Assembly (NCBI GenBank): GCA_018402235.1
Contig: JAGYJJ010000004.1
Span: 455,256 to 519,255 of the forward strand
Source of the DNA: Candidatus Nanopelagicales bacterium
Lineage (GTDB): Bacteria > Actinomycetota > Actinomycetes > S36-B12
DNA length: 64,000 nucleotides
Reading direction: 5' to 3'
The notes under the pieces were generated by a model, which made no database searches, was not told where the DNA came from, and was given only the letters and a program-made list of their open reading frames with translations. Shown piece after piece: positions 1-64,000 of the stretch (position 1 is the first letter of the stretch; each line of letters starts with the position of its first letter). A program made the position numbers and the translations under genes.

Positions 1-960
1 CGCCACACTTGCCGCAAGATCCGTGCCGACTGACCAACCGCCTTCGGTCATGTACTGACTTACTTGTCGGTAGTGCCCCGCACTTGCTGGCATGTTGAAC
101 TCGATGACTTCGGGTAAGCAGGCCGCCAGCGCCTCACCGTGGGCTGCGCCCGTGTGCGCGGAGATCGCATGCGCAATACCGTGTGCAAGGCCCAAACCAG
201 ACTGGGTCAAGGCCTTCCCAGCCACGTGCGCGCCAATGAGCATGCCGGTCCGGGCCCGGATATCCGAGCCGTCTAGTACCGCCGCTGGCAAGTACCGGGA
301 AACGTGCGTAATGGCTTCACCGGACATCGCCCGGCCAGCATCGCTCGCGCCGATGGACGTCAACGATTCGATGCCATGGGTTAAGGCATCGAAACCTGTG
401 GCAGCACTCGGTCGCGCTGGTAGGCCCACGGTCACCAGCGGATCCAAGATCGCGGCGAACGGCACGGTGCTGGAATCGCCGATGTAGATCTTGCTTAGGG
501 ATGCCGGATCGTCGATAACTCCCCAACTGTTGGTTTCACTGCCAGTACCAGCTGTGGTGGGGACAGCAAGGATCGGAAGAGCATGTGTAGGCGGGGGCGC
601 GGAGTAATCGAATTCGCGAGCACTCATCGTCGGATTCGCCGCAACCAGGGCGATCCCTTTCGCCGCATCCATACTCGAGCCCCCACCGAGCGCAATGACG
701 GCGTCGATCGAGTCATCTGCTGCCTGGCGGCCAGCCCTATCGATGACTTCCACAGTTGGATTCGGTCGAACGCCATCGAAAACCGTGATGTGCGCCTGGT
801 CGACTACTGCATCGAGCAGCATCGGCAGGACCGGTGAAGCCGCCAGGCCGCCATCTGTGACCACCATCGCGCGCCTGGCCCGCACGCGCTCAAGCACCTG
901 TCCTGCGCGCGCTAGGACACCAGGGCCTACCAAAACCTGGTCCTCATCAAGCCAGCGCAT
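1..960 (-). CDS. Iron-containing alcohol dehydrogenase, 3' end beyond the window edge
   Basis: NAD(P)-linked group III (iron-type) alcohol dehydrogenase. The 320 residues visible begin at an ATG whose first base is 960. The nucleotide-binding GGGSSMDAAKG motif lies at residues 92-102. The presumed metal ligands are D191 and H195 (DALTH) and H260 and H274 (GLAH...GAAH), spaced as in the family. Family members are usually about 380 residues, so roughly 60 C-terminal residues fall outside the window. The frame has no stop before the edge. It starts four bases after the stop of the upstream plsC-type gene, so the two are probably co-transcribed. The substrate cannot be told from sequence. Confidence 0.88.
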   Translation of the reverse strand, partial: MRWLDEDQVLVGPGVLARAGQVLERVRARRAMVVTDGGLAASPVLPMLLDAVVDQAHITVFDGVRPNPTVEVIDRAGRQAADDSIDAVIALGGGSSMDAAKGIALVAANPTMSAREFDYSAPPPTHALPILAVPTTAGTGSETNSWGVIDDPASLSKIYIGDSSTVPFAAILDPLVTVGLPARPSAATGFDALTHGIESLTSIGASDAGRAMSGEAITHVSRYLPAAVLDGSDIRARTGMLIGAHVAGKALTQSGLGLAHGIAHAISAHTGAAHGEALAACLPEVIEFNMPASAGHYRQVSQYMTEGGWSVGTDLAASVA

Positions 961-964
961 GGCT

Positions 965-1735
965 CTACGTTCGACTCAATGCGGTGCCATCGGCCACTGC
1001 GCCTTCAGCGATCAATTCCTTGGCGCGAGAGGCGTACATGTCCACGTACTCCTGTCCCGACAGCGACATCAGCGCATACATCACTTCATCGGTAACAGAC
1101 CTCAAGATAAAGCGATCATCCTCAAGACCTTCGTATCGGGTGAAGTCCAGTGGCTCCCCGAAACGCACTCCCACCCGACGCAACCGGGGACGGATGGTTC
1201 CGGGCGGCTGAATCTCAAACGTGTTGATCATTGCTACGGGGATGATCGGCACCTGCGACTCCAGCGCCATTCGCGCGAGCCCAGTCTTGCCACGGTACAT
1301 CGTTCCGTTCGGTGACCGCGTTCCCTCCGGATAGATCCCCAGCAACCGTCCAGCCCGCAAGATCCGACTACCGGTTGCAATTGCCGCCTCCGATGCGCGC
1401 CCACCCGATCGATCGACCGGAACCTGACCGACGCTCTTGAAGAAGACACGCGTTAGCCAACCCTTGAGTCCCCGCCCGGTGAAGTAGTCGCTCTTGGCAA
1501 GGAAGGTAATGGACCGTGGAGTGACCAGCGGTAAGAAGAATGAGTCCGAGAAGGAAAGGTGGTTGCTTGCCAAGATCGCAGGGCCTTTGGCCGGTATGTT
1601 CTCGGCCCCCTCCACCCAGGGCCGAAACAGCACTTGCAGCCACGGGCCGATAACGAAGTGTTTCAAGAACCAATACAGCGCGCCCGGCTCATCCTGCGAT
1701 CCGGCCTCGGGAGTAGACGTGGGTTTGGCTGCCAT
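965..1735 (-). CDS. plsC: 1-acyl-sn-glycerol-3-phosphate acyltransferase (PlsC family)
   Basis: Membrane-associated LPLAT acyltransferase of phospholipid synthesis, moving an acyl group from acyl-CoA or acyl-ACP to lysophosphatidate or a related acceptor. The catalytic NHxxxxD motif is N58-H59...D64 and the acceptor-binding EGTRS is near residue 137, numbered from the ATG at 1735. A GTG at 1762 in the same frame would add nine residues; neither start has a clear ribosome site. The length of about 256 residues is normal for actinobacterial PlsC-like proteins. It is followed at once by the iron alcohol dehydrogenase and is divergent from the esterase at 1780. Acceptor specificity is not visible. 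Confidence 0.88.
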   Translation of the reverse strand: MAAKPTSTPEAGSQDEPGALYWFLKHFVIGPWLQVLFRPWVEGAENIPAKGPAILASNHLSFSDSFFLPLVTPRSITFLAKSDYFTGRGLKGWLTRVFFKSVGQVPVDRSGGRASEAAIATGSRILRAGRLLGIYPEGTRSPNGTMYRGKTGLARMALESQVPIIPVAMINTFEIQPPGTIRPRLRRVGVRFGEPLDFTRYEGLEDDRFILRSVTDEVMYALMSLSGQEYVDMYASRAKELIAEGAVADGTALSRT

Positions 1736-1779
1736 GGCAGGTGGCACACTAGTGCGACACACCCCTCAAAGGAGGCCAT

Positions 1780-2526
1780 ATGCCCATTCGTCCCGGTGCA
1801 CAGGCATGGTCTTTCGACGGCGACGAAACCATCGGGGTCTTGCTGATCCACGGCTTCACCGGATCTCCCGCCTCGATGCGGCCTTGGGGTGAGGCCCTCG
1901 CCCAGCGGGGATGGTCCGTTCGAGTGCCGCGGCTACCGGGGCATGGCACCCGCTGGCAGGACATGAACATCACCACCTGGGAGGACTGGTACTCCGAAGT
2001 GGAAAGAAACCTGCGCCAACTGCGCGAGCGGTGTTCTCGGGTCTTCGTCTGCGGGCTATCGATGGGGGGTGCACTCACCTTGCGCCTAGCCGAACAACAC
2101 GGGGAGACGATTACCGGAATAGTCCTGGTGAACCCGGCGGTACACACCGAGCGCCAAGATCGCCACCTACTCCCCGTAGTCAAGCACCTCGTTGGATCCT
2201 TTCCGGGCATCAGCAACGACATAGCTAAACCCGGCATGGATGAAGTTGCCTACGACCGCACGCCCTTGAAGGCCGCACACTCGATGATGACGATGTGGTC
2301 GCACGTGCGCGAAGACATAGCCCTTGTTCGACAGCCCGTTTTACTGTTCCGCAGCGCGCAGGACAACGTTGTGGAGGCCTCGAACGCAGAATGGATTCTC
2401 ACGCATGTGGCGTCGTCTGACACCGAGGAGATCGTCCTTCCGAACTCCTACCACGTAGCAACCTTGGATCATGATGCTCAGACGATCATTGATGGAAGTG
2501 TGCAGTTCATCGAGCGGCTGGCGTAG
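1780..2526 (+). CDS. Alpha/beta hydrolase, Est30-like carboxylesterase
   Basis: A 248-residue serine hydrolase expected to cleave short carboxyl or monoacylglycerol esters in the cytoplasm. The oxyanion segment LLIHGFTGS is near residue 21. The nucleophile elbow GLSMGG places Ser94, and the likely acid and base are D195 and H225. This triad spacing is nearly that of Geobacillus Est30 (recalled). A strong AAAGGAGG site ends five bases before the ATG. There is no signal peptide. It is divergent from the plsC-type gene, with about 45 bases between them to hold both promoters, so a shared role in lipid turnover is possible but only inferred. Confidence 0.85.
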   Translation: MPIRPGAQAWSFDGDETIGVLLIHGFTGSPASMRPWGEALAQRGWSVRVPRLPGHGTRWQDMNITTWEDWYSEVERNLRQLRERCSRVFVCGLSMGGALTLRLAEQHGETITGIVLVNPAVHTERQDRHLLPVVKHLVGSFPGISNDIAKPGMDEVAYDRTPLKAAHSMMTMWSHVREDIALVRQPVLLFRSAQDNVVEASNAEWILTHVASSDTEEIVLPNSYHVATLDHDAQTIIDGSVQFIERLA

Positions 2527-2915
2527 AAGTAACACCACTTTCCGTAAAGCGCCTCCTCGGTGCGTGGATCACCACAGTCAAGCAGGTCGCAACACGGGTT
2601 GGCATCAATGGGTTGGCATCAATCGGTTGGCATCAATCGGTTGGCATCAATCGGTTGGCATCGAATACACAAGCATGCGCGTACGCACGTGAACTCGACC
2701 GCCGGAGAGCTCGTTCAACAGCCCTCCACCTTTACTTCGCTGAATGAACTGCTGGCATTTCCCTGATCGTCACTTGTTATCGGTTCGTTATCTGTCGTTC
2801 GGCCGTGGTTCGTTAAAACGTCGTGCGGCTTTCGCCCATGTGATCGCTACGCGCAACCGACGTGCTGTTGGTTTAAGCCGTCGATTCCGACATTCAGGTT
2901 CGAGAGAGGAAAGTA
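2527..2915. other. Intergenic region, promoter side of the ABC importer
   Basis: No convincing gene is present in these 389 bases. The first third holds a 14-bp tandem repeat (separate entry). The last 150 bases are comparatively A+T-rich in places and should contain the promoter of the binding-protein gene, but I cannot assign -35 and -10 elements with confidence. A GAGAGGAAAG ribosome site directly precedes the ATG at 2916. Confidence 0.6.
2596..2665. repeat. 14-bp tandem repeat, about five copies
   Basis: Unit (g/c)ggttggcatcaat. Full copies are at 2596-2609, 2610-2623, 2624-2637 and 2638-2651; a fifth diverges after its first eleven bases. The first two copies start with G and the rest with C. 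The unit length is not a multiple of three, and no conserved protein crosses it. There are no spacers, so it is not CRISPR. Confidence 0.9.
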
Positions 2916-4124
2916 ATGCGTAGAGCCAAGTTTATGGTGCCGCTGGTGATCTCAGCGGCTCTCGTCATTTCCGCGTGCTCGTCAGGGGACAGCGCATCCG
3001 AGTCCACCGCAGCGGACACAACGGCCGCCGAAACAAGCGTCGAGGAAACTCCTGCCGATACCTCCACCGAGACTGCCGAGGCGGAGGCTTCCGGCGACGT
3101 CTTCTGCGGAAACTCAATCGAGGAAATCGCTGCAGCCGCGCAGGCTGAAGGTCAGGTCAACTTGATCGCCCTCCCAGACACCTGGGCCAACTACAAGGGA
3201 ATCTTGGAGTCCTTCCGCGATAAGTACGGTGTTGAAGCGCCGGTAGCCAACCCGAACGCTTCTTCGGCAGACGAACTCACTGCGGCACGTACCCTCGCTG
3301 GGCAGCCCGATATGCCCGACGCTTTCGATATCGGTCCATCGTTCATCCAAGAAGCCTTGAACGAAGGTCTCATCACGTCTTACCAGACCACAAACTGGAA
3401 CGAGATCCCCGACAACCTCAAGGGCGAAAATGGCGAGTGGATCGGTTCCTACTACGGCATCATGGCTATCGCGTCCAACACCACAATCGTGCCGAACGCG
3501 CCTCGCACCTGGGCAGACCTGAAGAAGCCCGAGTACAAAGGAATGGTCACCCTGAACGGTGATCCTCGCGAAGCGGGAGCAGCATTCGCGGCCGTTGTGG
3601 CTGCCGCCCTCGCGAATGGTGGTTCGTACGAAGACATCATGCCGGGCATCGAGTACTTCGCCGAGCTCAAATCCTCCGGAAATCTCCAGACGATCGACGT
3701 TACCGAAGCAGCCTTGCTGTCCGGTGAAGTACCGATCGCCTTGGACTGGACGTACAACTTCCCCGGGCTCCAGGCACAGTTGGCGGAAGTCGGCTTCGAG
3801 ATGCAGGTCGTTATCCCCGCCGATGGACTCTACGGGGCCTACTACGCGCAAATGCCCGTCGCTAACAGCCCTCATCCTTGTGGCGCTCGCCTGTGGATGG
3901 AGCACATCACCGGTAACGACGGGGCACTTGGCTACCTCGAAGGTGGGGCCATCCCCGCTCGCCTAGCGGCAATGCTCGAGGCTGGCGTGATCCCCGATGA
4001 GGCCACCGCCAATCTTCCCCCCGCGGAAGACATCGCCCAGATCACCTTCCCCACTGCCGATCAAACAGAAGCGATGAAGGCTCAACTCACTGAAAATTGG
4101 GGCCCGATGGTCGCTGACGCTTAA
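2916..4124 (+). CDS. ABC importer substrate-binding lipoprotein
   Basis: Extracellular solute-binding lipoprotein of the iron/thiamine/polyamine-like class (type II periplasmic-binding fold), 402 residues. The signal peptide ends in a lipobox with the lipidated Cys21. A low-complexity Ser/Thr/Ala/Glu tether to about residue 60 precedes the folded domain. Two permease genes and an ATPase gene follow, which fixes its role as the capture component. A perfect hairpin separates it from the permeases, as is common where the binding protein must be made in excess. The ligand is unknown; the phosphoesterase that ends the cluster hints at a phosphorylated compound. Confidence 0.88.
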   Translation: MRRAKFMVPLVISAALVISACSSGDSASESTAADTTAAETSVEETPADTSTETAEAEASGDVFCGNSIEEIAAAAQAEGQVNLIALPDTWANYKGILESFRDKYGVEAPVANPNASSADELTAARTLAGQPDMPDAFDIGPSFIQEALNEGLITSYQTTNWNEIPDNLKGENGEWIGSYYGIMAIASNTTIVPNAPRTWADLKKPEYKGMVTLNGDPREAGAAFAAVVAAALANGGSYEDIMPGIEYFAELKSSGNLQTIDVTEAALLSGEVPIALDWTYNFPGLQAQLAEVGFEMQVVIPADGLYGAYYAQMPVANSPHPCGARLWMEHITGNDGALGYLEGGAIPARLAAMLEAGVIPDEATANLPPAEDIAQITFPTADQTEAMKAQLTENWGPMVADA

Positions 4125-4136
4125 ACCGATGTACGG

Positions 4137-4168
4137 GTTGGGGGCGGCGCCTAAGCGCCGCCCCCAAC
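4137..4168 (+). terminator. Perfect 14-bp hairpin between binding protein and permease
   Basis: Arms 4137-4150 and 4155-4168 are exact reverse complements, very G+C-rich, with a four-base CTAA loop. Only a weak T-rich stretch follows. It could act as a partial terminator or as a 3' stabiliser of the binding-protein mRNA; the permease start is 25 bases beyond it. Confidence 0.75.
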
Positions 4169-4193
4169 ATTTCCTTCATCAAGAGAAGGTCAC

Positions 4194-5051
4194 GTGAAAC
4201 GTATTCACCCAGACACGCGCATTGGTCTGCTTGTTGCGCTGCCATTCGTCGCCTTCATTAGCTTGTTCCTGCTCTACCCGACCGTTGCGATTGTTTTCTC
4301 AGCGTTCACTCCCGGCGGGGACTATTCCGTCGCAGGTCTAGGTCGCGCGCTTTCGGGAAGTTATCGACAAGGTTTTATCAACTCAACAGCCCTAGCGGGT
4401 ACCACCGCCGTTATCGGCGGGATTATCGGTCTAACACTCGCCGCGGTGATGCGCACTCTGCAACGACCTCGCTGGCTGCACTCAACGTTGGATTCCTGGT
4501 CGGCTGTCGCTTCTCAACTTGGTGGCGTGCCACTGGCATTCGCCTTCATTGCTGCGATCGGAACCCAAGGACTTTTGACGAAACTATTCAACCAAGTGGG
4601 CATCAACATCAACGACTTCGGGGTTTCGCCCACTGGCTTTTGGGGTTTGGTGGTCGTTTATCTTTACTTCCAAATTCCATTGATGTTCCTCGTCTCTTTA
4701 CCAGCGCTGAACGGCTTGCGCCCCACCTGGCGTGAGGCTGCTGCGCTCATGGGTGCCTCCGGTGCGCGCTACTGGCTCCGCGTGGGTATCCCCATTCTCA
4801 CACCGGCAGCGCTTGGCGGCATGCTGCTTCTTTTCGTAAATTCCTTCGCTGCGTATGCCACCGCCTACGTGCTGAACCCCGGGGGCGCGTTGGTGCCGCT
4901 CCAGATTCGATTCCTATTGCAAGGGAATGTGATTTCCGGCGAGGAGGATCTGGGGTACGCGATTGTTACCTGGGTCATAACTTTGCTCTTGGCAAGTCTG
5001 TTTTTACTCACATTTCTGCAACGGCGCACCCTGCGATGGACTCGGTCATGA
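4194..5051 (+). CDS. ABC importer permease, subunit 1
   Basis: Inner-membrane permease of the PotB/PhnU-like class, 285 residues with about six hydrophobic segments. The EAA loop that contacts the ATPase is at EAALMGASGARYW (from residue 181). The start ATG... is read as GTG at 4194, preceded by AGAAGG. The gene overlaps permease 2 at its stop codon. Base composition of this transporter cluster looks somewhat richer in A/T-ending codons than the genes to its right, judged by eye. The transported compound is not evident. Confidence 0.9.
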   Translation: MKRIHPDTRIGLLVALPFVAFISLFLLYPTVAIVFSAFTPGGDYSVAGLGRALSGSYRQGFINSTALAGTTAVIGGIIGLTLAAVMRTLQRPRWLHSTLDSWSAVASQLGGVPLAFAFIAAIGTQGLLTKLFNQVGININDFGVSPTGFWGLVVVYLYFQIPLMFLVSLPALNGLRPTWREAAALMGASGARYWLRVGIPILTPAALGGMLLLFVNSFAAYATAYVLNPGGALVPLQIRFLLQGNVISGEEDLGYAIVTWVITLLLASLFLLTFLQRRTLRWTRS

Positions 5052-5851
5052 AGACATTCCTGAAGTGGGCATTTCTTGTTGCCCTGGCAGCGTTCTTCAT
5101 CGTGCCACTGCTGGCAATGGCACGATTTGCGTTCCAATCTGTTCCGGTGATCTTGCTGACACCCGAAACCGCTCTTCAAGGGTGGTCAATCGACCCCATT
5201 ATTGCTGCCGCTCAGGAGCCCCAGATGTGGGCAGCGTCTCGGACTTCCGTTCTCCTAGCAGCCTTCACTATTCTTCTGACACTTCTGCTGTTAATTCCGT
5301 TAGCGATCGTGACCGAAATAAAGGCTCCGCACCTTCGACCTCTCCTGACCGCCCTGACCTTGCTGCCGTGGGTTGTTCCTCCTATTGCACTGGTAGTCGG
5401 AGTGGCTGTGACTTTCCGAACCGGGGCTCCGTGGTTCCTTGCGAGTGTCTTCTCCCTTGTACCGTTCTATGCACTCTGGGCAATGCCCTTCACGTACCGA
5501 GCACTCGACGCCGGACTTCAAGCAATCAACGCGCGAACGCTTTATGAGGCCGCTCGAAGCATGGGTGCGCCATTCGCCACAATCGTGATGCGAGTGATCT
5601 TGCCCAATATGACTGCATCAATCGTTGCCGCCGCCGCTCTGACAACGGCTCTCGTGCTCGGTGAATTCGCATTCGCATCGCTGCTTCTTAAGGAAACACT
5701 TCCCACGTTCATGGTCAACTTCCAACAGAGCCAAGCACGGGCTGGACTTGCGTTGGCACTTGTCGTGCTGCTCTTAACCGCAGTGGCAATCAGCGTTGTC
5801 GTTCGCGCTCTGCGCCGACGCGGACTATCCGTTCAGACAACAGGTTTGTAG
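5048..5851 (+). CDS. ABC importer permease, subunit 2
   Basis: Second membrane permease, 267 residues, PotC-like. An N-terminal hydrophobic segment follows MKTFLK. The EAA motif is at residues 167-169 (EAARSMGAPF). I chose the ATG at 5048 because it overlaps the TGA of subunit 1 as ATGA, the usual sign of coupled translation; an ATG at 5036 in the same frame would add four residues. It forms a heterodimeric channel with subunit 1 (inferred from the gene pair). Confidence 0.9.
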   Translation: MKTFLKWAFLVALAAFFIVPLLAMARFAFQSVPVILLTPETALQGWSIDPIIAAAQEPQMWAASRTSVLLAAFTILLTLLLLIPLAIVTEIKAPHLRPLLTALTLLPWVVPPIALVVGVAVTFRTGAPWFLASVFSLVPFYALWAMPFTYRALDAGLQAINARTLYEAARSMGAPFATIVMRVILPNMTASIVAAAALTTALVLGEFAFASLLLKETLPTFMVNFQQSQARAGLALALVVLLLTAVAISVVVRALRRRGLSVQTTGL

Positions 5852-5869
5852 TAACAACTGGAGGTAGAA

Positions 5870-6904
5870 GTGGCATCAGTAGATATGCAAAACATCCGAA
5901 AGGCTTTCGGACCATCCGTAGCCCTTGAGGACTTCTCCATCGACATCAGGTCAGGTGAACTCGTGTGCCTCTTGGGGCCTAGCGGCTGTGGCAAAACCAC
6001 AGCCCTACGCATTCTGGCGGGTTTCGAACGAGCGGATAGCGGTGATGTTTCAGTTGACCGTAAGGACATCACCAAGGTAGCCGTTGAGAAACGAAATTTC
6101 AGCATGGTTTTTCAGGACTACAGCCTCTTTCCCAACATGACGGCGCGGGGAAACATCAACTTCGCTCTCAAATCGCGAAAAGTCCATGCGGGCGAAAGAG
6201 CCTCCATCATTGATCGAATGTTGGCCGTAACTTCCTTAGAAGACCAGGCAGACAAATTCCCCCATCAGATGTCAGGAGGGCAAAAGCAAAGGGTTGCCCT
6301 TGCGCGCGCGATCGCAACCTCTCCGAGAGTCCTTCTGCTCGATGAACCCCTCTCCGCACTTGATGCCAAGGTTCGAGAATCACTGCGCGAGGAAATCCGC
6401 CGACTTCAACGCGAAATTGGCGTCACAACGGTGTTCGTTACACATGACCAACATGAGGCTCTCGCAATAGCCGACCGCGTGGGTGTGATGAGCAATGGGC
6501 GCTTGGAGCAGATCGCAACACCACGAGAACTGTACGAAACACCCGTAAATTCCTTCGTCGCTACGTTCATCGGGTCCATCAACAAGGTTCCGGCAATCGG
6601 CACCTCCGATGGAAAATGGGAGTGCTGGGGCTCCGTACTAACCGGGAGCAGGAGTAGCACTCCGGGTGAATCCGTTGTAGTGGGCGTGCGGCCGGAGGAC
6701 ATAAGGGTTAAACGTGAAGTCAACGGTCCAGCGAGCCTGACCGACGTGAGTTTCCTCGGCCCAATCACGCGGGTGAGCATCCGACTCGACCGCGGCGAGA
6801 CAGTGGTGGTTGATCTGATGAGTGCCGAGTGTGGAGATCTCCGCCCGGAGCAGGCGGTGCGTTTGTCCTTGCGGCCTGAAGTGCACAGAGTCGTCGTCTT
6901 CTAA
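5870..6904 (+). CDS. ABC importer ATP-binding protein
   Basis: Cytoplasmic ATPase of the PotA/FbpC type, 344 residues. Walker A GPSGCGKT is at 36-43, the Q-loop FQDYSLF at 81, the signature SGGQ at 135, Walker B LLLDEP at 155-160 and the switch His at 192. A C-terminal TOBE-like regulatory domain covers roughly residues 240-344. The GTG start at 5870 has a GGAGG five bases upstream. It energises the two preceding permeases. All catalytic motifs are intact. Confidence 0.93.
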   Translation: MASVDMQNIRKAFGPSVALEDFSIDIRSGELVCLLGPSGCGKTTALRILAGFERADSGDVSVDRKDITKVAVEKRNFSMVFQDYSLFPNMTARGNINFALKSRKVHAGERASIIDRMLAVTSLEDQADKFPHQMSGGQKQRVALARAIATSPRVLLLDEPLSALDAKVRESLREEIRRLQREIGVTTVFVTHDQHEALAIADRVGVMSNGRLEQIATPRELYETPVNSFVATFIGSINKVPAIGTSDGKWECWGSVLTGSRSSTPGESVVVGVRPEDIRVKREVNGPASLTDVSFLGPITRVSIRLDRGETVVVDLMSAECGDLRPEQAVRLSLRPEVHRVVVF

Positions 6905-6941
6905 CTGCGCCCCCTGACCCCATCCAAATGAAGGAGTGTTC

Positions 6942-8453
6942 GTGCCCAAGACCACACGCGACCGACTCATTGTTCGCGGCGAACCCAATCCCCTGGGATG
7001 GCGCGAGTTGCGGGAGGAACCTGGTGAAAGCGATCCGGTGCCTACGACCGGCGGCACAGTAATTGGTTGCCTGTGGCACCTATCGGATCTCCACTTGTGC
7101 GATGCGGAATCACCCGTGCGGATCGAATACCTGGATCGCTTCGCGGACCCGGACTCCCCGTACAAGGGCGAGATCAAGGAGGTGGGTACTTACCGCCCGC
7201 AAGAGATCCTCACCGTCCAGGTGGCCGCCACGATGCTCGACACCGTCAACGCAATCGACCGTGGCCCGCTCACCGGGGCCCCCATCGACGCCCTCTTAGT
7301 TACAGGCGATATCACCGACAACGCCCAAACGAACGAGTTGACCTGGTACCGGACCATCATCGAGGGTGGGACGGTACAGCCTGGAAGTGGCGGATCAGAG
7401 AGTTCATGGGTCGGTGTGAGTTCCTCGGAAACCTGGGACGAGCACTACTGGCACCCCGACGGCGCCCCAGACGGCTCCCAGGAAGACCGCCCGACCCGAC
7501 TCTTCGGCTATCCACGCATTCCCGGCTTGATCGAAGCTGCCCGTTCGCCGATCATCTCGCAAGGCTCGTCGTACCCCGTACTAAGCGTGCACGGCAACCA
7601 CGACGCTCTCCTGCAAGGCACGGTTGCGGCCGATGACCAGTTGCGCGAATATGCGATCGGCGATGAAGTCATCGAACGGTTATCCGATGATTTTGACCCC
7701 CGACAAATAGCAGGGGCGGTGGCCCCAAACGGACCGGCGGAGTACGTCATCGATCCGAACGCACCCCGGCGATCAATCGAATCAGACGTATCCCGCGCCA
7801 TCGTGGCACCAGGAGACTTCGCGTCCTCGGCTGGTCGCTCGGCCAACTACTGGGCCGAGGATGTGGGACAACTACGAATCGTGTCCTTGGACACGGTCAA
7901 TCCTCACGGGGGTTGGCAGGGATCGGTGGACGAGGTCCAATTCGCGTGGCTGGCAGAACAACTCGAGCACTCAAGCAACCACATTGTGGTGATCGCCTCC
8001 CACCACCCGTCCCCCACCATGACCAACGGCTACTCCACAGACGGCTCTCGACGAGTTCTAGGAAACGAAGTTGTCCAACTACTCCTTCGCTACCCGAATG
8101 TGGTGCTGTGGATCGCCGGACACATTCACATGAATGCCGCTCTGCAGCATGGTGACGACGAGAATCGATTTTGGGAAGTCACGACTGCTTCACTCATCGA
8201 TTGGCCCCAACAGGGTCGAATTTTCGAGTTTATGCGAGCCGACGACGAGGTGATCATCGCCAGCACCGTGGTCGACCACGACTCTCCGCTCATCTGGCAA
8301 ATCGACGAGGAACTGTCCACCCAGGCACTTGCTGGAATCTCTCGATTGCTGGCGGCCAACGACTACCAACGTCGGGAGCCAACTGCCATCAATGAGCTTC
8401 GCGAGGGCTCTTCGGAGGTACGCAACACCTTTTGGCGGGTGAACGTCACCTAG
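6942..8453 (+). CDS. Large metallophosphoesterase linked to the ABC importer (PPA1498/TIGR03767-like)
   Basis: Calcineurin-like binuclear metal phosphoesterase of 503 residues, with long inserts between motifs as in the actinobacterial PPA1498 family (recalled). Motifs: DLH near 49-51, GDITDN near 122, GNHD at 218-221, SHHPSPT near 345 and GHIH near 390. No signal peptide is seen, so it should act in the cytoplasm. AAGGAG at 6931-6936 sets the start at GTG 6942 rather than GTG 6936, which lies inside that site. It begins about 37 bases after the ATPase gene and is probably in the same operon. Inferred role: hydrolysis of an imported phosphoester. The substrate is unknown. Confidence 0.8.
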   Translation: MPKTTRDRLIVRGEPNPLGWRELREEPGESDPVPTTGGTVIGCLWHLSDLHLCDAESPVRIEYLDRFADPDSPYKGEIKEVGTYRPQEILTVQVAATMLDTVNAIDRGPLTGAPIDALLVTGDITDNAQTNELTWYRTIIEGGTVQPGSGGSESSWVGVSSSETWDEHYWHPDGAPDGSQEDRPTRLFGYPRIPGLIEAARSPIISQGSSYPVLSVHGNHDALLQGTVAADDQLREYAIGDEVIERLSDDFDPRQIAGAVAPNGPAEYVIDPNAPRRSIESDVSRAIVAPGDFASSAGRSANYWAEDVGQLRIVSLDTVNPHGGWQGSVDEVQFAWLAEQLEHSSNHIVVIASHHPSPTMTNGYSTDGSRRVLGNEVVQLLLRYPNVVLWIAGHIHMNAALQHGDDENRFWEVTTASLIDWPQQGRIFEFMRADDEVIIASTVVDHDSPLIWQIDEELSTQALAGISRLLAANDYQRREPTAINELREGSSEVRNTFWRVNVT

Positions 8454-8491
8454 AGTGAAGGCCGCCCATCAGCAATGATCGAAGGAGCAGC

Positions 8492-8878
8492 GTGGTCGAC
8501 AACCCGCGCGATTGGCGTCCACCTTTCGAGGACGACGACGAGTTCTGGCGACGCTTCGAAGATTCACTGAATGCCGCCCAGGGTAAGGATCCGAACGCTG
8601 GTGAAGGACCCCAATACCGACCAGAGGAACTTGAGGATCGGTTTGTTCCTCCTGAGCCGCCACCGATAACAGCGCCACCCGATGCCATTGCGCGCGCAGC
8701 ATGGATCGCAGTGGTCGTCGGTCCACTACTCGCGGTTATCGGTTACATGTTCGGCATCAGTGGATTCCTCGGTGGCATCGGCATCGGTGCAACGATCATC
8801 GGCTTCATCGTTTTGGTAGCAAGACGCGAGCAGCACATTCCTCCGGGGGAGGATCATGGGGACGGGGCAGTCGTCTAG
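8492..8878 (+). CDS. Small acidic-N-terminus membrane protein, unknown function
   Basis: A 128-residue protein. Residues 1-65 are polar and acidic, with several Asp/Glu and Pro. Residues of about 69-112 form two closely spaced, Gly-rich hydrophobic segments. GTG start at 8492 with GAAGGAG seven bases upstream. I do not recognise a named family; similar short tail-anchored proteins are common in actinomycetes. Its TAG stop lies inside the first unit of the 27-bp repeat. It converges with the ROK kinase gene. Confidence 0.7.
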   Translation: MVDNPRDWRPPFEDDDEFWRRFEDSLNAAQGKDPNAGEGPQYRPEELEDRFVPPEPPPITAPPDAIARAAWIAVVVGPLLAVIGYMFGISGFLGGIGIGATIIGFIVLVARREQHIPPGEDHGDGAVV

Positions 8879-8960
8879 TGGGTGCGCGACGGCGCAGTCG
8901 TCTAGTGGGTGCGCGACGGCGCAGTCGTCTAGTGGGTGCGCGACGGCGCAGTCGTCTAGT
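8868..8960. repeat. 27-bp tandem repeat across a convergent gene junction
   Basis: Three identical 27-bp units at 8868-8894, 8895-8921 and 8922-8948, plus a 12-base partial copy to 8960. Every unit contains cagtcgtctagt, whose palindromic CTAG reads as TAG on both strands. The first copy supplies the stop of the plus-strand gene (8876-8878) and the last supplies the stop of the minus-strand ROK kinase (8956-8958). The repeat therefore fills exactly the space between two convergent stop codons. Confidence 0.95.
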
Positions 8961-9940
8961 CGGAGTAGCGGACCAAGTCGGCGGCACCAACGATGCCAGC
9001 ATCGTTACCGAGTTGGGCGAGCAGCATTTTCGGAATCGGGCGCTTAGTACCGGTGTCGACCTTCTCGGTCAACGTTCGCTGCGCAGCGCTAAGGAGTAGG
9101 TCACCAGCCTCAGAAACCCCGCCTCCGATGATGAAGGCTTCTGGATCGACAATCGCCGTGAGATCGGCGAGGCCCCTACCCAACCAGGTTCCGACGATGC
9201 CGAAGGCGTCGATGGCTACCGGATCCCCTGCGTGTGCGGCAGCGGTGACGTGACCTCCTTCAACTCCCTCAGGCGTGCCATCACCCAATGCCAACAACGT
9301 GCCCGCCTCAGGTCTGCGTTCAGCCGCCAGCCGCCGCGCTTCTCGAACGAGCGCATTGCCACTTGCGTACTGCTCCCAACAGCCCTGGCGCCCACACCCG
9401 CACGGTCGGCCATCAGGGACTGCGTTGAAATGGCCTATTTCTGCAGCAATGCCGTGCGCTCCGCGCATCACCCGTCCGTCAACGACGATCCTCCCCGATA
9501 CCGGTGCCGACTGTCACCATCACGACGTGCTGCAATCCAACACCGGCGCCGAACTTCATTTCCGCCCATGCAGCGGTGACGCCGTCGTTCTCGACGACAA
9601 CCGGGAGATCGGTTGCGGCTTCAATGACCGTGCGGACCGGCACCTGACCCCACGCAAGATTCGGCGCGAAGTAGACCGCTGATCGGGACCGATCGACTCC
9701 CCCGGCCACGCCGACCCCGACACCGACGATCGTTCCGTCGACGCCGGATCGCAGTTCATTGACCACTTCGGCCACCTCTGCCAGGACAGCGGCCGGGTCG
9801 TGCCGGGGTGAAGGGCGCCGCGCGGTGCGCAGAATTCGACCCTCAGCGTCGACAACTCCGGCGGCGATCTTCGTCCCACCGATATCGACTCCGATGCTCA
9901 CGCCACCGAGGCCGCGCTCGGAAATAACCTGACTTGTCAC
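8956..9940 (-). CDS. glk: ROK-family glucokinase, frameshifted
   Basis: ATP-dependent (or polyphosphate-dependent) sugar kinase of the ROK family. The N-terminal phosphate loop is IGVDIGGTK, the catalytic Asp is in VVENDG, and the ROK zinc site is in PCGCGRQGCWEQ. The gene is read in two frames: bases 9940-9479 end shortly after TVGTGIG, and 9471-8956 resume with MRGAHGIAAEIGHF. Family members have three small residues after GTGI; here only seven bases (ggggagg) remain, so two bases appear missing (or one extra). Everything else aligns at full length, about 328 residues. It is either a recent pseudogene or a sequence error. Last gene of the minus-strand operon. Confidence 0.85.
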
Positions 9941-9949
9941 GGGGCAAAT

Positions 9950-10249
9950 CTAAAGGCGGCGAATCGGCAGCCAGCGGATGGCAGGCAGTGAACGAGGCTG
10001 GGTGACGGGAGTGGCGAGGGTCGCCATGGCCCGACACACAATGCATTCGGGGTGATCGGCGGGATCGCCGTGGCTGGCGTGGTCGGCGGCTCCAGAAGAC
10101 TCCCACCATTGCCCAGCCAACGAACCCAAGGACCCGAGCAACGTCATCCACGAGCCGTCCGATGCCGAATCCCCAGAAGCGGCGGGACGTTCGTTGTCTC
10201 CTGGTTCAGCGTTCGATAACCACCACGGTGGCCGTTCGATGTCATCCAT
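9950..10249 (-). CDS. Small conserved actinobacterial protein with one CxxC motif
   Basis: A 99-residue protein beginning MDDIERPPWW, with a Ser/Gly/Trp-rich middle and a HPECIVCRAMATL segment holding a CxxC pair. The ATG at 10249 is preceded by AGAGGTG. It overlaps the end of the upstream ArsA-like gene by eight bases and ends nine bases before the ROK kinase. Short proteins with this EC-x-VC segment occur beside glucokinase genes in other actinomycetes (recalled). The function is unknown; a metal or redox role for the Cys pair is speculative. Confidence 0.6.
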   Translation of the reverse strand: MDDIERPPWWLSNAEPGDNERPAASGDSASDGSWMTLLGSLGSLAGQWWESSGAADHASHGDPADHPECIVCRAMATLATPVTQPRSLPAIRWLPIRRL

Positions 10250-11204
10250 CGCGCACCTCTGAGTCCTCATCGACCGGCCATTGGTCGGCGGTCCGCTGGA
10301 AAGTGACGGCTATCGAATCCCCCGAGATGACTGCGTCGATCGCCTCGCAGCGACGCAGCGTCGAGTCCACGCCTTTTCGCACAACGCACCCATTGATGTC
10401 GACAACAACGTGGGTGGTCGAGTAGGCGGGGTCAGCTGTCCACGTTCCGATACCCACCTGGCACAGCGAAAGCCCCGGGATCGTGATGCTCCACACGAAT
10501 TGCCCATCGGAGGTTGCGGTAACGGTCGGCGCACAAACATCTGCGGCCATGTCCGCAAAAGAAGGCGCCAGACCGCGGCGAGCACTACGAACCGATATCG
10601 GATGAATTAACTGTGCGAGGGACTCAACTTGTTCGCGGGCAGCGTGTCGAATCGCTTTGGGCCACCCATCGGATTTGCGAGGCATCGGGCATACCGCAAC
10701 GCCGAGCACCCGCAGACCGCACGCGGCTGCGGCTGCAACTTCGATCACTGCACGAGTAACAGCCGACTCCTCAGGTGGGCACACAAGAACAATCTCGACG
10801 TCGCCAGCTTTGATAGCCGATGCTGCCGTGCGAACACTGACGAGTCGATCCCAATCGAGAGCAGATGATCCCGAGATCTCGAGTAGATCAACGATCGCTT
10901 GAAGATCAGTGGCCGCAGCAGCAACCGATCCCGGGAACCAGGCAACTACCGGGTGCTCGCTCACACGTGCATGCGTGTGCAAGGAAACGAGGGAGTCCAC
11001 GGATCGGATCGAAGCAATCCCAGCCACGAGATCCGGACTGATAACTGTGGCACCGGCGACTGTTAAGGAATCCGCCATTGCGGGGGCCGTCACACCAGGT
11101 AGATCAGTATCTGCACCGAGAAACTCGCAGCCAGGCACGCTTACCGACGCCAACTCCTGCGCCCAAGCTTGACCACTCGGGGTGATCGAACTAACCAGTA
11201 GCAC
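10242..11204 (-). CDS. Degenerate ArsA/GET3-like protein without a Walker A loop
   Basis: A 320-residue protein. The N-terminus (MLLVSSITPSGQAWAQ) sits where ArsA-like ATPases have a G-x-GGxGKT loop, but the Gly and Lys residues are missing. The C-terminal 90 residues (SITIPGLSLCQVGIG...LRRCEAIDAVISGDSIAVTF) resemble the HSP20-like tail of actinobacterial ArsA-type proteins. GTG start at 11204, overlapping the upstream SRPBCC gene by 14 bases; the downstream gene overlaps its own 3' end. It is probably a non-ATPase relative. Family assignment rests on recalled patterns and position in the operon, so it is moderate. Confidence 0.55.
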   Translation of the reverse strand: MLLVSSITPSGQAWAQELASVSVPGCEFLGADTDLPGVTAPAMADSLTVAGATVISPDLVAGIASIRSVDSLVSLHTHARVSEHPVVAWFPGSVAAAATDLQAIVDLLEISGSSALDWDRLVSVRTAASAIKAGDVEIVLVCPPEESAVTRAVIEVAAAAACGLRVLGVAVCPMPRKSDGWPKAIRHAAREQVESLAQLIHPISVRSARRGLAPSFADMAADVCAPTVTATSDGQFVWSITIPGLSLCQVGIGTWTADPAYSTTHVVVDINGCVVRKGVDSTLRRCEAIDAVISGDSIAVTFQRTADQWPVDEDSEVRDG

Positions 11205-11637
11205 CGGATTCCACCCGCTCCTTCAATCCCTTGAGTGCGGTATCAACAATGACTTTCTCCGCTTTGCGCTTGATCATGCCGAGCATTGGAATCTTTACGT
11301 CAACGGCCAGGCGGTACAGAACCGAGGTTGAGTCACCGTTTGGCGTCAACTGGTACATGCCATCCATAGCTGTGACCATGTCGCCCGTGGTGAGCGTCCA
11401 CGTCACCTTCGAATCGCCGTCCCAGTCGTACTCAAGTTCGTAGGTGTCACGAATGGGGCCAGATTCCAACTGGAAACGAGCATCCGCTGGCCGGCCATCG
11501 TCCTCATAGACGCTCAGGATCTCGACCGATGTGATGCCATCGCTCCAATCGGGGTAGGCCGGCAGATCGGCGATCACCGCCATGATCTGAGCAGGAGTGG
11601 CGTTGATGTCGATGCTTGATTCCGTTTGGTCGGCCAT
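11191..11637 (-). CDS. SRPBCC-fold protein (polyketide cyclase/dehydrase-like)
   Basis: A 148-residue protein filling the whole START/Bet v1-like hydrophobic-ligand fold. It opens with ESSIDINATPAQIMAVIADL, the typical first strand and helix, and ends with a long amphipathic helix around AEKVIVDTALKGLKERV. No catalytic residues are predicted. It lies in a tightly packed minus-strand operon with a second SRPBCC gene, a phosphoesterase and a glucokinase. A lipid or polyketide ligand is possible, but nothing in the sequence identifies one. Confidence 0.82.
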   Translation of the reverse strand: MADQTESSIDINATPAQIMAVIADLPAYPDWSDGITSVEILSVYEDDGRPADARFQLESGPIRDTYELEYDWDGDSKVTWTLTTGDMVTAMDGMYQLTPNGDSTSVLYRLAVDVKIPMLGMIKRKAEKVIVDTALKGLKERVESGATG

Positions 11638-11686
11638 AGGCGGAGGCTACCTGTGTGCCCACGCGCCCCGGAAGGCCTGGCACCCG

Positions 11687-12466
11687 CTACAGATCGATGA
11701 TGAACGGTCTTTCTCGCCCATGGAAATGGCCCACGTTCACGCACTCGGTGCGCCCAATCCGCATCCGCGCCGCCAGCGGCTGATGAACATGGCCGAAGAA
11801 GTGATAACGGGGCTGGAACTTCTCAACGTAGTCCGTCAACGCCTGGGATCCGATTTCAAAGCGACGAGCCACGACGTCGTAGTTCAACAAAGGATCCAAC
11901 GGAGGAATGTGCGTAAAGAGCACATCAACGGGGCCGAGTGAGTCAATCGTGGCCGCATACTCGACTGGGTCGATCTCGTAGGGCGTGCGCATGGGACTCA
12001 CCAAGCCACCTCCCACGAAACCCCATCGCTGGCCTTCCACCTCGATTACTTCACCGTCGACCACTCGATGTCCCTCGCGCAGGTAGTCCGGCCACAAGGC
12101 AGGAACATCAACGTTGCCAAACGTCATCAAGGCCGGTGATGGCATCGCATGGAAGAGCGCCTCATACTGATCCTTCACCTTCGATTCGAGAATCCCCCAC
12201 CGTTGCGCACGATCGGTAATTCCCAGCCCGGCCCAGGCAGCGTCACTGAGCGCACGTGCCTCGTCGAATTTATTCGCAGTTCGGGCAGCGATGTAGTCGC
12301 GAGCATGGTCGGCACCGAACAAATCGGCGTAAATTCCTCGCTCGGGTTCGTCGTAGTCCAAGAACAAGATGAGGTCACCTAGGCAGACGAAAACATCACT
12401 GCCATCTGCTGCGGATTCAAGCGCAGGGCCAGCGCCATGCACGTCGCTAACTATGTGAACGCGCAT
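11687..12466 (-). CDS. Metallophosphoesterase (calcineurin-like)
   Basis: A 259-residue binuclear phosphoesterase. Motifs: SDVHG at residues 7-11, CLGDLI near 35, a TFGNVD segment where GNHD is usual (Asp kept, His replaced by Val), THIPP, and FGHVHQP near the C-terminus. The ATG at 12466 was chosen because the family motif starts six residues later; upstream codons in the frame are unrelated. It overlaps the 3' end of the upstream SRPBCC gene by 20 bases. The GNVD variant occurs in some YfcE-like enzymes, so activity is plausible but may be altered. Substrate unknown. Confidence 0.82.
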   Translation of the reverse strand: MRVHIVSDVHGAGPALESAADGSDVFVCLGDLILFLDYDEPERGIYADLFGADHARDYIAARTANKFDEARALSDAAWAGLGITDRAQRWGILESKVKDQYEALFHAMPSPALMTFGNVDVPALWPDYLREGHRVVDGEVIEVEGQRWGFVGGGLVSPMRTPYEIDPVEYAATIDSLGPVDVLFTHIPPLDPLLNYDVVARRFEIGSQALTDYVEKFQPRYHFFGHVHQPLAARMRIGRTECVNVGHFHGRERPFIIDL

Positions 12467-12887
12467 CAGCTTCGAGTTCGTCCTTGAGCGTCCAGACGAT
12501 CCGCTTCCAAGCAAGTACGTGACGGCGCTGGAGGGTTTCCACCTGAGAGCGGACTCGTCGGGTCGACCCAGCAGGCCGCACGGTGGCCACGGTGCCCGGA
12601 ACCGTGGGCTCGGCACGTAAGTAGTAGCGAACGATCACCCCAGGCTCGTGTTCTTCGAGCCAAATCTCCGAAGAACCCACCATTTCCCCCGTGACCGTCC
12701 AGCGCATGCCTTCTACGCCGCGATCCATATAGACCTGGAGATACAGGTTGGACCACCAGCCCTGCCAACGCTCGGCCACGAGGGCTGCCACCACCTCGCG
12801 GCGCACCCGGATGAAGGATTCGTCGACCACGTCGATGCTTGGCTGCTCCCCAGCGCCGAACATCAGGTCCCCCACCTCCTCACCCAT
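12447..12887 (-). CDS. SRPBCC-fold protein, first gene of the glucokinase operon
   Basis: A 146-residue Bet v1-like protein with VDESFIRVRREVVAALV as opening strand and helix, W-rich strands (GWWSNLYLQVYMDRG) and a C-terminal helix of LAWKRIVWTLKDELEA. It is distinct from the second SRPBCC protein of the operon at 11191. It is divergent from the acyl-CoA ligase, with about 150 bases between them that must carry both promoters. The same neighbours (cyclase-like proteins, phosphoesterase, glucokinase, acyl-CoA ligase) occur together in Streptomyces (recalled). Ligand unknown. Confidence 0.78.
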   Translation of the reverse strand: MGEEVGDLMFGAGEQPSIDVVDESFIRVRREVVAALVAERWQGWWSNLYLQVYMDRGVEGMRWTVTGEMVGSSEIWLEEHEPGVIVRYYLRAEPTVPGTVATVRPAGSTRRVRSQVETLQRRHVLAWKRIVWTLKDELEADARSHS

Positions 12888-13036
12888 GACCTAAGGGTGC
12901 CACGGGTAATGCCGGCGTGCAGCCACCGGGAGTTACCGGCAGTTATCGCCTTCCTCTCGCCAGCGCCCTTCGAATCGCGTACGGTGGCGGAAATTATTCA
13001 CGCCGCAATTGCGGCTTAGCTCGAGGGAGTGAGCGC

Positions 13037-14833
13037 GTGCTTAAGGAGTTCAGCGTCCCGGCCCTGGTACCGGCCCCGACTACCGGGAACATGACCGACC
13101 ACATCGTTGAGAACGCCCAGACCAGCCCCAACCAGGTGGTGTTCTCGCTCCAACGCGGAGATGCCTGGGTGGGCGTGACCGCGGGACAGTTCCTCGCCGA
13201 CGTTAAGGCCATCGCTAAAGGCATCGTCGCCAGTGGGGTCGAGCCCGGCCAGCGAATCGGCGTAATGTCTCGCACTCGGTATGAGTGGACCCTCGTCGAC
13301 TACGCCATCTGGTATGCCGGAGCCATCTCAGTGCCCATTTACGAAACCTCCTCGGCTGAGCAGGTCTATTGGAACCTCACCGACTCTGGTTCCGTTGCCA
13401 CCTTCTTGGAAAGTTCCAAGAACAAGGCGGTCTTCGATCAGGTGGCTGCCGATCTACCCGATGTAACACGGGTGTGGGTATTCGACAACGACGACCTTGA
13501 AACCCTCAAGGCTGCGGGTGTTGGAGTGTCGGATGAGGAACTCGAGGCGCGGCGCGCCACGGTTCAGCCCGATACGTTGGCAACGATCATCTACACATCC
13601 GGGACCACGGGCCGCCCCAAGGGCTGCATGTTGACCCACAAGAACCTCATGTTCGAGGTGGACAATGTCATCGCAGCGCTTGATGACGTTTTCTCCACCC
13701 CCGGGTCCTCCACACTGCTGTTCCTACCTGTGGCGCACGTCTTCGGCCGACTGATTCAACTCGGTGCGGTGCGGTCCAAGGCACGATTGGGGCACGCACC
13801 CGACATAAAGCAACTGCTGCCTCTCTTGCAGAGTTTCCAGCCCACCTTCTTGCTCGCGGTGCCCCGCGTGTTCGAGAAGATCTACAACTCTGCTCAGCAA
13901 AAAGCCGCATCCGAGGGCAAGGGCAACATCTTCGATAAGGCAGCCCACACAGCTATCGAGTACAGCGAGGCGCTCGACGAGGGTGGCCCCGGTTTCGGGT
14001 TGAAGCTCAAGCACGGCCTATTCGACAAGCTCGTCTACAAGAAGTTGCGGGCCGCTATGGGTGGGAACGTCCAGTGGGCAGTCTCCGGTGGTGCGCCACT
14101 CGGTGCCCGCCTCGGGCACTTCTTCCGCGGCATCGGGGTGACCGTGCTCGAGGGCTACGGCCTGACCGAGACTTCGGCCGCCACGACAGTCAGTCGCCCC
14201 GATGCAATCGAGGTCGGAGCGGTGGGCCAACCGTTCCCCGGTGCCAGTGTGAAGGTGGCCGACGATGGTGAGCTCATGCTCGCCGGCGATCAGATCTTCG
14301 TCGGCTACTGGAACAACCCAACGGCCACCGCCGAGGCGATCGAGCCGGATGGCTGGTTCCATTCAGGCGACATCGGCGAGATCGATGATCGCGGATTCGT
14401 ACGCATCACCGGTCGGAAGAAGGAACTCATCGTGACCGCGGGCGGAAAGAACGTCGCTCCGGCGGTTCTCGAAGATCGCCTTCGTAGCCACGCTCTTGTT
14501 GGCCAGTGCATAGTGGTGGGTGACCAAAAGCCTTTCATCGCCGCTGTGGTCACCTTGGACCCCGAAGCACTGCCGATGTGGCTGAAGGTTCAGGGCAAGG
14601 AGGACTCACTGACGGTCGCAGACGTAGTCGACGATCCGGAAGTTCTCGCCCAAATTCAAGGCGCAGTCGATGAAGCGAACAAGGCAGTGTCCAACGCTGA
14701 AGCGATCAAGAAGTTCGTCATCGTGGCCGATGAATGGACCGAGGAAGGTGGTCAGCTCACGCCCTCTATGAAACTCAAGCGTGGCGTGGTGCTCAAGGAC
14801 TACGAAGCCCAAATCGAGGGCATCTACTCATAG
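13037..14833 (+). CDS. fadD: Long-chain fatty-acid-CoA ligase
   Basis: AMP-forming acyl-CoA synthetase of the large FadD15-like type, 598 residues. The phosphate-binding YTSGTTGRPKG motif is near residue 186, the adenine motif GYGLTE near 375, and the hinge and core motif GWFHSGDIGEIDDRGFVRITGRKKE spans roughly 440-465, with the C-terminal lysine region after it. GTG at 13037 follows GAGGGAG by seven bases; an upstream in-frame ATG at 12917 gives an extension unlike the family. It activates fatty acids in the cytoplasm for beta-oxidation or lipid synthesis. It ends at a shared hairpin with the convergent NlpC/P60 gene. Confidence 0.93.
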   Translation: MLKEFSVPALVPAPTTGNMTDHIVENAQTSPNQVVFSLQRGDAWVGVTAGQFLADVKAIAKGIVASGVEPGQRIGVMSRTRYEWTLVDYAIWYAGAISVPIYETSSAEQVYWNLTDSGSVATFLESSKNKAVFDQVAADLPDVTRVWVFDNDDLETLKAAGVGVSDEELEARRATVQPDTLATIIYTSGTTGRPKGCMLTHKNLMFEVDNVIAALDDVFSTPGSSTLLFLPVAHVFGRLIQLGAVRSKARLGHAPDIKQLLPLLQSFQPTFLLAVPRVFEKIYNSAQQKAASEGKGNIFDKAAHTAIEYSEALDEGGPGFGLKLKHGLFDKLVYKKLRAAMGGNVQWAVSGGAPLGARLGHFFRGIGVTVLEGYGLTETSAATTVSRPDAIEVGAVGQPFPGASVKVADDGELMLAGDQIFVGYWNNPTATAEAIEPDGWFHSGDIGEIDDRGFVRITGRKKELIVTAGGKNVAPAVLEDRLRSHALVGQCIVVGDQKPFIAAVVTLDPEALPMWLKVQGKEDSLTVADVVDDPEVLAQIQGAVDEANKAVSNAEAIKKFVIVADEWTEEGGQLTPSMKLKRGVVLKDYEAQIEGIYS

Positions 14834-14862
14834 CGCACCAGCAAACGTGCGATTGCGGTATT

Positions 14863-14904
14863 AGTCGGGCGGGTGGTCGGTACTAACCGACTACTCGCCC
14901 GATT
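14863..14904. terminator. Bidirectional hairpin between acyl-CoA ligase and NlpC/P60 gene
   Basis: Arms 14863-14881 and 14886-14904 pair over 19 positions, with a few G-U wobbles in the RNA and a four-base loop. The right arm covers the last codons of the minus-strand hydrolase gene. Its place between two convergent stops suggests a shared terminator, although no clear U-tract follows on either strand. Confidence 0.6.
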
Positions 14905-15953
14905 CCGCTGAAGCGGGACGAATACCACGGGCCCAGGATGTTGGATACGACTACACCGGTTCGCGGGTTGGCCGCGTGAACCATCTTGCCGTTGCCGATG
15001 TAAATGCCAACGTGGCGCGTGCCCTGACCAAAGTAGAAGACGAGATCACCGGGCTGGGCCTGGCTCAGGGGAACGCGCCTGGTCACCGAATACTGCGAAC
15101 GGCTGTAGTGAGGCAGCGATACCCCTGCTTGACGCCAGGCCGTCATGGTCAAACCTGAGCAGTCGAAGGCGCTGGGCCCGCTGGCCGCAGCAACGTATCG
15201 ATCACCCACCTGCGAAAGGGCGTACTGCACGGCCTTCGCCGCTCGGCCACTGCCCGTGAACCCGCCACCCGCGCTCGAAGAACCACCACCGGAACTCAAA
15301 GCGGCTGCTGCTGCCGCCGCCGCGGCCCGCGCGGCCTCCCGCTCATTGCGAGCCATCCGCGCCAGCCGCTCGCGTTGCTCTGCTTCGAGGCTGTTCAGGA
15401 GTTTCGAAGCGTCGGCGTAGCGATCGTCGGCCTCTTCTTTGGCGCCCTTCATCCGATCGCGTAGGTCCTTCGCGCGGGCTTCCTTATCCAGCACAGCAGC
15501 TTCGGATTGGGCCAGCCGCAATCGGGCCGTGGCCGTCTTGCGAAGCGCAGACGCCTGCCCACGCTGAACGGCATCCAACGCCGCCGACTGGGCCAAAAAC
15601 TCGTTGGGATCCTCGCTCAAGAGCAACTGCAAAGAGGTATCGAGGCCACCGGAGGTGTAGGCGGCGCGGGCGAGGTCATCCACCGCGCCCAAGATCTCGC
15701 GCATCTCCCGACGCTCACGCCGGACTTTGGCCTTGAGCGCATCGAGGGTTCGGCGTACTTCGGCTAGTTCGTTGCGCGATTGGTTGTAACGCTCGGTCGC
15801 GGCTTCGGCCTTCGATTCAAGGTCCCGAACCTGATTACGAACTTGTTCAAGGTTGGGTGCGGCGTGGGCCGGAGTGACGATCGCCCCTGACGCGACGAGG
15901 CCAACGATGGCGAGGAGGACCCCAGCCACGCGGGCTCGCTGCGGCAATCGCAC
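14883..15953 (-). CDS. Secreted NlpC/P60 peptidoglycan endopeptidase with coiled-coil (RipA-like)
   Basis: Secreted D,L-endopeptidase that cuts stem peptides during wall remodelling, 356 residues. A signal peptide ends near the AHA-A site at residues 30-32. A long charged coiled coil fills about 35-200, then an Ala/Gly/Ser linker, then an NlpC/P60 domain from about 241. The catalytic residues are Cys265 (FDCSG), His314 (HVGIY) and His326 (MVHAAN). GTG start at 15953 with GGGAGG seven bases upstream. The leader has a candidate MtrA box and two hairpins. Coiled-coil autoinhibition is known for the family. Confidence 0.92.
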   Translation of the reverse strand: MRLPQRARVAGVLLAIVGLVASGAIVTPAHAAPNLEQVRNQVRDLESKAEAATERYNQSRNELAEVRRTLDALKAKVRRERREMREILGAVDDLARAAYTSGGLDTSLQLLLSEDPNEFLAQSAALDAVQRGQASALRKTATARLRLAQSEAAVLDKEARAKDLRDRMKGAKEEADDRYADASKLLNSLEAEQRERLARMARNEREAARAAAAAAAAALSSGGGSSSAGGGFTGSGRAAKAVQYALSQVGDRYVAAASGPSAFDCSGLTMTAWRQAGVSLPHYSRSQYSVTRRVPLSQAQPGDLVFYFGQGTRHVGIYIGNGKMVHAANPRTGVVVSNILGPWYSSRFSGIGRVVG

Positions 15954-15970
15954 TGTCAGCCTCCCTGCTA

Positions 15971-15987
15971 GGGCCCCTTGGGGGCCC
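15971..15987 (-). promoter_or_regulatory. G+C-rich hairpin next to the ribosome site of the NlpC/P60 gene
   Basis: A short self-complementary stretch (gggcccc and ggggccc around a TT loop) in the untranslated leader, ending only a few bases before the GGGAGG site. Further upstream, TACCTTGG and CCAAGGTA (about 16000-16070) can pair around some 50 bases. These may fold the leader, but no known riboswitch is recognised. Confidence 0.4.
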
Positions 15988-16065
15988 GAATCGTCGGGTC
16001 CTACCTTGGCGGATCGAGTCCGCTCGTCGGGTGTGACGGCTTTGACCGATCACGGGTTCCCCAAG

Positions 16066-16082
16066 GTAACAGAATGGTGACG
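16066..16082. promoter_or_regulatory. Candidate MtrA box upstream of the NlpC/P60 gene
   Basis: GTAACA and GTGACG form a direct repeat, with starts 11 bp apart, 113-129 bp before the start codon. This matches the recalled MtrA pattern of two GTMACA-like half-sites. MtrA controls NlpC/P60 wall hydrolases in several actinobacteria. No transcription start is known here, so the assignment is tentative. Confidence 0.35.
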
Positions 16083-16122
16083 ACGCACACCACGGGTGTC
16101 CCGAACCCATCCCAGAAAGGTC

Positions 16123-16314
16123 TCAGCCCACCTCACGTTGCAGGCGTAAAGGCGGCACCAGACCACACTCCGCCAATACCCCGATGGCCCGGGCATGGTC
16201 TCCGTCGATGGGGACGGGTACATCGGAGGGATCGGGCACGCCCAAAAGCACGCTAACCACGCAGTCCTGGCACGCCAGCCCGGCTACCTGACATGAGCCG
16301 CAATCAATGAGCAT
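16123..16314 (-). CDS. Small four-cysteine conserved actinobacterial protein
   Basis: A 63-residue protein. The first 18 residues hold Cys5, Cys8, Cys15 and Cys18 (CGSC...CQDC), a CxxC-x6-CxxC arrangement that could bind zinc or an iron-sulfur cluster. The C-terminal segment VLAECGLVPPLRLQ is typical of a small conserved actinobacterial family I recall without a function. The ATG at 16314 is the only reasonable start. It lies between the wall hydrolase leader and the long palindrome at 16370. Confidence 0.75.
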   Translation of the reverse strand: MLIDCGSCQVAGLACQDCVVSVLLGVPDPSDVPVPIDGDHARAIGVLAECGLVPPLRLQREVG

Positions 16315-16369
16315 GCCCGCAGGCTAGGTCGAGGGTCCGACATTCCCCGTTCTTATCCCCGATTCTTAT

Positions 16370-16438
16370 CCCCGATGCGGTGTCAACTGTCGGGCCAAAT
16401 GTCGTTCCGACGGCCCGACAGTTGACACCGCATCGGGG
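16370..16438. repeat. Long perfect palindrome, copy 1 of a dispersed family
   Basis: Arms 16370-16396 and 16412-16438 are 27-bp perfect reverse complements. The 15-base loop itself contains gtcg-ttc-cgac, a second small hairpin. It lies in the gap between two minus-strand small genes. A related palindrome at 55733 shares the core gcggtgtca. No U-tract follows either arm, so simple intrinsic termination is not evident. Confidence 0.92.
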
Positions 16439-16462
16439 AAGGGGGCAGGGGTGGTCCAGCTA

Positions 16463-16735
16463 CTAGACGCCGCCATCCCCCGGGGCCTCTTGGCTGGGGC
16501 CGCCAAACTCCGGACGCGGCACAATCTCGATTCGATCGGTAGCCGAGCACCAGCGGCACCGGATCGTTTCGACGTTCTCGGCGAGCACGGTGCTTTCATC
16601 GATTTGGACCTCGCCGGCCAAGGTGGCATGCCAGAACTCGCTGGATCGAACCGTGCGAATCACATCGAAGCGGGTGAGGTTGCCGCAGTGGCCGCAGCGA
16701 AATCGCGAGGCCTCATCAGGCAGGGCAAGGGTCAT
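16463..16735 (-). CDS. Zinc-ribbon-like conserved actinobacterial protein
   Basis: A 90-residue protein with two CxxC pairs, CGHC near residue 14 and CRWC near 60, separated by a strand-rich segment (RFDVIRTVRSSEFWHATLAGE). This is the pattern of a zinc ribbon. It matches a small actinobacterial family that I recall only as hypothetical. It is divergent from the nuclease fusion gene, with about 85 bases between them. DNA or RNA binding is possible but not shown. Confidence 0.78.
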   Translation of the reverse strand: MTLALPDEASRFRCGHCGNLTRFDVIRTVRSSEFWHATLAGEVQIDESTVLAENVETIRCRWCSATDRIEIVPRPEFGGPSQEAPGDGGV

Positions 16736-16745
16736 ATAACAAATC

Positions 16746-16770
16746 TATCGGGCCTATCGGGCCTGTCGGG
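16746..16770. repeat. 9-bp direct repeat in the divergent promoter gap
   Basis: Two copies of tatcgggcc followed by a diverged tgtcggg, between the zinc-ribbon gene and the nuclease gene. It could be a regulator site or simple slippage. Confidence 0.5.
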
Positions 16771-16820
16771 ATCGCTCACTCCCTCGATTCGTCATACCCC
16801 GGACCTAATCTGCTCGTGCG

Positions 16821-18617
16821 ATGACCTCCTCGATTTCCGATACTGACACTGGCCTACCCGGCCAGTTGACTCTTTCAGATCTAGTCGCCGAAGAGCGCCT
16901 AGCCGATCTCACGTTCGTAGTAGTGGATCTAGAAACCACTGGAGGTCCTGCTTCTGCAGCCGGCATCACCGAAATCGGCGCGGTCAAGGTTCGCGCCGGC
17001 GAGGTGCTCGGTGAATTCGCCACATTGGTCCGACCGGACTCTTCCATTCCGGCACACATTCAGGCACTCACCGGGATCACCAATTCGATGGTCCGCGACG
17101 CCCCATCGGTGGCTGGCGCCGTAGCCGCATTCGGTGAGTTTGCCGGTGATGCAGTCCTCGTCGCCCACAATGCGCCCTACGACCTTGGATTCTTGAAAGC
17201 CGCGTGCGCCCGTCACAATCTGAGTTGGTTCCCCGGGCGCTCACTCGACACAGCACGCCTGGCACGAGTTGCCCTCCAACGAGGCGAGGTGCGCAACTGC
17301 AAGTTGTCCACTCTGGCGGCGCACTTCCACTCCCCTGTTGCTCCTGAACACCGCGCCTTGGCCGATGCGCGCGCCACAACACACGTACTTCACTGTCTGT
17401 TCGAACGAATCGGGTCTATGGCAGTGCATACCTGGCCGGATTTGCGCGCATTCGTGTCCCGAGTTTCAGCCGAACAACGAGCGAAACGTTATTTGGCGGA
17501 TGGGCTCACCACAGGCCCGGGTGTGTACACGTTCGTCGACCAACAAGGATCGGCCCTGTACATCGGCACCTCGCGAAACGTGCGCAACCGTGTTCGAACG
17601 TACTTCACCGCAGCCGAAACTCGCGCACGGATGGCAGAGATGATCTCAATTGCCACGAAAGTGGATGTCATCCCGTGCGCCACGAGTTTGGAAGCACAGG
17701 TTCGCGAACTTCGTGCAATCGCCGTGCGCAAGCCGCGCTATAACCGCCGATCGCGCCGCGCCGAAACCACGTGGTGGGTTCGCATCAGCGATGAGGCTGC
17801 ACCGCGCCTGATCGCCATCCGAGTAGCCGGAGATTTGATTCCTGAGGCCGCGTGGGGGCCCTTTGCCTCGCGCGGTGCAGCACGTGATGCAGCCGAGACC
17901 ATCGCGGATGCCACGGGCCTACGAAGTTGCACGGGAACGTTGCCCGCCGCCGCTCGCCACGACACACCCCAGTGTTTGCGTGGACATCTGAACCAATGCG
18001 CGGCGCCTTGCATGCGGAACCACAACGCAGACCTCTACGAGACGGCAGTCGCCGCAACGCGACAGATACTTTCAGGAGACGTTCGAGCAATAGTCGAAAG
18101 ATCACTTCACCGCATGGGTCAACTCGCGGCGCAAGAGCGCTTCGAAGAGGCGGCGGAGTTTCGTAATCGCATGACCAATGTGTGTGCCGCGAGTGAACGG
18201 CACCACCGGATAGCAGCTCTCGTCGGGTCTGGCCGCGTTGTTGCCGCACAATCAGATAGCGCAGGCGGATGGGACATCCACGTCATCACTCAGGGCCGAC
18301 TCGTCGCGGCAACCCACGCGCCTGCGAAGACCGATCCACGCGCAGCCGCCCACGCGGCGATCACCACCGCCGAAGATCACCAGCCCGGAACGGGTCTGCT
18401 CGCCGAAGCAACACTGTTGGCTGGATGGCTGGAGCAACCCGGGATTCGACTCATCAGCGTGGAACAACCCTTGTGGTGGCCGGTTGCCGCAAGCTCACCA
18501 CTCATCCATGCAGCAAAAACGCCGCGCGACTCCAGCACTGATAAGCGTGGATCTCACTTCGGTGCACCCGTCGGACCAGCACCCGGCGTGAGGTCGATGA
18601 CTCGCATCGCGCGCTAG
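16821..18617 (+). CDS. DnaQ-like exonuclease / GIY-YIG (UvrC N-half) nuclease fusion
   Basis: A 598-residue DNA-repair-type fusion. Residues 30-195 are a DEDDh 3'-5' exonuclease: D36 and E38 in VDLETT, HNAPYD near 115, and HRALADA near 172. Residues 232-320 are a GIY-YIG endonuclease domain (GPGVYTF...LYIGTSRNVRNRV). A UVR motif follows near 433 (AAQERFEEAAEFRNRM). The RNase H-like second nuclease and HhH domains of UvrC are absent. Cho-like incision coupled to exonuclease trimming is a reasonable inference, and the fusion is known in actinobacteria. It overlaps the convergent trpD end by four bases. Confidence 0.88.
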   Translation: MTSSISDTDTGLPGQLTLSDLVAEERLADLTFVVVDLETTGGPASAAGITEIGAVKVRAGEVLGEFATLVRPDSSIPAHIQALTGITNSMVRDAPSVAGAVAAFGEFAGDAVLVAHNAPYDLGFLKAACARHNLSWFPGRSLDTARLARVALQRGEVRNCKLSTLAAHFHSPVAPEHRALADARATTHVLHCLFERIGSMAVHTWPDLRAFVSRVSAEQRAKRYLADGLTTGPGVYTFVDQQGSALYIGTSRNVRNRVRTYFTAAETRARMAEMISIATKVDVIPCATSLEAQVRELRAIAVRKPRYNRRSRRAETTWWVRISDEAAPRLIAIRVAGDLIPEAAWGPFASRGAARDAAETIADATGLRSCTGTLPAAARHDTPQCLRGHLNQCAAPCMRNHNADLYETAVAATRQILSGDVRAIVERSLHRMGQLAAQERFEEAAEFRNRMTNVCAASERHHRIAALVGSGRVVAAQSDSAGGWDIHVITQGRLVAATHAPAKTDPRAAAHAAITTAEDHQPGTGLLAEATLLAGWLEQPGIRLISVEQPLWWPVAASSPLIHAAKTPRDSSTDKRGSHFGAPVGPAPGVRSMTRIAR

Positions 18618-19711
18618 GTGGCGGCGCCCACCCAACGCTTGAGCAGGGTCCAAGCAGCGCCGGAATCCAACACCTGACGCGCTCGTGGAATGTTTGCTGC
18701 TACCCGCTCGGTGAGTGGCGGTCCCACGTTCACGCCCGCGCATGCGTCGAAGGCTGTCAGTGCAGCTGCGGCATTCACGGTCACCGAGTCTCGGATGGCC
18801 GCCACTTTGGCTACATCCGCTGCCGTCAACTCACGGGAGTCATGTTCGGGGTTGAGCGCGGCGCACAACAACGCGACGTTGCGCTCAGGTGATGCTCCTT
18901 CGAGCAGTCGCGGCTCAACAAACTCGATCCCCCATTGACGCGGATCGAGTTCACTTTCAATCACATCTTCACTCACATCCGACCCGGTCACCTCCCAAAC
19001 TCGAGTGGTTGCACTCGTGGAAATCTCATCGAGACCGTCCTCACCTCGAACAACTAATGCACGAGTTCCTCGATCGGCAAGTACGCGAGCCATCACGGGT
19101 GCTGACTCCAGCCTCGCGCAGCCAACAAGCATGGCCTCGGGTCGAGCAGGGTTGGCTAAGGGCCCGACGATGTTGAATACCGTTGGAACCCCCAGTTCAC
19201 GACGCGTCGGTCCGGCGAATCGCAAAGCCGGGTGGAACAACGGCGCGAAACAAAAGGCGATGCCAATACTCGACACAGATTTGGCAACAGCGTCCGGACC
19301 CATGTCGATAGCCACGCCCAGGGCCTCCAACACATCCGCCGAACCGGTGGCGCTGGAGGCTGCGCGGTTGCCGTGCTTAACCACCGGAGCGCCTGCCGCC
19401 GCCACGACGAGAGCGGCCATGGTCGAGATGTTCACCGAGTTTGAGCCGTCGCCACCGGTGCCGACGATGTCCACAACTACGGACGGTCGCATTGTTCGAT
19501 CGATGGAAACTCCGTGGGTCATCAACGAGCCCACCAACGCACCCAACTGGGCAGGTGTCTCCCCGTGGACGCGCAAAGCGGTCACGAAGCCGGCCAACTG
19601 GGCCGGCGTGGCTTGGTCTTCCAAGATGCGGTCCATCGCCCAGGACACGTCTTCAGGCTCGGCGCCCCGCATCGCAGCGGCCAAAACCGACGGCCAAGTG
19701 CGTTCGGTCAT
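18614..19711 (-). CDS. trpD: Anthranilate phosphoribosyltransferase
   Basis: Second step of tryptophan synthesis: anthranilate plus PRPP gives phosphoribosylanthranilate. 365 residues, full length. The glycine-rich PRPP loop GTGGDGSNSVNIST is near residue 85. The KHGNRAASS segment near 112 and GLDEIS near 225 are also typical. It stands alone, with no other trp gene beside it, and is followed by the nuclease gene on the opposite strand. The small receiver-like gene at 19720 ends just eight bases before its start and is probably co-transcribed. Confidence 0.95.
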   Translation of the reverse strand: MTERTWPSVLAAAMRGAEPEDVSWAMDRILEDQATPAQLAGFVTALRVHGETPAQLGALVGSLMTHGVSIDRTMRPSVVVDIVGTGGDGSNSVNISTMAALVVAAAGAPVVKHGNRAASSATGSADVLEALGVAIDMGPDAVAKSVSSIGIAFCFAPLFHPALRFAGPTRRELGVPTVFNIVGPLANPARPEAMLVGCARLESAPVMARVLADRGTRALVVRGEDGLDEISTSATTRVWEVTGSDVSEDVIESELDPRQWGIEFVEPRLLEGASPERNVALLCAALNPEHDSRELTAADVAKVAAIRDSVTVNAAAALTAFDACAGVNVGPPLTERVAANIPRARQVLDSGAAWTLLKRWVGAAT

Positions 19712-19719
19712 CGAAGGAA

Positions 19720-20142
19720 CTAGCGGGCAACCGACGCGCGTCGGCGCAACAAAGCGGCCGCCGACCGAGCCAAAGCGACAGGTTCAAGAGGATGGGGCAC
19801 CACGGCATCAGCGCGGGACCAGGTGGCCAGCCAGGCATCCTGCGGACGGCCAATCAGCACCAGGATCGGCGGGCAGCCGAAGATTTCATCCTTCAACTGG
19901 CGGGCAATGCCCATTCCACCCGCCGGGGCCGCCTCGCCATCAAGAACAAGCAGATCGAAGCGCTGGGCATCGACCGTGGCAATCACCATCGGCTCGGTGG
20001 CGCACTCGGTGTACTCGATGGCCGGAAGATCGATATCCGGACGGGTTCCCAGACTCGCCAGCACCTGCCGCCGCGTGTTCCGATCATCGCTGTAGACCAA
20101 GACCCGAAGCGGGCTGGCCGATGTGGCGGAATCCTCACTCAC
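19720..20142 (-). CDS. Degenerate response-regulator receiver protein
   Basis: A 140-residue stand-alone receiver-like domain. The acidic pair is kept in LVYSDDRN and the phospho-acceptor position in LLVLDGE. The conserved Lys of the last strand is His (VVPHPLEP), and the Thr/Ser switch position reads LIGR. No output domain is present. A related protein sits between trpD and the cytochrome oxidase genes in other actinomycetes (recalled). It is divergent from ctaE, with about 100 bases between them. It may not be regulated by phosphorylation. Confidence 0.7.
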   Translation of the reverse strand: MSEDSATSASPLRVLVYSDDRNTRRQVLASLGTRPDIDLPAIEYTECATEPMVIATVDAQRFDLLVLDGEAAPAGGMGIARQLKDEIFGCPPILVLIGRPQDAWLATWSRADAVVPHPLEPVALARSAAALLRRRASVAR

Positions 20143-20246
20143 GCGCTCACCCTAAACCCCCGGATCGAAGCGGTGATAAGTGTGGCGGACATCGCCGACA
20201 AATCTGACAGACCCGACGCGACTTCTTCAGGGGACCATGACAGTAT

Positions 20247-20858
20247 TTGGCTGTGGCGAACACGACCTCCATCCCAGCGGCCTACGCTCACGCGCCGGCC
20301 AACCGTCCCAATTTGGTGTCTATCGGCACCATCGTGTGGTTGTCGAGCGAGCTCATGTTCTTCGCGGCGCTGTTCGCGATGTACTTCACGATGCGGGCCG
20401 TCAATCCCGAGGTCTGGGCGGCCGATTCCCAACTACTTGCCATTCCCTTTGCCAGCATCAACACCACGATCCTGGTTCTCTCCAGTGTCACGTGCCAGCT
20501 GGGCGTTTTCGCGGCCGAACGCGGCGACGTCAAGGGGCTACGCCGCTGGTTCATCATCACGTTCTTAATGGGCTCCGTCTTCATTGGCGGCCAGGTATAT
20601 GAATATGCCGAACTCGTTCACAAGGGACTCACGATGTCCTCGAGCGCGTACGGCTCGGCCTTCTTCTTGACCACAGGCTTCCACGGACTTCACGTGACCG
20701 GCGGACTCATCGCCTTCCTGTTTGTTCTCGCCACCACCTATGTGGCCAAACGCTTCACCCACGACCAAGCAACCCGGGCGATCGTCGTCTCCTACTACTG
20801 GCACTTCGTGGATGTCGTGTGGATCGCCCTATTTTTCATGATTTACATTCTTAGATAG
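20247..20858 (+). CDS. ctaE: Cytochrome c oxidase subunit III
   Basis: Membrane subunit III of the aa3 oxidase, 203 residues with five hydrophobic segments. The conserved [17 protein letters not shown], the [10 protein letters not shown] segment and HFVDVVWI are all present. The track start is TTG at 20247; a GTG two codons later (20253) is equally possible, with GGGGA about 15-20 bases upstream. It opens the ctaE-qcrCAB operon of the respiratory supercomplex. The other oxidase subunits are on the minus strand at 28-31 kb. Confidence 0.93.
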
Positions 20859-20895
20859 GTACAACCCGAACCTCGAGAGGGAAGGCATCACAACA

Positions 20896-21681
20896 GTGAA
20901 GTTCCTGTCGCACCGCCGTCGCAAGCCCTGGGTTGCCACCGCTTTGCTCGCTATGGCCCTGCTCGTGGTGGGCGGCGGCTATGCCGCGGTCAGTTCTACT
21001 GCTCCTGCCGAGGCGGCAATGGGATCACAAACCCAGGTGGAAGAGGGCAAGCGACTATTTCTCGAGGGCTGCTCGTCGTGTCACGGACTCGAGGCCCAGG
21101 GCTCCATGAACGGGCCGTCGTTGATCGGTGTCGGAGCGGCCTCGGTTCACTTCCAGGTCGCAACGGGTCGCATGCCCATGTCCGCCCCAGGTGCCCAGGC
21201 CCCCGCCAAGGAAGTCATCTATACAGAGGACGAGATCGCAGCGATGTCGGCTTGGGTCGCCTCACTGGCGCCAGGACCGGCCATTCCTACAGCCGAGCAA
21301 CTCGACTTTGCCGATGCCGATGTCGCCGAGGGGGGTGTGCTGTTTCGCATCAACTGCGCCCAATGCCACCAGGCAGCCGGCGGCGGCGGCGCGCTCACCG
21401 ATGGCAAGTACGCCCCCAGTCTGATGAACGCGACACCGCAGGAGATCTACGAGGCGATGCTGACCGGCCCGCAAAATATGCCGATCTTCTCCGACGAGAC
21501 ACTCCCCGTTGCAGAGAAGCAGCAGATTCTCGCCTACATCGACGCCCTTCAACAGGCACCAAGCCCCGGTGGCTTGTCCTTGGGTCGACTCGGCCCGGTG
21601 GTTGAGGGTCTGTTCATGTGGACCGCCGTCTTCGCCGCGCTCATCGCCGCGGCCGTATGGATCGGAATCAAAGCACGATGA
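20896..21681 (+). CDS. qcrC: Diheme cytochrome c subunit of the bc1 complex
   Basis: Actinobacterial diheme cytochrome c, 261 residues, which passes electrons directly from bc1 to aa3 without a soluble cytochrome. An N-terminal signal-anchor lies at 14-32. Two heme motifs, CSSCH and CAQCH, mark the duplicated cytochrome domains, with distal-ligand Met in RMPMSAP and QNMPIF. A C-terminal membrane helix (MWTAVFAALIAAAVWIG) anchors the protein. GTG start at 20896. Its TGA overlaps the qcrA ATG. Confidence 0.95.
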   Translation: MKFLSHRRRKPWVATALLAMALLVVGGGYAAVSSTAPAEAAMGSQTQVEEGKRLFLEGCSSCHGLEAQGSMNGPSLIGVGAASVHFQVATGRMPMSAPGAQAPAKEVIYTEDEIAAMSAWVASLAPGPAIPTAEQLDFADADVAEGGVLFRINCAQCHQAAGGGGALTDGKYAPSLMNATPQEIYEAMLTGPQNMPIFSDETLPVAEKQQILAYIDALQQAPSPGGLSLGRLGPVVEGLFMWTAVFAALIAAAVWIGIKAR

Positions 21682-22754
21682 GTAAGCGCGACGACGCCAG
21701 CATCCTTCCCGCGAACCCGCCGCACGGGGAGCCCAAACTCGGTTACCTCCCCGTGGCGGATATCCCGCATAAGCCACGGGTCACCGATACCGATCCCAAA
21801 GCCGCCCGCCGCGCCGAGCGGCAGGTCGCGGGCATGTTCATCTTGTCCATGCTGCTGGTGGTGTTGTTCGTCGTCGCTTTCGTGACGATCGACGTCACCA
21901 CTGTGATCTATGTACCCGTCCTTGGTGAGGTAGGAGCCAGCAACCTGGCACTCGGGCTCACATTCGGTGGTGCCGTCTTCCTCATCGGTGCCGGTGCGAT
22001 CCAGTGGGCCAAGAAGTTGATGCCAGATGTCGAGGTGGTCCAAGAACGTCACAACATGACCTCGCCCAAGGACGACACCGAGGAAGCCGCCGCCACGTAC
22101 GAGCGGGGCAAAGAGGAGTCGGGCTTCGCGCGTTACCCGATCATCCGCCGAACCTTGATCGGTGCGCTAGCGCTCTTCCCCATCCCCCTCATCGTGATGC
22201 TGCGGGATCTGTGGCAAACACCGGCCGGAGCGAACCCGGTCGAGATTTTGTCGAGCACCTCATGGCGTGATGGCGAGCGGATCGTCCCCGACATCGGCCA
22301 CAACACCGGCGAGAACGTGCCAGGAATTCGCCCCGAGGAGATACCGGTCGGTGGCCTTGTGTCCGCATTACCGATGTCGATCAAGGACCTGAAGGACGAC
22401 GTTGTCGCAAATATGCGCGACCGAGGCAAATCGGCCATCATCTTGGTTCGGATGGACCCTGAGGAAATCCGCTCCCAGCAAGGCGAAGGCTGGGATTACC
22501 AGGGGATCTTGGCCTACTCCAAGATCTGCACCCACGTGGGTTGCCCGATCGCCTTATACGAGCACCGGACCCATCACCTGCTGTGCCCGTGCCACCAATC
22601 CACCTTCGATCTGGCCGACTCCGGTGATGTCATCTTCGGGCCGGCGGCCCGGCGGATGCCCCAGTTGCCGATTCGTGTAGATGGGGAAGGCTACCTAGTA
22701 GCAGCATCGGACTTTGAAGAGCCAGTCGGACCGAGTTTCTGGGAGCGTGGATGA
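21678..22754 (+). CDS. qcrA: Rieske iron-sulfur subunit of the bc1 complex
   Basis: A 358-residue Rieske protein with the extra N-terminal membrane helices typical of actinobacteria. Helices lie near 50-75, 85-105 and 160-180. The [2Fe-2S] ligands are in CTHVGC and CPCHQS. The ATG at 21678 overlaps the qcrC stop as ATGA and begins MSKRDDAS; longer in-frame starts would run inside qcrC. Its own stop overlaps qcrB. It transfers electrons from menaquinol to QcrC. Confidence 0.95.
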   Translation: MSKRDDASILPANPPHGEPKLGYLPVADIPHKPRVTDTDPKAARRAERQVAGMFILSMLLVVLFVVAFVTIDVTTVIYVPVLGEVGASNLALGLTFGGAVFLIGAGAIQWAKKLMPDVEVVQERHNMTSPKDDTEEAAATYERGKEESGFARYPIIRRTLIGALALFPIPLIVMLRDLWQTPAGANPVEILSSTSWRDGERIVPDIGHNTGENVPGIRPEEIPVGGLVSALPMSIKDLKDDVVANMRDRGKSAIILVRMDPEEIRSQQGEGWDYQGILAYSKICTHVGCPIALYEHRTHHLLCPCHQSTFDLADSGDVIFGPAARRMPQLPIRVDGEGYLVAASDFEEPVGPSFWERG

Positions 22755-24517
22755 GCACGACAACCCCCGCGAACACCGGGGCACACCCCGTTGAGCAGGT
22801 CGGTGGCCAGGCGGCCACCTTCGTTGACCAACGTTTGGGCAGTAACAGGTTTCTGAAGCGGAACCTGTCCAAGGTCTTTCCCGAGCACTGGTCCTTCATG
22901 CTCGGGGAGATCGCCCTCTACTCGTTCATCGTGGTGCTGCTCACCGGCACCTACCTCACGCTGTTCTACAAGCCGAGCATGGCCGAGGTCATCTACAACG
23001 GTTCCTACGTGCCGCTGCAAGGCATTTACATGTCCGAGGCATACGCCTCCACGTTGAACATCAGTTTCGATATCCGCGGCGGCCTACTGATCCGCCAAAT
23101 GCATCACTGGTCCGCGTTGATATTCGTAGCGGCTGTGGCAGTCCACATGTTTCGGGTGTTCTTCACCGGGGCTTTCCGTAAGCCTCGCGAGTTCAACTGG
23201 ATCGTGGGTGTCGCGCTCACCACGCTGGCTCTCGCTGCCGGCTTCACCGGCTACTCGCTGCCCGATGATTTGCTGTCCGGTACCGGGTTGCAGATCATTC
23301 GCGGCATCTTGCAGGCCATCCCACTCATAGGTACCTGGCTCGCCTTCTTCGTATTCGGTGGTGAATACCCAGGCGGCGACATCATCTCCCGGCTCTACTC
23401 GGCTCACATATTGCTTGTGCCCGGGTTGATCCTGGCGCTCGTGACCGTCCACCTGATCATGGTCTGGACCCAAAAGCACACGCAGTTCCCCGGACCCGGG
23501 CGCACCAACAACAATGTGGTGGGTTACTCGCTGCTGCCGATTTACATGGCCAAGGCTGGCGGCTTCTTCTTCATCGTGTTCGGCATCATTGCCCTGCTGA
23601 GCGGCCTGGTAAACATCAACCCGGTGTGGATCTTCGGCCCCTACACACCCGACCAGGTCACCGCGGGCACCCAACCCGACTGGTACATCGGTTGGCTCGA
23701 CGGAGCGCTACGCCTCATGCCCAACCTGGAGACAGTTCTGTTGGGCTACACGATCTCCTGGAACATCCTGATCCCTGGGGTGATCATTCCGGGCATCTTG
23801 TTCACCGGCTTGGCCCTCTATCCATTTCTTGAGGCTTGGGCCACCGGCGACAAGCGTGAGCACCACCTGCTCGACCGTCCCCGCAACGCCCCGGTTCGCA
23901 CCGGCATCGGTGTCATGGCGATCGTCTTCTACGGAATCTTGTGGATGGCCGGTGGTAACGACCTCGTGGCAACCGCTTTCGATCTCAGTATCAACGCGAT
24001 CTCCCGAACCCTCCAGGTATTGCTGATCGTCGCTCCCCCGCTCGCCTTCATCATCACCAAACGCACCTGCTTATCGCTCCAACGCCGGGATCGGGACAAA
24101 CTCCTACACGGATACGAATCCGGCAGAGTACTTCGACTCCCGCACGGTGAGTTCATCGAAGTTCACCAGGCCCTCAACGAGAAGGAGCTCGCGGTCATCA
24201 GCAGCAAGCCCGACCACCCGGTGTTGCCTGCCCCGCAGAAGGCCGACATCGACGGCGTGCGCAACCCGAACTACCGCAAGGACATGCTGCGTCACAAGGT
24301 CAGTGCGTTCTTCTACGGCGACAACATTCCCAAGCCCTCCGCCGCGGAGATCGAGGCCGGACAGCATCACGCTGAAGAGCAGGCCGCGATCGAGGCTCCG
24401 CTGCACGAGTACGAGGAGCGGGACGTCATTTACAACGCCCACGGTGGAGTCCTGCATCACCCAGGAATGCCGAAGACCAACGCTGAGCAGGCCGCTGAAC
24501 AGGAATCCAGGACCTAG
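22751..24517 (+). CDS. qcrB: Cytochrome b subunit of the bc1 complex
   Basis: Integral diheme cytochrome b, 588 residues. Heme-ligating His pairs appear in MHHWSALIFVAAVAVH and in AHILLVPGLILALVTVH. The quinol-site motif is read as GPYTPDQ...PDWYIGW. The C-terminal cytoplasmic extension of about 150 polar residues is characteristic of actinobacterial QcrB. It overlaps qcrA by four bases and is followed by a strong terminator. Confidence 0.95.
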   Translation: MSTTTPANTGAHPVEQVGGQAATFVDQRLGSNRFLKRNLSKVFPEHWSFMLGEIALYSFIVVLLTGTYLTLFYKPSMAEVIYNGSYVPLQGIYMSEAYASTLNISFDIRGGLLIRQMHHWSALIFVAAVAVHMFRVFFTGAFRKPREFNWIVGVALTTLALAAGFTGYSLPDDLLSGTGLQIIRGILQAIPLIGTWLAFFVFGGEYPGGDIISRLYSAHILLVPGLILALVTVHLIMVWTQKHTQFPGPGRTNNNVVGYSLLPIYMAKAGGFFFIVFGIIALLSGLVNINPVWIFGPYTPDQVTAGTQPDWYIGWLDGALRLMPNLETVLLGYTISWNILIPGVIIPGILFTGLALYPFLEAWATGDKREHHLLDRPRNAPVRTGIGVMAIVFYGILWMAGGNDLVATAFDLSINAISRTLQVLLIVAPPLAFIITKRTCLSLQRRDRDKLLHGYESGRVLRLPHGEFIEVHQALNEKELAVISSKPDHPVLPAPQKADIDGVRNPNYRKDMLRHKVSAFFYGDNIPKPSAAEIEAGQHHAEEQAAIEAPLHEYEERDVIYNAHGGVLHHPGMPKTNAEQAAEQESRT

Positions 24518-24546
24518 CCCTCGGCTGCCCCCATCCCGTTCCGCTC

Positions 24547-24572
24547 AAAGCCCCCGCATGTTCGGGGGCTTT
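24547..24572 (+). terminator. Intrinsic terminator after ctaE-qcrCAB
   Basis: Ten-base arms aaagcccccg and cgggggcttt around a six-base loop, followed by tgatatttg. It sits 30 bases after the qcrB stop, the expected place to end the supercomplex operon. Confidence 0.85.
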
Positions 24573-24616
24573 GATATTTGGCCACCTACCAGGTCAGAGC
24601 CTGGCAAGGTGGCCTC

Positions 24617-26848
24617 ATGCCATCTCGAATCTGCCCGTTGTGCGAAGCCACATGTGGCCTTGTCCTGTCCGTCGATGGTGCCGAGGTCATCGAGGTACGC
24701 GCAGATGCCGAAGATGTCTTCAGTCGGGGCTACATCTGCCCCAAGGGCGTATCGCTCGGTGAGTTACACGCCGACCCACGGCGGCTGACTACTCCCTTGA
24801 TCAAGGGCGACGATGGGGAATTCCATCCCGCCAGTTGGGATGAGGCCTTCGGTGTGATCCGCGATCGACTTCATCCGATCCTGACCGAGCACGGCCCCCA
24901 ATCCGTTGGCCTTTTCCTTGGAAACCCCAATGTCCACAATCTGTCCGGCCCCTTCTACCTGCCCGCCTTCATCAAGGCGTTAGGCACCACGCAGCGCTTT
25001 TCAGCGAGCACCGTCGATCAAATGCCCAAGCAAGTGGCGTGTGCGCTCATGTACGGAACCGCGTTATCGGTGCCCGTGCCAGACATTGATCGCACTCACT
25101 ACTTTTTGATGCTGGGCGCCAATCCCCTGGTGTCCAACGGTTCGATGATGACCGCGGCCGATTTTCCGCGCCGGCTGCGGGACCTGCGCAAGCGCGGAGG
25201 GCGCCTCGTAGTGGTCGATCCGATCCGAACACGAACAGCCGCAGTGGCAAGTGAGCATCTGCCGATCCGGCCTGGTTCTGATGCGTTGTGGCTGGCGTCG
25301 TTGGCCCAGTTGGTCACAAGCGATGCGCGCCTCCAAGCCGCCGAGTCATGGATAGCTGCGGCGGAATGGGACTCGGTGGTGGCCCTACTCACCCCCTTCA
25401 CCCCCGAGGCCACCGCGCCGATCACCGGGATAGACCCGGACACCACTCGGCGCATTGCCGATGAACTTCGTACGGCCCCCACGGCAGCTGTCTACGGACG
25501 CATGGGAACCACCACATCAGGACTCACCGCCGGAGACCAGGTTGTTCCGATGGCCACGCTCGCTTCTTGGCTGATCGACATCATCAATATCGCCATCGGA
25601 TCCTTGGATCGACCCGGCGGGGTGATGTTCCCCCTGCCGGTGGCCGGCGGTCCGTCCACCGAAGGCACGCCAGGTTCGGGCCACGGTGTGCAGATTCCCG
25701 GACGACGCCGAACCCGAGTTCGCGGCCTTCCCAGTGCCCTGGGTGAGTTCCCTGCGGCAGCCCTCGCCGAAGAGATCGACACACCTGATCCCAAGACAGG
25801 CGAACACATCCGAGCGGTGTTCGTGATCGGAGGCAACCCCGTCCTGTCCACGCCGAACCAACAGCGACTCACCAACGCGTTCGAGCAACTCGATCTGATG
25901 GTCAGCGTGGATCCTTACCTGACCGAGACGAGTTCACTGGCCGATGTGGTCCTACCAGTGGCCTCGCCGCTGACTCGAGCGCACCACGATGTGGTGTTCA
26001 ACAACCTCGCGGTACGAAATCAAGCGCGCTACTCCCCTGCCGTGTTCGAGGTTCCCGCGGGCGAGAAGGACGAAACCGAAGTGCTGGCGCAACTGGCCGC
26101 CATCGCTGCTGGCATCGCCTCCGGACATGAGCCATTGCCGCAGCACATTGACGACCTGATCGCCTACACAGTGGCGGCCGGTGCCTGCAACGACCAGGCT
26201 TCTCGGGCCCACGGACGCGCTCCAGAGGAGCTCTTGGAGGCGGTGGCTCACCGAACCGGCGTGGACCGACTTTTGGACCTTCGAATCCGCTCGGGTCCCT
26301 ACGGCGACGGCTTCGGCGCCCACCCCGAGGGACTTACCTTGCAAAGTCTGATGGATGCTCCGCATGGCATCGATCTGGGGCCACTGCAACCTCGGTTACC
26401 CGAAGTACTGCGAACTCCATCTGGGCGCATCGATGTCGCGCCCGATGTATTGCTGGAGGCACTCTCGCAGGCAGCCCGCCTGCTCACCGAGCCGGCTGCC
26501 ACCGCGAGGTTCACCCTGGTGGGTCGACGCCAACTGCGCAGCAACAACTCCTGGATGAAGGGACTGCCGACGCTGACCGGCGGCTCCAACGTGCCCACAG
26601 CCATGATCCACGCCCTCGATGCCGCAGAACTTGGAATCCTCGATGGTCAACCCGTGACGGTCTCAACGAAGACGGGGTCCATCACATTGCCGGCAGCGGT
26701 GCGTGAAGACGTCACACAAGGATGTGTATGCATTCCGCATGGCTGGTCGCAGGCAAATGTGAACGCTTTGGTCGACGTGACGGCGATCGACCACCTAGCC
26801 GGGACTTCGGTGCTCAGCGGGCTGCGAGTAGATCTGACTCCCGCCTAG
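24617..26848 (+). CDS. Molybdopterin oxidoreductase with one [4Fe-4S] cluster
   Basis: Cytoplasmic DMSO-reductase-superfamily enzyme, 743 residues. The N-terminal cluster ligands are C6, C9, C13 and C41. The bis-MGD domains follow, with GANPLVSNGSMM, VVDPIRTRTA and IRPGSDALW, and a C-terminal molybdopterin-dinucleotide domain begins near 620. ATG 24617 puts the Cys motif six residues in; a longer in-frame start at 24578 overlaps the terminator. There is no Tat signal. No partner subunit is adjacent. A formate-dehydrogenase-like or assimilatory role is possible, but the substrate is unknown. Confidence 0.86.
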   Translation: MPSRICPLCEATCGLVLSVDGAEVIEVRADAEDVFSRGYICPKGVSLGELHADPRRLTTPLIKGDDGEFHPASWDEAFGVIRDRLHPILTEHGPQSVGLFLGNPNVHNLSGPFYLPAFIKALGTTQRFSASTVDQMPKQVACALMYGTALSVPVPDIDRTHYFLMLGANPLVSNGSMMTAADFPRRLRDLRKRGGRLVVVDPIRTRTAAVASEHLPIRPGSDALWLASLAQLVTSDARLQAAESWIAAAEWDSVVALLTPFTPEATAPITGIDPDTTRRIADELRTAPTAAVYGRMGTTTSGLTAGDQVVPMATLASWLIDIINIAIGSLDRPGGVMFPLPVAGGPSTEGTPGSGHGVQIPGRRRTRVRGLPSALGEFPAAALAEEIDTPDPKTGEHIRAVFVIGGNPVLSTPNQQRLTNAFEQLDLMVSVDPYLTETSSLADVVLPVASPLTRAHHDVVFNNLAVRNQARYSPAVFEVPAGEKDETEVLAQLAAIAAGIASGHEPLPQHIDDLIAYTVAAGACNDQASRAHGRAPEELLEAVAHRTGVDRLLDLRIRSGPYGDGFGAHPEGLTLQSLMDAPHGIDLGPLQPRLPEVLRTPSGRIDVAPDVLLEALSQAARLLTEPAATARFTLVGRRQLRSNNSWMKGLPTLTGGSNVPTAMIHALDAAELGILDGQPVTVSTKTGSITLPAAVREDVTQGCVCIPHGWSQANVNALVDVTAIDHLAGTSVLSGLRVDLTPA

Positions 26849-28077
26849 ACTCCTGCCTGGTCTGACGACGGTGAGCCGAGGGATTGCGTGAAAGTCGCAC
26901 CACTAGCGGATCGTTCCAGCCACTGAGCCCACGAGTCGTTCCAAATCGTCAGACCGTTGCCGTCGTTGCCGTGCGGACGCCCAGTGTTCTCTACGATCAC
27001 TACATCGCCGATATTGTTTTCGTTCCACCACCAGGCTGCGTTTTCTTCACTCAATCCAACACACCCATGACTAACGTTTGCGCTTCCTTGGGAGGCGACG
27101 CTCCAGGGAGCGGCATGGATGAACTCACCGGAATAGGTAAGGCGCATGGCGTAGGGGGCGGTCACGCGGTAGTAGTTGGGGCTGTCGGGACTGGTACCGC
27201 CGGTGGCTGCGTCCATGATGCGCACCCGCTCCTTGGACAAAATCACCTTGGTGCCGGTGCGGGTTTCCCACCCTTCTTTGCCGGTGGTGACGGGCACCGT
27301 TCTGATCAACTCACCGGCTTTGTAGACATCCATCGTGTAGGTCTGGGCGTCGACGATGCTGACCATGGACGGGCGGAAGCGAAATGTCTGAGAGGTGTCC
27401 TTTCGACCGAATACGCCCTCTCTGGCTTGAACACCCTCGAAGTTCAGTTCGACGGTCACATCCATATCCCCCGGCCACAATTCCTTGGGGCGGAACTCGA
27501 CCGTTCTGTTGTCCTTCCACGCCCAGGCACCTAGCAGTGGCACGGGGGTTCGCACCACCATGGCTTGTTCGATCTCGGCCTTGTTCTCAACTTTTTTGTT
27601 GAAGTTCACCGTGATGGGAATGCCAACCCCCACCACATCGCCGTCGGCTGGTTCGGCGTAAGCGCGAAAGAACTTCTCCGGTTCGATCGTGCTGAACCGA
27701 GTCACGTCGGTAGCCATGTTTCCGCGGGCGTCGAACGCCCGGGACTCAATCGTGTACGACGCCCCGTAATCGAGGCTTCCTGTTAACGACGTCCAGCGAA
27801 CACCGGACTCGTCCAAGGTTCCTTCCACCGGCCCTTGCGGGCCGATGACAGCTACGTCATAAAGCTTCCCACCATCCGCCTCCACAACAATGGGCGTACG
27901 AGGCTCAACGTCGGTCTGGGCCGGGGATGCGGTGATCGCAACCATCGGCTCGGTGGGTACCGGAACGGTTTCCACGCTCAAGTGAGGCTGACACGCGCTC
28001 ATCGCAAGCCCAGCAACGGCGAAACCGGCGACTGTCCACCGACGTCGCCCACCAGATGATGCCCCCAAAAACCGCAT
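26845..28077 (-). CDS. L,D-transpeptidase lipoprotein (LdtMt2-like)
   Basis: Wall cross-linking enzyme forming 3-3 peptide bridges, 410 residues. It is exported and lipidated at the Cys of the GLAMSAC lipobox. Two Ig-like domains cover roughly 50-250, followed by the YkuD catalytic domain with the nucleophile Cys near 339 in SHGCVGL and a C-terminal cap. The ATG at 28077 has GGAG six bases upstream; a longer frame to 28137 lacks any such site. It overlaps the convergent oxidoreductase stop by four bases. Confidence 0.92.
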   Translation of the reverse strand: MRFLGASSGGRRRWTVAGFAVAGLAMSACQPHLSVETVPVPTEPMVAITASPAQTDVEPRTPIVVEADGGKLYDVAVIGPQGPVEGTLDESGVRWTSLTGSLDYGASYTIESRAFDARGNMATDVTRFSTIEPEKFFRAYAEPADGDVVGVGIPITVNFNKKVENKAEIEQAMVVRTPVPLLGAWAWKDNRTVEFRPKELWPGDMDVTVELNFEGVQAREGVFGRKDTSQTFRFRPSMVSIVDAQTYTMDVYKAGELIRTVPVTTGKEGWETRTGTKVILSKERVRIMDAATGGTSPDSPNYYRVTAPYAMRLTYSGEFIHAAPWSVASQGSANVSHGCVGLSEENAAWWWNENNIGDVVIVENTGRPHGNDGNGLTIWNDSWAQWLERSASGATFTQSLGSPSSDQAGV

Positions 28078-28173
28078 AACCACTCCAGGGTACGTCGTGG
28101 GGTGCGGGTTCGCGCAACCGCGCGCGCTAAGGCCCATGCGCAGAATGGGGCCAATTCCGAAGGAAACGCGTGT

Positions 28174-28569
28174 CTAGCGGGCGAACTCTCCGCGGTAGTA
28201 CTCGAACAGCCACCCGATGACGCCGAACATCAGGACCGCGACGCTCAAAACCACGAACCACACCGCGAAGACCAATCCAAGCGCGATACCTGCAGCCCCT
28301 AGGCCAACCACGAGGGGCCACCAGGAGTTCGGGCTGAAGAAGCCGTACTCAGGGTCCGCCTCATCGATCTCACCATCTTGGCGGTCTTCCGGACGCGGAT
28401 ACACGCGCTTGGCGGTATACAGAGTGTAGAAGGCAACCAGGAAGGCCAGGGCGCCCGTCAACAGGAGCAGCGTGGTTCCGACCTCATCTCGGCTGAACCA
28501 CCAGTAACCACCTCCTACGAGGCTGTAGAAGACGAAGCCAAGAATGAAGGTCCAGCCCTCAATCTTCAT
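28174..28569 (-). CDS. ctaF: Cytochrome c oxidase subunit IV, actinobacterial type
   Basis: A 131-residue small membrane subunit with four hydrophobic helices in two pairs. The middle loop holds acidic residues and the EYGFFSPNSWWPL segment characteristic of actinobacterial CtaF. Its ATG overlaps the ctaD stop. It stabilises the aa3 oxidase within the supercomplex; no cofactor is bound. Confidence 0.93.
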   Translation of the reverse strand: MKIEGWTFILGFVFYSLVGGGYWWFSRDEVGTTLLLLTGALAFLVAFYTLYTAKRVYPRPEDRQDGEIDEADPEYGFFSPNSWWPLVVGLGAAGIALGLVFAVWFVVLSVAVLMFGVIGWLFEYYRGEFAR

Positions 28570-30293
28570 CAGTGACCACTCCCGGTGCGGCTCGCGCTGC
28601 TACTGATTTGGGGCTGTGAGCGTGCACTCGGCGGTGCTAATTCAGGATGGTGAAGATCGAAAGCCGGACGTTCGGAACGGATCCGGGGCAGTGATGTGAA
28701 GTTATGCCGTGGTGGCGGACAACTCGTGGCCCATTCCAAGGATCCACCCCAGCCCCAGGGATCATCGACATTCACGTGAGGTGCGTTCTTCCACGTGGTG
28801 AGGACGTTCCAGATGAAGAAGAGCGTGGAGAAGCCCAAGATCGCAGCACCCACGGTCGAGACGATGTTCAGTGTGGTGAAGTCGTCGACCGGGAGGTAGT
28901 CGCCGTAGCGACGCGGCATGCCCTGGACCCCCAACCAGTGCTGAACCAAGAACGTGACCTGGAAGCCAACAAACAACAACCAGAAGTGGATCTTGCCCAG
29001 ACGTTCGTCGAGCATCTTGCCGGTCATCTTGGGCCACCAGAAGTAGAAGCCGGCGAACATCAAGAACACAACCGTGCCGAAGACGGTGTAGTGGAAGTGG
29101 GCAACCACGAAATAGCTGTCTGAGACGTGGAAGTCCAGCGGAGGCGCGGACAAGATGATGCCGGTCAGACCACCGAAGAGGAAGGTGATGAGGAATCCCA
29201 TGGTCCACAACATGGGGGTATCCATCGACACTGAGCCCCTCCACATAGTGCCGATCCAGTTGAAGAACTTCACACCGGTAGGCACAGCGATAAGCATCGT
29301 CATCAAGGCGAAGAAGGGCAGGTAAACCGACCCGGTCACGTACATGTGGTGCGCCCAAACAGCAACGGACAGTGCGCCGATGGCCATAGTGGCGAAGATC
29401 AAACCCTTATAGCCGAAAATCGGCTTGCGGGAGAACACCGGAATGATCTCGCTGGCGATGCCGAAGAACGGCAGAGCGATGATGTAGACCTCCGGATGCC
29501 CAAAGAACCAGAACAGGTGCTGCCACAAGATGGCGCCACCATTCTCTGGAGCGAACACAACGCTGCCGAATTGCCTATCGATGAACATCACCACCAGTGC
29601 CGCGGCGAGCACCGGGAAGGCAATCAGGACGAGCACCGACGTGATGAAGATCGTCCACGTGAAGATCGGCATCCGGAACATGGTCATTCCGGGCGCGCGC
29701 ATCGTGAAAATAGTGGTGATGAAGTTGACCGCACCGAGGATGGTTCCCAGTCCGCCGAGGGCCAAGCCGAGGAACCACAGATCTGCCCCAGCTGTTGGCG
29801 AGAAGACTGCGTTACTCAAGGGTGCGTAGGCGAACCAACCAAACGATGCGGCTCCACCCGGGGTAAGAAATCCGGCGGCAACCACCAGGCCACCGAACAA
29901 AAACAGCCAGTACCCGAACATGTTCAAGCGGGGGAACGCAACATCGGGCGCACCGATCTGCAGCGGCATGATGACGTTGCCAAAGCCCACGAAAAGCGGT
30001 GTAGCGAACAAGAACAGCATGATCGTGCCGTGCATGGTGAACAGCTGGTTGTACTGCTCGAGGGAAATGATTTGCAGGCCCGGCACCGCGAGTTCAGCTC
30101 GGATGAGCAGCGCCATGACGCCCGCGATGAAGAACCACATAACAGAGGTGACCAGGTACATGTACCCGATGAGTTTGTGGTCTGTGGAGGTGACCCAGTT
30201 GACGATCGACTTACCCAGGTTTGGCCTACGTGGTGTGTAGACGGGCGCCTCAGGCGCCGACCGCGTGACCGGTGGCTCGTTCAGGATCGTCAT
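28569..30293 (-). CDS. ctaD: Cytochrome c oxidase subunit I
   Basis: Catalytic heme-copper subunit, 574 residues and about twelve helices. Visible landmarks are the heme a ligand in [10 protein letters not shown], the CuB/Tyr region [19 protein letters not shown], the HHMY His pair ([10 protein letters not shown]) and the heme ligands in [17 protein letters not shown]. The E-V-Y-I-I-A-L-P form places it in the A-type oxidases. It overlaps ctaC by four bases and ctaF by one, so the three form one operon. Confidence 0.96.
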
Positions 30294-31150
30294 AGCCTGC
30301 GCTCCCCAGGACGCTGTCCTTCGTTTGTGATGCGGTCTGTGTCCAATACTCCGGTTTTCCCCGCGGCGCGCAACTCGGACATCTTGGCGTTGAACTCATC
30401 TCGCTCGACGATTTTCACCTGGAAGAGCATCCGAGCGTGGTCCACGCCGCACAGTTCAGCGCACTTGCCAGCGTAGGTGCCGAGTCTGTCCGGAGTCAGT
30501 TCGAAGACGTTTGTCTTGCCGGGAATCAGGTCCATCTTGAACAAGAAGGCGGGCACCCAGAAGGAGTGGATGACGTCCGGTGACTTCAATTCGAAGCGGA
30601 TCTTCTCATCGACTGGCAGGTACAGCGTGGGCGGTTCACCTACTGAGCCTTCCCCATAGGGAACGCCAACGTCGTAGGCGTCTTGGTCGAGGTAGTTGAA
30701 AGCCCACGACCAGCGGAAGCCCACAACCTCGACGGTCTGCTGTTCATCGTTGCCGACGGTCAAAATCTCACTTTGGTCGCGAGCCGTGAACCAAAAGAGC
30801 CCGAGGATCATGATCAGCGGCACAACCGTGTAGAGAGCCTCGATAGGGATGTTGTACTTGGTCTGCGCGGGAACCTCATTGGGATGACGACGCCGATAGG
30901 CCACGGCCGCCCAAATCATCAAAGCCCAGGTCACGATGCCCACAGCCCAGGCCGCGATCCAGGAACCGTTCCACAGGTTTTGAATGATCGATGCTTCCGC
31001 CGATGCTGTCTCTGGCAGGTCGAAGAAGAAGGCTTCATTGGCGGTGCAGCCTGACAACACAACACCTGCTCCGGCCAGCGCGAGGACGCGAAGTGAAGTA
31101 CGCGAAGAACGGGTACCACCCGTGGATCGGGATCGACCTAAGGACGCCAC
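30290..31150 (-). CDS. ctaC: Cytochrome c oxidase subunit II
   Basis: A 286-residue lipoprotein subunit carrying the CuA centre that receives electrons from QcrC. The lipobox Cys is at residue 35 (VLSGC). Two transmembrane helices follow near 55-75 and 105-125, then the cupredoxin domain with the CuA ligands in [12 protein letters not shown] and the WSWAFNY aromatic electron-entry patch. It is first in ctaCDF and is divergent from the desulfurase-like gene, with 144 bases between them. Confidence 0.95.
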
Positions 31151-31294
31151 GTATCGCCTTTCTCGACTGCACCCAGGGTGCTTCTGACCACACTTTCATA
31201 GCGAGACTAGCGCACCTTTTGTACCAAGTTACCCCCGGTCATGGGGTGAAATCCACGTGACCTCCCCCACGTCTTCCCCACTACCGTTGCCCCT

Positions 31295-32431
31295 GTGATC
31301 TGGCCCGAACCGGCACCCCATCCCCCGGCCGGGTATCTCGATGCCGTGGGGGGGCAACCCGTTTTACCCGTAGCCCAGCGCGCCTTTGCTGCAGCACTTG
31401 ACCAGGCGTGGCCGGACCCGGCTCGATTGCACCATGGCGGTCGCCGCGCCGGTCTGCTCTTGGATACCGCTCGGACTGCGATCGCCCAATTCCTTGACGC
31501 CCGAACTGCGGACACCTACCTCGGTGCCTCATCGGCCGATCTGCTGCGCGCCTGCGTCAGCGGATTGTTCGCGGCCCGACTGGCAGCTGGTGCGCCACCC
31601 CGGGTAGTCATCAGCGAAGCCGAATCCATGGCCGTGGTCTTCGCCGCGCGGTCGTGTCCGGGGGCTGAGGTGGTGACCGTTCCGGTCACGACAACCGGTG
31701 CCATCGATACCGACCTCTTCTCCGCTGCCATCGCGCCGGGAGCCGCACTCGCATGCGTTCAGGTGGCCAACGCCGAGGTTGGAACCCGTCAGCCATTGGC
31801 CCACGTTCATCGGCTGTGCCGCGATGCGGGGATTCCGCTCGTGAGCGATGCCACCCAGGTGGCAGGTCACGATGACGTCGGTCACAACTGGGATGCCCTC
31901 GTTGCCTCCCCGCGTGATTGGGGTGCGCCATCCGGTTGCGCTGTCCTGGTCGTTCTACCGGGAACCCGGTGGCAGCCACCCGAGGCACCCGATCGTGGGT
32001 GGGTGGGCGGTTTCCCGGACGTGGCTGCGGCAGCGGCCGCGGCGACAGCTGCCGAATACGTAGGTCCCCATTGGCGAGCACAGGCCGATCAGCACCGTTC
32101 GATGATCGATCGAGTGCGCGCCGTCGTGAACGATCTGCCCGGGGTCCGCGCCGTGGGCGACCCAGAAGACCGGCTACCGCACGTAGTGACGGTTGTCATT
32201 GACGACGCGATCGGTGAAGTAATCGTCACCGATCTTGATTCTCGAGGGCTCGCAGTTGCCAGCGGCTCAGCATGCACGGCCGACAACCGCATGCCCAGTC
32301 ACGTGCTGGAGTCGATGGCGATCATCACGCCGGCAAGTGTGCGCATCTCTTTGCCCTACGGCTGCTCGCAACAGACCGTCGACGATCTCCTGCAAGGACT
32401 ACCAGCAGTGCTCACTTCGGCTCGCCGCTGA
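31295..32431 (+). CDS. Cysteine desulfurase-like aminotransferase-V protein lacking the PLP lysine
   Basis: A 378-residue fold-type I protein. It keeps the PLP-ring Asp185 and Gln188 (SDATQVAG) and a loop Cys327 in SGSACT, as in cysteine desulfurases. The segment that should read S-x-H-K is S-P-R-D at 205-208, so the Schiff-base Lys is Asp and the His is Arg. The bases (tcc ccg cgt gat tgg) are read clearly. Without the Lys, normal desulfurase chemistry is not expected. GTG start. It is divergent from ctaC and upstream of adoK, erpA and nadA, so an iron-sulfur connection is tempting but unproven. Confidence 0.8.
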   Translation: MIWPEPAPHPPAGYLDAVGGQPVLPVAQRAFAAALDQAWPDPARLHHGGRRAGLLLDTARTAIAQFLDARTADTYLGASSADLLRACVSGLFAARLAAGAPPRVVISEAESMAVVFAARSCPGAEVVTVPVTTTGAIDTDLFSAAIAPGAALACVQVANAEVGTRQPLAHVHRLCRDAGIPLVSDATQVAGHDDVGHNWDALVASPRDWGAPSGCAVLVVLPGTRWQPPEAPDRGWVGGFPDVAAAAAAATAAEYVGPHWRAQADQHRSMIDRVRAVVNDLPGVRAVGDPEDRLPHVVTVVIDDAIGEVIVTDLDSRGLAVASGSACTADNRMPSHVLESMAIITPASVRISLPYGCSQQTVDDLLQGLPAVLTSARR

Positions 32432-32438
32432 GCCCGCC

Positions 32439-33119
32439 TCAGCTCAAGCAGGGGTCTTCGCGGATTAAGTCCGGTAGTGCGGCGAGGTATGAGTCTCGCG
32501 ATACCTTCGTCACTCCCAAACTCACCAGGTGGGGCGTGGACCACTGCACGTCGATCAATCGCTGTCCTGGACAGCCACGCATACGTTCAACAAGCGCGAC
32601 GAGCGCAACCTTCGAAGCGTCACGGACTTCGTGGAACATGGACTCACCCGCGAACAGCCCACCTATTTCAACGCCGTACAGGCCTCCCACGAGATTGCCT
32701 TCCCACCACACCTCCGCCGAATGCGCATAGCCGAGTTCATGAAGGTGCACGTAGGCATCGATGAATTCCTCAGTTATCCACCCCTGCGGGCGGTTCGGAT
32801 CGGCGCACCCACGCATGACGTCTTCGAAACGTTCATCGAAGGTGACCGTGAATCGTCGTTGCGCCTTCGCTAACGATCGAGACACCCGCAGGTGGTCGAG
32901 TCGGAGTACACCGCGCGGGTCCGGGGACCACCATCCGAGCGTGTGGCCACCCCCTAGCTCAGATCCGATCGGTACATCCATAGGAAACATCCCACGGGAG
33001 TAACTCAGCACTACCGTTCCCGGATCCAAACCTCCGCCGAGGGCTACCAGATCCTCGCCCGCTTCAGCCTCCGCGGGATCAGGCAGATTCCACAACGCGG
33101 TTGGAAGTTCCCCCTGCAC
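32439..33119 (-). CDS. aat: Leucyl/phenylalanyl-tRNA-protein transferase
   Basis: N-end-rule enzyme moving Leu or Phe from tRNA onto proteins with an N-terminal Arg or Lys, which marks them for ClpS-ClpAP-type degradation. 226 residues, near full family length. Visible family blocks are GLVALGG-like DLVALGGGL, YSRGMFPM, WWSPDPRGVL, EVWWEGNLVGGLYGVEIG and the GESMFH segment. GTG start at 33119. It lies 20 bases after the kinase gene on the same strand and converges with the desulfurase-like gene. Confidence 0.93.
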   Translation of the reverse strand: MQGELPTALWNLPDPAEAEAGEDLVALGGGLDPGTVVLSYSRGMFPMDVPIGSELGGGHTLGWWSPDPRGVLRLDHLRVSRSLAKAQRRFTVTFDERFEDVMRGCADPNRPQGWITEEFIDAYVHLHELGYAHSAEVWWEGNLVGGLYGVEIGGLFAGESMFHEVRDASKVALVALVERMRGCPGQRLIDVQWSTPHLVSLGVTKVSRDSYLAALPDLIREDPCLS

Positions 33120-33139
33120 TGCGCGCGCTCACCCGGTCG

Positions 33140-34126
33140 TTAAGAACGAGGACAGGAAACGTGTTGCTCGACCTCAGCTGCGGCGTCGTCGCCGTAGGCA
33201 CGCGCCATGCGTTCCAGGAAGTGCCGCTGGGATAGTTCGTATTCCTGAGTGCCCACGGTCTCGATCACGTACGTTGCAACCAGCGACCCCACTTGAGCCG
33301 AGCGTTCATCGCCCAACCCCCACGCTTGGCCGGCGAGGTATCCCGCGCGGAAGCCATCACCAACTCCCGTGGGATCGGCCTTGCACTCCTCCTTGGGCAC
33401 CACCACCTGAACCGGCTCGGCACCCCGGCGCTCAATTCGAGCGCCATCGGGACCCATAGTGATGACCCGCACGCTCACCATGGAAGCCAGATCAGCCGAC
33501 GTCCAACCGGTTTTTTGTTCGATCAATGCGGCCTCGTACTCGTTCGTGAACAAGTACTCGGCACCTTCGATTAACGGCTTTATCTCTTCGCCATCCATCC
33601 GAGCAAGTTGCTGCGAAGGGTCAGCGGCAAACGGGTACCCGCGGAACCTGCATTCCTCGGTATGGCGGAGCATCGCTTGCGGATCATTGGCACCGATCAA
33701 GACGACATCGGTGCCACCGGCTTGGTCCACGATTGGCTTGAGTTCGATATTGCGAGCCTCGGACATCGCCCCGGGATAGAACGAGGCGATCTGGTTTTGC
33801 TCGATATCGGTCGTGCAGACGAAGCGGGCAGTGTGGTGAGCATCGGAGACGTGCACACCGCTGGTGTCCACACCATGGCGCTGCAACCAAGACTCATAAT
33901 CGGCGAAGTCTGGTCCCACGGCCCCTACTAACACCGGGCTCAGCCCCAGACAGCCCATGCCGAAGGCGATATTGGGGGCAACTCCCCCGCGGCGAATCTG
34001 CAGATCCTCAACCAGGAAGGACAAGGAGACCTTGTCGATTTTGTCCGCGACGAGCGAGTCCGAGAACTTCCCCGGAAAACTCATCAGGTGATCGGTTGCG
34101 ATGGATCCAGTGATCAAAAGGGTCAC
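33140..34126 (-). CDS. adoK: Adenosine kinase, PfkB family
   Basis: Phosphorylates adenosine to AMP in purine salvage. About 328 residues, closely matching mycobacterial AdoK as I recall it: TGSIATDHLM at the start, KVSLSFLV, RGGVAPNIAF, IASFYPGAMSEARNI, and the catalytic PTGVGDGFRAGYL. The last holds the C-terminal PfkB signature with its catalytic Asp. I chose GTG 34126, which gives the N-terminus of the family; an in-frame GTG at 34150 would add eight residues. Neighbouring erpA and nearby cta genes repeat the Mycobacterium order. Confidence 0.92.
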   Translation of the reverse strand: MTLLITGSIATDHLMSFPGKFSDSLVADKIDKVSLSFLVEDLQIRRGGVAPNIAFGMGCLGLSPVLVGAVGPDFADYESWLQRHGVDTSGVHVSDAHHTARFVCTTDIEQNQIASFYPGAMSEARNIELKPIVDQAGGTDVVLIGANDPQAMLRHTEECRFRGYPFAADPSQQLARMDGEEIKPLIEGAEYLFTNEYEAALIEQKTGWTSADLASMVSVRVITMGPDGARIERRGAEPVQVVVPKEECKADPTGVGDGFRAGYLAGQAWGLGDERSAQVGSLVATYVIETVGTQEYELSQRHFLERMARAYGDDAAAEVEQHVSCPRS

Positions 34127-34178
34127 GGGAGCGGACCCTATCGGCCGCACTTAGCCGCCGTGCTGGAGAGTCAACCGA

Positions 34179-34529
34179 TCAGTGGAAGGAATCCCCGCAC
34201 GCGCACGACCCACCCGCGTTCGGGTTATCGATCGTGAAGCCCTGCTTTTCGATGGTGTCCACGAAGTCGATCGTGGCGCCACTTAAGTACGGAGCGCTCA
34301 TCCGATCGGTCACGACGCCCACGCCACCGAAATCATTGACGACGTCGCCATCGAGGCTGCGGTCATCGAAGAACAACTGGTAGCGAAGCCCCGAGCACCC
34401 ACCTGGTTGCACAGCGATGCGCAAAGCGAGGTCCTCTCGACCCTCGGCCTCAAGCAGCGTCTTCACCTTGGAGGCGGCCGTTTCGGTCAAAATGATGCCA
34501 TCTGTGGACTCAACGGTGTCTGTGCTCAT
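34179..34529 (-). CDS. erpA: Iron-sulfur cluster insertion protein ErpA
   Basis: A-type carrier delivering Fe-S clusters to target enzymes, 116 residues, full length. The three conserved Cys are in PGGCSGLRY and in GSCACGDSF. It is divergent from nadA, whose product needs a [4Fe-4S] cluster, and precedes adoK on the same strand. Cytoplasmic. Confidence 0.95.
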   Translation of the reverse strand: MSTDTVESTDGIILTETAASKVKTLLEAEGREDLALRIAVQPGGCSGLRYQLFFDDRSLDGDVVNDFGGVGVVTDRMSAPYLSGATIDFVDTIEKQGFTIDNPNAGGSCACGDSFH

Positions 34530-34683
34530 ATCTCCATCCTCATGGATCTAGCAGGATCGTGCACGTTTGCACCCCATTGTGCTAACCAGTTCTCGGTGCT
34601 GGCTATTCCCACTCTGGCACGAGATTGCCAATTCGCCAAGACCACCCGTGGCTAGATGTCGCGGAGTTTGGCACACTCAAGCC

Positions 34684-35874
34684 ATGACAGGGACATTCGT
34701 GGAGCCAGAGCCCACCGCGCTGGCGTTGCTGCTGCTCGGCCAGCAAGCCGACCCCGGCAGCGAGCGCGGCGTTGAGTGCCCTGGGGATCTGCCGGCCCCC
34801 TCGGACCCCGATCTGGTGTCCCGGGCGAGGGCAGCCAAGGAAGCCCTGGGAGATCGGCTGTTCATCCTCGGTCACCACTACCAACGCGACGAAGTCATCG
34901 AGTTCGCGGACGTGACCGGCGACTCCTTCAAGCTCTCCCAGCAGGCCGCCGCTCGCCCCGAGGCGGAGTTCATCGTCTTTTGCGGCGTGCATTTCATGGC
35001 CGAGAGCGCGGACATCCTTACCGAAGATTCCCAACAGGTGATCCTTCCCGATCTTGCCGCCGGGTGCTCCATGGCGGACATGGCCGCCATCGGACAGGTG
35101 GAAGACTGCTGGCGCGTACTGGAGCGCGTTGGGGTGGCGGAGAGCACCATTCCGATCACCTACATGAATTCCTCGGCGGCTATCAAGGCCTTCACCGGCA
35201 AGCACGGTGGTTCGGTGTGCACGTCGAGCAACGCCGAGCGCAGCATGACCTGGGCTTTCGAGCGCGGCGAGAAGGTGTTGTTCCTCCCGGACCAGCACCT
35301 TGGACGCAACACCGCTGTCCGCGATCTGGGCCTGTCTCTTGACGACTGCGTCATCTACAACCCTCACAAGGCAAATGGCGGTCTGACCGATGAGCAGATC
35401 CGAACAGCCAAGGTGCTGCTTTGGCGCGGCCACTGCTCGGTACACGGGCGCTTCACCGCTGAGTGCGTCGATGATGTCCGCGAGCAGGTACCCGGCGTGA
35501 ACGTCATCGTGCACCCCGAGTGCGATTACTCAGTTGTGGAGAAAGCCGACCAAGTGGGATCGACAGAGAAGATCATCACCGCCATCGAGAATGCACCTAG
35601 CGGATCGGCGTGGGCCGTGGGCACCGAGTTGAATCTGGTCAAACGCCTAGCGCACGCGAACCCGGACAAGCAGGTCGTTTACCTGGACAAGACCGTGTGC
35701 TTTTGCTCGACGATGAACCGGATCGACCTTCCCCACCTGGTGTGGTCGCTAGAGAACCTCGTTGCGGGCAACGTCGTGAACCAAATCGTCGTCGATCCCG
35801 ATACCCAGTATTGGGCGAAGGTCGCCTTGGACCGCATGCTTGCCTTGCCCGGCCCAGCTCCGTCCCAGGACTGA
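34684..35874 (+). CDS. nadA: Quinolinate synthase
   Basis: Condenses iminoaspartate with dihydroxyacetone phosphate to quinolinate, using a [4Fe-4S] cluster, in de novo NAD synthesis. 396 residues from ATG 34684. The GHHYQRDEV, FMAESADIL, GCSMADMA, MNSSAAIKAF, VCTSSNA, GRFT and HPECDYSV blocks are all present; cluster Cys lie in GCSMAD, HPEC and the VCFCSTM region. An earlier in-frame start at 34567 gives an extension unlike the family. nadB and nadC are not next to it. Confidence 0.94.
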   Translation: MTGTFVEPEPTALALLLLGQQADPGSERGVECPGDLPAPSDPDLVSRARAAKEALGDRLFILGHHYQRDEVIEFADVTGDSFKLSQQAAARPEAEFIVFCGVHFMAESADILTEDSQQVILPDLAAGCSMADMAAIGQVEDCWRVLERVGVAESTIPITYMNSSAAIKAFTGKHGGSVCTSSNAERSMTWAFERGEKVLFLPDQHLGRNTAVRDLGLSLDDCVIYNPHKANGGLTDEQIRTAKVLLWRGHCSVHGRFTAECVDDVREQVPGVNVIVHPECDYSVVEKADQVGSTEKIITAIENAPSGSAWAVGTELNLVKRLAHANPDKQVVYLDKTVCFCSTMNRIDLPHLVWSLENLVAGNVVNQIVVDPDTQYWAKVALDRMLALPGPAPSQD

Positions 35875-35880
35875 CGCTCG

Positions 35881-36456
35881 TCACAAACCAGGCGCGTTCC
35901 ACACCGCGAACCAACGGCCGAGGTCCTTCTCCATCGGCAATTCCCCCTCAAGCAGATCTCTGACCTGCATCTCCAGCACGTTGTCGCGTTGTTCATCACC
36001 GCCAGGCATTGGAGCGAACGGGTAGAAGGTCCCTGCCTTGAACAGGTACACCAGTGCCAGTTTTTGCCCACCGGGCCCCGCGAAGGACACCAGCGAGCAC
36101 AGCAGTTGAGGACCAAACCCCGCATCCACGAGCGAACTGTTGACCGCGTGTGCGTCCGTAACGGCCGTGACCACATCCGCCGGATCAGTGGTGAGCACCA
36201 CCCAATCGAAACCGAATGCATCTTGCTCCACGGCGACTGGCGGGCCGCCGTCGGAATCAAGCAACGCCGTCACCTCAGTTTCCACATCCGCGAAAGCGCG
36301 GCCTTCAGGAGCGCGGAACGCAACCGAGGCCCGGCCGGTCGGTACAAAATCCAAAGCTGCCTGCACCGTGATGGCGGCCGATGGCAAAGCGAAAAGGGAA
36401 TCGAGGTTGGGGCGGGCGGGCTTTCGGCGACCAAGCACCGCGTCCATGAAACCCAT
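35881..36456 (-). CDS. pspAB: PspA-associated protein PspAB
   Basis: A 191-residue protein of the actinobacterial PspA-associated family. Landmarks are MGFMDAVLGRRKP, LDSLFALPSAA, HAVNSSLVDAGFGPQLLCSLV and the end segment LGRWFAVWNAPGL. ATG 36456 shares a base with the htpX stop (TGATG), which supports both start and coupling. It is the last gene of pspA-htpX-pspAB and probably takes part in membrane-stress response. No catalytic site is known. Confidence 0.9.
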   Translation of the reverse strand: MGFMDAVLGRRKPARPNLDSLFALPSAAITVQAALDFVPTGRASVAFRAPEGRAFADVETEVTALLDSDGGPPVAVEQDAFGFDWVVLTTDPADVVTAVTDAHAVNSSLVDAGFGPQLLCSLVSFAGPGGQKLALVYLFKAGTFYPFAPMPGGDEQRDNVLEMQVRDLLEGELPMEKDLGRWFAVWNAPGL

Positions 36457-37362
36457 CAGCGCTGGCCGAGTTCCCCGGCGATCTTCGCCAACTGGGCCAG
36501 GCGCTTTTCCAACGGCGGGTGCGTTGAGAACCATTGCTCGAGGGTGAACTCCCGCTTACCCGCTACGGCCGGTGCGAAAGCGAAGGCACTCACCGCCTCC
36601 ATCTGTCGAATGTCCTTCGTAGGAATAGTCGCCATATCGCCGGTGATCTTGGTGAGCGCATTGGCCAAAGCCGTGGGCTTGCCGGTCAGCAGTGCTGCCC
36701 CCCGATCAGCCCCTAGTTCCCGGTAGCGCGAGAGCGCATTGATCAACAGATACGAAATGAAGTAGACCAAGACGCTCACCACCATCACGGCAATGAAGAT
36801 CAAAGCCGAGTTCTGGTCACGCCTATCGCGCATCATTGATCCCCACATCGCCGAGCGCACCATGAAGCCAGCCAAAATGGCGGTGAACGACGCAACTGTC
36901 ATGACCGTTACATCGCGATGCGCAACGTGCGAGAGCTCGTGGGCGAGGACCCCTTCTAGTTCGTCTCGATCCAATCGGCGCAGCAGACCGGTGGTCACAA
37001 CTACCACCGACCTATTCGGAGAACGGCCGGTCGCGAACGCGTTAGGGGCGTCGTTGTCAGCAATACCCACGCGTGGTTTCGGCATATCTGCCATCGCGCA
37101 TAAGCGGTCCACGATCGCGTGGAGTTGAGGAGCTTGCTCGGGGGTGACCTCTACCGCACGCATGGCCTTCATCGACAAAGAGTCGGAGAACCACCATTGA
37201 CCGAACAGCAAGGCTGCGCTCAAGCCAAGGACGAATATCGCGTTGAAGCCGAAGGCAAGCAGTACTCCTGCCAACAGCACGTACATCAGGCCAAGGCCGA
37301 AAAGCGTTCCGAACATGCGGGCCGTGAAGGCCACGATCCGTGCCGTACCTCGTGCGAGCCAC
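36456..37362 (-). CDS. htpX: Membrane protease HtpX, N-terminal frameshift suspected
   Basis: M48-family zinc metalloprotease of membrane quality control. HELSH gives the zinc-binding pair and catalytic Glu at residues 132-136 from GTG 37334, and four hydrophobic segments are visible. The open frame starts at that GTG with MAFTARMFG. In the neighbouring frame, GTG 37362 reads MARTRYGTDRGL, which is the N-terminus usual for this family (DRGLTARM). Removing one base near 37328 joins the two into 301 residues. Either the gene has a one-base insertion or it starts late. The AAGGAG site sits before 37362, which favours the longer form. Confidence 0.85.
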
Positions 37363-37396
37363 GACGACGACGCTCCTTCCTAGAAGTTCAGAAGAA

Positions 37397-38125
37397 CTAC
37401 TGCTCGATCTCGGGTTTCGACGGCGCGGAGTCCAGTTCGGATTTCAGTTTGGAAAGGGTGGATTCAACCTCGGACTGGCTGGCCATCTGCTCGAGTTCAG
37501 CAGTAATGGAGTCCTTACCCATGCCCATGGGGTCTTCGAGTGCCCCCGATGCCATGAGTTCGTCAATGGCACCTGCCCGAGCCTGCATCTGCGCGGTCTT
37601 GTCCTCAGCCCGTTGTACGGCCAAACCAACATCACCGAGTTCGTTCGAGATACCCGCGAAAGCTTCGTTGATCTTGGTCGTAGCTTCTGCGGCCGAGTAA
37701 CTCGCCTTAATCGTCTCCTTGCGCGTGCGGAACGACTCGACCTTGGTCTGTAGTTGCTGGGCAGCCACGGTGAGTTTGTCCTCCTGTTCCTGCAACTGGG
37801 CAAGTTGTCCTTGCAAGTCGGCGATCTGCTGATGCAGGCCACTGCGCCGGGTCAGTGCCTCGCGAGCTAAGTCCTCTCGACCCTGAGACAAAGCAGCACG
37901 CGCTTGCTCCTCGAGTTTGCCCTCCTTTTGAGACAGGCTCTGCAGCTGCAACTCGATGCGCTTGCGACTGGTTGCCACATCTGCGACCCCGCGGCGCACC
38001 TTTTGCAGCAGTTCTAGTTGCTTTTCGTAGGAGTAATCCAGTGTTTCGCGAGGATCCTCAGCGCGGTCGAGCGCCTTGTTCGCCTTGGACTTGAAAATCA
38101 TGCTGAAGCGTTGCCACAGACCCAT
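37397..38125 (-). CDS. pspA: Phage shock protein A / IM30 family
   Basis: Peripheral membrane protein that coats and stabilises stressed membrane, an ESCRT-III relative. 242 residues, almost entirely helical. It has the amphipathic N-terminal helix MGLWQRFSMIFKSKANKAL, then long coiled-coil helices rich in Glu, Gln and Lys, and an acidic C-terminal tail. It heads the pspA-htpX-pspAB operon and is divergent from the DUF3043 gene. Full family length. Confidence 0.94.
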   Translation of the reverse strand: MGLWQRFSMIFKSKANKALDRAEDPRETLDYSYEKQLELLQKVRRGVADVATSRKRIELQLQSLSQKEGKLEEQARAALSQGREDLAREALTRRSGLHQQIADLQGQLAQLQEQEDKLTVAAQQLQTKVESFRTRKETIKASYSAAEATTKINEAFAGISNELGDVGLAVQRAEDKTAQMQARAGAIDELMASGALEDPMGMGKDSITAELEQMASQSEVESTLSKLKSELDSAPSKPEIEQ

Positions 38126-38251
38126 GGACGTTCCCTTTCGCGCATACCCTCGGGGAGAGGGCCCCCGTGGACGAGGGCGTCGGTACGTTCCACTCTAAGG
38201 CCGCCAGCAGGCAAGGCGCCGCCCAGGGTCGCCCATTAGGCTGCTCAAATC

Positions 38252-38890
38252 ATGGCTGTTTTCCCAAACTTCAAGCGATCAACGCCTGTCGAGACCGAAA
38301 CGGGCCCCATCGCGCCCGCGGCCGATCCGCGGGCGCCCAAGGGTCGCGCAACACCATCGCGCAAGGAGGCGGAGGCAGCCCGCAAGCAAGGGCTTCGCGC
38401 ATCCGGACGAAGCCGGGGAACCAAGACCGGCAAGAAGGCCGCCCGCGAGGCAGATCGGGAATCTCGAGCCCGTCAGCGTGCCGGGATGATGATGGGTGAT
38501 GAGCGCTACATGCCCGCGCGTGATCGCGGAGCGAACAGGCGTTTCGTCCGCGATTTCGTAGATGCCCGCATCACGGTGGCGGAGTACTTCATCTTCATCG
38601 CGATCGCCGTACTGCTTTTGGGCTTCATCCAAAACCCGGCATTGCAATCCTTCGTCTCATTGGCCTTCTTCGCGGTTACCGCGCTGATTCTCATCGACAC
38701 GACCATTTTGCTTATTCAACTTAACCTCCGCGCCAAGAAGGAGTTTCCCGACAAGAGCGACCGACGCGGCCTCCTGCTCTACGCGGTCATGCGGGCACTC
38801 CAACTTCGTCGCCTCCGTCTTCCTCCACCGATGGTCACCCGTGGCGGCAAGCCCATCAAGCGTGGGGCCGACGGAAAGCCGATTAAATAG
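38252..38890 (+). CDS. DUF3043 membrane protein
   Basis: A 212-residue actinobacterial DUF3043 protein. The first 90 residues are basic and disordered, with many Arg, Lys and Ala. RYMPARDRGANRRFVRDFVDAR precedes two transmembrane helices (about 110-130 and 135-155), and the C-terminus is basic, ending in GGKPIKRGADGKPIK, a short internal repeat. Function unknown; the strong charge suggests contact with nucleic acid or lipid head groups. It is divergent from pspA, a pairing seen in other actinomycetes (recalled). Confidence 0.85.
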   Translation: MAVFPNFKRSTPVETETGPIAPAADPRAPKGRATPSRKEAEAARKQGLRASGRSRGTKTGKKAAREADRESRARQRAGMMMGDERYMPARDRGANRRFVRDFVDARITVAEYFIFIAIAVLLLGFIQNPALQSFVSLAFFAVTALILIDTTILLIQLNLRAKKEFPDKSDRRGLLLYAVMRALQLRRLRLPPPMVTRGGKPIKRGADGKPIK

Positions 38891-39413
38891 ACGCACGAAT
38901 CATTTTCCTCGGGGCGGCGGGAACTGTCACCGGTTCGCGGCTCCTCGTGTCAACGACAAGTAGACAAAACCTCGCCGACTGCTGCTTGTTCCAAGGTCCA
39001 CGCTCGATTCGTCGGCGCACCTGGGATCCACTTCGCACGGATGCGGGTTCCATCAACGCAGTAGTACTCACCCACGTGTACCTCGATCACTGCGGTTACT
39101 GGCCGGCGCTCGTCAGGAAGGGATCCCGCGGCCCTCTGAGTTACTCGACCCGGCCCGCAATGGACTTCTCCGAACACCCTCATCCGCAGTCACTAGCTAC
39201 GACCGAAGACGCCACCGCTTTGACAAAGAGTGCACGTGGATCGCTCGGAGTTGATCGACTGACTCGACTCGAGCCTTGAGAAACCGAGGCGGGTTACCTC
39301 GTATTCGGTGAGGCAGAGCCATTGAAGGAACACGCTATGCGAGGTCCGGAAAAACTGGGATTACCAACATTTACCGCCGAGGACGCTGCGACCATTGAGG
39401 TGCGCGCCCACTA
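38890..39413 (+). pseudogene. Decayed MBL-fold RNA-type hydrolase gene
   Basis: Remnant of a metallo-beta-lactamase-fold hydrolase of the RNA-specific (beta-CASP) type. The frame from 38890 reads RIIFLGAAGTVTGSRLLV, the start of the family, but has no start codon. It continues through CCLFQGPRSIRRRTW and THVYLDHCGY, where the metal motif HxHxDH has lost its second His to Tyr. It then jumps to DFSEHP...TTEDA, so a large middle section is missing, and stops at 39277-39279. Beyond the stop the same frame resumes with AGYLVFGEAEPLKEHAM, resembling the family C-terminus, to 39413. This accounts for most of the 627-base gap before the MFS gene; 39414-39517 shows nothing else. Confidence 0.82.
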
Positions 39414-39517
39414 GCGAAGGCGAACCCTGGCTGTTCACCGTCAAGCAACCTGGCGGAAACCTGGAGTCGGCATAATTTTCCGCTGTTCAGCACTCCCGAC
39501 GTCCGAATGAGGAGGAC

Positions 39518-40921
39518 ATGGAGGCAGCAGCACGCCGGCACGCCATCGCAAGGGTTCTCGATCAAGCCCCGGTTCGCCGAAGGAGGCTGGTTGTCTGGGC
39601 CCTTGCCGCGTCGGGTATCGGCCTAGATGGCTACGACCTGTTCATTATGAGCGTGGCGGGTCCGCTGATCGTGGCCGATCTCGGTCTTAGTGACTGGCAA
39701 GACTCCGTTGCCGTAGGAGCCGCCGTCCTGGGCGCCGTGCCGGGCGCTCTCCTCTCGGGGCGAATCGCCGATCGGATCGGTCGACGTGCGATGCTCAAAA
39801 TCGATCTCATCTTGTTCATCGCTAGCGCCATTGCCTCCGCGTTCGCTTGGGACGTGTGGTCGCTCGCACTGTTTCGGTTCTTGCAAGGCGCTGCTGTAGG
39901 AGCCGAGTATCCGCTCAGTGCTTCGATGGTCAGCGAAGTCATGCCTGCGAAGAAGCGTGGCGTTTGGATGACCGGCGCCTTCTCTTTCCAGGCACTTGGC
40001 ATGGTGCTCGGCGCCGGCGTGGGATTCCTCCTGCTCACATGGATGCCCGAGGAAACCACCTGGCGGCTGATGCTCCTTTCCGGCGTAGTCCCTGCCGTCA
40101 TCGTGGCCGTCCTGCGACTTCGCATCCCGGAAAGTCCGCGGTGGGAAGCCGAGCAAGGCAACTTAGATCAAGCCGAGCAGGACACCGAATGGTTGACCGG
40201 CGAGAGGCCGGTGGTAACCGATGAGGACCGCGCGCTGTCCGAGGTTTTCGACTCCGGTCCGCAACCCCGCATGACATACAAGGATCTGTGGGCTCCGATT
40301 CGCAGGCGTGCTCTCATCCTCACGACCGTGCCGTGGTTCCTGATGGACATCGCCTTATACGGGATTGGGCTGTTCACTCCCAGCATCCTCGCGGGTCTGT
40401 CCGGTGCCGACTCAAATACCCACATGGCCAAAGACGACTTCATTGCGGCCGATATTGCTGCCACCGGTCAAGCTGCATTCACGGACCTGTTTCTCATCGT
40501 CGGCTTCGTGCTCAACATGCTGCTCGTTGAACGGGCCGGACGCATCCGTCTGCAAATCCTTGGCTTTGTTGGAATGGCATTTGGCCTGGGCACACTGGCC
40601 GTTGTGGGCACGAGCGGACCGATGTGGGTACTGCTCGGCGGATTCATCGTGTTCAACACCATGGTCAATCTCGGTCCGAACGCCACCACTTATCTGCTTC
40701 CTGCTGAGGTCTTCCCCACACGACTTCGTGCAACAGGGCATGGAGTTGCGGCCGCAGCGGGCAAGGTCGGGGCCGTGGTCGGAACATTCTTTCTCCCGCT
40801 GGCCACCAATGCGTTCGGTCTCAGCCCCACCGTAGGCGTCATCGCCGTTGCTGCTGCACTAGGCGCGATAGTTACGTACCGAGCTCGAATTGAGACGGGG
40901 GGCAAGGAACTGCGCGACTAG
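39518..40921 (+). CDS. MFS transporter, metabolite/sugar porter type
   Basis: A 467-residue twelve-helix major facilitator. GYDLFIMSVAGPLI is in helix 1, the loop 2-3 motif reads GRIADRIGRRAMLKID, the helix 4-5 segment is RFLQGAAVGAEYPL and PESPRWEAEQGN marks the central loop, where sugar porters have PESPRWL. A GGAGG site lies just before the ATG. It follows a decayed gene and precedes the glgP end on the opposite strand. A proton-linked organic-acid or sugar substrate is likely but cannot be named. Confidence 0.88.
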   Translation: MEAAARRHAIARVLDQAPVRRRRLVVWALAASGIGLDGYDLFIMSVAGPLIVADLGLSDWQDSVAVGAAVLGAVPGALLSGRIADRIGRRAMLKIDLILFIASAIASAFAWDVWSLALFRFLQGAAVGAEYPLSASMVSEVMPAKKRGVWMTGAFSFQALGMVLGAGVGFLLLTWMPEETTWRLMLLSGVVPAVIVAVLRLRIPESPRWEAEQGNLDQAEQDTEWLTGERPVVTDEDRALSEVFDSGPQPRMTYKDLWAPIRRRALILTTVPWFLMDIALYGIGLFTPSILAGLSGADSNTHMAKDDFIAADIAATGQAAFTDLFLIVGFVLNMLLVERAGRIRLQILGFVGMAFGLGTLAVVGTSGPMWVLLGGFIVFNTMVNLGPNATTYLLPAEVFPTRLRATGHGVAAAAGKVGAVVGTFFLPLATNAFGLSPTVGVIAVAAALGAIVTYRARIETGGKELRD

Positions 40922-43548
40922 CGCAAAACGCCGTCCGTCAAGCCCGACGTAGGTACGGGGATTGCCTGCAAGCCCATCTCAACGGCAGAGACCAAGCCCA
41001 CATGGCTGGGCAGGATCCGAACCGTGTACCCAAATGGACCATTGCGGCTAAGGGGCACCTGGGCGTGGAACCTCCAGCGGTTTTGCTCGAAACGATCGCC
41101 CGGTTCCATCGGTTGGGTCACCGCTGAGTGAATGCGGTCGTCGGAGTCGACAGCTCCGAACTGAACGTGAACCTGGACATCGTCGGGCGTCAGATCCCCC
41201 AAGGAAACGAAGGCTCGAACCTCCAGCACTGAGCCTGCGGTAACAACGTCGGCGACGCCCTCTGATTCCACATGATCGACGCGAACGTTGGGCCAGGCAG
41301 CAATGACTCGCTTCTTCCACTCGGCTAAGCGGGCTGCTGCTGCATAACCATCCCGAGCCAAGAGGCTGCTGGACTCAGCGGCCGGTGCGTACAAGCGGGT
41401 CACGTACTCGCGAACCATTCGAGTAGCCAGGACCTTCGGACCCAGGGATTGCAGCGTGTGACGAACCATGTCGAGCCAGCGTTGCGGAATGCCGTGATCG
41501 TCGCGGTCGTAAAACGTCGGGGCCACCGCATGGGCGATCAGGTCATACAGCGCGGCTGCCTCCAGATCGTCACGTCGCTCGTGATCGTCAACGCCGTCAG
41601 CTGATGGAATAGCCCACCCGTTTTCTCCATCGAACCACTCGTCCCACCAGCCGTCCAGGATCGAGAGGTTCAAAGCACCGTTGAGTGCTGCCTTCATTCC
41701 AGAGGTCCCACTTGCCTCGAGGGGTCTGATCGGGTTGTTCAGCCAGACATCGCAACCTGGGTAGAGAACCTCGGCCATCTTCATGTCGTAATCGGGCAAG
41801 AAGACGATCCGGCGCCGCACGTCCTGTTGATCTGTGAACTGCACGAGTTGCTGGATGAGGGCTTTTCCTCCGTCGTCAGCCGGATGGGCCTTGCCGGCGA
41901 TCACCAACTGAATGGGCCGTGTCTCATCCAACAACAATTCGCGTAGACGATTTTGATCTCTAAGCATCAACGTCAAGCGCTTGTATGACGGAACGCGTCG
42001 GGCGAAACCAATGGTCAGGACGTCGGGGTCAAGCACATCGTCAATCCAGGTGAGTTCCGCGGCGGCTGCTCCCCGCATCAGCCACGACTCCCGAAGGCGC
42101 CTTCGCGTCATCTCCACGAGCCGCTCGCGAAGGTGTCGCTTAGTTCCCCAGATTCGCTCGCCATCGACCGACCCGATCTGCTCCCAGCCGCGCGCCTGCT
42201 GGAGCAGTTCCTCCCCGATCGCATCTCGCGCCAGATCCATCACATCGCGGGCTACCCAGGTGGGTGCGTGCACACCGTTGGTAATCGACGTGATCGGCAC
42301 ATCCGCTATGTCGAAGCCCGGCCATAGCCCCGCGAACATGCCCCTGGATACCTCGCCATGCAACTGGCTGACTCCATTGGCTCGCCCGGCAAGACGCAGA
42401 CCCATAACGGCCATGTTGAAAACTGCGGGGTCGCCACCCGGGTAGTCCTCCGCTCCTAGCGGCACTATCCGATCGACCGGCAATCCTGGCGTGGCGTTAT
42501 CCCCGCCAAAGTACTGCTCGATCAAGGACATCGGGAAGCGGTCGATGCCAGCCGGAACCGGCGTGTGCGTAGTGAAGATCGTTCCCGCGCGCGTGGCTTC
42601 GAGAGCGGAGTCGAAATCCAACCCTGAGTTGTCGTGCATCAACTCGCGAATTCGTTCTAGCCCTAAAAATCCAGCGTGGCCTTCGTTGGTGTGAAAGACA
42701 TTCGGCGACGGTGCACCGGTGATGCGGCAAAATGTGCGCAACGCGCGAACACCACCGATCCCCAGCAGCATCTCCTGCTGGAGGCGGTATTCACCACCCC
42801 CGCCGTAAAGCCGGTCGGTCACCTCACGTTCCGCCGGAGCGTTCTCTTCCACACCTGAGTCCAGCAACAACAACGGCACTCGACCCACGCGGGCCAGCCA
42901 GATGCGAGCGGCCAGTACTCGACCGCCGGGTAGTCCTACCGAGATCCGCGCCGGTGCCCCTGTTTCTTCTCGCAACAGCGAGATAGGCGCGGCGTCGGGA
43001 TCGCACACCGGGTACTGCTCGCGCTGCCAACCATCGCGGGCAAGACTCTGACGGAAGTAGCCCGAGCGGTAATAGAGCCCGATGCCGATGATGGGAACAC
43101 CCAGATCGCTTGCTGCCTTCAAGTGATCACCGGCCAAGATCCCCAAGCCGCCTGAATACTGTGGAAGTGCCGCAGCCACGCCGTACTCCGGTGAGAAGTA
43201 GGCGACCCCCTTGAGTTCGCTTACGGCGGGTTCATCAGATGACCAACGCTGGAACCAGTGCGGAGTGGTCAGGTAAGCCCGGAGGTCATCCACTGCATGC
43301 CCAACGCGCTCGACGAAACCATGATCGGTTGCTAACTCATCGAGCCGATCGGCTGAGATCTCTCCGAGCATGCGAACCGGGTCGGCACCGCAGGACTGCC
43401 ATAGTTGTGGATCCATAGCTTCGAACAGATCGGTAGTTTCCGGATGCCACGACCACCGCAGATTCAGCGACAGTTCCTCCAGACCCACGAGTGAGTCAGG
43501 AAGAATCGACCGAACAATAAAGCGACGAATGGCCTTCACGGGGGTCAC
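40918..43548 (-). CDS. glgP: Alpha-glucan phosphorylase
   Basis: Releases glucose-1-phosphate from alpha-1,4-glucan or uses maltodextrins, PLP-dependent. 876 residues of the alpha-glucan (not GlgP-short) actinobacterial type with an N-terminal DUF3417 block (LNLRWSWHPET). Catalytic landmarks are FHTNEGHAGFL, the FARRVPSYKR segment and the PLP Lys in EASGTSGMKAALNG. GTG start at 43548 (GTG 43539 is an alternative). It is divergent from glgE with only 43 bases between starts, so promoters must overlap. It overlaps the convergent MFS stop by four bases. Confidence 0.94.
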   Translation of the reverse strand: MTPVKAIRRFIVRSILPDSLVGLEELSLNLRWSWHPETTDLFEAMDPQLWQSCGADPVRMLGEISADRLDELATDHGFVERVGHAVDDLRAYLTTPHWFQRWSSDEPAVSELKGVAYFSPEYGVAAALPQYSGGLGILAGDHLKAASDLGVPIIGIGLYYRSGYFRQSLARDGWQREQYPVCDPDAAPISLLREETGAPARISVGLPGGRVLAARIWLARVGRVPLLLLDSGVEENAPAEREVTDRLYGGGGEYRLQQEMLLGIGGVRALRTFCRITGAPSPNVFHTNEGHAGFLGLERIRELMHDNSGLDFDSALEATRAGTIFTTHTPVPAGIDRFPMSLIEQYFGGDNATPGLPVDRIVPLGAEDYPGGDPAVFNMAVMGLRLAGRANGVSQLHGEVSRGMFAGLWPGFDIADVPITSITNGVHAPTWVARDVMDLARDAIGEELLQQARGWEQIGSVDGERIWGTKRHLRERLVEMTRRRLRESWLMRGAAAAELTWIDDVLDPDVLTIGFARRVPSYKRLTLMLRDQNRLRELLLDETRPIQLVIAGKAHPADDGGKALIQQLVQFTDQQDVRRRIVFLPDYDMKMAEVLYPGCDVWLNNPIRPLEASGTSGMKAALNGALNLSILDGWWDEWFDGENGWAIPSADGVDDHERRDDLEAAALYDLIAHAVAPTFYDRDDHGIPQRWLDMVRHTLQSLGPKVLATRMVREYVTRLYAPAAESSSLLARDGYAAAARLAEWKKRVIAAWPNVRVDHVESEGVADVVTAGSVLEVRAFVSLGDLTPDDVQVHVQFGAVDSDDRIHSAVTQPMEPGDRFEQNRWRFHAQVPLSRNGPFGYTVRILPSHVGLVSAVEMGLQAIPVPTSGLTDGVLR

Positions 43549-43591
43549 CGTAGTAGGGGCATGTAACAGGTATTCGCACTACAGTCATTGC

Positions 43592-45618
43592 ATGCCGCAG
43601 CGGTCGAAAGCGCGCTCTCGCGCCCCACGGCTTTCAGACCTTCCGGCCGATGGCCTCACGTGTCGCATCCCGATCGTGGATGTGTGGCCTCAGGTCCAAT
43701 GCGGACGGCGGCCAGCCGTTGCTGCCGTGGGCGAGACCCTCCCCATCGGGGCCACGGTATTTCGCGATGGTCATGCGCCCCTAAATGTGGAAGTTTCACT
43801 TCAACCACCCTCGGGAGAAACCCCACCACCTACGAAATGCAACCGTCCTGGGAATCGGTGGATCGATGGCAAACACGGGTGAGCGTCGATGCGCCCGGGA
43901 TGTGGACCTTCACCATCCACGCGTGGTCGAACCCATGGCGTTATTGGCTCGAACGGGCTCACATCAAGGTGCCCGAAGGCCTTGATGTCGACTTCGAATT
44001 AGCCGAGGGCGCTTGGCTGCTGCAGCAAGCTGCTCGACAGCTTCCTCGCGGCAATACCGAGGCACGCAACGTGCTCAAGGCCGCGGCCAAGGCCATGACG
44101 GATTCCCGGCTACCCAATCAGGTGCGCTTCAGTGCAGCGACCACGGCTGACGTCGAGTGCGTCATGACCACGAATCCCATAAAGCACGAGGAGTCCGCAA
44201 ACGGCCCCTGGCCGCTGCTCGTGCAACGCCGACGCTCTCTCGTTGGCTCGTGGTATGAATTTTTCCCGCGCAGCGAGGGTGCGGCTGCCGACCCTGCTAA
44301 ATCCGGAACGCTTCGGGCGGCAATCTCGCGTTTGCCTGCTATCGCAGACATGGGATTCGACGTTGTCTATCTGCCGCCGGTCCATCCCATTGGCACGACC
44401 CACCGCAAAGGGCGGAACAACTCCCTGCAGCCTGGCCCTGCCGATCCCGGTTCCCCTTGGGCTATCGGATCCCCCGCCGGTGGCCACGATGCCATTCACC
44501 CCGACCTGGGAACCGTGGAGGACTTCGACGCCTTCGTCGAAGCAGCGCGTGATCTGGGAATGGAGGTGGCGCTCGACCTGGCTTTGCAGGCATCACCGGA
44601 TCATCCTTGGGTGAAGGAGCATCCTGAATGGTTCGTCATCCGCCACGATGGATCCATCGCCTTCGCGGAGAATCCACCGAAGAAGTACCAGGACATCTAC
44701 CCTTTGTACTTCGATCAAGATCCGGAGGGCATCTACGCCGAAATTGAGCGCGTCGTTCGCTTTTGGATGTCGCACGGCGTGCGCATCTTCCGAGTTGACA
44801 ATCCGCACACCAAACCCTTGTGGTTGTGGGATCGCCTCATTGCTTCCATCAACGCGACCGATCCGGACGTTTTGTTTCTGGCTGAAGCTTTCACAAAACT
44901 ACCCATGATGAAAGCTCTTGCGGAGGTCGGATTCCAACAAAGTTACACATACTTCACGTGGAAAAATACGAAACAGGAGTTGATCGATTACTTGACGGAT
45001 TTGGCAGGGCCGGCTTCTGCGTACATGCGACCTAACTTCTTCACAAATACCCCCGACATCTTGCACGAGTTCCTTCAGCACGGCGGCCCCCCAGCTTTTT
45101 CTATCCGAGTGACGCTTGCAGCCACGTTGTCGCCTACCTACGGCATCTACAGCGGTTTCGAGCTGTTCGAGCACGTGGCCGTGAAGCCCGGCAGTGAGGA
45201 GTACCTGGACTCCGAGAAGTATCAGCACCGTCCGCGCGATTGGGAGCTCGCAGCCCGACAGGGGCGCACCCTCGCGCCCTACGTGACGCTACTGAATTCG
45301 ATTCGGCGCGAGCACCCGGCCTTGCAGGATTTGCGTTCCCTGCAGTTTCACCACACCAATAACGACAGCATCATCGCATTCAGTAAGCGAGTGGGTGGAG
45401 ACATCGTCCTAGTCACCTGCCTGGTCGATCCACACCGCGAGCATTCAACTTCCGTGTGGTGGGACTTGCCTTCCCTAGGGCTAGATCCCAACCAGCGTTT
45501 CATCGCCTCGGATCTCATCACCGGACATACGTGGACGTGGTCTGCTGAGACCTTCGTGCACCTGCGCCCATGGGAGAACGTGGCGCATGTGGTCCAGGTG
45601 ACGGTGCCGAGCCGATGA
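43592..45618 (+). CDS. glgE: Alpha-1,4-glucan:maltose-1-phosphate maltosyltransferase, frameshifted
   Basis: GH13_3 enzyme that extends alpha-glucan from maltose-1-phosphate. The catalytic domain is intact: YLPPVHPIG, HPDLGT, the nucleophile in FRVDNPHTKP and the acid in LAEAFT. The N-terminal domain starts in another frame at ATG 43592 (CRIPIVDVWPQVQCGR...GATVFRDGHAPLNVEVSLQPP) and shifts at the CCCC run 43821-43824; one extra C joins it to TTYEMQPSWESVDRW. Joined length would be 675 residues, normal for GlgE. As written, translation from 43592 would end early. Its TGA overlaps the first of three ATGs before glgB. Confidence 0.88.
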
Positions 45619-45649
45619 AACTCCGCCGATGAAACTCCGCCGATGAAAC
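45612..45649 (+). repeat. 14-bp tandem repeat making a stop-start cascade into glgB
   Basis: Unit ccgatgaaactccg occurs at 45612-45625 and 45626-45639, and its first ten bases again at 45640-45649. Each unit contains ATGA. glgE stops at TGA 45616-45618, overlapping ATG 45615. That ATG opens a five-codon frame (M-K-L-R-R) whose TGA overlaps ATG 45629; the second frame is identical and its TGA overlaps the glgB ATG at 45643. The original glgE-glgB overlap appears to have been duplicated twice. Confidence 0.93.
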
Positions 45650-47820
45650 CGCAACCCGCGAGCCGAGAGGACCTCGAGCGACTCGTGGACGGGGCGCATC
45701 ATGATCCGCACTCGATCCTCGGAGCCCATCCACATGAAGGATCCACCACTATTCGCGTTTTGCGACCCCATGCCCGCGCCGTGAGCGTGGTGCTCCCCCA
45801 TGAAGTTTTCCCCATGGACCATGAGGCATCCGGCGTTTGGATGTGCGTCGTACCCTCCGCAACAGTGCCCGACTATCGCATCGACGTTCAGTATGAAAGT
45901 GATCCCATCCCAGCAGACGATCCCTATCACTACTGGCCGTTCCTCGGTGACGTAGATCTTCATCTCCTCGCCGAAGGCCGACACGAGGAGATGTGGAATC
46001 ACCTTGGCGCGCATATTCGGCACTTCGATAGCGACTTCGGTCCCGTGACCGGGACATCGTTCGCAGTCTGGGCGCCGAACGCTCTCGGGGTCCGCGTCAT
46101 CGGAGACTTCAACTACTGGGACGGCATGGCACATCCCATGCGCTCCCTTGGCGGCAGCGGCGTCTGGGAAATCTTCGTGCCAGGCATTGGCGTGGGAACC
46201 CGGTACAAGTATCAGATCTTGGGGCGCGATGGCGTCTGGCGCGCAAAGGCAGATCCGCTGGCGCTGTATGCCCAACAGCCTCCTGATACCGCTTCAGTTG
46301 TCTTCGACAGCCACTACTCATGGGGCGACTCCGAGTGGATGGATCAACGAGCTCAGTTGGACCCGCACGCTGGCCCGATGTCCATCTATGAAGTGCACCT
46401 GTCGTCGTGGCGACCCGGGTTGAACTATCGCGAATTGGCGCACGAGTTGGTTGAGTACGTGACCGAATCCGCTTTCACGCACGTGGAGTTGCTGCCCGTG
46501 TCCGAGCACCCGTATGGGCCGTCGTGGGGTTACCAGGTTTCGGGCTACTTCGCCCCTACGTCGCGCATGGGTAACCCCGATGATTTCCGGTACCTAGTCG
46601 ATCGCCTCCACCAAGCCGGAATCGGCGTCATCATGGATTGGGTACCGGCCCATTTCCCCAAGGACGACTGGGCACTCGCACGATTCGATGGCACGTGCCT
46701 TTACGAACATCCGGACCCACAGCGAGGTGAACACCCCGATTGGGGAACGTACGTATTTGATTTCGGACGACGCGAGGTGCGCAACTTCCTGGTCAGTAAC
46801 GCGGTTTACTGGCTTGAGGAATTCCATATCGACGGGCTTCGCGTCGACGCTGTCGCCTCCATGCTTTATCTGGACTACTCACGTGAGTCCGGGCAATGGT
46901 CCCCGAATGAATTCGGCGGACGAGAGAACCTAGATGCCGTTCGCTTCTTACAGGAGATGAACGCGACCGTTTACAAGCGCGTCCCCGGGGCCGTGACAAT
47001 CGCGGAGGAATCAACCGCGTGGCCCGGTGTCACCACGCCAACGTACGCGGGTGGCTTGGGATTTGGCTTCAAATGGAATATGGGCTGGATGCACGACTCT
47101 CTCAACTACGTGAAGCGAGATCCGGTTCACCGCACGTTCCACCACAACGACATGACCTTCTCCATGATGTACGCCTACTCCGAGCGATTCATCTTGCCGC
47201 TGTCACACGATGAGGTTGTTCATGGCAAGGGATCGCTCATCGCTCGGATGCCAGGTGATCGATGGCAGGCGCTCGCGAACCTACGGGCCTACCTAGGTTT
47301 CATGTGGGCACACCCGGGCAAGAAACTGCTGTTTATGGGTGGGGAGTTTGCCCAGTCAGAGGAGTGGTCGATTGAGCGTGGACTGGATTGGTGGCTGCTC
47401 CAATTCCCCGAACACGAGGGGATCTGGCGCACCGTGTGTGATCTCAACCGAACGTACCGCGAATACCCAGCCTTATGGCAACGCGATCACGACGCTACCG
47501 GCTTCGAGTGGATTGACGCTGAGTCAGCTGCCGAGAACATCTTTAGTTTCCTGCGCTGGGATCAGTCCGGCAACTGTGTAGCGGTGGTGGTGAACTTCTC
47601 CCCCGTGACACAACCGGAAATGCGCATCGGTCTGCCGCGATCAGGTGTGTGGACCGAGATCCTCAACACCGATGGATCGCACTATGGGGGTTCAGGAGCA
47701 GGCAATCTCGGATTGGTGCACGCCGACGAACATCCCTGGAATGGACGCCCGGCCAGCGCCGTGATCACTGCGCCCCCGCTTGCCGCCTGTTATTTCTATT
47801 CAGCCGCTCCCCGCCCGTAA
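45643..47820 (+). CDS. glgB: 1,4-alpha-glucan branching enzyme
   Basis: Introduces alpha-1,6 branches into glucan, 725 residues, GH13_9. Domains: N-terminal beta modules ([14 protein letters not shown] and [22 protein letters not shown]), the catalytic barrel with [13 protein letters not shown] (nucleophile Asp), [13 protein letters not shown] (acid Glu) and [12 protein letters not shown], and a C-terminal beta domain. The start is the third ATG of the 14-bp repeat. It works with GlgE and is divergent from glgP, so synthesis and breakdown of the same polymer are encoded together. Confidence 0.95.
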
Positions 47821-47831
47821 GGCGACATGGC

Positions 47832-47873
47832 GCTAGAACCGGGCAGCTAGAACTGGGCGTCTAGAACAGGGCA
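47832..47873. repeat. 14-bp tandem repeat with CTAG at the glgB/thioredoxin convergent end
   Basis: Three near-identical 14-bp units (gctagaaccgggca, gctagaactgggcg, tctagaacagggca) at 47832-47845, 47846-47859 and 47860-47873. The last unit holds the stop of the minus-strand thioredoxin-TPR gene (47861-47863). As at 8868, each copy has a palindromic CTAG. Confidence 0.9.
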
Positions 47874-48790
47874 TTCGCCAGAGCAATTCGCGCTGGGGCT
47901 ACGGACGGATCGTCGCCAGCAACAGTGAATAGTTCTATGAGCCTGCCTCGTACCTGGTCGCGCTCATCACCAGAGGTGGTGCGCACCAGTGCGATAAGCC
48001 GATCAAAACTGGCCGCCCACTCACCCCGGAGAGCCTCTACATCCGCGGCTAACAGTTGCCCAGACACGTCCGCTGGGTTGGCTGCCGCCGCGGCAAGAAC
48101 TGCGTCGAGATCACATTCTTCGGTGCGCTGATACAACTCAACCATCGCCAAGCCCGCCGCGGCTTCAGGGTCTGCTGGCGTCTCGTCCAGGATGCGCTTG
48201 TAGGCCTGGCGCGCCGATTCCCAATCGCCGGCTTCAATGGCCTGGAAAGCGACGTCGAATCTCGGATCGCCCGCCGGCTCCTGCTCCTGCTCCTGTTCGA
48301 CATCAGATTCGCTGGTTTCACTTTCGCCCAGCGTCCCGGTGATGCCTTGGCTGGCTGCTACCTCAAGAAGCTTGTCCAGTGCCGGACGAATCTGCTGCTC
48401 GGGCAAAGCACCTTGGAATAGGGGAACCACCTGCCCGCCGAGAACTGCGTACACCGAAGGAATGGACTGCACCTGGAAGGCGGCGGCTATCTGTTGTTCG
48501 GCGTCGACGTCGATTTTTGCCAGTACCCATCGACCTGAGTATTCAGCCGCCAGCTTCTCCAGAACCGGAGACAGTTGCTTGCACGGACCGCACCACGAAG
48601 CCCACAGGTCTACCACCACCGGAACCGTCATGGACCGATCGAGGACCTCCGCTTGGAAGGTGGCGGTGGTGACGTCTACAACGATGCCCTCTGGTGCGCC
48701 CGCGAGGGCAGCTTGGGTCTTGCGCTGCTGTTCCTTGTGCGCCACCAGGGCGCCGAGGTCGATTGCTCCGGAAAGGTTCGGCGTGCTCAC
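47861..48790 (-). CDS. Thioredoxin-TPR protein (CnoX/YbbN-like)
   Basis: A 309-residue protein with an N-terminal thioredoxin domain (active site WCGPC) and a C-terminal TPR-like helical half (about 190-309) after an acidic Glu/Gln/Ser linker. This is the layout of CnoX/YbbN chaperone-redoxins, which protect proteins from oxidation. GTG 48790 gives STPNLSGAIDLGALV, the usual beginning; ATG 48808 is also possible. Cytoplasmic; partners are unknown. Confidence 0.85.
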   Translation of the reverse strand: MSTPNLSGAIDLGALVAHKEQQRKTQAALAGAPEGIVVDVTTATFQAEVLDRSMTVPVVVDLWASWCGPCKQLSPVLEKLAAEYSGRWVLAKIDVDAEQQIAAAFQVQSIPSVYAVLGGQVVPLFQGALPEQQIRPALDKLLEVAASQGITGTLGESETSESDVEQEQEQEPAGDPRFDVAFQAIEAGDWESARQAYKRILDETPADPEAAAGLAMVELYQRTEECDLDAVLAAAAANPADVSGQLLAADVEALRGEWAASFDRLIALVRTTSGDERDQVRGRLIELFTVAGDDPSVAPARIALANALF

Positions 48791-48864
48791 GGCTCCATTG
48801 TGGCCCATGCACCATCTTCGGACGTCAACGCGCTCACGCTGGGACGTGCCGACACAATGAAGCC

Positions 48865-49332
48865 ATGCATGTGTCCGCCCGCGTTGACTATGGCACCCGA
48901 GCCATGGTTGAACTGGCAACAGCCTGGGGAGTCAACCCCCAGCAACTGACCAAGGGTGACCAACTCGCGCAAGCACAAGGGATCCCGGCGAAATTCCTCG
49001 AGGGGATCTTGCGTCAGTTGCGCCAGGCAGGCCTCGTGGCCAGTCAGCGCGGAGCCGAGGGAGGCTACCGGCTGGACCGCGCTCCAGCCGACATCACAAT
49101 CGCGGACATCGTTCGAGCTCTCGACGGCCCACTGGCGGCCGTTCGCGACATGAGACCAGAAGATGTCCACTACTCCGGTGGCGCCGATCACCTTCGCGAT
49201 GTCTGGGTGGCACTTCGATCGGCAATGCGCGAGGTACTCGAACACACGACCATCGCGGATGTGCAAGCTGGGCAACTGCCCGATCGCGTCCGCGCTTATC
49301 TTGACGAACCCGACGCGTGGCGTCGTCGCTAG
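48865..49332 (+). CDS. Rrf2-family transcriptional regulator without Fe-S cysteines
   Basis: A 155-residue winged-helix regulator. MHVSARVDYGTRAMVELA opens the family, LRQLRQAGLVASQRGAEGGYRL is the recognition helix and wing, and ADIVRALDGPLA follows. The three Cys that hold the cluster in IscR and NsrR are absent; there is no Cys at all from this start. It therefore probably senses something else. ATG 48865 was chosen by homology; the longer frame is unrelated. It overlaps the convergent meaB end by four bases. Confidence 0.88.
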   Translation: MHVSARVDYGTRAMVELATAWGVNPQQLTKGDQLAQAQGIPAKFLEGILRQLRQAGLVASQRGAEGGYRLDRAPADITIADIVRALDGPLAAVRDMRPEDVHYSGGADHLRDVWVALRSAMREVLEHTTIADVQAGQLPDRVRAYLDEPDAWRRR

Positions 49333-50321
49333 TACTTCTCCTGCCTGCGCAACTGGTGCCACAGCCGCTCGGCTGCCCCGTAGACGGTCGCCTGTCCCTG
49401 AGCGACCGCGCTCCCGGACGAACGTAACTCCTCGGCTGCCTCGCCCGAGGCAGCGTGACCGCGCACCATGCCCAGCAGTTCCGACACGATCTCTTCGCGG
49501 GCTCGCTTTTCGCGCCTGCGGTCCAATTCGCCGCAGTCCCGGGCCCATGAATAGTGCGCATCTATCGACGCGACAACGTCGGCTATGCCATCTCCCGTAC
49601 TCGCCACCGCCGTAGTAACCGGGGGTGTCCATATGGATTCACCAGCGTCGCTTGCCAGCGCGATCATCTGGCGCAGGTCTCGGGCTGTGCTTTGAGCACC
49701 CTCCCGATCGGCTTTGTTGACTACGAACACATCGCCAATTTCCAAGATCCCGGCCTTTGCTGCCTGGATGCCATCGCCCATGCCCGGTGCCACGAGCACG
49801 ACGGTGGTATCGGCCGCTGCGGCGATTTCCACCTCCGATTGACCCACCCCTACGGTCTCGATCAACACCACATCAAAACCTGCAGCGTCGTAGACCCGCA
49901 GCACCTGCCCGGCGGTTGCCGCCAAGCCACCCAGATGACCCCTCGACGCCATTGAGCGAATGAAAACCTCTGCATCAGCCGAATGCGATTGCATGCGAAT
50001 GCGATCACCTAGCAGCGCGCCGCCGGAGAAAGGTGACGAAGGATCAACCGCCAGCACCCCAACCGAGAGCCCGGCATCGCGATACGCAGCGATAAGCGCT
50101 GCCGTCATGGTCGACTTACCCACTCCGGGTGCTCCAGTGAGCCCGACGGTTCGACTGCGATGAGTGGCGTCTACGGCCAACAACTCCATGAGCGCTCGCC
50201 CGAGAGGGCCTTGGTTCTCCACCATGGTGATCGCGCGCGCTACATCACGGACGCGACGATCACGAACCCCTTCAACCAATGCGGTCAGGCGCGCGGCATC
50301 AGGGAGCGCATCTGAAGTCAT
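49329..50321 (-). CDS. meaB: Methylmalonyl-CoA mutase-associated GTPase MeaB
   Basis: G3E-family GTPase that guards and reloads adenosylcobalamin on acyl-CoA mutases, 330 residues. Walker A GAPGVGKS is at 63-70, [19 protein letters not shown] follows, then ETVGVGQSE and the guanine motif NKAD. ATG 50321 overlaps the thiolase stop as ATGA. The mutase it most likely serves is the ethylmalonyl-CoA mutase at 61-63 kb. Cytoplasmic. Confidence 0.94.
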
Positions 50322-51514
50322 GCAGCGGGCACCTGGATTATTAGTGCGTCGCCCTGGCCGCCGCCTCCACATAGAGCGGCGGCACCTATCCCCCCACCGC
50401 GCCTTCGCAGTTCGTGGATCAGGTGGAGGACCAGCCGCGCGCCGGACATGCCGATCGGATGCCCCAGAGCTATCGCACCACCATTCACGTTAACGATGTC
50501 GTCACTGACTCCTAGCCGACGCATGGATGCGATAGCGACCGCCGCGAATGCTTCATTTATCTCGATGAGGTCGAGGTCACTCACCGTGATGCCTTCCTTC
50601 GCGCAGGCTGCTTCGATAGCTGCAGCCGGCTGCTCGTGCAAGGACGGATCCGGGCCAGCCACGACCCCATGGGAGCCGACGAACGCCATCGGAGATCGAC
50701 CGAGCCGCTGAGCTTCCTCGCGAGAGACAACCACGAGCGCAGCTGCTCCATCGGAGATCTGCGATGCGTTACCGGCGGTGATGGTTCCGTCTGCTGCGAA
50801 TGCTGCACGAAGACGTCCCAGCGATTCAGGTGAGGTTTCAGCTCGGATTCCCTCATCTTCGGTAACGACCACGGGGTCGCCCTTTCTTTGTGGGATTTTC
50901 ACACTCGCTATCTCTTCACCGAACAGGCCAGCCTTTTGCGCCGCCGCTGCGCGAATATGCGAGGCGACGGCCACCGCGTCCTGCTCCTCGCGAGTGAGCT
51001 GGTAGCCGGAGTTGTAGCGCTCCGTCGCCTCCCCCATGGCACATTCATCGAATGCGCACGTGAGGCCATCGAATGCCATGGCATCGATCATCGTCCAGTC
51101 GCCATATTTCACGCCTTCGCGGGAGCCCACGAGCAGGTGTGGGGCGTTCGACATGGATTCCATTCCTCCCGCAACTACGGCATCGAACTCTCCTGCTCTG
51201 ATCACCTGATCGGCAAGGGCAATGGCATCGACCCCGGACAAGCAAACCTTGTTGATTGTCAGCGCAGGAACGTCCATCGCAAGCCCGCCCTTGATGGCAG
51301 CCTGACGTGCCGCATTTTGCCCTGTGGCAGCTTGCAGCACTTGCCCCATGATGACGTAGTTGACGTCCGTTGCGGGAACACCAGAGCGCTCGATGGCCGC
51401 CGCAATTGCAACGCCGCCGAGGTCGGCTGCCGACAGACTCGAGAGGGCACCTTGCAGCCGGCCCATGGGGGTGCGCGCACCACCGATAATGACCGAACCG
51501 TTATGAAGACTCAT
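50318..51514 (-). CDS. Acetyl-CoA C-acetyltransferase (thiolase)
   Basis: Condenses two acetyl-CoA to acetoacetyl-CoA, or the reverse. 398 residues. The acyl-enzyme Cys is C91 in INKVCLSG, the His is in [16 protein letters not shown] and the second Cys is in [12 protein letters not shown] 51514 with an AGGTGG upstream is preferred over a GTG at 51562. It forms an operon with meaB and would supply the ethylmalonyl-CoA pathway. Biosynthetic versus degradative use is not visible. Confidence 0.92.
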
Positions 51515-51592
51515 GCGACCACCTATCTCTGCCGGCACCCGCGCCGACTTCCGACCTGACAAGCACCCCTACCGGGTGACACCATAGCCAGC

Positions 51593-52024
51593 ATGCAGCC
51601 CTGGATTACCCGCATCGATCACGTTGGGATCGCCGTGGCCGATCTCGACGACGCCATCGACTTCTATGCCCGCACTTTCGGAATGTCGGTTGCCCACGAA
51701 GAGGTCAACGAGGAGCAGGGGGTCCGCGAGGCGATGCTCGAGGTTGGCGACTCCGGAACTTGGATACAACTCCTAGCCCCGCTCTCGGCCGACTCCCCGA
51801 TAGGTCGGTTTCTCGATAGGAGTGGGCCCGGGATCCAACAGATGGCCTACACCGTTACGGATGTCGGCGCGGCTTGCGATCACTTGCGTTCGGTGGGAGT
51901 CCGCTTGCTGTACGACGAGCCGAAGACTGGCACCGGTGGATCGTTGATCAATTTCACCCACCCCAAGGACACTGGCGGGGTTCTCATCGAGCTGGTGGAA
52001 CACCGAGACATTTCCCACGCCTAA
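51593..52024 (+). CDS. mce: Methylmalonyl/ethylmalonyl-CoA epimerase
   Basis: Vicinal-oxygen-chelate metal epimerase, 143 residues. Metal ligands are the His in RIDHVGIAV, the His in INFTHPKDTGG and the Glu in LIELVEH; the middle ligand region is GIQQMAYTV, where the usual His reads Gln. It converts the (S)/(R) epimers of substituted malonyl-CoA between Ccr and the mutase. It is divergent from the thiolase with about 80 bases between starts. ATG 51593. Confidence 0.9.
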   Translation: MQPWITRIDHVGIAVADLDDAIDFYARTFGMSVAHEEVNEEQGVREAMLEVGDSGTWIQLLAPLSADSPIGRFLDRSGPGIQQMAYTVTDVGAACDHLRSVGVRLLYDEPKTGTGGSLINFTHPKDTGGVLIELVEHRDISHA

Positions 52025-52097
52025 TCCAGACACCTATCATCCGGATACCTAGGCGAGCCTCCTCGCTCCACCCGGCTCGCTGCTTCACAATGACGGC

Positions 52098-52364
52098 ATG
52101 CTTCCCCGGCTACCTTTCGATATTCCCCTGAGCCTGCCCATGAGTTTTCCCCTAGAACTCCCGTCCCTGCCAACGTCCCTGCGCGAAGTGCCCGAAACCT
52201 TGGCTCCCGGGACCTCGTGGGCCTGGGTGCTCGCGGGCGCCGCTGTGGCGGTGGTCACCTTGTGGGCGGTGCGGCGGGCACGACGCATGGTGATGGCCGC
52301 TACCGTGGGTGTGGCCGGGTTACTCATTGCCTGGAATGCCGGTTTCCTCCCCTTGAGTGCCTAG
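52098..52364 (+). CDS. Small Pro/Leu-rich membrane protein, unknown
   Basis: An 88-residue candidate gene. A Pro- and Leu-rich N-terminus with repeated PL-x-LP-like stretches is followed by two hydrophobic helices (about 41-58 and 67-85) around RRARR. It ends 19 bases before the crotonyl-CoA carboxylase start. No family is recognised and there is no clear ribosome site; coding status rests on the coherent membrane topology. Confidence 0.45.
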   Translation: MLPRLPFDIPLSLPMSFPLELPSLPTSLREVPETLAPGTSWAWVLAGAAVAVVTLWAVRRARRMVMAATVGVAGLLIAWNAGFLPLSA

Positions 52365-52382
52365 CTTCGGTTGAATGAGCGC

Positions 52383-53747
52383 ATGCCCAACTCCATGCCC
52401 AACTCCATGTCCGACGACTTTTCTCCCATCATCCGTGCGATCGAAGAGGGCGACTCCAGCATCGGAGAAATCCCCGTACCTCACGAGTACCTCGCCGCAA
52501 CCTTGCACCGGAGCGAAGAAAAGATGTTCGACGGTCGGTCCTCCTGGGACAAGGACCCGCGCGAATCCATACACATCGAAAAGGTTCCTACGCCGGATTT
52601 AGCCCCAGGCGAGGCATTGATCGCTGTGATGGCATCGAGCATGAACTACAACACCGTGTGGTCGTCAATCTTCGAACCGGTATCGGCTTTCGGCCACCTC
52701 GATCGTTACGCGAAGGCAAACCCCGATGCCGCGCGACATGCGCTCGATTACCACGTGATCGGGTCGGACGCGTCCGGTGTGGTGCTGCGCACGGGTCCAG
52801 GTGTGCACGCGTGGAAACCTGGGGATCGCGTAGTGGCGCACTGCCTGTCGGTGGAACTCGAATCACCCTTGGGTCACAACGACACGATGCTCGATCCACA
52901 ACAACGCATCTGGGGGTACGAGACCAACTTCGGAGGCCTTGCGCAGTTAGCGGTGGTGAAGGCCAATCAATTGATGCCTAAGCCCGAGCACCTGACCTGG
53001 GAGGAGGCTGCCGCACCAGGGCTCGTGAACTCAACCGCATACCGCCAGCTCGTCTCAAAGAACGGTGGCGCGATGAAACAAGGCGACGTCGTCTTGATCT
53101 GGGGAGCCTCGGGTGGTTTGGGTTCGTACGCAACACAACTGGCGTTGAACGGTGGGGCAATCCCGGTATGCGTGGTCTCGAGTGAACAGAAGGCCGACAT
53201 CGTGCGGTCCATGGGTGCTGACTTGATCATCGATCGTTCGGCTGAGGGATACAAATTTTGGAAAGACGAGAACACGCAGGATCCGAAAGAGTGGCAGCGG
53301 CTAGGGAAAAAGATTCGCGAACTCACCGGTGGCGACGATGTGGACATCGTCTTCGAACACCCGGGAAGGGAGACCTTCGGTGCAAGCGTCTACGTGACCC
53401 GCAAGGGCGGCACCATCGTGACGTGCGCATCCACCTCGGGCTTCATGCACGAATATGACAACCGCTACCTATGGAACAACCTCAAGCGGATCGTCGGCAG
53501 CCATTTCGCGAACTACCGAGAGGCCTTCGAGGCCAACCGACTCATCGCCAAGGGCATGATCCAGCCCACCTTGTCGAAGGTCCTGCCCCTCGCACAGACA
53601 GGTCAGGCCGCCCTTGAGGTGCACCACAACATGCACCAAGGAAAAGTGGGCGTCCTGTGCCTTGCTCCAGCTGAGGGCTTGGGGGTCACCGATCATGCAC
53701 TCCGAGCGCTAGTCGCGGATCGCCTTAACCTCTTTCGCGATTCCTGA
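52383..53747 (+). CDS. ccrA: Crotonyl-CoA carboxylase/reductase
   Basis: Reductively carboxylates crotonyl-CoA to ethylmalonyl-CoA with NADPH and CO2, the signature step of the ethylmalonyl-CoA pathway. About 454 residues, medium-chain dehydrogenase fold. HVIGSDASGVVLRTG, the NADPH loop IWGASGGLGSYATQLAL and the C-terminal RIVGSHFANYREAFEANRLI with its substrate-site residues are all typical. The start lies in a 12-base repeat: ATG 52383, 52395 and 52407 are all in frame; ATG 52383 gives the longest. No epimerase fusion. Confidence 0.93.
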   Translation: MPNSMPNSMSDDFSPIIRAIEEGDSSIGEIPVPHEYLAATLHRSEEKMFDGRSSWDKDPRESIHIEKVPTPDLAPGEALIAVMASSMNYNTVWSSIFEPVSAFGHLDRYAKANPDAARHALDYHVIGSDASGVVLRTGPGVHAWKPGDRVVAHCLSVELESPLGHNDTMLDPQQRIWGYETNFGGLAQLAVVKANQLMPKPEHLTWEEAAAPGLVNSTAYRQLVSKNGGAMKQGDVVLIWGASGGLGSYATQLALNGGAIPVCVVSSEQKADIVRSMGADLIIDRSAEGYKFWKDENTQDPKEWQRLGKKIRELTGGDDVDIVFEHPGRETFGASVYVTRKGGTIVTCASTSGFMHEYDNRYLWNNLKRIVGSHFANYREAFEANRLIAKGMIQPTLSKVLPLAQTGQAALEVHHNMHQGKVGVLCLAPAEGLGVTDHALRALVADRLNLFRDS

Positions 53748-53785
53748 TCACCTCGCGTTCACCATCCCTCATTTAGCATGAAGCG

Positions 53786-55717
53786 GTGACCACTGCGCCG
53801 ACGAGTTCCGCCGTCGATGCCCGCATGCCCTGGAACCTCGATAGAGGTCGAGCCGCGGGCGAAATGGGCTACCTGCCTGGCCTGGATGGTCTGCGCGCTA
53901 TCGCCATCATCGGTGTGCTGCTCTACCACGCTGGCATCGACTGGGTGCCCGGCGGATTTCTGGGTGTGGACGTCTTCTTCGTCCTCAGCGGGTTCTTGAT
54001 CACTTCTCTCATCCTCGAGGAATACGACCGTGCTGGTCGCATCGACTTCAAGCGCTTCTACATACGGCGCGCCCGCCGACTGCTTCCAGCTGTCTTCGTT
54101 TTGCTCATCGCCGTGGGCATCGCGGTGTTGCTCTTCTATCGGGACGCACTGAGCGCATTCCGTGAAGACGCCCTCGCCACTCTTCTCTACTTGAACAACT
54201 GGTGGTACATCTTCGTCGATCAGTCGTACTTCGAGTCGATGGGGCGACCGCCACTACTCAAGCACCTGTGGTCTTTGTCGATCGAGGAACAGTTCTACTT
54301 AATCTGGCCGGCGGTGGCTTTGCTCTTGGTCCGCCGAGGAGGACGCCCACTTGTTCGGCGAGTGGCAATACTCGTGGCCGTTGCTTCAACCGCCTGGATG
54401 GCCTACTTGGCCATCCGCGGCGGATACCCGGTGGATGCTGATCCCAGCCGCGCGTACTTCGGCACCGATTCCCACATCATGGGTTTACTGATCGGGGCAG
54501 CACTTGCCACCGTGTGGCGGCCAGGACGACTCAGCGCGAGCATCCCGCGCGGCGCCCAAGTGCTCGTGACCGGCATTGGCGTGACGATGATCGCCGTGAT
54601 AGCCGGCTTCTACCTGTTCGTGGGCGAGTTCACGCCCTGGTTGTACCGAGGAGGATTCCTCGCACTCGCCGTCTTCACCGCGGTCCTCATCGCGGCCGCC
54701 ACGCATCCAGCCTCCCCGCTCGGTGCCGTCCTGGGCATTGGTGTTCTGCGATACCTGGGCAGACGCTCGTACGGCATCTACCTGTGGCATTGGCCGGTAT
54801 TCATGGTGACGCGGCCGGGCATTGATGTGCCCTGGAGCGAGCCCGTCGCCTTTGTTGCTCGCCTGACGATCACGGTGGCTATCGCCGAGGTCAGTTACCG
54901 GCTCGTGGAGATGCCGATCCGGCGCGGTGCCCTGGGTGCGGCTTGGCGGAATGCTCGGTCCGGCGCCACCCGCAGTTTCCGGGCATTGGCAACACTCAGT
55001 GCGGCCGGCCTGACCGCAATCCTTGCCGGCGTGGTTGCCATCGCTTTGGTCCTATCGCCGGGCGAGGGTCGCGATGCCATCCCCGCCGACGTCGCCGAGG
55101 CGATGGGCATTGCAAACGATGGACCTTTAGTGGTGTCGATCGATGATGAGCGAGAGCCGCTGCCAGCACCCGAGGAGTCCCCTTCGCCCACCGCCGAGAA
55201 CGCCGACGCTCCGGTAGTAGTCGAGCCGACCATCGAGGAGATTCGCGCGGAGAACGGATCCGTGAGTGTTCTCGGGGATTCGGTTGTGCTCGGTGCGCGC
55301 AATGCCATTACCGATGCGATACCTGGCGCGAAGGTCGATGCTGAAGTGTCGCGCATGCCCGGTGCCTTCACCGGACGAGTCAAAAAACTGAATCGCCGTG
55401 ACAAGCTCGCGAACATCGTGGTCCTCCACCCAGCAACCAACGGGGTCCTCACCGAAGAGATCATGCGCAACACGCTTGATCCGCTGCGCGACTACGAGCG
55501 CGTTGTTGTCGTGAACGCTTCGGTCCCAAGGTCGTGGGAGAAACCCAACAATCGGATCATCAAGGACGTGGTCACTGACTATCCCAATGTGGTCATGGCC
55601 GACTGGAACGCCGCCGCTGATGGTCAAGGCGACTACTTCGTCTCCGACGGCGTTCACTTGACAGGGGCGGGTGCCGCAGCATTCGCAAATCTGATCAAGC
55701 AGACCGCGGGCCTGTAA
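53786..55717 (+). CDS. Acyltransferase-3 with C-terminal SGNH domain (OatA-like)
   Basis: Membrane O-acyltransferase, 643 residues. Ten or so helices form the acyltransferase-3 domain: GYLPGLDGLRAIAIIGVLLYH with its catalytic-type His, VFFVLSGFLIT, RRARRLLPA and LKHLWSLSIEEQFYL. A flexible acidic and Pro-rich linker (about 445-475) leads to an extracellular SGNH domain with VLGDSV (Ser near 497) and DGVHLTG (Asp and His). It probably acetylates peptidoglycan or another surface glycan. GTG start. The 3' end is followed by the second long palindrome. Confidence 0.9.
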   Translation: MTTAPTSSAVDARMPWNLDRGRAAGEMGYLPGLDGLRAIAIIGVLLYHAGIDWVPGGFLGVDVFFVLSGFLITSLILEEYDRAGRIDFKRFYIRRARRLLPAVFVLLIAVGIAVLLFYRDALSAFREDALATLLYLNNWWYIFVDQSYFESMGRPPLLKHLWSLSIEEQFYLIWPAVALLLVRRGGRPLVRRVAILVAVASTAWMAYLAIRGGYPVDADPSRAYFGTDSHIMGLLIGAALATVWRPGRLSASIPRGAQVLVTGIGVTMIAVIAGFYLFVGEFTPWLYRGGFLALAVFTAVLIAAATHPASPLGAVLGIGVLRYLGRRSYGIYLWHWPVFMVTRPGIDVPWSEPVAFVARLTITVAIAEVSYRLVEMPIRRGALGAAWRNARSGATRSFRALATLSAAGLTAILAGVVAIALVLSPGEGRDAIPADVAEAMGIANDGPLVVSIDDEREPLPAPEESPSPTAENADAPVVVEPTIEEIRAENGSVSVLGDSVVLGARNAITDAIPGAKVDAEVSRMPGAFTGRVKKLNRRDKLANIVVLHPATNGVLTEEIMRNTLDPLRDYERVVVVNASVPRSWEKPNNRIIKDVVTDYPNVVMADWNAAADGQGDYFVSDGVHLTGAGAAAFANLIKQTAGL

Positions 55718-55732
55718 CCGGCACCCCTTCGC

Positions 55733-55804
55733 CCCCCGTTGCGGTGTCAGTTGTTGGCGACACGCCCCGGCGTGCCGTGCCAACAACTGACACCGCAACG
55801 GGGG
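55733..55804. repeat. Long perfect palindrome, copy 2 of a dispersed family
   Basis: Arms 55733-55757 and 55780-55804 are 25-bp perfect reverse complements, with a 22-base loop that holds its own hairpin (cacgcc and ggcgtg). It shares ccccg(a/t)tgcggtgtca with the palindrome at 16370; the other arm positions differ, but each change is matched in the opposite arm. It sits between two plus-strand genes. Confidence 0.92.
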
Positions 55805-55842
55805 CGGATGCCGGAGTGCGGGATCTGACGCATACTGGACAG

Positions 55843-56931
55843 ATGCGAAAACTTCTGGTGACCGCCGTATCGCTAGTACTCATCACTTCCGGAGCAACCC
55901 TGTCCTCCGCGGGGGCGGTCCCCAGCGTGAAAGTGGTCTCCCAGCAGACGATCACGCAAAATCTCACGAGCCCATGGGGCATGGCCTTCTTGCCGGACGG
56001 TTCAGCCCTGATTTCCGAACGAGATACCGCTCGCATCCGCCGCATTCCCGCTCGATCACCGGGGTCTCCCGCGGTGTCGATGTCGCGAGCACCCGTTGTC
56101 GGCACAGTCAGTGGAGTAGTGCCCGGCGGCGAGGGTGGACTCCTGGGAATCGCGGTGCCGCCCACCACCGGTAGTGCACAGCCGGCGTATCTGTTCGCCT
56201 ACTTCACCGGCAGGAACGACAACCGAGTAGTGCGCATCGCGTGGGACGGCAGGCGCCTGGGCAAGCAGACCCCCATCGTCACAGGTATCCCCAAGGCCAG
56301 TTATCACAACGGCGGACGACTCCTGGTCGACGACGACACCTTGTTCATCGCGACCGGCGACGCTGGTGTTCCCGACTTGAGTCAAGATCGCAGGAGTTTG
56401 GCCGGCAAAGTGCTGCGCGTGGATTTCGACGGCAAACCAGCCGCGGGTAATCCGTTCTCCGGATCACCGGTGTTCACATTCGGGCACCGCAACGTTCAGG
56501 GACTGGCACTGGATGATGCAGGTCGCCTCTGGGCAACCGAATTCGGGACGTCGAAAGCCGATGAACTGAACCTGTTACTGCCGGGGAGGAACTACGGCTG
56601 GCCGATTGTGGAGGGGCGCGGTTCAGACCGGCGATTCACCAACCCGAAAGTTACCTGGTCACCCACGTCCGCCGCATCGCCAAGCGGCATGGCGATTTCA
56701 GGCGGCAATGCCTACGTGGCCAGTCTGCGCGGTGAGGTGTTGTGGCGCGTGCCGCTCAACGGCACGCGAGCAGGGAAACCGGTAGCGGTTCCGATTGGAG
56801 AACGCAGTCGACTCCGCACCATCGAAGTAGCCCCAGATGGACGCTTGTGGTTGATGACGAACAACACCGACGGACGCGGTGATCCCGGGCCCCGTGACGA
56901 CCGCCTCATCCGCCTGTCGATCGGCGAATGA
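55843..56931 (+). CDS. Secreted PQQ-type sugar dehydrogenase (soluble GDH-like)
   Basis: A 362-residue beta-propeller of the glucose/sorbosone dehydrogenase family, with an N-terminal signal peptide (cleavage near SSAGA at about residues 22-26). Landmarks are SPWGMAFLPDG, GGEGGLLGIA, the catalytic-type YHNGGRL, IATGDAG and FGHRNVQGLA, and NYGWP. PQQ genes are not in the window. ATG 55843 gives a clean signal sequence; an in-frame extension to 55744 would read into the palindrome. Substrate is likely an extracellular sugar. Confidence 0.88.
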   Translation: MRKLLVTAVSLVLITSGATLSSAGAVPSVKVVSQQTITQNLTSPWGMAFLPDGSALISERDTARIRRIPARSPGSPAVSMSRAPVVGTVSGVVPGGEGGLLGIAVPPTTGSAQPAYLFAYFTGRNDNRVVRIAWDGRRLGKQTPIVTGIPKASYHNGGRLLVDDDTLFIATGDAGVPDLSQDRRSLAGKVLRVDFDGKPAAGNPFSGSPVFTFGHRNVQGLALDDAGRLWATEFGTSKADELNLLLPGRNYGWPIVEGRGSDRRFTNPKVTWSPTSAASPSGMAISGGNAYVASLRGEVLWRVPLNGTRAGKPVAVPIGERSRLRTIEVAPDGRLWLMTNNTDGRGDPGPRDDRLIRLSIGE

Positions 56932-56939
56932 CGCACCCG

Positions 56940-57743
56940 TCAACCGTCGAGGTTGACGCGGCGAACAATGGAAAGAAAAGCCACCAACTCGAGAGCGACT
57001 GGCTGCGGGTCTTCGATAGCTGATAGGTGCCCCGCTCGCGGGATTGCGGCCCAGCGAGCGTCTCTCAGAGACGTAACCATTGCATCTTGCTCGGCTCTAG
57101 GTGACATCACGTCTTCATCACCCCAGAGGACCAGAGCCGGCACCTCGGATTCACTCAACGTGGCAAGCGAGTCAGGTCGCGCTGCCATGGCGCGTTGGTA
57201 CCAGGCCACGCTGGCTGGTTCGGCCGCGTCCATCCAATTCGCGACCACTTCGAGCACATCAGGACGGTTCGATCTAGTGGTTTCGCCGACGATCACCGGC
57301 AGGAGTCGCTCACGCAGCAACGGTGAGCACGCAGTTGGCTCTGCTTCGATGGCGGCCGCCATCTGAAGTCGTCCCGCTGAGGCCTCGTCGCTATCGGCAC
57401 TCGCCTTGGTGTCGCATAGCACGATCCCAGCCACCATTTCCGGACGGCGGCGCAGCCACTCCATGATGAGGTAACCACCCACCGAGAGACCCACGAGCAC
57501 ACACCGATCCACCGAGCGCTCGAGTAGGGACGCCACTAACGCCTCCACCACCGCGGTCAAAGACGGTGGCTCTGCAAGTAACGGGCTGTCGCCGAAGCCA
57601 GGAAGGTCAGGCGCCATCACCCGCCAACCGGAGTCAACGAGGCCTTCTACCTGACCGACCCACATCGACCGGTTGCAGGGGAACGCGTGGAGCAGCACCA
57701 CTACAGGTCCGGTGCCTTCATCGGTCCAGGCGATGTCGGTCAC
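56940..57743 (-). CDS. Alpha/beta hydrolase
   Basis: A 267-residue serine hydrolase. LLHAFPCNRSMW is the oxyanion region, GLSVGGYL the nucleophile elbow and LWGDEDVMSP with RAGHLSAIE the acid and base. GTG 57743 overlaps the upstream TGA (GTGA), so it is coupled to the dienelactone-type hydrolase before it; a longer start at 57776 is possible. Substrate unknown; 3-oxoadipate enol-lactonase-like at best. Confidence 0.85.
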   Translation of the reverse strand: MTDIAWTDEGTGPVVVLLHAFPCNRSMWVGQVEGLVDSGWRVMAPDLPGFGDSPLLAEPPSLTAVVEALVASLLERSVDRCVLVGLSVGGYLIMEWLRRRPEMVAGIVLCDTKASADSDEASAGRLQMAAAIEAEPTACSPLLRERLLPVIVGETTRSNRPDVLEVVANWMDAAEPASVAWYQRAMAARPDSLATLSESEVPALVLWGDEDVMSPRAEQDAMVTSLRDARWAAIPRAGHLSAIEDPQPVALELVAFLSIVRRVNLDG

Positions 57744-58493
57744 AGGTCGCTCCACTTTTCCATCGGTCCAACCCACTCGCGGGGCAGGTCACCGAAGCCG
57801 GGACGAATCACATTGACGATTCGATCGAGAACATCGGCCACAAATTTCTCCCCCACCCACAGATGCTTGGCTTCGGGAACGGGCATGACCTTAATGCTGG
57901 GCGCAACCGAGAATGCTTCCTCGCGCAGGACCCGGGGGCAGGAAGTCGTCGAACTCCGGGATAAGCGCGACGACCTTCCGTGATGAGCCTTTCCATAACG
58001 CCAATTCCTGCTCAGTCGTGTAGCGCAGCGGCGGACTGAGCAAGATCGCGCCTTCGACCGGATCAACATCTCCGTGCTTGAGGACAACATCGGTTCCAAA
58101 AGACCAACCGAGTAACCAGATAGCGCCGCCGCTTGTCTTAGCTGCCATCGCAATTGCTGCGTGCAGATCCTTACCTTCCCCTTCAGCGGCGTCGAATTGC
58201 CCTTGGCTGGTACCTGCTGCACTACTGGTTCCTCGAGTGTTGAAGCGCAGAACCGCGATATCCGCCAACGCCGGCAATCGCCAGGACATCTTCCTAAGAA
58301 CGTGCGAGTCCATCATGCCGCCATGTGTGGGCAGCGGGTGAACGCACACGATCGTGGCTACGGCAGCGCGTTCAAGTGGCCGCGCGAGTTCACCCACAAG
58401 TTCAAGGCCATCATCGGTCAGCAAGCGAACGGGCTCCCGATGGGCGGGCAATACCGAATTTGCAGTTATTTTTTGACCTTCGTGGTTTGTCAC
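57740..58493 (-). CDS. Alpha/beta hydrolase (dienelactone-type), frameshifted
   Basis: Second hydrolase of the operon. The N-terminal frame (58493 to 57891) holds VCVHPLPTHGGMMDS, RFNTRGTS and the nucleophile elbow GWSFGTD. It ends in a wrong tail after EFDDFLPP. The C-terminal frame resumes at RVLREEAFSV and contains the His in EAKHLWVGEKF, to 57740. Removing one C from the C5 run near 57943 restores a 250-residue protein. The catalytic His lies beyond the shift, so the gene as written should be inactive. Confidence 0.8.
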
Positions 58494-58768
58494 TTTCGCG
58501 GCCCTCGCTTGTTGCGCGCGGCCCAGCAGGGCGTATGCCAGTGTCGACGATCATCTGCACCCCGTGGATCATCGGCTGGCCAGGCAACGATGTGCGGAGT
58601 GGCCGGCCGGATCTCGTGATCGCACCCCGGGCAGCGATAGATTTTGGTGGCAGACGAGCCCGTGAGAGCCCTCACGTACCAGTCACCGTCCGGATGGGAC
58701 TCCAGGCGCTGGTTGGAGACCGGAGCTGTGCGAACCGGCTCATCCTTGCGACGATTCTTGCGACCCAT
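58490..58768 (-). CDS. Small zinc-binding-type conserved actinobacterial protein
   Basis: A 92-residue basic protein. YRCPGCDHEIRPATPHIVAWP and HWHTPCW hold Cys and His residues in a treble-clef-like pattern (CxxC then HxxxC). It matches a small actinobacterial family seen as hypothetical (recalled). Its end overlaps the hydrolase start by four bases, so they are co-transcribed. Nucleic-acid binding is plausible, unproven. Confidence 0.78.
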   Translation of the reverse strand: MGRKNRRKDEPVRTAPVSNQRLESHPDGDWYVRALTGSSATKIYRCPGCDHEIRPATPHIVAWPADDPRGADDRRHWHTPCWAARNKRGPRK

Positions 58769-58774
58769 AGGGCC

Positions 58775-60555
58775 TTAAGCGTACGAGCGGAAGCCTCGAC
58801 CCGCCTTGCGCCCCGTATAGCCCGCCGTCACGAGGTGCTCCAACCACGGCGCGGGTGCAAACCCGGGCTCGCGGAACTCCCGATACAGCGTCTGCTGAAT
58901 GGCCAAAGAGACATCCAGCCCAACGACGTCCAGCAACTCGAAAGGTCCCATGGGGTAGCCACACCCGAGTTTCATTGCCGAATCAATGTCCTCAGTAGTC
59001 GCGTAGTTGCCCTCGGCCATCTTGATGGAATCGTTCAGATACGGGAACAGCAGCGCATTGACAATAAATCCGGCTCGATCACCGCACCGCACGCCAACCT
59101 TGCCGGTTCTTTGCACGACATCGATAGCGGTGGCGATCACATCGGGTGATGTGGCGACGGTGTCGACGATTTCCACAAGCTTCATCACCGGCGCCGGGTT
59201 GAAGAAATGGAGCCCCACAACATCGCCGGGCCGAGACGTAACCGCGGCAAGATCCACAACAGGAAGCGATGAGGTAGTAGTGGCTAGAACCGCACCGGGC
59301 TTGCAAATCTCATCAAGGTTCTCGAACAGCGCGGTCTTGATGGCAAGATCCTCCGCGATCGCCTCCAACACCAAATCAACCCCGGCAAGGTCCTCTAGTT
59401 GCATAGTGCCACTGATGCGGGCTCGAGTTGCCGCCACATCGTCCTCGGAGATCTTCCCCCGCTGTAGAGCCTTTTCAAGACTCCGCGAGATCGACGCGTG
59501 GACCTTGTCGATTTTGTCCACAGAGCGTGCAACGAAGGTCACGGCAAAACCCGACTTCGCGAAGACCTCGATAATTCCCGTGGCCATAGTTCCCGATCCG
59601 ACTACCCCCACGGTCGATACCGCGCGCACCTGCTGCCCCGCCGAGGTGGCCCGGGGCGTGAGGTCATCTGCGATGGTTTGCGGTGATCCAGGTTCGGCGT
59701 AGGTGTAGAAACCGCGTCCAGACTTTCGCCCCTTTAACCCCGCCGTGACCATGTGCTTGAGGATCGGGCTAGGCGCGTGGAGTCGATCTCGCCCCTCGCG
59801 GTACATCGTGTCGAGGATTTGATAGGCGGTATCCAGACCGATCAGGTCGAGCAGCGCAAGGGGCCCCATAGGCAGCCCACAACCCAATCGCATCGCCGTA
59901 TCGATGTCTTCCCTACTGGCGTACTTCTGCTCGTACATGGAAGCGGCATGGTTCAGATACCCGAAGAGCAGGCTGTTGGCGATGAATCCGGCCTTGTCCT
60001 CACAGATAACCGCTTCCTTGCCAATAAGTCCAACAAACTCACGTACTTGCTCCACAACAGCATTGTCCGTGACAACCGTTCGAACTATCTCAACAAAGTC
60101 TTGAACCGGAGCTGGGTTGAAAAAGTGCAAGCCGACGACCCGTGAGGGTTGACTCACAGCGGTAGAGATCTGCGTGACAGATAACGATGATGTGTTCGTG
60201 CACCAGATAACGTGATCCGAGACGAGACCATCGACTTCGCCCAAGATCTCCCGCTTCAGGTCAAGGTCCTCGGTCACGGCTTCAATCACGAGATCGGTTG
60301 CCACGCAATCTTGAATACTGGTCGTGAACGCGATTCGATCAAGGAGTTCACCACGCTCCTGCGCGGTCATCTTTCCCGTGACACGGCCCGCTCCGTGGAT
60401 GCCTCGATTCGCTGACGAGCTGCATCCAAAACATCGTCGTCGACGTCGATTGCCCGTACTGAGAAGCCGTGCCGGGCGATCACTTCCGCGATCCCGGTAC
60501 CCATAGTTCCCATACCGATAATGGCAACGCTGCGAATCGATCCCCGATCATCCAT
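58775..60555 (-). CDS. Tandem 3-hydroxyacyl-CoA dehydrogenase, frameshifted near its N-terminus
   Basis: Two complete 3-hydroxybutyryl-CoA dehydrogenase modules in one chain, about 593 residues. Module 1 starts with the NAD loop VAIIGMGTMGTGIAEV in the frame 60555-60367, which ends at SRER. Module 1 continues in another frame from MTAQERGELLDRI (60370). One more A in the AAA run near 60372 joins them. Both modules have HFFNPAPV and GFIANSL/GFIVNAL segments; module 2 has its own GSGTMATGI loop. It oxidises or reduces C4 acyl-CoA, feeding crotonyl-CoA to Ccr. The first module loses its NAD loop if the shift is real. Confidence 0.88.
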
Positions 60556-60575
60556 GGGGGCAGTCTGCCAAAGAC

Positions 60576-61253
60576 CTAGAACAGGCGAAGCCCTGAATCC
60601 ACAGTTCCCTTAAGTTCCTCGTAATCGACCACCAAACAGGCGATTCCTCGATCCTGCGCGAGAGTCCTTGCCTGCGGCTTGATCTCCTGCGCAGCGAGTA
60701 CTCCGTTGACGGGAGCAAGGAGCGGGTCGCGGTTAAGTAAATCGAGATAACGGGTGAGTTGCTCTACCCCGTCGATCTCCCCGCGACGCTTGACCTCCAC
60801 CGCCACATTGGTGCCATCGGCATCGCGGCACAGTAGGTCCACCGGGCCGATTGCCGTGGGGTACTCGCGACGAACCAGCGTCCAGCCGAAGGACTGTGCA
60901 TGTTCGGCCAGCAACTTCTGCAAGTGCGCTTCGACTCCATCTTTCACCAGCCCCGGGTCAACGCCCAATTCATGGTTGGAATCGTGCACAATCTCATGCA
61001 AGGTGATCGTCAAGCGCTCGCCCGCGTTGTTTTCGACAGTCCACGTAATGACATCACTGTCAGTATTCGTGGGCTGACTTTCGGTCAGTCGACACGGTGG
61101 GCTCATCCAATTCAACGGCTTATAGGAACCCCCGTCTGCATGCACCAACACCGAACCGTCCGCCTTGACCATGACAACTCGCATAGCTTCAGGAAGATGG
61201 GCGGATAGCCGACCTTGATAGTCGACTGTGCAACGGGCAACAACCAAACGCAC
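60576..61253 (-). CDS. nucS: Mismatch endonuclease NucS (EndoMS)
   Basis: Actinobacterial and archaeal mismatch-specific endonuclease that replaces MutS-MutL. 225 residues, intact. The N-terminal half is a beta-rich DNA-binding domain ([22 protein letters not shown]). The C-terminal nuclease core has [18 protein letters not shown] (Asp, Glu, Lys) and [10 protein letters not shown]. NucS corrects base-base mismatches but is reported not to repair indels. It lies between the hydroxyacyl-CoA dehydrogenase and the mutase on the same strand. Confidence 0.94.
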
Positions 61254-61262
61254 GACGTCAGC

Positions 61263-63272
61263 CTACGAAGCGAGGTGATCGACTATGCGCCCGAGGATCG
61301 CCGCGACGTCGTAGTCCTTGGGCGTGAACACTTCGGCAACACCCTGCTCTTTCAGCCACAGCGCATCGTCGTCGGGAATGATCCCCCCAACTACCACCAC
61401 AACATCTGAAGCACCCGCAGCAGTTAGGCCTTGCGTAACGGCCGGGACCAAGGATCGGTGCGATCCCGACAGGATCGATAGGCCGACGACGTCGACATCC
61501 TCAGCAACCGCCGCCTCGACGATTTGCTCGGGCGTGAGCCGTATTCCCTGGTAGACGACCTCAAACCCCGCATCGCGGGCCCGAACGGCGATCTGCTCGG
61601 CGCCATTGGAATGTCCATCCAAGCCCGGCTTGCCGACCAGGAAGCGAAACGGCCGCCCCCGGGACTGTGCGAGATCTCGAACCCGTGCCGCCACCGCCGC
61701 CATCGGTGAAGCGCTGCCGGAACTCGATGCCGGAGCGAGTACCGGAGCAGCATCTATTCCCGTCGGAGCTCGATACTCACCGAAGACGTCCCTGAGCACA
61801 CTTGCCCACTCCCCCGTTGTGACCCCCGCACGTACGCATTCGATGCTTGGTGCCATGAGATCGGAGCCTGAGGCGGCTGCCGCTTCAAGCATTCCCAGCG
61901 CCTGCTCAACCTCGCCCTCGCTTCGCTGACTGCGCCACTTACGGATGCTCTCGATTGCCTCGACTTCGACCTCAGGGTCGACCAAGTAAACGGCGTTCTC
62001 ACCCTCGACCTGAAGTGGGCTCAGCTCGGTGGACTGAAAAGCATTCATGCCCACCACGGTGATGTCGCCGGATTCGATACGTGCTCGCTTACGCGTGAGC
62101 GAAGCAACGAGTTCGCCCTTCATGTAGCCGTTCTCTACAGCAGACACGGCACCGCCTTGGTCCAAAACACACTGAAGCTCCGCCGTGGCCTCCTCGACCA
62201 TCTGACGGACCTTGCGCTCCACCACCGGGGAACCTTCAAAAAGATCGTCGTACTCCAATAGGTCTGTCTCGAAGGCAAGGATCTGCTGCATCCGCAAGGA
62301 CCACTGCTGGTCCCAGGGTCGCGGTAGACCTAACGCCTCGTTCCAGGCGGGTAGTTGGACGGCGCGTGCGCGTGCATCTTTGGACAAAGTCACGGCGAGC
62401 ATTTCCAGCATGATCCGGTAGACGTTGTTCTCCGGCTGAATCTCGGCCAGCCCCAGAGAGTTCACCTGCACGCCGTAGCGGAACCTGCGCTGCTTGGGAT
62501 CTGCGACGCCGTATCGATCCTGCGTGATGGTGTCCCACATCTCGACGAAGGCACGCATCTTGCACATTTCCTCGACGAAGCGCACTCCTGCATTCACGAA
62601 GAAGGACATGCGGGCAACTACCTCACCAAAGTGCGCTTCGGGAACCCGACCCGAAGCCTTCACTCTGTCCAGCACCTCAATGGCCGTGGCGAGAGCGAAG
62701 GCAATCTCCTGCGTGGGTGTTGCCCCTGCCTCTTGCAGGTGGTAACTGCAGATATTGATGGGATTCCAGCGTGGGATCTCATTGACCGAGAAGACGAACA
62801 TGTCGGTAATGAGTTGCAAGGACGGACCCGGCGGGAAGATGTAGGTGCCCCGACTCAGGTACTCCTTGATGATGTCGTTTTGGGTGGTCCCCTGCAGCTC
62901 CCGCGGGTCCACGCCCTGCTCCTCGGCAACCACCACATACAAGGCGAGCAACCACATGGCGGTCGCGTTGATCGTCATGGAGGTGTTCATGCGATCAAGG
63001 GGGATGTCGGCGAAAAGTCGTCGCATGTCTCCTAGATGGGCGATCGGCACGCCGACCTTGCCCACTTCACCTGCCGCCATGGGTGAGTCGGGGTCGTAGC
63101 CCGTTTGTGTGGGTAGATCGAAAGCCACAGACAGGCCGGTTTGACCCTTGTCCAGATTGCGCCGGAACAACTCGTTGCTGGCCGCTGCCGAGGAATGTCC
63201 GGCGTAGGTCCGCATAAGCCAGGGACGCTCAGGACTCACCTGACCCTCGGCCGCCTTGCCCGTGCCCGACAT
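61263..63272 (-). CDS. ecm: (2R)-Ethylmalonyl-CoA mutase (MeaA)
   Basis: Adenosylcobalamin mutase converting ethylmalonyl-CoA to methylsuccinyl-CoA. 669 residues in one chain. The catalytic barrel has RPWLMRTYAGHSSAAASNEL, TGLSVAFDLPTQTGYDPD and GQTGL; the C-terminal B12 domain has the DxHxxG signature in KPGLDGHSNGAEQ and LSGSHRSL. The length and N-terminus match MeaA/Ecm rather than the longer methylmalonyl-CoA mutase. It ends nine bases before nucS. meaB and ccrA are elsewhere in the window. Confidence 0.92.
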   Translation of the reverse strand: MSGTGKAAEGQVSPERPWLMRTYAGHSSAAASNELFRRNLDKGQTGLSVAFDLPTQTGYDPDSPMAAGEVGKVGVPIAHLGDMRRLFADIPLDRMNTSMTINATAMWLLALYVVVAEEQGVDPRELQGTTQNDIIKEYLSRGTYIFPPGPSLQLITDMFVFSVNEIPRWNPINICSYHLQEAGATPTQEIAFALATAIEVLDRVKASGRVPEAHFGEVVARMSFFVNAGVRFVEEMCKMRAFVEMWDTITQDRYGVADPKQRRFRYGVQVNSLGLAEIQPENNVYRIMLEMLAVTLSKDARARAVQLPAWNEALGLPRPWDQQWSLRMQQILAFETDLLEYDDLFEGSPVVERKVRQMVEEATAELQCVLDQGGAVSAVENGYMKGELVASLTRKRARIESGDITVVGMNAFQSTELSPLQVEGENAVYLVDPEVEVEAIESIRKWRSQRSEGEVEQALGMLEAAAASGSDLMAPSIECVRAGVTTGEWASVLRDVFGEYRAPTGIDAAPVLAPASSSGSASPMAAVAARVRDLAQSRGRPFRFLVGKPGLDGHSNGAEQIAVRARDAGFEVVYQGIRLTPEQIVEAAVAEDVDVVGLSILSGSHRSLVPAVTQGLTAAGASDVVVVVGGIIPDDDALWLKEQGVAEVFTPKDYDVAAILGRIVDHLAS

Positions 63273-63304
63273 GGGTTCAGCGTAGGGGGATCATCCTGGC
63301 CCCG

Positions 63305-63658
63305 GTGGCGCGTGGGACCGATAGCGAGGACGATGACGCCGTGGGCTCCTTTTCCTACCTGTTCGGGCCGATCGTCGCCTTCGTGGCCATGGGCGTGATG
63401 GTGCTGCTGTTGAGGTGGGCATTCAGCGCGAAGAAGACCTCGGTGGTGGCTGCCGCCGCGAAGCCCGGGGCTGCCAGCGACTACGGCATGCTCGTTCCGA
63501 TCGCAACGCCTGCCAACTACATCGAGGGCGAGATGCTCCGCCGCAAGCTCGAGGAAGCGGGCATTCGGGCAAATTTGGCGACGACCCTCGACGGACCCCG
63601 CGTGATGGTCTGGCCCAGCGATGAAGATCGCGCCAGAAGCGCTCTTATGAGTTGGTAG
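63305..63658 (+). CDS. Small membrane-anchored conserved actinobacterial protein
   Basis: A 117-residue protein: an acidic start, one transmembrane helix (about 18-40), then a soluble domain of [52 protein letters not shown] type, which resembles DUF2007-like putative signal-transducing domains. GTG 63305; a GTG at 63341 with a GAGGA site is a good alternative and would shorten the N-terminus. Its stop overlaps the murA stop on the other strand. Function unknown. Confidence 0.75.
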
Positions 63659-64000
63659 CTGGCGAACGCTCCACGCTGGCCCCCAACCGGCGTAGATCCT
63701 CGACGAGTCCGGCGTAGCCGCGATCGATGTGGCCAACGCCGTAGATCTCCGTGGTTCCCTCAGCCACCAGCCCGGCGAGCACCAACCCCGCACCCGCTCG
63801 AATATCCGTCGCTTCCACCGGGGCGCCTGACAACCCCTGGCGTCCGCGGATGAGAGCGTGGTGACCATCGGTTCGGACGTCGGCGCCGAGCCGAGCCAAC
63901 TCCCGCACAAAACGAAACCGCGCTTCGAAGAGATTTTCGGTAACCAAGGCCGCACCATCGGCGATCGCGTTCAGCGCAATGAACTGCGGTTGCAGATCGG
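63645..64000 (-). CDS. murA: UDP-N-acetylglucosamine 1-carboxyvinyltransferase, 5' end beyond the window
   Basis: First committed enzyme of peptidoglycan synthesis; moves enolpyruvate from PEP to UDP-GlcNAc. Only about 118 C-terminal residues are inside: [42 protein letters not shown] and the final EVDRGYAG-like [17 protein letters not shown]. The catalytic Cys loop is off the right edge. The frame is open to base 64000. Confidence 0.92.

Follow-up and report, generated by a model that had tools for sequence, protein, structure and literature searches.

A desulfurase-like protein without the PLP lysine at a ctaC-linked locus of Actinomycetia, a candidate persulfide relay

PMC7585200 (citing Marinoni 2012, Yamanaka 2013, and Pagnier 2014) describes A. 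fulgidus IscS as inactive in cysteine desulfuration because aspartate replaces an essential lysine, and as contributing a cysteine to the ligands of the [2Fe-2S] cluster on IscU. The same source names M. acetivorans IscS1 as another protein without the lysine. In the literature searched, we found nothing relevant beyond these two proteins on Lys-less bacterial desulfurases, actinobacterial desulfurase–TusA pairs, or ctaC-linked desulfurases, no biochemistry for any member of the ctaC-linked locus, and no functional study of a ctaC-linked desulfurase–TusA fusion. In M. tuberculosis IscS (4isy) and E. coli IscS, of which TusA is a known partner (complex 3lvj), the PLP-site Lys, His, and Thr are intact.

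Here we analyze a protein encoded in a 64,000-nucleotide stretch of DNA (the window; Table 1) from a freshwater actinobacterium, which its named relatives assign to Candidatus Nanopelagicales. Judged from sequence, the protein represents an independent bacterial instance of the Lys-to-Asp change already known from A. fulgidus IscS, with its own origin inside Actinomycetia. The lysine appears to have been lost several times independently among relatives while the gene stayed under selection. What had been a single archaeal case thereby turns out to have evolved repeatedly in bacteria, where one locus carries Lys-bearing orthologs in some genomes and Lys-less ones in others; comparing the two offers an experiment of nature on what in a desulfurase is important beyond its PLP chemistry. 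We read the protein, at about even probability, as a PLP-independent pseudo-desulfurase in which Cys327 most likely serves as persulfide acceptor or relay, ancestrally towards TusA. A first-pass annotation had already suggested a Cys-only persulfide carrier or scaffold, which stays the best reading, but made no mention of the recurrent loss, the eroding PLP site, the lack of any lysine in the protein, the TusA partner, or the A. fulgidus precedent.

Table 1. Features of the desulfurase-like protein and its neighborhood, in window coordinates
Feature	Position	Strand	Remarks
Lys-less desulfurase-fold CDS	31295..32431	+	GTG start, 378 aa; PF00266 5e-29, 102 bits
Codon 81, Ala at the PLP-phosphate-binding Thr position (E. 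coli IscS T76)	31535..31537	+	G80 lost too
Codon 111, Ser at the PLP ring-stacking His position (E. coli IscS H104)	31625..31627	+	
Codon 159, Asn (E. coli IscS N155 equivalent)	31769..31771	+	Invariant in 59/59 Lys-less rows
Codon 185, Asp kept at the PLP N1 position (E. coli IscS D180)	31847..31849	+	
Codon 208, GAT = Asp at the PLP Schiff-base Lys position	31916..31918	+	Alignment to solved IscS chains
Codon 327, TGC = loop Cys, motif GSACTA	32273..32275	+	Invariant in all compared orthologs, Lys-bearing and Lys-less
Codon 350, Arg near the C terminus	32342..32344	+	Invariant in all rows
ctaC, cytochrome c oxidase subunit II	30290..31150	-	Divergent neighbor, conserved across Actinomycetia
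aat-like, leucyl/phenylalanyl-tRNA-protein transferase by sequence	32439..33119	-	Convergent neighbor
PfkB-family kinase	33140..34150	-	Syntenic marker
erpA/HesB-type A-type Fe-S carrier	34179..34529	-	Syntenic marker
nadA, quinolinate synthase	about 34684..35874	+	Syntenic marker; start codon approximate

Fold and cofactor site of the window protein

The protein has the class V aminotransferase/desulfurase fold by its profile match (Table 1), and an AlphaFold2 model built on 37 sequences (the window protein and the named loci) reached a pLDDT of 92.8 and a pTM of 0.91. Its only segment with pLDDT < 50 is residues 326–330, the Cys loop. The closest solved structures are M. tuberculosis IscS (4isy, Z 46.9) and A. 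fulgidus IscS (4hvk, Z 46.1), with further matches to 4r5f (Z 46.0), a D199K mutant of A. fulgidus IscS, and to E. coli IscS from the IscS–TusA complex (3lvj_B, Z 45.5). The predicted structure is thus that of an IscS whose Cys loop is disordered.

Residues 205–208 read S-P-R-D, as the first-pass annotation had it, and Asp208 aligns on the Schiff-base lysine ("PRDWGAPSG" against "GHKFGGPPG" in 4isy). There are no lysines anywhere in the 378 residues, so a substitute PLP lysine, which had been named as one way to overturn the claim, is ruled out, and the usual internal aldimine is indeed not possible. With residue roles that we take to follow E. coli IscS (T76, H104, N155, D180, Q183, H205, K206, and C328), the further PLP contacts lost are G80 (to Ser), T81 (to Ala), the stacking His (to Ser111), and the His205 equivalent (to Arg207). 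Asp185, Gln188, and Cys327 are all present, in line with the earlier statement that the Asp and Gln of the pocket and the loop Cys are kept, and Asn159 and Arg350 sit at positions that in class V enzymes are known to contact the substrate carboxylate.

Among the features that mark a desulfurase, the protein therefore has the fold and the loop Cys that it shares with the M. tuberculosis and E. coli enzymes, and lacks the Schiff-base Lys, the stacking His, and the phosphate-loop Gly-Thr. A. fulgidus IscS (4eb5, 4eb7, and 4hvk) likewise combines the IscS fold and loop Cys with Asp at the identical position, but it keeps the stacking His and other lysines, whereas the window protein has lost this His, the phosphate-loop Thr, and every lysine. 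On these residues, desulfuration of free cysteine by known PLP chemistry is no longer available to the window protein, and it would bind no PLP in the cell. Intact and Lys-less members cannot be told apart here by NCBIfam cut-offs: for TIGR03402 the window protein scores 144 bits and the intact IscS of the same genome 361.5, both below the cut-off of 530.75. Caution is needed with the annotation "cysteine desulfurase" in this group, which may name proteins incapable of the reaction by the known mechanism.

The genome has other means of cysteine desulfuration, since an intact canonical IscS (G000:C1:110969-112126, motif SGHKIGGP, about 33% identical to the window protein) adjoins MnmA and a SUF cluster carries intact SufS and SufU. 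In the relay that we favor, the ancestor would have been a cysteine desulfurase paired with the sulfur carrier TusA. Cys327 on its mobile loop would now take sulfane sulfur from an intact desulfurase, either the IscS beside MnmA or SufS/SufU, and the resulting persulfide would be passed on, with TusA as the presumed ancestral recipient and the adjacent TusA since lost in the window's clade.

The same intact IscS and SufS could instead be the targets of a regulatory or structural partner, a hetero-oligomer subunit or allosteric pseudoenzyme in which Cys327 has no redox or sulfur role. Pseudoenzymes often regulate active paralogs, and both the fold, kept at high predicted confidence, and the purifying selection described below would fit such a role. 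We regard it as unlikely, as Cys327 and the surrounding loop are retained in 100% of 59 Lys-less ortholog rows, which indicates that the Cys itself matters, and the gene does not adjoin the intact desulfurase genes.

Loss of the lysine and selection on what is kept

Orthologs were sought across 59 related genomes, the second match per genome being the canonical IscS. A residue census of 108 ortholog rows gave 49 with Lys, 30 with Asp, and 29 with other residues (mostly Ser, Thr, Met, Gly, and Ala); Lys-bearing class orthologs read "SAHKWGGP" at the site, and the genomes with a Lys-less protein probably come mostly from metagenome assembly. On the suggested check of whether the lysine is missing family-wide, it is absent from 59/108 rows and present in the other 49. 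On a gene tree built without the Lys column and with Cellulomonas left out, parsimony gives at least four Lys/no-Lys changes, two of them forced by starred branches, the exact number being soft on this quick tree. Losses fall in a large Nanopelagicales group, where an additional one may have occurred, in another group (rows L083, L087, L089, and L098), and in two single lineages. Cellulomonas species are also without Lys, again with Asp, and make a cultivable system for the Lys-less protein. In the window's 24-row clade (SH-aLRT 99) 22/24 rows have Asp, whereas other Lys-less groups are variable at the site, a contrast that may point to a preference for Asp in this clade.

Two sequences carry titles that look wrong. 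CAMAWO010000027.1 (L135), titled Bifidobacterium breve, holds a Nanopelagicales-like Lys-less ortholog with TusA, and JANWJC010000165.1 (L141), titled Acidobacteria, holds a typical actinobacterial ortholog; both are likely mislabeled or mixed metagenome bins.

Lys-bearing homologs, which together with a codon error would have undone the original claim, do exist; the codon error does not. Turning GAT into any Lys codon takes two base changes, more than one miscall would produce, and Asp occupies the site in all same-genus orthologs that cover it (59–80% identity), which excludes an assembly error. A decaying pseudogene or assembly error is accordingly very improbable as an account of the gene, given the same loss in independent assemblies, intact Asp reading frames in other genus members covering the site, and a dN/dS of about 0.1. 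What speaks for decay is the absence of a clear ortholog from most of the order's family f6 and one genus member (L010; probably also RGQW01000010, L133) that matches only to residue 275. In L010 (G001:C315, 1501-2322) the remainder was not found in any frame, as after a truncation, rearrangement, or assembly break, and RGQW01000010.1 is probably similar.

Rates of change agree with selection on the protein. By NG86, dN/dS is 0.09–0.12 within the trio of the window gene and its two closest relatives, with 0.09–0.10 in the pairs that contain the window gene, and 0.07–0.28 for other Lys-less pairs, against 0.13–0.19 for Lys-bearing pairs and 0.08 for canonical IscS; these ratios are rough, several dS values being near saturation. 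Because Lys-less ratios are like those of Lys-bearing pairs, the gene is under purifying selection rather than decaying, and together with the intact reading frames this rules out a pseudogene.

The cofactor site is among the most eroded parts. Across the 59 Lys-less orthologs, the residue typical of Lys-bearing proteins is retained in 0% for Lys, 25% for G80, 20% for T81, 25% for His111, and 22% for Ser205, whereas Cys327, Gly324, Asn159, Glu161, and Arg350 are unchanged in 59/59 and Asp185 is kept in 51/59. Of 104 positions conserved among Lys-bearing orthologs, the Lys-less proteins differ widely at 17, and PLP contacts make up a larger share of these 17 than expected (5/6 PLP-contact positions lost vs. 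12/98 others; P = 3.6e-4, Fisher's exact test; P = 1.9e-3 without the Lys itself), the P values serving as a guide only since rows are related by descent.

The retention of Asn159, Arg350, and Asp185 is not obviously needed by a pure relay, and may be structural. It also bears on the idea of a different enzyme, which would either bind PLP or PMP noncovalently or work without PLP on a substrate that resembles an amino acid and is gripped by Asn159 and Arg350. Lys-less, PMP-using relatives of PLP enzymes exist (e.g., ColD), and the two residues are invariant with Asp185 mostly kept; against this, the phosphate loop (G80 and T81) and stacking His are lost in most Lys-less rows including the window, unlike what is expected of a retained cofactor, and we consider such an enzyme quite unlikely. 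Because a simple relay leaves the kept Asn159 and Arg350 unexplained, we also entertain, as an unlikely but more far-reaching variant, a recurrently evolved, cofactor-free Actinomycetia sulfur family in which the desulfurase pocket and Cys327 would bind or transpersulfidate cysteine persulfide or a similar compound, making the protein a desulfurase-derived sulfurtransferase or sensor.

Gene order and the TusA partner

The nearest neighbors of the gene are ctaC (divergent) and aat (convergent). The order ctaD< ctaC< >desulfurase (<aat) <pfkB <erpA >nadA recurs class-wide in the loci drawn, with small losses and rearrangements, and the position in the window between divergent ctaC and aat/pfkB/erpA/nadA matches that of the Actinomycetia ctaC-linked pair. 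By this gene order, the window gene is the syntenic ortholog of an Actinomycetia-wide, ctaC-linked desulfurase paralog. Members in Streptomyces, Microbispora, and Kribbella are orthologs by synteny and tree at 39–45% identity; they keep Lys, His, and TusA, and the window protein is without all three. The first-pass annotation was right that erpA and nadA lie close by, both downstream, but they form transcription units separate from the desulfurase-like gene; an operon with them is ruled out, as strands differ and aat intervenes. Their nearness alone does not explain the Lys-less protein, because the arrangement is ancient and common to Lys-bearing orthologs.

A TusA gene follows almost every class ortholog among the loci compared, and TusA is fused in frame to the desulfurase in Streptomyces and Kitasatospora orthologs. 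In the window's order, TusA lies directly downstream of the Lys-less gene in 27 genomes, and all copies read retain its CPxP cysteine. These loci point to a sulfur-trafficking module, a desulfurase with TusA beside ctaC/erpA/nadA, for which the literature searched held no functional study. In Streptomyces cyaneofuscatus (L153, 6001-7374), a Lys-bearing ortholog and a TusA domain (PF01206, 55 bits) share one frame beside ctaC, and other Streptomyces and Kitasatospora loci among L150–L207 are likewise Lys-bearing desulfurase–TusA fusions. In Cellulomonas, adjacent TusA is kept in some species, among them the Lys-less C. fimi, and was not seen in others (loci compared: L137 and L140, C. fimi and C. 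algicola, vs. L188 and L198, C. pakistanensis and Cellulomonas sp.).

No TusA was found at the locus in the window, its genus, or nearest genera. Nor can one be hidden in the window, since aat ends 8 bases past the desulfurase-like CDS and leaves no room. In eight genomes of the genus and nearest genera, several of them incomplete, TusA was undetectable anywhere. That the window's clade is without TusA at the locus, and some of its genomes without any detected, counts against a relay. The only TusA of the window's genome (G000:C1:207000-213500, at 2950-3171, minus strand) lies between DsrE2-like and 4Fe-4S/NrfD (polysulfide-reductase-like) proteins, in a separate sulfur-metabolism cluster, and is a possible alternative partner.

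The main rival to the persulfide relay is a role like that of A. fulgidus IscS, as a scaffold or cluster ligand, in which Cys327 would coordinate or dock an Fe-S cluster assembled on ErpA or SufU and would deliver no sulfur. In its favor, the inactive A. fulgidus IscS is one of the nearest structural matches, carries Asp at the very same position, and is described in PMC7585200 as supplying a Cys ligand to the cluster on IscU; the Lys-less gene also neighbors erpA and nadA. However, these two genes are equally near Lys-bearing orthologs, the partner conserved at the locus is TusA, which carries sulfur and is no scaffold, and where the A. fulgidus partner is IscU, the only NifU_N/IscU-family match found in the window's genome (93.7% complete) is SufU by TIGR01994, beside SufS. 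We hold a cluster-ligand role to be possible but improbable, and retain the relay as the preferred reading.

The molybdenum cofactor is a known sink of TusA sulfur. A large molybdopterin-oxidoreductase-like ORF lies at 24578-26848 (+) in the window, just after the cytochrome b (qcrB) gene, and suggests that the organism uses this cofactor.
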